From Planctomycetota bacterium (lineage in GTDB: Bacteria > Planctomycetota > GCA-002687715 > DRQF01): a stretch of DNA of 12,359 nucleotides. The notes under the pieces are model-generated. The model was not told the origin of the DNA. It saw nothing but the letters and a program-made list of their open reading frames with translations, and did no database searches. A program made the translations under genes and the position numbers. The DNA lies in contig WFTN01000451.1 in the NCBI GenBank assembly GCA_015485455.1, positions 1-12,359 on the forward strand, given 5' to 3'. How positions within the stretch are numbered: the first letter of the stretch is position 1; each line of letters opens with the position of its first letter. Shown one piece after another: positions 1 to 12,359 of this stretch.

Positions 1-797
1 GCATCATTGTCGTCGCTAATGATCTGGCGATTTGAGCCTGTCGGACCTCGTCCGTTTGAAATGACTGCCGTATATTGAAGCTCGCCGATTCCGATATTGA
101 AATGACCCCCGAGTTCTAAACCAGCATAGTGAGATGGTAGAATTCCGCCTGTGTCTTCGAAGGAACCAATTGTCGGGCGGCCAACAGAGTCGTAGAGCCA
201 GTTTCCATGGTGGTAGATGCGATTCCAATGAGAGATAAGCGTGTGTTCGACACCCAGCTTGAAATACAGTTCGTCAGCCACACGGTAGACGCCAAATAGA
301 CGTTCTTGGTCTAGGATGACTTCGTGGTCGTCACCCTCCAAGATGGTTTCTGAAACGATTTGAAGGTTGGAGCCCAGCTGTGCGGTGATGAAGAAATCGA
401 TGGTGTTGAAGTTGAAGAAAGAATCGCCACCATTCTCCGGTGGGGGATCTCCAACCTGAAATCCGAGGGCACCATAGAATTGGAAAGTAATCCGAACATC
501 GGAGTAGCCGCTCGTAAGCCCGCCCCTCGTTTCTTCTCGCTCCACCAAGAGTTCGTCGATCGTTTCGTTGACTAAATCGGCAAATTCGTCTTTCGCGGGA
601 CCGCGATTCTCAAGGTCCTCGACTCGGCTCAGAAGGGCCCGATTGAGATTTTCTAACTGTTGAACACGCTTCACTAGCTCTGCGTTGGAAAGCTCAGCTT
701 CTTGGGCCCTTGTTTCCATGGCCGCGAAGAGGCCGAAGATGACAGCAAGGCTGCCTTTCGCGATTGGCAATAGAATGTCCGACAAGTGGATCTTCAT
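1..797 (-). CDS. Outer-membrane beta-barrel (porin-like) protein, 5' part only
   Basis: The frame is open from an ATG at 797 to the window edge, giving 265 codons with no stop, so the C-terminus is missing. Residues 1-31 look like a signal peptide: a hydrophobic stretch at about 14-26 and a T-R-A cleavage site before QEAE. Residues 35-66 form a heptad-like coiled coil (QQLENLNRALLSRVEDLE). From about residue 98 the chain alternates polar and aromatic or hydrophobic residues in beta-strand fashion (SDVRITFQFYGALGF, TIDFFITAQLGS, ELYFKLGVEHTL), as in outer-membrane barrels. A coiled-coil neck followed by a barrel resembles DcaP or OprO/OprP-like porins, but I cannot name a family. A G-rich AAAGGGG lies 4 bases before the ATG. 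It is probably a porin or adhesin-type outer-membrane protein; the substrate is unknown. Confidence 0.72.
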   Translation of the reverse strand, partial: MKIHLSDILLPIAKGSLAVIFGLFAAMETRAQEAELSNAELVKRVQQLENLNRALLSRVEDLENRGPAKDEFADLVNETIDELLVEREETRGGLTSGYSDVRITFQFYGALGFQVGDPPPENGGDSFFNFNTIDFFITAQLGSNLQIVSETILEGDDHEVILDQERLFGVYRVADELYFKLGVEHTLISHWNRIYHHGNWLYDSVGRPTIGSFEDTGGILPSHYAGLELGGHFNIGIGELQYTAVISNGRGPTGSNRQIISDDND

Positions 798-1156
798 TGG
801 GCCCCTTTCTCGTCCCAACCCTGATCTGGCCTTCTGCGGCTGCCACTCGGATTTTCCCAACCAACCGCCGGGCAGAGCTGAGGCATTCTCCCCATATGAT
901 TGTCATCGACACGGGTTCAAAGGAACTGAATGAATAGCCACAAACAGCGAGAAAACGACTGTCTTAAATTGAGAATACGGCCTCGATTGGCCTCTTCGAG
1001 GAGGTTTTTCGGAGTGTGAAGATTTTGGTGAGAGCTGTAACTCACGTAAAGAAGTCCGCCGAATGACGGCGGGCTTCTTTCAGGGAGCGACGTGGCTGAG
1101 CTTTCTTCTAAGTCAGAGATCCGACTGGGGGATAGGCCCCATTCAGAGAATGATCC
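798..1156. other. Gene-free interval between porin-like gene and bacilliredoxin
   Basis: No open frame here has coding character or a credible ribosome site. The short frames on either strand encode Arg/Trp/Cys-rich peptides typical of non-coding DNA. The stretch should hold the promoter and leader of the minus-strand porin-like gene. A weak match (TTGAAC, 18 bases, TATGGG, read on the minus strand near 893-922) is not good enough to call. The clear structured element is the hairpin at 1048-1080, listed separately. Confidence 0.5.
1048..1080. terminator. Strong hairpin, probable factor-independent terminator
   Basis: A 13-bp inverted repeat (AAAGAAGTCCGCC at 1048-1060 against GGCGGGCTTCTTT at 1068-1080) encloses a 7-base loop. 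The GC-rich upper stem and A/T-rich base give the usual A-tract, stem, T-tract shape on both strands. It lies 77 bases beyond the stop of the bacilliredoxin gene, so the likely job is ending that minus-strand transcript before the porin-like gene. The one non-Watson-Crick position is a G-U wobble in plus-strand RNA but a C-A mismatch in minus-strand RNA, so it folds slightly better on the plus strand. It may act both ways. Confidence 0.6.
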
Positions 1157-1567
1157 CTAACAATGAGCTGAAAACATCGCCTGGAGTGCTTCAGCGACTT
1201 GGGCTGGTTGGCGCCCCTCAATGTCGTGGCGTTCCATCATGGCAACACATTGGCCATTCTTGATGAGGCCAATTTGCGGCGACGAAGGAGGATACCCCAA
1301 GAAGTACTCCCGGGCACGCTGGGTGGCTTCTTTGTCGTTACCAGCGAAAACTGTGGCCAATTTTGGTTTATTCTCTGCTTCCATGGCTAATGCCAGCCCC
1401 GGGCGTGCGCCCCCAGCAGCGCAGCCGCAAACCGAGTTGACAAAGACAAGAACGGGCTCGGCTGAGTCTTTGAGGGCACTATCCACGTCAGCGGCAGTCC
1501 GGAGCTCAATAGCTCCCAATTTTGTCACTTCTTCCCGCATCGGGGCGACCATCATTTCATCGTACAT
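1157..1567 (-). CDS. BrxA/BrxB-family bacilliredoxin (DUF1094/YphP-YqiW type)
   Basis: This 136-residue thioredoxin-fold protein matches the bacilliredoxin family at full length (about 137-145 residues). It opens with the family start YDEMMVAPMREEVTKLG. The redox motif is C47-G48-C49 in VNSVCGCAAGGARPG, which is the CGC active site. The conserved ERHDIEGR lies at 112-119, with a cis-proline candidate at P97. Known family role: thiol-disulfide exchange that removes bacillithiol from oxidised cytosolic proteins, with the first Cys attacking the mixed disulfide. Whether this organism makes bacillithiol is not shown here. C107 and a terminal C136 are additional cysteines. AAGGAA (1574-1579) sits 6 bases before the ATG and supports the start. 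The gene is monocistronic, divergent from the G3E GTPase, and followed by a hairpin terminator. Confidence 0.9.
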   Translation of the reverse strand: MYDEMMVAPMREEVTKLGAIELRTAADVDSALKDSAEPVLVFVNSVCGCAAGGARPGLALAMEAENKPKLATVFAGNDKEATQRAREYFLGYPPSSPQIGLIKNGQCVAMMERHDIEGRQPAQVAEALQAMFSAHC

Positions 1568-1673
1568 GGGAGTTTCCTTTGTTTTCCTATGATGGCAAAA
1601 GATAACTCACTGCTTCTCAAACGCCAAACTGATTTCCCCGTGACTTTCCCTTGCCGCAAACAAGCTCCACCGC

Positions 1674-1703
1674 TTGGCTTGAGTCCTTTTTCGAGGCTAT
1701 GAT
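1674..1703 (+). promoter_or_regulatory. Candidate promoter of the GTPase-ureohydrolase operon
   Basis: TTGGCT (1674-1679) and TATGAT (1698-1703) are separated by 18 bases and match 4/6 and 5/6 of the sigma-70 boxes. Transcription would start near 1710, right at the first in-frame ATG. That makes the second ATG (1734), with its own Shine-Dalgarno, the better start. Prediction from box matches only. Confidence 0.4.
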
Positions 1704-1733
1704 GGTGCCATGAACAAAGATTTTGGAGCCCCC

Positions 1734-2651
1734 ATGCCCCCTTTGATCCCCGTTTCTGTCTTGTCTGGTTTCTTGGGCGCCGGCAAGACGACCTTCCTGA
1801 ACCAAGTTCTCCGGGGCGATCATGGCAAGAAAATTGCCGTTTTGGTCAATGAAATTGGCGCGATTGGTGTGGACGGCGCCTTGCTCGATACAGATGAAAG
1901 TTTCGTCACCTTAGACAATGGGTGCATTTGTTGTTCTCTCAACGAAGATCTTCCCATTACTTTGGCGGAAATGTCCAAGATCGGCGATATCGATCATGTG
2001 GTGATTGAGACAACGGGGGTGGCAGATCCACTGCCCGTGGGATTCGCCGTCGATATGCCGGAAACCAAAGATCTTTTTTCTCTGGATGCTCTCATTAGCA
2101 TCGTCGATTGCAGCGCCTTTCTGGATGTCGTTGATGTCCATGAAGAAGTGAGGGCGCAAGTTGCCCACTGTGACCTTGTGATTCTCAGCAAATGCGATCT
2201 GGTGGATGCTGCCAGGATCGAAGAAGTGAACAACCGAGTTGCTGCTTTGAACGGGAAGGTTCGCATCCTGCGTTCAGACGAAGCCGATTGTGTTTCCTTA
2301 GCTCTTGACCTGAGAGTTGAAGAACGTCATGTTGAGCAGAAATCTCGGGTAATTTCTTCTGCCCATGCTAAAGGCTTTGATGCTTTGAGTTTTGATATTG
2401 GTGGACGGAGTACGATCAGATTTGCCTTCGAGGAATTTTTAGAATATCTGCCGAAAGAAGTGATTCGCGCCAAGGGTATTGTGCCTCTGGATGGAGAAAG
2501 AGGGCGACTCATCTTTCATCGCGTCGGTGAACGACTCGACATCTCTTTTGAAAGTGATCGCAGTGATGATGGTAGGATTGTGCTCATCGGTAAGAATCTT
2601 GATCGAGATGCCCTCATGAACGAACTTGAAGAACTCTTTGAGGTGGCTTAG
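1734..2651 (+). CDS. CobW/G3E-family (COG0523) metal-handling GTPase
   Basis: This is a 305-residue protein from the ATG at 1734. An in-frame ATG at 1710 would add eight residues, but 1734 has GGAG at 1725-1728 and starts where family members normally start. The N-terminal cobW GTPase domain has Walker A GFLGAGKTT (12-20), the family's metal-binding CxCC motif as GCICC (C64, C66, C67), the switch/Walker B-side ETTG (92-95) and the base-recognition motif SKCD (152-155). A CobW_C domain follows at about 213-303. There is no His-rich insertion. Known family role: GTP-driven delivery of Zn, Co, Ni or similar metals to client enzymes or cofactor pathways. The ureohydrolase that follows without a gap is a binuclear metalloenzyme, which suggests that it is the client (inference). 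The metal and true substrate are not determined by sequence. No cobalamin genes are nearby, so a CobW role in B12 synthesis is unsupported. Confidence 0.9.
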   Translation: MPPLIPVSVLSGFLGAGKTTFLNQVLRGDHGKKIAVLVNEIGAIGVDGALLDTDESFVTLDNGCICCSLNEDLPITLAEMSKIGDIDHVVIETTGVADPLPVGFAVDMPETKDLFSLDALISIVDCSAFLDVVDVHEEVRAQVAHCDLVILSKCDLVDAARIEEVNNRVAALNGKVRILRSDEADCVSLALDLRVEERHVEQKSRVISSAHAKGFDALSFDIGGRSTIRFAFEEFLEYLPKEVIRAKGIVPLDGERGRLIFHRVGERLDISFESDRSDDGRIVLIGKNLDRDALMNELEELFEVA

Positions 2652-3692
2652 ATGAAAGAACCCCATATTGGGTCGCGGAGCTTTGATCCCTCTGCACCGG
2701 CAGATCCAGACGCTGGAATTTTCGGTACGTCAACATCGGCTTCAGAGAGTCTTGTCCATTTGATTCCTGTTCCTTTTGAAGCTACGACCTCCTATGGGCG
2801 GGGGACTAGCCTTGGGCCCCAAGCGATTCTGAGGGCAAGCCATCAACCGGACCTCTTCGACTTAGAATGTGGCAGGCCCTATGAAGTCGGCATTCATTTG
2901 TTGACGGAATCGAGTGAGATTCGGGCCCTCAACAAGGAAGCACTCAAGGCTGTGGAGGTCGCTCAGGGCAAAGGTGTCAATGCGGATTCGGCTCTTACAG
3001 AAGTGAATCTGGCTGGGGAAAAAGTAAACAAATACGTCCGGTCTTTGGCCAAACAAACTCTGGATGATGGCAAGCTGGTTGGTCTCATTGGTGGTGATCA
3101 CGCCTCACCTTTTGGTTTGATTGAAGAGCTTTCTTTGCGCCATCCAGGTATGGGGATCTTGCATTTAGATGCTCACCATGACTTGCGAGAGTCATACGAT
3201 GGCTTCACTTGGTCCCACGCTTCCATCATGTTCAATGTTATGACTCAACTCGATGGTGTCCAGAAGTTAGTGCAAGTGGGCATCCGTGATTTCTGCGAAG
3301 AAGAAAAAGCCATGGCCGATGAATCGGATGGTGTCATTGTGGCTTTCTACGATCAAGACATCGCTCGATCTAGATTCAGGGGAGAGCCCTGGGGACAATT
3401 GGCTCAGAGTATCGTGGATGAGCTACCCCAAGAAGTCTACATCTCATTCGATGTCGATGGCCTCGACCCGAAACTCTGCCCCAATACAGGAACCCCTGTG
3501 CCAGGTGGGCTGGATTTCAACGAGGCGATTTTCCTTCTATCCTTGGTGCAAGAAAGCGGTCGCAGAATTATCGGTTTTGATCTTTGCGAGGTTGCGCCAG
3601 GCCGAGACGAATGGGATGCCAATGTCGGAGCCCGGCTGCTCTATAAGTTGATCGCCTATATGATTCAGACTTCCCCTCAGCCTCATCCATAA
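2652..3692 (+). CDS. Ureohydrolase (agmatinase/arginase superfamily)
   Basis: A 346-residue enzyme with every binuclear metal motif of the family: GGDH (H150), DAHHD (D173, H175, D177) and SFDVDGLDP (D267, D269). EVAPG lies at 313-317 and NTGTPVPGG at 278-286. Such enzymes hydrolyse a guanidino group and release urea, usually with two Mn ions and in some relatives Ni. SHAS (188-191) and GTPVPGG look more agmatinase-like than arginase-like, but agmatine, guanidinobutyrate, other guanidines and formiminoglutamate cannot be separated by eye. The N-terminus has about 30 extra polar residues before the conserved core (HLIPVPFEATTSYGRG), and residues 104-130 also look like an insertion. Its ATG directly follows the TAG of the GTPase gene; GAGG at 2640-2643 provides the ribosome site. 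The pair is surely one transcript. Confidence 0.88.
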   Translation: MKEPHIGSRSFDPSAPADPDAGIFGTSTSASESLVHLIPVPFEATTSYGRGTSLGPQAILRASHQPDLFDLECGRPYEVGIHLLTESSEIRALNKEALKAVEVAQGKGVNADSALTEVNLAGEKVNKYVRSLAKQTLDDGKLVGLIGGDHASPFGLIEELSLRHPGMGILHLDAHHDLRESYDGFTWSHASIMFNVMTQLDGVQKLVQVGIRDFCEEEKAMADESDGVIVAFYDQDIARSRFRGEPWGQLAQSIVDELPQEVYISFDVDGLDPKLCPNTGTPVPGGLDFNEAIFLLSLVQESGRRIIGFDLCEVAPGRDEWDANVGARLLYKLIAYMIQTSPQPHP

Positions 3693-3725
3693 ATTCCGGC
3701 CCCGAAGTTGTGAAGTGCTCGGTCA

Positions 3726-3755
3726 ATGGTGGTGGACATGTCGATTAACCACCAT
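3726..3755. repeat. Perfect 8-bp inverted repeat at a convergent gene junction
   Basis: ATGGTGGT (3726-3733) and ACCACCAT (3748-3755) form an 8-bp stem with a 14-base loop. It overlaps the stop codon of the minus-strand membrane protein, 34 bases past the ureohydrolase stop. No T-run follows on either strand, so it is not a textbook intrinsic terminator. It may still help separate the two convergent transcripts. Confidence 0.3.
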
Positions 3756-4071
3756 ACCAAGGACCGCTGAACGCCAAGGAGGCGGCAAAGAGGCCGAAAC
3801 ACGTGGCATTCAACAGAAAAATGATGAGTGCTGTGAGTGCCATCCCCTTCATGAAGTCTCTGGACGCTCCTCGGTGACGAGCGATGCCCATGGCCGGAAT
3901 CAAGTAGAATGCCTGGAGTAGGCCGATGAAAAGAATGGCCACGGCTCCTTCGTGGGCAATCACGCCTATGACTCCAATGACCGTTGGAATACCCACCAGG
4001 TGAATGAGCGTGCCGACGAAGATACCTCTTCTGACGTCCACATTGACTTTCTTGTCTTTCGAATCTTCCAT
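3745..4071 (-). CDS. Small three-helix membrane protein, paralogue of upstream gene
   Basis: A 108-residue protein with a charged N-terminus (MEDSKDKKVNVDVRRG) and three predicted membrane segments at about 17-39, 42-64 and 76-99. I do not recognise a named family. It aligns along its length with the 103-residue protein encoded just upstream. The shared core is FY-x-IPA, then DF-x-KGMALT, then NA-x-CFG; over the 39 residues from FY to CFG, 22 are identical. The two are therefore a tandem duplication. It is the last gene of the operon, 45 bases after its paralogue, with AAGGGA about 9 bases before the start. An inner-membrane subunit or partner for the Lgt-like and radical SAM proteins is the obvious guess. 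The central charged loop (ARHRGASRD, 64-72) between helices 2 and 3 could be an interaction site. Confidence 0.75.
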   Translation of the reverse strand: MEDSKDKKVNVDVRRGIFVGTLIHLVGIPTVIGVIGVIAHEGAVAILFIGLLQAFYLIPAMGIARHRGASRDFMKGMALTALIIFLLNATCFGLFAASLAFSGPWYGG

Positions 4072-4116
4072 GATTCTTCTTCCCTTACTTTTTGTGTTCT
4101 TTGTGCGAGAGGTGAA

Positions 4117-4428
4117 TCATCTGCCCATCGATCCAAGTCCCCATATTCCGAAGCAACCAGCATTCATGATGAAAGGGATGGCGCAGGTAAGGGCCATGCC
4201 TTTGATAAAATCGTTTGTTGCTTGTTTTCTCTTCGCGACGATCAGGGCCGGAATGAAGTAGAAGAATTGAGCTACACCAAAAAACAACAGGACGAAAGCG
4301 AGGGCAAGCTCCCCAATGAGAAAGGCCAAGAGAAGCAAGAACAAGACACCAGCCAAATGAGCGCAGAGGCCAGCTAACACGCCTTTTCTGAACTGCCTTT
4401 CAAATTTGTGTTCTGGTGCTTGCTTCAT
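4117..4428 (-). CDS. Small three-helix membrane protein, first of a tandem pair
   Basis: A 103-residue protein with a basic N-terminus (KFERQFRKG, 8-16) and hydrophobic segments at about 16-38, 40-65 and 76-98. The family is not recognised. It shares with the next gene the pattern FY-x-IPA (56-61), a basic loop (AKRKQATND, 65-73), F-x-KGMALT (74-81) and NA-x-CFG (89-94). Its ATG overlaps the stop of the radical SAM gene as ATGA (4425-4428), and no clear Shine-Dalgarno is seen, so translation is probably coupled to that gene. Tight coupling implies a shared process. A single conserved Cys in helix 3 (C92) is present in both copies. Confidence 0.75.
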   Translation of the reverse strand: MKQAPEHKFERQFRKGVLAGLCAHLAGVLFLLLLAFLIGELALAFVLLFFGVAQFFYFIPALIVAKRKQATNDFIKGMALTCAIPFIMNAGCFGIWGLGSMGR

Positions 4429-5849
4429 TTGCCAGCCAACTTCGACTTTCGCCTGAGGGGTTCGAGGACTTCTTTTTCCAATGACCCCCGATAGAAGAGG
4501 TTGTAAGTCTCGAATGGAATAAGCCTAAAGTCTTTGGGGTGTACTATGTGAACACAACTTTTCTTGACGCTGCGAACATCAAAATCATGGGCGTCCATGA
4601 ACTGCATGATGATGACGCGGAACAAGTTGTCATAACCCAGTGACGAAGGCAGGTCCATTTTCGGAAGGCAACAAAGAAGACTCTTCAAACTCGCCATGCT
4701 AGATTTGGGAGAATGGGCAGTTGAGAAAGTGTCGAAGATCTTCTCTTTGAGGTCTTCATCCTTCTCGAATGAAATGGTGTTTCGGCCCCCTTCTATGAGG
4801 ACCTTCGGGTCGATCATCCCGGTGAGAGGAATCAGTTTCTCTTCTTTTTTGATGGCGTAAGCCATGGCCAAGGCGTCCGGGTGACAGGGCACCGGGATAA
4901 TGTCTTCCGGAGCGAATAAGGAAGTTTGCTCCAAGATCTTTCGTCTCACCTCGCTGAGGGTCAAACGATCTGTGGCTTCATTGAAACCGACATTGCGACC
5001 AGCATCTTGAATGGGCTGTAAGGTGACACCGCGGACACAGCTTTGAGCGGCGGCATAGTCAATGATCTTGCCGATCTCAGCGTCGTTTTGTCCCCGGCGC
5101 AGAGTTACTACGAGGGTGGTTGATATGCCCAGGTCGTTGAGTTTTTGAATGGCCCGTTTGCGCACCGATCTTAAGTCGGCGCCCCGAAGACCCATGAGAG
5201 TGTCTTTTTCAAATGAATCGAACTGGAGATAAATCTCGAAGCCTGGCATGTAGCGAGCCAACTTCGTGGCGAACCCATCTTCGTTAGCGATTTTGAGCCC
5301 ATTGGTGTTGAGCATGAGATGTTTGATAGGTCGTTTTTTGGCTTCGCCCAAGATGTCGAAGAATTGTGGATGGAGGGTGGGTTCGCCCCCGGACAATTGG
5401 ACGACATCTGGCTCTCCTTCATTGGCCACCACGGCGTCCAGCATGGCGCACACTTGATCGAATCTGTGAAAGTTTAAGTTCGATGGACCAGAGCTTGCGA
5501 AGCACACGGGGCATTCCAAATTGCAGAAATCACCCAGTTCAATGATTGTCAAACAAGAATGCTGCTCATGGTCCGGACAGAGCCCACAATCGTAGGGACA
5601 ACCATGTTTGATGGGTGTATTGAACTGCATGGGCATCTCTGACGGTTTGATGAAAACTTCCCGGCAACGCCGATAATAGTCGATGTCGTCGGCAATCTTG
5701 ATCCGCTCCAAGCCATGCTCAGGGCAGCGTTTCTCGAGAAATACCCATGCGTCTTGAAACAAGATCTTGCCGTCGACTCGCTTGAGGCAAGTGGAGCAGA
5801 TCGACACGGCGATGTCATAGTATTGATAAGATCGAAGGCGGTTCGTCAT
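4425..5849 (-). CDS. Radical SAM protein, MJ0619/tetraether-lipid-synthase type
   Basis: A 474-residue protein. A zinc-ribbon or rubredoxin-like N-terminus has C18-x2-C21 and KRCPEHG (C42), followed by a cysteine cluster at C84, C88, C91 and C99 (HGCPYDCGLCPDHEQHSC). The radical SAM motif is C109-x3-C113-x2-C116 (CNLECPVCFA), with SGGEP at 153-157. The C-terminal part has C393-C394 and IIMQFMDA (413-420), C432 in the next helix, and IPFETYN (444-450). This architecture is that of the archaeal MJ0619 group, first assigned to pterin methylation and later shown to include the tetraether synthase Tes, which joins lipid chains by C-C bonds and carries extra FeS clusters. From memory the C-terminal motif in relatives is often IPFCxYN; here Glu replaces Cys. 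GGAG lies 7 bases upstream, and the start overlaps the Lgt-like stop by 4 bases. The substrate is unproven; a lipid is favoured by context. Confidence 0.8.
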   Translation of the reverse strand: MTNRLRSYQYYDIAVSICSTCLKRVDGKILFQDAWVFLEKRCPEHGLERIKIADDIDYYRRCREVFIKPSEMPMQFNTPIKHGCPYDCGLCPDHEQHSCLTIIELGDFCNLECPVCFASSGPSNLNFHRFDQVCAMLDAVVANEGEPDVVQLSGGEPTLHPQFFDILGEAKKRPIKHLMLNTNGLKIANEDGFATKLARYMPGFEIYLQFDSFEKDTLMGLRGADLRSVRKRAIQKLNDLGISTTLVVTLRRGQNDAEIGKIIDYAAAQSCVRGVTLQPIQDAGRNVGFNEATDRLTLSEVRRKILEQTSLFAPEDIIPVPCHPDALAMAYAIKKEEKLIPLTGMIDPKVLIEGGRNTISFEKDEDLKEKIFDTFSTAHSPKSSMASLKSLLCCLPKMDLPSSLGYDNLFRVIIMQFMDAHDFDVRSVKKSCVHIVHPKDFRLIPFETYNLFYRGSLEKEVLEPLRRKSKLAGK

Positions 5850-6595
5850 GGGTGTACTCCATTCAATCTGGCAGCACTTACGCGCAGCTTAAGGCCATAG
5901 TGAATCAATCCAAGAAGGCAGGCCCATTGAATTCCTCTGAGGCCAAAGAGAATCTCATAGTCCTTAAGGAAGTCGCAGAGAAAACGAAACCCCAGATAGG
6001 AAAACATGAAGAGGCTGAAGAGCTGTCCCTCAAAGTAGGGGTGATTCTTCCTCTTGTGGATCGCCCATGCCAAGAAGAGCAAGAACAGAATCTCATAGAG
6101 GGGTGTGGGGTGGCGAAAGCCGTCACCGAAGTCGACACCCCATGGAAGTTGGGTGTGAACACCCACTGTGTCGTCCGTCACCCCACTTAAGAAACAACCG
6201 ATCCTGCCGATGGCAATGGCGACACACAGGGGGATGGCAAAAAGATCGCCGGTGGATTGTTTGATGCCGTAGTACTTCTTGACAGCTTCGACACAGAGGA
6301 GCCCTCCCAAGAGACCTCCGACAATGGTCTTACCACCCATGATGAACACAGGGTCGTGCCAATGGGAAGCGAGTCGTGAAGGGGAAGACAAGTGGTGGAG
6401 AAGCTTGGAGCCGATGGCACCGCCGATGGCGGCCGACAAAATGATCGTCCAGCGTGTGGACGGCCGGACGATGTCACCGGCGTTTTTTCTTCCCCATGAG
6501 TAGGTGCGAAAGCCAATGAAGTAGGCCAATGCCTCAAAGACGACATGGGCGTTGAGCGCCAGGGGGCCGAGATAGATCACGACTGGGAAGCTCAT
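5846..6595 (-). CDS. Lgt-like (prolipoprotein diacylglyceryl transferase family) membrane protein, divergent
   Basis: A 249-residue polytopic membrane protein with the Lgt fold signature. It contains GGKTIVGGLLGG (87-98), GRIGCFLSG (130-138), LPWGVDFGDG (150-159), RHPTPLYE (161-168) and FRFLCDF (203-209). Alignment by eye to E. coli Lgt keeps R143 (R131 here) and R239 (R204), with E243 as D208. Essential H103 becomes V92, N146 becomes C134, E151 becomes V139, and Y26 is probably E21. Known Lgt transfers diacylglyceryl from phosphatidylglycerol to the lipobox Cys. With these losses this is likely a paralogue with another reaction or a binding role. It is the first gene of the operon; AGGAG precedes the ATG by 10 bases, and its stop overlaps the radical SAM start (ATGA). 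The housekeeping lgt should be elsewhere, since the window itself encodes a lipoprotein. Confidence 0.83.
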   Translation of the reverse strand: MSFPVVIYLGPLALNAHVVFEALAYFIGFRTYSWGRKNAGDIVRPSTRWTIILSAAIGGAIGSKLLHHLSSPSRLASHWHDPVFIMGGKTIVGGLLGGLLCVEAVKKYYGIKQSTGDLFAIPLCVAIAIGRIGCFLSGVTDDTVGVHTQLPWGVDFGDGFRHPTPLYEILFLLFLAWAIHKRKNHPYFEGQLFSLFMFSYLGFRFLCDFLKDYEILFGLRGIQWACLLGLIHYGLKLRVSAARLNGVHP

Positions 6596-6673
6596 AGGCT
6601 GCGGGCTCCTGTGGTCCCTCGACGGAATGATCTGAACTGTCCAGATTGTTGTGCTCTGTTCTTCATTACCAGA

Positions 6674-6701
6674 AGAATACGACTTTCTTGGAGATTGTCA
6701 G
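6674..6701 (-). promoter_or_regulatory. Candidate promoter of the Lgt-like/radical SAM operon
   Basis: Read on the minus strand, CTGACA (6696-6701, 5/6 match) is followed after 16 bases by TATTCT (6674-6679, 4/6 match). It would start transcription near 6667 and give a leader of about 70 bases before the ATG at 6595. It lies in the 174-base gap after the aminopeptidase gene and suggests the operon has its own promoter. Box match only. Confidence 0.4.
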
Positions 6702-6769
6702 TCCTATTGATTTTTATGATTGCAATAAGTGGAGCTTATTGGGGCGACACCCTGAATTTGGGTCTTGTG

Positions 6770-9451
6770 TCAGCCACCCACTGATGCTCCCGTGCTTATT
6801 CTGACTGCTATTGTCCGTTTGAGGTGATAGAGAGGGACTTGGACTTTACGACGGATGTCGGCAGGAATGCTCTTCTGTCCCAAGAAACGCTTGATGGTGT
6901 GGGCGCTCGCTGAACTCAAGCGGCTCTTGATGACCGCGTTGCTCCAAGCAGCTAAGAAGAATATCTTGCGGTTGGCTTTTATCCACTCCAGGCGATCGAG
7001 AGCGTCTTCCAAGAATGTATTGGTCAGGAAGGCCTGCTCCGATGCGAAGAAAATAGCGGCTCCGTCTTGGACCCATCGCTCAGGCAGATCTTTGTCTTCA
7101 AAGAACCTCCGATACATTTCGGCTTTGCTCTCTGAGGTGCCCCGGGCGCATTCCACCAAGAAAATGCGTCGTCTTGCTTCGTCGCCGGATTCGTTGGCAG
7201 ACATCATGTCCAAGAGGGAATCAGCCCGGGAATCCCCCAGTAACATAAGCCGTGTGATGGCGTTCCATCGATCACGACTCGAGACTTTTAGCCCTCCGCC
7301 GTCGTAGCTGCCTTCTGCCAAACTCACAAGTTTCTCCAAGCCGTTCTTGGACCTGGCGAAACTGATGAATTGCCGGAGTAGGAGGAGCCGCGTTCCTTTC
7401 TGATACATTTTGCCTTCCACGGCATTGGTCAAGCTATCTTCGATACTCTGGGATGCGGTCTGGCGTTCTTCATCGTTTAGATAGCGGGAGATGATGGTTT
7501 GCAATCGTCCTAGCACTAAGCTCAAGAGCCTTTGGTCTGTTTCGGTGAACAGATGTTCATGGGCGAATGACACAAAGGTGGCGGGATCCAGTTTGTTGTT
7601 TTCGACTGCACTCCAAAGACTTTCCCAGAGCATTGCTCGCAATAGCTGATCTTGAAAGGCAGAGAAGTTTTCCAATACGAATCGGCGGGAATTCTGGTCC
7701 AGCTCGAATCGAGCGTAGGCTCTGTTCTTGAAGTTGGCGAAGCTGAAGCTCTTTGCACTTTCGATGTCTGCGACAACAACTTGATCACCCGTGAAGCTCT
7801 GTTTCTGCGAGACGATCTTTCCTTCGTCATTGAACCAGCAGGCCTCAAGGGCAAGGGGCCAAGAACGATCAGCTCCCGATGATGCCTGCTGTTTGATGAC
7901 AAGCCGCGATTTGCCATCTCTTTCCCGCATCAATGCACTCACAACGGTGGGGGCCCCACCTCGTTCGATCCAGATTTTCCCAAAGGCCTTCAAGGAACCA
8001 CGCCCCTTTCCCCATGCGTCTTCTAAGGCAACCCTAAGATCCTCCCATGAACCATTGGTGAAAGAGTGCCGGTCTAAGAAGAGTCTCGAGCCTTCTTGAA
8101 AGGCGTCTGAACCAATCATGTATTCTAAGGCGCGCAGTACGGCTGGCCCTTTGCGATAGATGATTGGGCCATAATTGGACTTCGCGTCATCCATATTGGC
8201 GAGTGGTTGGCGCATGGGTGCCGAGCCTTCAGTCACATCGGTTTCCAAAGCGCTGGGATAGTTTCTCAAGAAGAAGGCTGTTTCATGGTCAACGTCTTGA
8301 ATGAGAGTTTCCAATGTCTTGTGGGCCATGAAGGTGGCGTAACCTTCTTTCAGCCAAACGTCATCGAACCAAGGCATGGTCACCAAGTCGCCAAACCACA
8401 TGTGGGCAGTCTCGTGGGCGATGAGATCAGCTCGTCGCGCTTTCCTCAATTTTGACACGGAGCTGCGGAACAACATGGGGTCTTCGCCATAGAAGATGCA
8501 GCCCGGATGCTCCATTCCGGAAAAGGGAAAATCAGGCACGCAGACAAACTCAAACTTTGAGAAGGGATAGTCAATACCGAACCAGTTTTCTAAGAATTCG
8601 CAAGCCTGTTGGTGGAGTCTGAAAATATCTGAGGCATGAGTCTCCATTAGTTTTTTTTGGCTCTTGCGTCCGAAAAAGGACATGGGACGTCCGTTGCCGG
8701 TCGATTGAATCTCGTGGAAGTGTCCAATGGCAAATGCGAATAAGTAGGTTGAGATGGGCTTGGTTCTGGCGAAGCTGTACTTGTCTCCCGTACGTGGGCT
8801 CTCGTCGTCGGGGGCTGTGATGGAGATACGAGCACCGTTGCTTACGACCGTTCGAGGGGTCGAGCCACGAGGCACTGCCGGCAAAGAAACATGAAGTTCG
8901 AAGGTGGCCTTGAGGTCTGGTTGGTCGAAACATGGGAAGACTCGGTGAGCATCGGCAGGCACGTTGAGTGTGTAGAGGTAGGTACTGCCATCGTCCTTAT
9001 CTTCCACCCGAATGATGCCCTCGCCAGCGGCACCGATGCCAGCCGTGTAGTCAATTTCGATTCGGTTTCTGCCGTCGATGAGATAGAGATAATCGATCTC
9101 CAAGTGATTCGCCACTTGGTTGATTGCTATGGTTGCGCCGTTTACCTGGATGCGCTCGACGGTTTTCCCGCGAAAGTCAATCATGAGAGGGGCATGTGGT
9201 TCCCGAAGGGAGAAGTCCATCGCACAGGTGCCCTGAAACTTGTCTTTCTTAGGGTCAATGATGAGGTCTAATTTGTAGGACAAGTGACTGATTCGGCCGG
9301 CCCGGTCGTGGGCCAACTCCTCCGAGATCCCCTCGGCCTTCAGGCGTGCTTGCATTTCAGGGCTCAGCACGAGGGGTGGATGGTGGACGCAGCCCACCAA
9401 ACTCAGCGTGACCAGGAGCAATAGAATTGAGTTAATTGTCATCTGCGTCAT
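6770..9451 (-). CDS. M1-family zinc aminopeptidase, predicted lipoprotein
   Basis: An 893-residue protein. Residues 1-21 are a lipoprotein signal (SILLLLVTLSLVGC, lipobox Cys21), so it is probably anchored in the membrane facing the periplasm or outside. An M1 N-terminal beta domain spans about 45-245 (FDQPDLKATF at 175-184). The catalytic domain has the exopeptidase motif as GMEHPG (312-317, usually GAMEN), the zinc site HETAH-x18-E (H346, H350, E369) in HETAHMWFGDLVTMPWFDDVW, and the likely catalytic Tyr432 in IIYRKG. From about 560 a long helical C-terminal domain resembles the ERAP1_C-like region of Streptomyces lividans-type PepN. Role: removal of N-terminal residues from peptides, probably for scavenging or turnover of envelope peptides. 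GAGG lies 7 bases before the ATG. It is transcribed divergently from efp. Specificity cannot be read from the sequence. Confidence 0.92.
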   Translation of the reverse strand: MTQMTINSILLLLVTLSLVGCVHHPPLVLSPEMQARLKAEGISEELAHDRAGRISHLSYKLDLIIDPKKDKFQGTCAMDFSLREPHAPLMIDFRGKTVERIQVNGATIAINQVANHLEIDYLYLIDGRNRIEIDYTAGIGAAGEGIIRVEDKDDGSTYLYTLNVPADAHRVFPCFDQPDLKATFELHVSLPAVPRGSTPRTVVSNGARISITAPDDESPRTGDKYSFARTKPISTYLFAFAIGHFHEIQSTGNGRPMSFFGRKSQKKLMETHASDIFRLHQQACEFLENWFGIDYPFSKFEFVCVPDFPFSGMEHPGCIFYGEDPMLFRSSVSKLRKARRADLIAHETAHMWFGDLVTMPWFDDVWLKEGYATFMAHKTLETLIQDVDHETAFFLRNYPSALETDVTEGSAPMRQPLANMDDAKSNYGPIIYRKGPAVLRALEYMIGSDAFQEGSRLFLDRHSFTNGSWEDLRVALEDAWGKGRGSLKAFGKIWIERGGAPTVVSALMRERDGKSRLVIKQQASSGADRSWPLALEACWFNDEGKIVSQKQSFTGDQVVVADIESAKSFSFANFKNRAYARFELDQNSRRFVLENFSAFQDQLLRAMLWESLWSAVENNKLDPATFVSFAHEHLFTETDQRLLSLVLGRLQTIISRYLNDEERQTASQSIEDSLTNAVEGKMYQKGTRLLLLRQFISFARSKNGLEKLVSLAEGSYDGGGLKVSSRDRWNAITRLMLLGDSRADSLLDMMSANESGDEARRRIFLVECARGTSESKAEMYRRFFEDKDLPERWVQDGAAIFFASEQAFLTNTFLEDALDRLEWIKANRKIFFLAAWSNAVIKSRLSSASAHTIKRFLGQKSIPADIRRKVQVPLYHLKRTIAVRISTGASVGG

Positions 9452-9584
9452 GAATGTGCCTCTATATCAGCTCAGGGAATCTAACCCGCAATCCTCGGAA
9501 GACGTCCAGTTCTGGGTCTGTCCTCTGTCTCACAGCTCTATTTCTACCTGAAATCCAACATTTTGGGTGCGTTGCTCCAGGTGG

Positions 9585-9613
9585 CTGAACAAGTTAACCT
9601 CCTGACCTATAAA
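9585..9613 (+). promoter_or_regulatory. Possible promoter of efp
   Basis: A -10-like TATAAA (9608-9613, 5/6 match) lies 17 bases after a weak CTGAAC (9585-9590, 3/6). The predicted start near 9620 would leave a leader of about 15 bases, just enough for the ribosome site. Weak evidence. Confidence 0.28.
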
Positions 9614-9622
9614 TTGATAACC

Positions 9623-9628
9623 AAGGAG
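9623..9628 (+). promoter_or_regulatory. Shine-Dalgarno that fixes the efp start
   Basis: AAGGAG lies 6 bases before the ATG at 9635. The frame is open further upstream to a TTG at 9563, but that extension has no ribosome site, and EF-P proteins begin at MGRRATEIRKG. The ATG is therefore the start. Confidence 0.8.
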
Positions 9629-9634
9629 TGTTCT

Positions 9635-10207
9635 ATGGGACGCCGCGCTACCGAAATCCGCAAGGGAAATGTTCTCGATATCGACAATGATCTTTGGCAA
9701 GTCGTGAAATATCACCATCATACACCCGGGAACTTGCGGGCTATCATCACGATGAAATGCAAGAGTCTGTCTACCGGTGGTTGGAAGCACATTCGCGCTG
9801 GTAGTGGGGATTCCTTCGAAGTTGCGTTTCTAGAGACACGCAAGTGTCAGTATCTCTACAAGGATGAAGGGTCTGGGGCCTTTGTCTTCATGGACCAGAA
9901 GAACTACGAACAGTATGAGTTGCAGGCTGACGTGGTTGGCGAAGACATGCCCTATGTCGCCGAGAACTATGAGTGTAACTTGACCTTTCACGGTGAAAGT
10001 GCCGTATCTCTCGACTTGCCGGGGCATGTGAGTTTGACTGTGATTGAGTCCGAGCCCGCCGCCAAAGGCAATACTGTCTCCAACCTTTTCAAGAGAGCCG
10101 TGGTGGAGACTGGACTTGAAATCAAAGTGCCTCTTCATATCGCTGTTGGCGAAAAAGTGAAGATTTCAACGGAGACCGGCGAATTCCAAGGGCGCTCCAA
10201 AGACTAA
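9635..10207 (+). CDS. efp: Translation elongation factor P, with Asn at the tip position
   Basis: A 190-residue protein of the usual EF-P length. Domain I (KOW-like, about 1-65) begins MGRRATEIRKGNVLDIDNDL. The OB-fold domains II and III follow, with FMDQKNYEQYEL (86-97) and the C-terminal stretch KGNTVSNLFKRAVVETGLEI-x-VPLHI and TGEFQGR. EF-P binds between the P and E sites and rescues ribosomes stalled on consecutive prolines. The loop that reaches the peptidyl-transferase centre reads HTPGNLRA, so residue 33 is Asn where E. coli has Lys34 (lysylated by EpmA) and Pseudomonas has Arg32 (rhamnosylated by EarP). Neither enzyme could modify Asn, and no modification gene is present in the window. 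It is divergent from the aminopeptidase and convergent with the kinase gene, so it is probably monocistronic. Confidence 0.95.
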   Translation: MGRRATEIRKGNVLDIDNDLWQVVKYHHHTPGNLRAIITMKCKSLSTGGWKHIRAGSGDSFEVAFLETRKCQYLYKDEGSGAFVFMDQKNYEQYELQADVVGEDMPYVAENYECNLTFHGESAVSLDLPGHVSLTVIESEPAAKGNTVSNLFKRAVVETGLEIKVPLHIAVGEKVKISTETGEFQGRSKD

Positions 10208-10242
10208 TCCTGTGCCAATGTGAATGAGAGAATCCCTGTCAA

Positions 10243-12159
10243 TCATCCCATGATCTGGTTGACAACCTCGATCACCTGTTCGACGTGGAAGGGCTTTTGC
10301 AAAAATGCGGCCAGCCCTTTGCCGACGAAACGGGTGGTGATCTCTTGTTCGTTGTAACCACTCATGATGACGACGCGGGCGTTTGATTTCATTGATCTGA
10401 TCCGTCGAAATGCTTCTTCTCCTCCCATGTGAGGCATGGTCAGATCAAGGAAGATGATGTCGAATTGATTATTGTCTTTTTCGAATAGGGCAACTCCGTG
10501 GGTACCATCATTGGCTGCGACGACCTCCAAACCACAGGACTGGAGAATGCGTTTCAGGACGGCGCAAACCGTTTCGTCGTCATCAACGATGAGAACCTTT
10601 CCGTCGAATTTTGCTCGGCTTCGATGCCCATTTGAGTTGTCCTCGGGTGTTGCCACCTGGTCTATGGCGGCGGGGAGGAGGATCTTAAAAGCTGTGCCCC
10701 GGCCGACCTCACTGTAGACACGAATTGTGCCGCCATGACCATTCACGATCCCCAAGGTCGCTGCCAGCCCCAAGCCTCGGCCCGTGAATTTGGTCGAGAA
10801 GAAGGGGTCGAATATCTTGGCGCGGGTGGTTTCGTCCATGCCAATTCCTGTATCCGTAACCTCGATAAAAACGTAAGGGCCGGGTTTCAGATTCTGATCC
10901 ATATAGATACCACCTAGGTAGTTGGCATCGGCTTCTACTAAGCCACTGGTGATACTGATAACGCCACTCTTGTCGCCAATGGCATCAGAGGCGTTGGTGA
11001 TGAGGTTCATCACAACTTGTCGAATTTGGGTTCCATCCGCAGTGATGGGGGGGAGGTCGGGGGCAAGATCGAGTTTGAGGATGGCTGTTTTGGAGACAAC
11101 AGTTTCCAACAAGTGAGCCATTTCGTTGATGAGGAGGTTCACATCTAGAGTCTTGACCACAAAACGACCCTTGCCAGAATAGGCAAGTAGTTGCTTGGTG
11201 AGGTCCGCGGCTCGGTTGGCTGCTGATTCGATGGTTTCAACCATAGAGATGACCGGCGATTCCGCTGGTAGGTCCCTCAGAACAAGCCCGGCATTGCCTA
11301 GTATGCCCACAAGAAGATTGTTGAAGTCGTGGGCGATGCCACCAGCCAATACTGCCAAGCTCTCCATCTTTTGTGTGTTCTGAAGACGCGCTTCCATGGC
11401 GATTTTTTCTGCCGCTTCCTTTTTTCGTTGAGTGATGTCGACGAATAGCCCACGGAGCTGAAGCCCGTCTGAGCTTGTTCTTACCACGTTGACAGTGTCG
11501 CGAATCCAAACGATACGCCCATCCGCAGCGATCATGCGGTATTCGAATTCGTGGTTTTTTTCGTTTTGTGTATGCAGCGTACAGAACTTGACGGCTTCGG
11601 AACGGTCATCTTCGTGGACGTGGTCCTTCCAGAAACTACCGTCGTGCAGCCAATGCTCGACTGGGTAGCCAAGTAGGTTCTCGACGTTCTTACTGATGTA
11701 GGTGAACTGAAAAGTGCTGCCGTTTGCTTCCCAGGCGACGGCGTCCAAGGACTCGATCAGCTGGGTCAACATCCGCCCGGACGATTGCACCGCGGATATG
11801 TCGTGAATGGTTGTCAGGATGTAAGGATCGCCTTGAATTCGGATCGATACCGAATTCCATTCGGCATCAAAGATCGCACCATTTCTCTTAATGGATGCGC
11901 GGATCTCCGTCACTTCCGAGCCTTCCGTCATCGGTTCACGGAGACAAATCTCTCGGTCGGCGTGTTGGGCTGAATCAAGGTCTTGCGCCTTGAAGGTTTG
12001 GATATTCTCCCCCAGAATGTTGGACTTCACACAGTCGAAAAGTCCAATGAGCATGGGGTTGGCGTGGACGATCGTTCCCTTTGGGTTCGCCATGACAACA
12101 GCTACAGGGACCAAGTCCAGGGATGCGCAGAACGCGTCAAGTCCAACGTGAATCTTCAT
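10243..12159 (-). CDS. Cytosolic hybrid histidine kinase (PAS-PAS-HisKA-HATPase-REC)
   Basis: A 638-residue protein with no signal peptide or membrane segment. Domains in order: PAS (about 10-122, with MANPKGTIVHANP), a PAS_3-type PAS plus PAC segment (about 132-245, ending VDITQRKKEA), HisKA with the phospho-accepting H277 in GGIAHDFNN, and an HATPase. The HATPase has an N box NLITNASDAIG (385-395), G1 DTGIG (436-440), F box FDPFFSTKF and G2 GRGLGLA (460-466). A C-terminal receiver has the acid pair D526/D527, phospho-acceptor D572 (FLDLTMP), S600 and K622. The HDFNN kinase subtype is common in orphan hybrids. It should sense an intracellular signal through the PAS domains and relay phosphate H277 to D572. 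No separate regulator or phosphotransfer gene is adjacent, so its output is unknown. GGTGG sits 6 bases before the ATG. Its stop is 35 bases from the convergent efp stop. Confidence 0.93.
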   Translation of the reverse strand: MKIHVGLDAFCASLDLVPVAVVMANPKGTIVHANPMLIGLFDCVKSNILGENIQTFKAQDLDSAQHADREICLREPMTEGSEVTEIRASIKRNGAIFDAEWNSVSIRIQGDPYILTTIHDISAVQSSGRMLTQLIESLDAVAWEANGSTFQFTYISKNVENLLGYPVEHWLHDGSFWKDHVHEDDRSEAVKFCTLHTQNEKNHEFEYRMIAADGRIVWIRDTVNVVRTSSDGLQLRGLFVDITQRKKEAAEKIAMEARLQNTQKMESLAVLAGGIAHDFNNLLVGILGNAGLVLRDLPAESPVISMVETIESAANRAADLTKQLLAYSGKGRFVVKTLDVNLLINEMAHLLETVVSKTAILKLDLAPDLPPITADGTQIRQVVMNLITNASDAIGDKSGVISITSGLVEADANYLGGIYMDQNLKPGPYVFIEVTDTGIGMDETTRAKIFDPFFSTKFTGRGLGLAATLGIVNGHGGTIRVYSEVGRGTAFKILLPAAIDQVATPEDNSNGHRSRAKFDGKVLIVDDDETVCAVLKRILQSCGLEVVAANDGTHGVALFEKDNNQFDIIFLDLTMPHMGGEEAFRRIRSMKSNARVVIMSGYNEQEITTRFVGKGLAAFLQKPFHVEQVIEVVNQIMG

Positions 12160-12210
12160 CGAGTACCACCGGAATTAAGGAACGATCTCTAGTTCATCTC
12201 AAGACCGGTG

Positions 12211-12239
12211 AGAATACCAGAAGTCGATCCCCTTGTGAA
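12211..12239 (-). promoter_or_regulatory. Candidate promoter of the hybrid kinase gene
   Basis: On the minus strand, TTCACA (12234-12239, 5/6 match) and TATTCT (12211-12216, 4/6 match) are exactly 17 bases apart. Transcription would start near 12204, leaving a 45-base leader before the ATG at 12159. The same TATTCT box appears in the candidate promoter of the Lgt-like operon. Box match only. Confidence 0.42.
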
Positions 12240-12277
12240 TTCAGCAGTTCTATTCGATTCAAATTTCGGCGATTCGG

Positions 12278-12359
12278 CTACCTGTCCGAGGCAATGACCA
12301 CAAAGGTGTCAAAGGAAGTGACGGCATCAGCCTTCGTCCAAAGCCCCACGCCTCCGGCA
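12278..12359 (-). CDS. C-terminal end of an unidentified protein, possibly lectin-fold domain
   Basis: A minus-strand frame enters from the right edge and ends at TAG (12278-12280), giving 26 residues that begin AGGVGLWTKADAVTSFD. The GLWTKAD-x-VT-x-FD pattern resembles the closing strands of concanavalin-A-like or DUF1080-like domains in secreted proteins (AGKVGLWTKADS type endings, from memory). It stops 118 bases before the kinase start in the same direction. The identity of the whole gene cannot be given from so short a tail. Confidence 0.5.
   Translation of the reverse strand, partial: AGGVGLWTKADAVTSFDTFVVIASDR

Follow-up and report, generated by a model that had tools for sequence, protein, structure and literature searches.

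Linkage of an Lgt-like protein to a Tes-like radical SAM protein, mostly with helix-cysteine membrane proteins, points to a possible undescribed route of membrane-protein modification

Introduction

What does a bacterium do with an operon that joins a paralogue of Lgt to a relative of the archaeal tetraether synthase Tes? Such an operon lies in the window, by which we mean the whole analysed stretch of 12,359 nucleotides from a member of the Planctomycetota (contig WFTN01000451.1). Branched tetraethers are lipids used as palaeothermometers. A passage of PMC8941075, whose survey counted 456 Tes homologues in bacteria, names them as candidate makers of these lipids. The original prediction took the operon for a membrane machine acting on lipids or on a lipid-linked molecule, for example to make chain-linked or headgroup-modified lipids, and the question is whether its product is a free lipid or is bound to a protein.

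Results

Layout of the operon

The four genes are open reading frames on the minus strand and form, as predicted, a same-strand operon in which the first three genes are joined by ATGA overlaps:

5846-6595, minus strand: LgtL, paralogue within PF01790 and leading gene of the operon, 249 aa (PF01790 89.9 bits vs cut-off 24.9, E 2.1e-25)
4425-5849, minus strand: Tes/TrsS-like radical SAM protein (rSAM) with N-terminal Cys3His ribbon, 474 aa (PF04055 E 1e-20; PF23545 E 3.1e-13)
4117-4428, minus strand: tmA, membrane protein with three hydrophobic helices and Cys92 late in helix 3, 103 aa
3745-4071, minus strand: tmB, tmA paralogue with Cys91 late in helix 3, 108 aa (family profile E 1e-26)
5846-5849, minus strand: ATGA stop/start overlap of LgtL and rSAM
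4425-4428, minus strand: ATGA stop/start overlap of rSAM and tmA
4153-4155, minus strand: codon of tmA Cys92, motif MNAGCFG
3799-3801, minus strand: codon of tmB Cys91, motif LNATCFG

tmA and tmB are separated by 45 nt and are 38% identical. At E 0.001 neither matches any family in Pfam or NCBIfam, and small proteins of such loci gave only weak, sub-cut-off matches in these libraries (DUF4064, zinc ribbon, EF-hand and others). The candidate promoter did not hold up: a single 9-of-12 site precedes the operon, and the four such sites in the region (2.0 ± 1.3 in shuffles) are not clearly above chance.

LgtL and rSAM occur together

LgtL and rSAM are a tightly linked pair and the core of the module. 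They were present in exactly the same genomes in two family samples, 16 of 104 genomes in the first and 20 of 149 in the second (Flavobacteriaceae), a pairing well above chance expectation, with Fisher p values of 4e-19 and 3e-25 that are not corrected for genome relatedness. A same-strand LgtL gene stood ahead of rSAM in 75 of the 80 named loci, at a distance of ≤150 nt in 66 of these 75, and all 14 strong LgtL matches in 246 Planctomycetota adjoined an rSAM gene. Rare co-occurrence would have spoken against the original prediction; what we found is near-perfect co-occurrence. The trees of the two proteins were correlated across 87 pairs (Mantel r 0.80, 0 of 2000 permutations), to which shared ancestry contributes. 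No single open frame with both matches was found among the 80 loci, and after the rSAM, LgtL and small-protein clusters had been set aside, no further neighbour cluster (ORFs ≥70 aa) recurred beyond 11 of 75 loci.

The module occurs across many phyla of bacteria and in a small number of archaea, with Paenibacillus, Flavobacteriaceae, cyanobacteria, Dyella and archaeal bins among its carriers. Spread by plasmids was rejected: only one of 72,556 plasmid records, pPP1 of Persicobacter psychrovividus, matched at E up to 1e-100, and no gene is listed there.

Some loci deviate. A Planctomycetota genome (L118) has a divergent LgtL and an array but no rSAM within 8.5 kb, and in G224 (L115) a divergent LgtL lies directly behind rSAM. 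The tandem Tes/TrsS-like rSAM pair of G053 (L013, L014) has no LgtL match in the surrounding 12 kb (L120), a single case that does not serve as a control for Tes-like clades in general. In G347 both LgtL and rSAM are broken up; as evidence that the two were lost together this is weak, since in G273 and G292 LgtL is in two pieces while the adjoining rSAM is intact.

LgtL departs from Lgt at indispensable positions

LgtL is homologous to E. coli Lgt (5azb) over most of its length (profile E 4.2e-30). "Lgt paralogue" thus stands as a statement of homology (PF01790) and not as a functional assignment: the window LgtL reached 31.9 bits and that of L034 44.1 bits against TIGR00544 (lgt), below the curated cut-off of 118.9, whereas the higher-scoring PF01790 protein of the genome itself (L001) reached 206.8 bits. 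Such a second, higher-scoring protein was found in 20 of 24 genomes and was absent from the 4 archaeal bins. Judged by these scores and by the lack of a histidine at the position of H103, LgtL is not Lgt.

The 87 LgtL proteins without exception share with Lgt the counterparts of R143 and R239 (R131 and R204) and of Y235, and 86 of them have an acid in the place of E243. They differ at H103 (V 74, M 8, I 4, L 1, never His), at Y26 (His in all 87), at R246 (Lys in 86) and at N146, which is Cys in LgtL. In E. coli Lgt, according to excerpts of PMC4728403, H103 is essential, Y26 contacts the donor lipid, Y26 and R246 variants are inactive and R246K does not complement; the roles of R143, R239, Y235 and E243 are taken from the same source. 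LgtL may not perform Lgt chemistry at all, since H103, Y26 and R246, all indispensable in E. coli Lgt, are changed.

rSAM is related to Tes and TrsS

The best solved relative of rSAM is the tetraether synthase MJ0619 (7tol/7tom, E 4e-63), and the predicted membership of the MJ0619 group is again right in homology but fails at the curated Tes cut-off: NF045702 (Tes) gave 252 bits for the window rSAM, 297.8 for L034 and 287.8 for L089, with a cut-off of 450. The best NCBIfam score of the window rSAM was with NF045646 (TrsS), at 290.9 bits; L034, L089, L116 and L117 reached 326.8 to 355.2 bits and L119 202, all below the cut-off of 490. The metal ligands of Tes (rubredoxin-like, N-terminal and radical SAM sites) are largely kept, nine Cys and H94 in 87 of 87 and H45 in 83. 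Four further Cys, C99, C322, C393 and C394, are invariant in the 87 rSAM proteins, and MJ0619 has no Cys at the aligned positions; cluster sites may therefore differ. Because of the sub-cut-off Tes score and these four Cys, rSAM is, by sequence, not Tes.

A free-lipid pathway, in which rSAM couples fatty-acid chains of phospholipids, LgtL moves or changes the head group and the small proteins are structural, is unlikely in our judgement. Zeng et al. favour a free-lipid reading for bacterial Tes homologues in general, Tes is the closest solved relative of rSAM, and brGDGT synthesis has been proposed, though not confirmed, for bacterial Tes homologues in passages of PMC8941075 and PMC11868695. 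Besides scoring below the Tes cut-off, rSAM has neither of two Tes residues throughout: Tyr459 is retained in none of the 87 (I 80, M 3, V 2, L 1, F 1), and Met439 is replaced in 28, with Met in the other 59. Many carriers are aerobic genera that are not known for membrane-spanning lipids, and the pathway would leave the conserved helix Cys and the divergent small proteins described below unexplained. The weight of the two residues is lessened by excerpts of PMC9433317, in which both are completely conserved among 1000 archaeal homologues but variants at both stayed active.

Companion membrane proteins mostly carry a helix cysteine

The membrane proteins that accompany the pair come from many phyla and are otherwise dissimilar, but most share a Cys late in a hydrophobic helix. 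The tmA family comprises 258 proteins at E 0.001, and Cys92 was kept in 120 of 121 aligned relatives, found with a search profile built from Cys-bearing members. A small protein was present in 19 of 20 Flavobacteriaceae carriers and weakly in 2 of 129 non-carriers. The Cys was also present in 12 of 12 Bacteroidota companions and, in the first helix, in 18 of 18 in-frame Acidobacteriota/Pseudomonadota proteins (19 rows, L028_4002 being left out), both sets having been picked by position and by eye, and in all four archaeal loci a membrane protein behind rSAM ends in a Cys helix. In two sets of raw ORFs, both containing some non-genes, a C-terminal helix with the Cys in its outer half was seen in 62 of 77 from operons vs 10 of 51 from far away.

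With an automatic rule, a small neighbouring ORF with a Cys helix was detected in 66 of the 80 loci but in only 7 of 20 further Planctomycetota regions. Inspection added a companion in L015, L028, L047, L078, L095 and L106, while other loci are still without one; companions that themselves have no Cys are the earlier member of the L015 pair, the one in L043 and several array members. Many companions are 55 to 145 aa long. They number from one to six or more per locus and are divergent in sequence, and some have added zinc-ribbon-like, EF-hand-like or ectodomain parts, with the Cys helix mostly retained.

The last K/R/H precedes the Cys by a median of 20 residues in 85 called helices, and a median of 9 residues follows it in the 72 that are C-terminal. 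From these charges, the helix would run from the cytoplasm outwards, with the Cys at the outer face. In a lipobox, Gly, Ala or Ser precedes a Cys within an N-terminal signal peptide. A lipobox prolipoprotein was rejected as a model, given the 72 C-terminal helices and A/G/S before the Cys in only 39 of 85 (otherwise L 19, I 11, T 6 and others).

The Cys could also be structural, and the small proteins might be subunits or sensors of an LgtL-rSAM membrane complex, with the Cys contacting a partner or a cofactor. This is consistent with the Flavobacteriaceae carriers, in which all 28 copies (1 to 3 per genome) lie ≤0.9 kb behind rSAM and nowhere else, and with the other conserved residues of the tmA three-helix family, Q54, P60 and N89 (121 of 121) and Y57 (120 of 121). 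The variable copy number, divergence and added parts around a Cys helix that mostly stays argue against it, and we consider it quite improbable.

Unlikely, too, is direct action of rSAM on the polypeptide, for example to form a C-C or C-S bond at the helix Cys or close to it, with LgtL presenting the helix in a non-catalytic or differently acting role. Many radical SAM proteins modify peptides encoded beside them, and the four extra rSAM Cys as well as the changes at H103, Y26 and R246 of LgtL would fit. A pure chaperone would not need the invariant R131 and R204 of LgtL, however, and the Cys, by charge, is at the outer face, far from a cytoplasmic rSAM.

Discussion

A proposed dedicated module for protein-bound lipid

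We favour, with a probability of about 0.45, a dedicated module in which LgtL lipidates the helix Cys and rSAM modifies that lipid or the helix. LgtL would draw on phosphatidylglycerol as Lgt does, as the several retained donor-site residues suggest, and its re-shaped site would move a diacylglyceryl group onto the Cys, in a geometry like that of Lgt meeting a prolipoprotein signal peptide. Against this reading stand the changed Lgt residues of LgtL, the companions and loci that lack a Cys helix, and the L118 locus with its LgtL but no nearby rSAM. Lgt moreover acts on the outer side of the membrane and radical SAM enzymes act on the inner side, so the two could share a substrate only if a lipid tail came within their reach. 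Tes, the relative of rSAM, takes hydrogen from the ends of lipid chains and joins them. Less surely, rSAM would act on a chain of the protein-bound lipid, by coupling of a second chain or another change, or on the helix. What results would be a few dedicated membrane proteins with a lipid modification, and not a bulk lipid of the membrane. In a more specific and distinctly improbable version, rSAM couples the chain end of the Cys-bound diacylglyceryl group to the chain end of a lipid in the opposite leaflet. This would put a membrane protein on a membrane-spanning lipid and bring protein-bound tetraether-type chemistry, invisible in bulk lipid extracts, to many phyla and some archaea.

The proposal of chain-linked or headgroup-modified bulk lipids is weakened, though only weakened: the carriers are those named above, and in most cases the third partner proves to be a membrane protein whose helix Cys is conserved, which points to a protein-bound product. 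LgtL, rSAM and the Cys-helix proteins suggest a form of membrane-protein modification for which searches of open PubMed Central papers found no description of either the pair or the tag. If our preferred reading is right, the module is a protein lipidation route involving radical chemistry, and its dedicated substrates, many of only 55 to 145 aa, can be weighed directly by mass spectrometry. The Tes-like proteins of a large clade form part of a module of their own, together with an Lgt paralogue and in most cases Cys-helix proteins. We advise against taking the bacterial Tes homologues in this clade for tetraether markers, and an LgtL neighbour is a simple marker that separates them.

Comparison with known systems

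Two-gene modules of an enzyme and its target are reported, in excerpts of PMC11980579, for MYXO-CTERM/myxosortase and JDVT-CTERM/MrtJ, in which a protein tag has a C-terminal membrane helix with an invariant Cys next to it, a residue thought to undergo lipidation by an Lgt-like enzyme. Unlike these systems, the four window genes include no protease, judged by their Pfam and NCBIfam matches. The tags also differ in layout. In MYXO-CTERM and JDVT-CTERM the Cys precedes the helix and a cytoplasmic tail follows, whereas the Cys found here is late in the helix and, by charge, at the outer face; a MYXO-CTERM-type tag (Cys motif, helix, Arg-rich cytoplasmic end) was rejected, as the called Cys lies late in or after the helix. 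The TrsS radical SAM (seleno)proteins are the nearest NCBIfam family of the window rSAM, yet one whose cut-off it does not reach. With Tes/GDGT-MAS (MJ0619), rSAM has in common the Cys3His rubredoxin-like site, the N-terminal Cys3 + His cluster and the CX3CX2C motif, and it differs in the replaced Tyr459, in its four additional Cys and in being tied to LgtL.

Operon structure and genomic context

The operon under study consists of the following genes:

5846-6595, minus strand: LgtL, a PF01790 (Lgt) protein
4425-5849, minus strand: rSAM, a Tes/TrsS-like radical SAM protein (PF04055) with an HMPTM zinc ribbon
4117-4428, minus strand: tmA, a small three-helix membrane protein, nothing matched in the curated families
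3745-4071, minus strand: tmB, likewise three-helix and likewise unmatched in the curated families

The original prediction described four same-strand genes, three of them joined via ATGA overlaps, and this was confirmed: LgtL overlaps rSAM, rSAM overlaps tmA, and 45 nt separate tmA from tmB, whose products are 38% identical. The candidate promoter before the operon, in contrast, was not clearly above chance. The window stems from a genome bin of 614 contigs that is 77% complete, and its named nearest protein relatives are Planctomycetota. Elsewhere in the window, positions 1710-3692 encode a CobW-type GTPase and, with no base between its stop and the next start, an arginase-family protein; the two may form a metal-loading pair. 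Positions 1157-1567 encode a PF06491 "disulphide isomerase" family protein, which we take to be of the bacilliredoxin type. The bin also has a further PF01790 paralogue, found at G000:C609:6089-6604 (profile positions 8-179) and G000:C382:14-220 (184-238), which may be one gene split across two contig ends.

Linkage of LgtL and rSAM

A scan of one genome per species (84,980 species) yielded at least 583 rSAM relatives. The 80 top-scoring ones were retained, and the taxa in their titles are Planctomycetota, Acidobacteria, Omnitrophota, Elusimicrobia, Myxococcota, Bacilli, cyanobacteria, Bacteroidetes, proteobacteria, Methylacidiphilales and four archaeal bins of the marine group II kind. In 75 of these 80 loci, LgtL precedes rSAM and shares its strand. 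The two were at most 150 nt apart in 66, 279 to 1107 nt apart in eight more, all titled Acidobacteria or relatives and with small membrane-protein ORFs inside the spacing, and 3.2 kb apart in L067. Two of the five other loci (L024 and L043) begin near a contig edge, and no LgtL was found before rSAM in L030, L057 and L076.

Since these loci had been picked by rSAM similarity, three samples were chosen independently of it: the families of Paenibacillus chitinolyticus (L034; 104 genomes) and Lacinutrix venerupis (L089; 149 genomes) and the Planctomycetota (246 genomes). The co-occurrence called for by the original prediction was indeed complete in both families, with rSAM and LgtL in the identical 16 genomes of the former (neither in 88) and the identical 20 of the latter, and all 36 pairs were adjacent, with a widest gap of 1.3 kb. 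In two Paenibacillus-family genomes (G273 and G292), LgtL consists of two abutting half-length ORFs next to an intact rSAM, either a natural split or a frameshift. In the Planctomycetota, rSAM was found in 22 genomes and LgtL (E ≤1e-30) in 17, with 18 matches. All 14 strong matches (≥265 bits) adjoin rSAM; of the four weak matches, three (L116, L117 and, across ~0.8 kb, L119) neighbour a Tes/TrsS-like rSAM that is more remotely related, and no rSAM match lay within 8.5 kb of the fourth (L118). A strong LgtL was missing from eight rSAM genomes. In four of them (L107, L111, L113, L115), a divergent LgtL immediately follows rSAM; in G010, G232 and G080, rSAM starts 266 to 653 nt from the end of its contig, which leaves no room for a complete LgtL; and in G136 (L108) no LgtL was seen. 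The LgtL and rSAM trees were correlated over 87 pairs (Mantel r 0.80; 0 of 2000 permutations), a result that could also arise from shared descent alone.

The active site of LgtL

Alignment of 87 LgtL sequences to E. coli Lgt (5azb) revealed that R143, R239 and Y235 are retained throughout and that E243 has an acidic counterpart in 86/87. The positions of Y26 and N146 are taken by His17 and Cys134, respectively, in 87/87, that of R246 by Lys in 86/87, and His is never found at that of H103. For E. coli Lgt (PMC4728403), a role in binding and activating the donor has been proposed for R143 and R239; Y26 also touches the donor, and variants of Y26, H103 and R246, including R246K, did not complement. 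Thus, the LgtL site is conserved and altered in about equal parts, the alterations including residues essential in E. coli Lgt; we infer that its donor is still phosphatidylglycerol. A second, higher-scoring PF01790 protein was present in 20 of 24 genomes and absent from the four archaeal bins (L048, L051, L055, L065), which have LgtL as their sole PF01790 protein, plus rSAM.

The third partner and its helix cysteine

In the Paenibacillus family, a tmA-like profile matched 14 of 16 carriers of the LgtL-rSAM pair and a single non-carrier; in the Planctomycetota, it matched 18 places across 12 genomes. Thirteen of these 18 are beside rSAM or LgtL, and three of the remaining five are in a carrier, but on a small contig apart from the pair. 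In other phyla, membrane proteins of different kinds occupy the equivalent positions. The profile of a Bacteroidota-type small protein (55-70 aa) matched 19 of 20 carriers, the exception being G485, and gave weak matches in 2 of 129 non-carriers; each of the 28 copies matched in carriers is no more than 0.9 kb behind rSAM. Six Cys-helix proteins follow rSAM in L106 (G219, Planctomycetota), and the distant Planctomycetota loci L116 to L118, of which L118 is LgtL plus array, have four to eight membrane proteins beside LgtL, many with a Cys helix at the end and some without the Cys. In the archaeal bins, whose rSAM branches with the window rSAM and L015 (support 89), the protein or proteins encoded behind rSAM (five in total, four of them 303 to 366 aa long) have a Cys helix at the C-terminus, as in GFFGCVAIFSAGW. 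Zinc-ribbon-like or EF-hand-like motifs, with Pfam scores below the cut-offs, precede the Cys helix in some members.

Most of these proteins have in common a Cys towards the end of a helix, with a positively charged loop or N-terminus before that helix. The motif is LLNAACFG in Bacillota and Planctomycetota, LLNGGCW in cyanobacteria, SLGICGS in Bacteroidota, SLGLCG in Acidobacteriota and GLCGG or SLCGG in Betaproteobacteria. The Cys was found in 120 of 121 aligned tmA relatives (tmA and the best 120 of 258 matches, a set that may already contain tmA), the search profile having been built from Cys-bearing members and thus favouring Cys, and in 12/12 Bacteroidota and 18/18 in-frame first-helix proteins, both sets picked by position and by eye. 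In the 80 loci, a Cys in the outer half of a C-terminal helix was seen in 62 of 77 raw ORFs from the operon but only 10 of 51 raw far ORFs. The Cys is absent from the L043 protein and from the first of two proteins in L015. By an automatic rule, a neighbouring Cys-helix ORF was called in 66/80 loci and 7/20 Planctomycetota regions; inspection adds some, not all.

Judged by the charges before the Cys, the helix would run from inside to outside; a median of 20 residues separates the last K, R or H from the Cys. Lgt meets prolipoprotein at this same position, the outer end of an inside-to-outside helix. The simplest reading, because an Lgt relative is the near-constant neighbour, is that LgtL would attach a lipid to the helix Cys of the third partner; rSAM might couple chains, change a chain otherwise or change the helix. 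From sequence, we put the whole reading, lipidation by LgtL and action of rSAM on chain or helix, at somewhat under even odds (roughly 45%). No paper on the LgtL-rSAM pair was found among the open papers of PubMed Central.

Comparison with known systems

Searched against 177,635 sequences, the window rSAM matches archaeal Tes (MJ0619) with an E value of 4e-63, and its clade retains the Tes metal ligands at the rubredoxin-like, N-terminal and rSAM sites. Unlike MJ0619, which has no Cys at the aligned positions, rSAM has invariant C99, C322, C393 and C394; C432 has a counterpart Cys in MJ0619. Another residue takes the position of Tes Tyr459 in 87/87 and that of Met439 in 28/87, but Tes variants at both residues were still active (PMC9433317), and therefore these changes bear on family membership, not chemistry. 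Bacterial Tes homologues were proposed, without proof, as brGDGT makers by Zeng et al. (PMC8941075) and Castillo Boukhchtaber et al. (PMC11868695). The former set a homologue limit of 1e-50, which members of the window clade could pass, given the E value above, and the single homologue (28% identity) that they report from marine group II bins may belong to this clade. The nearest idea to a lipidated helix Cys is that of the MYXO-CTERM proteins, whose helix (PMC11980579) has the opposite orientation to the window-type Cys helix.
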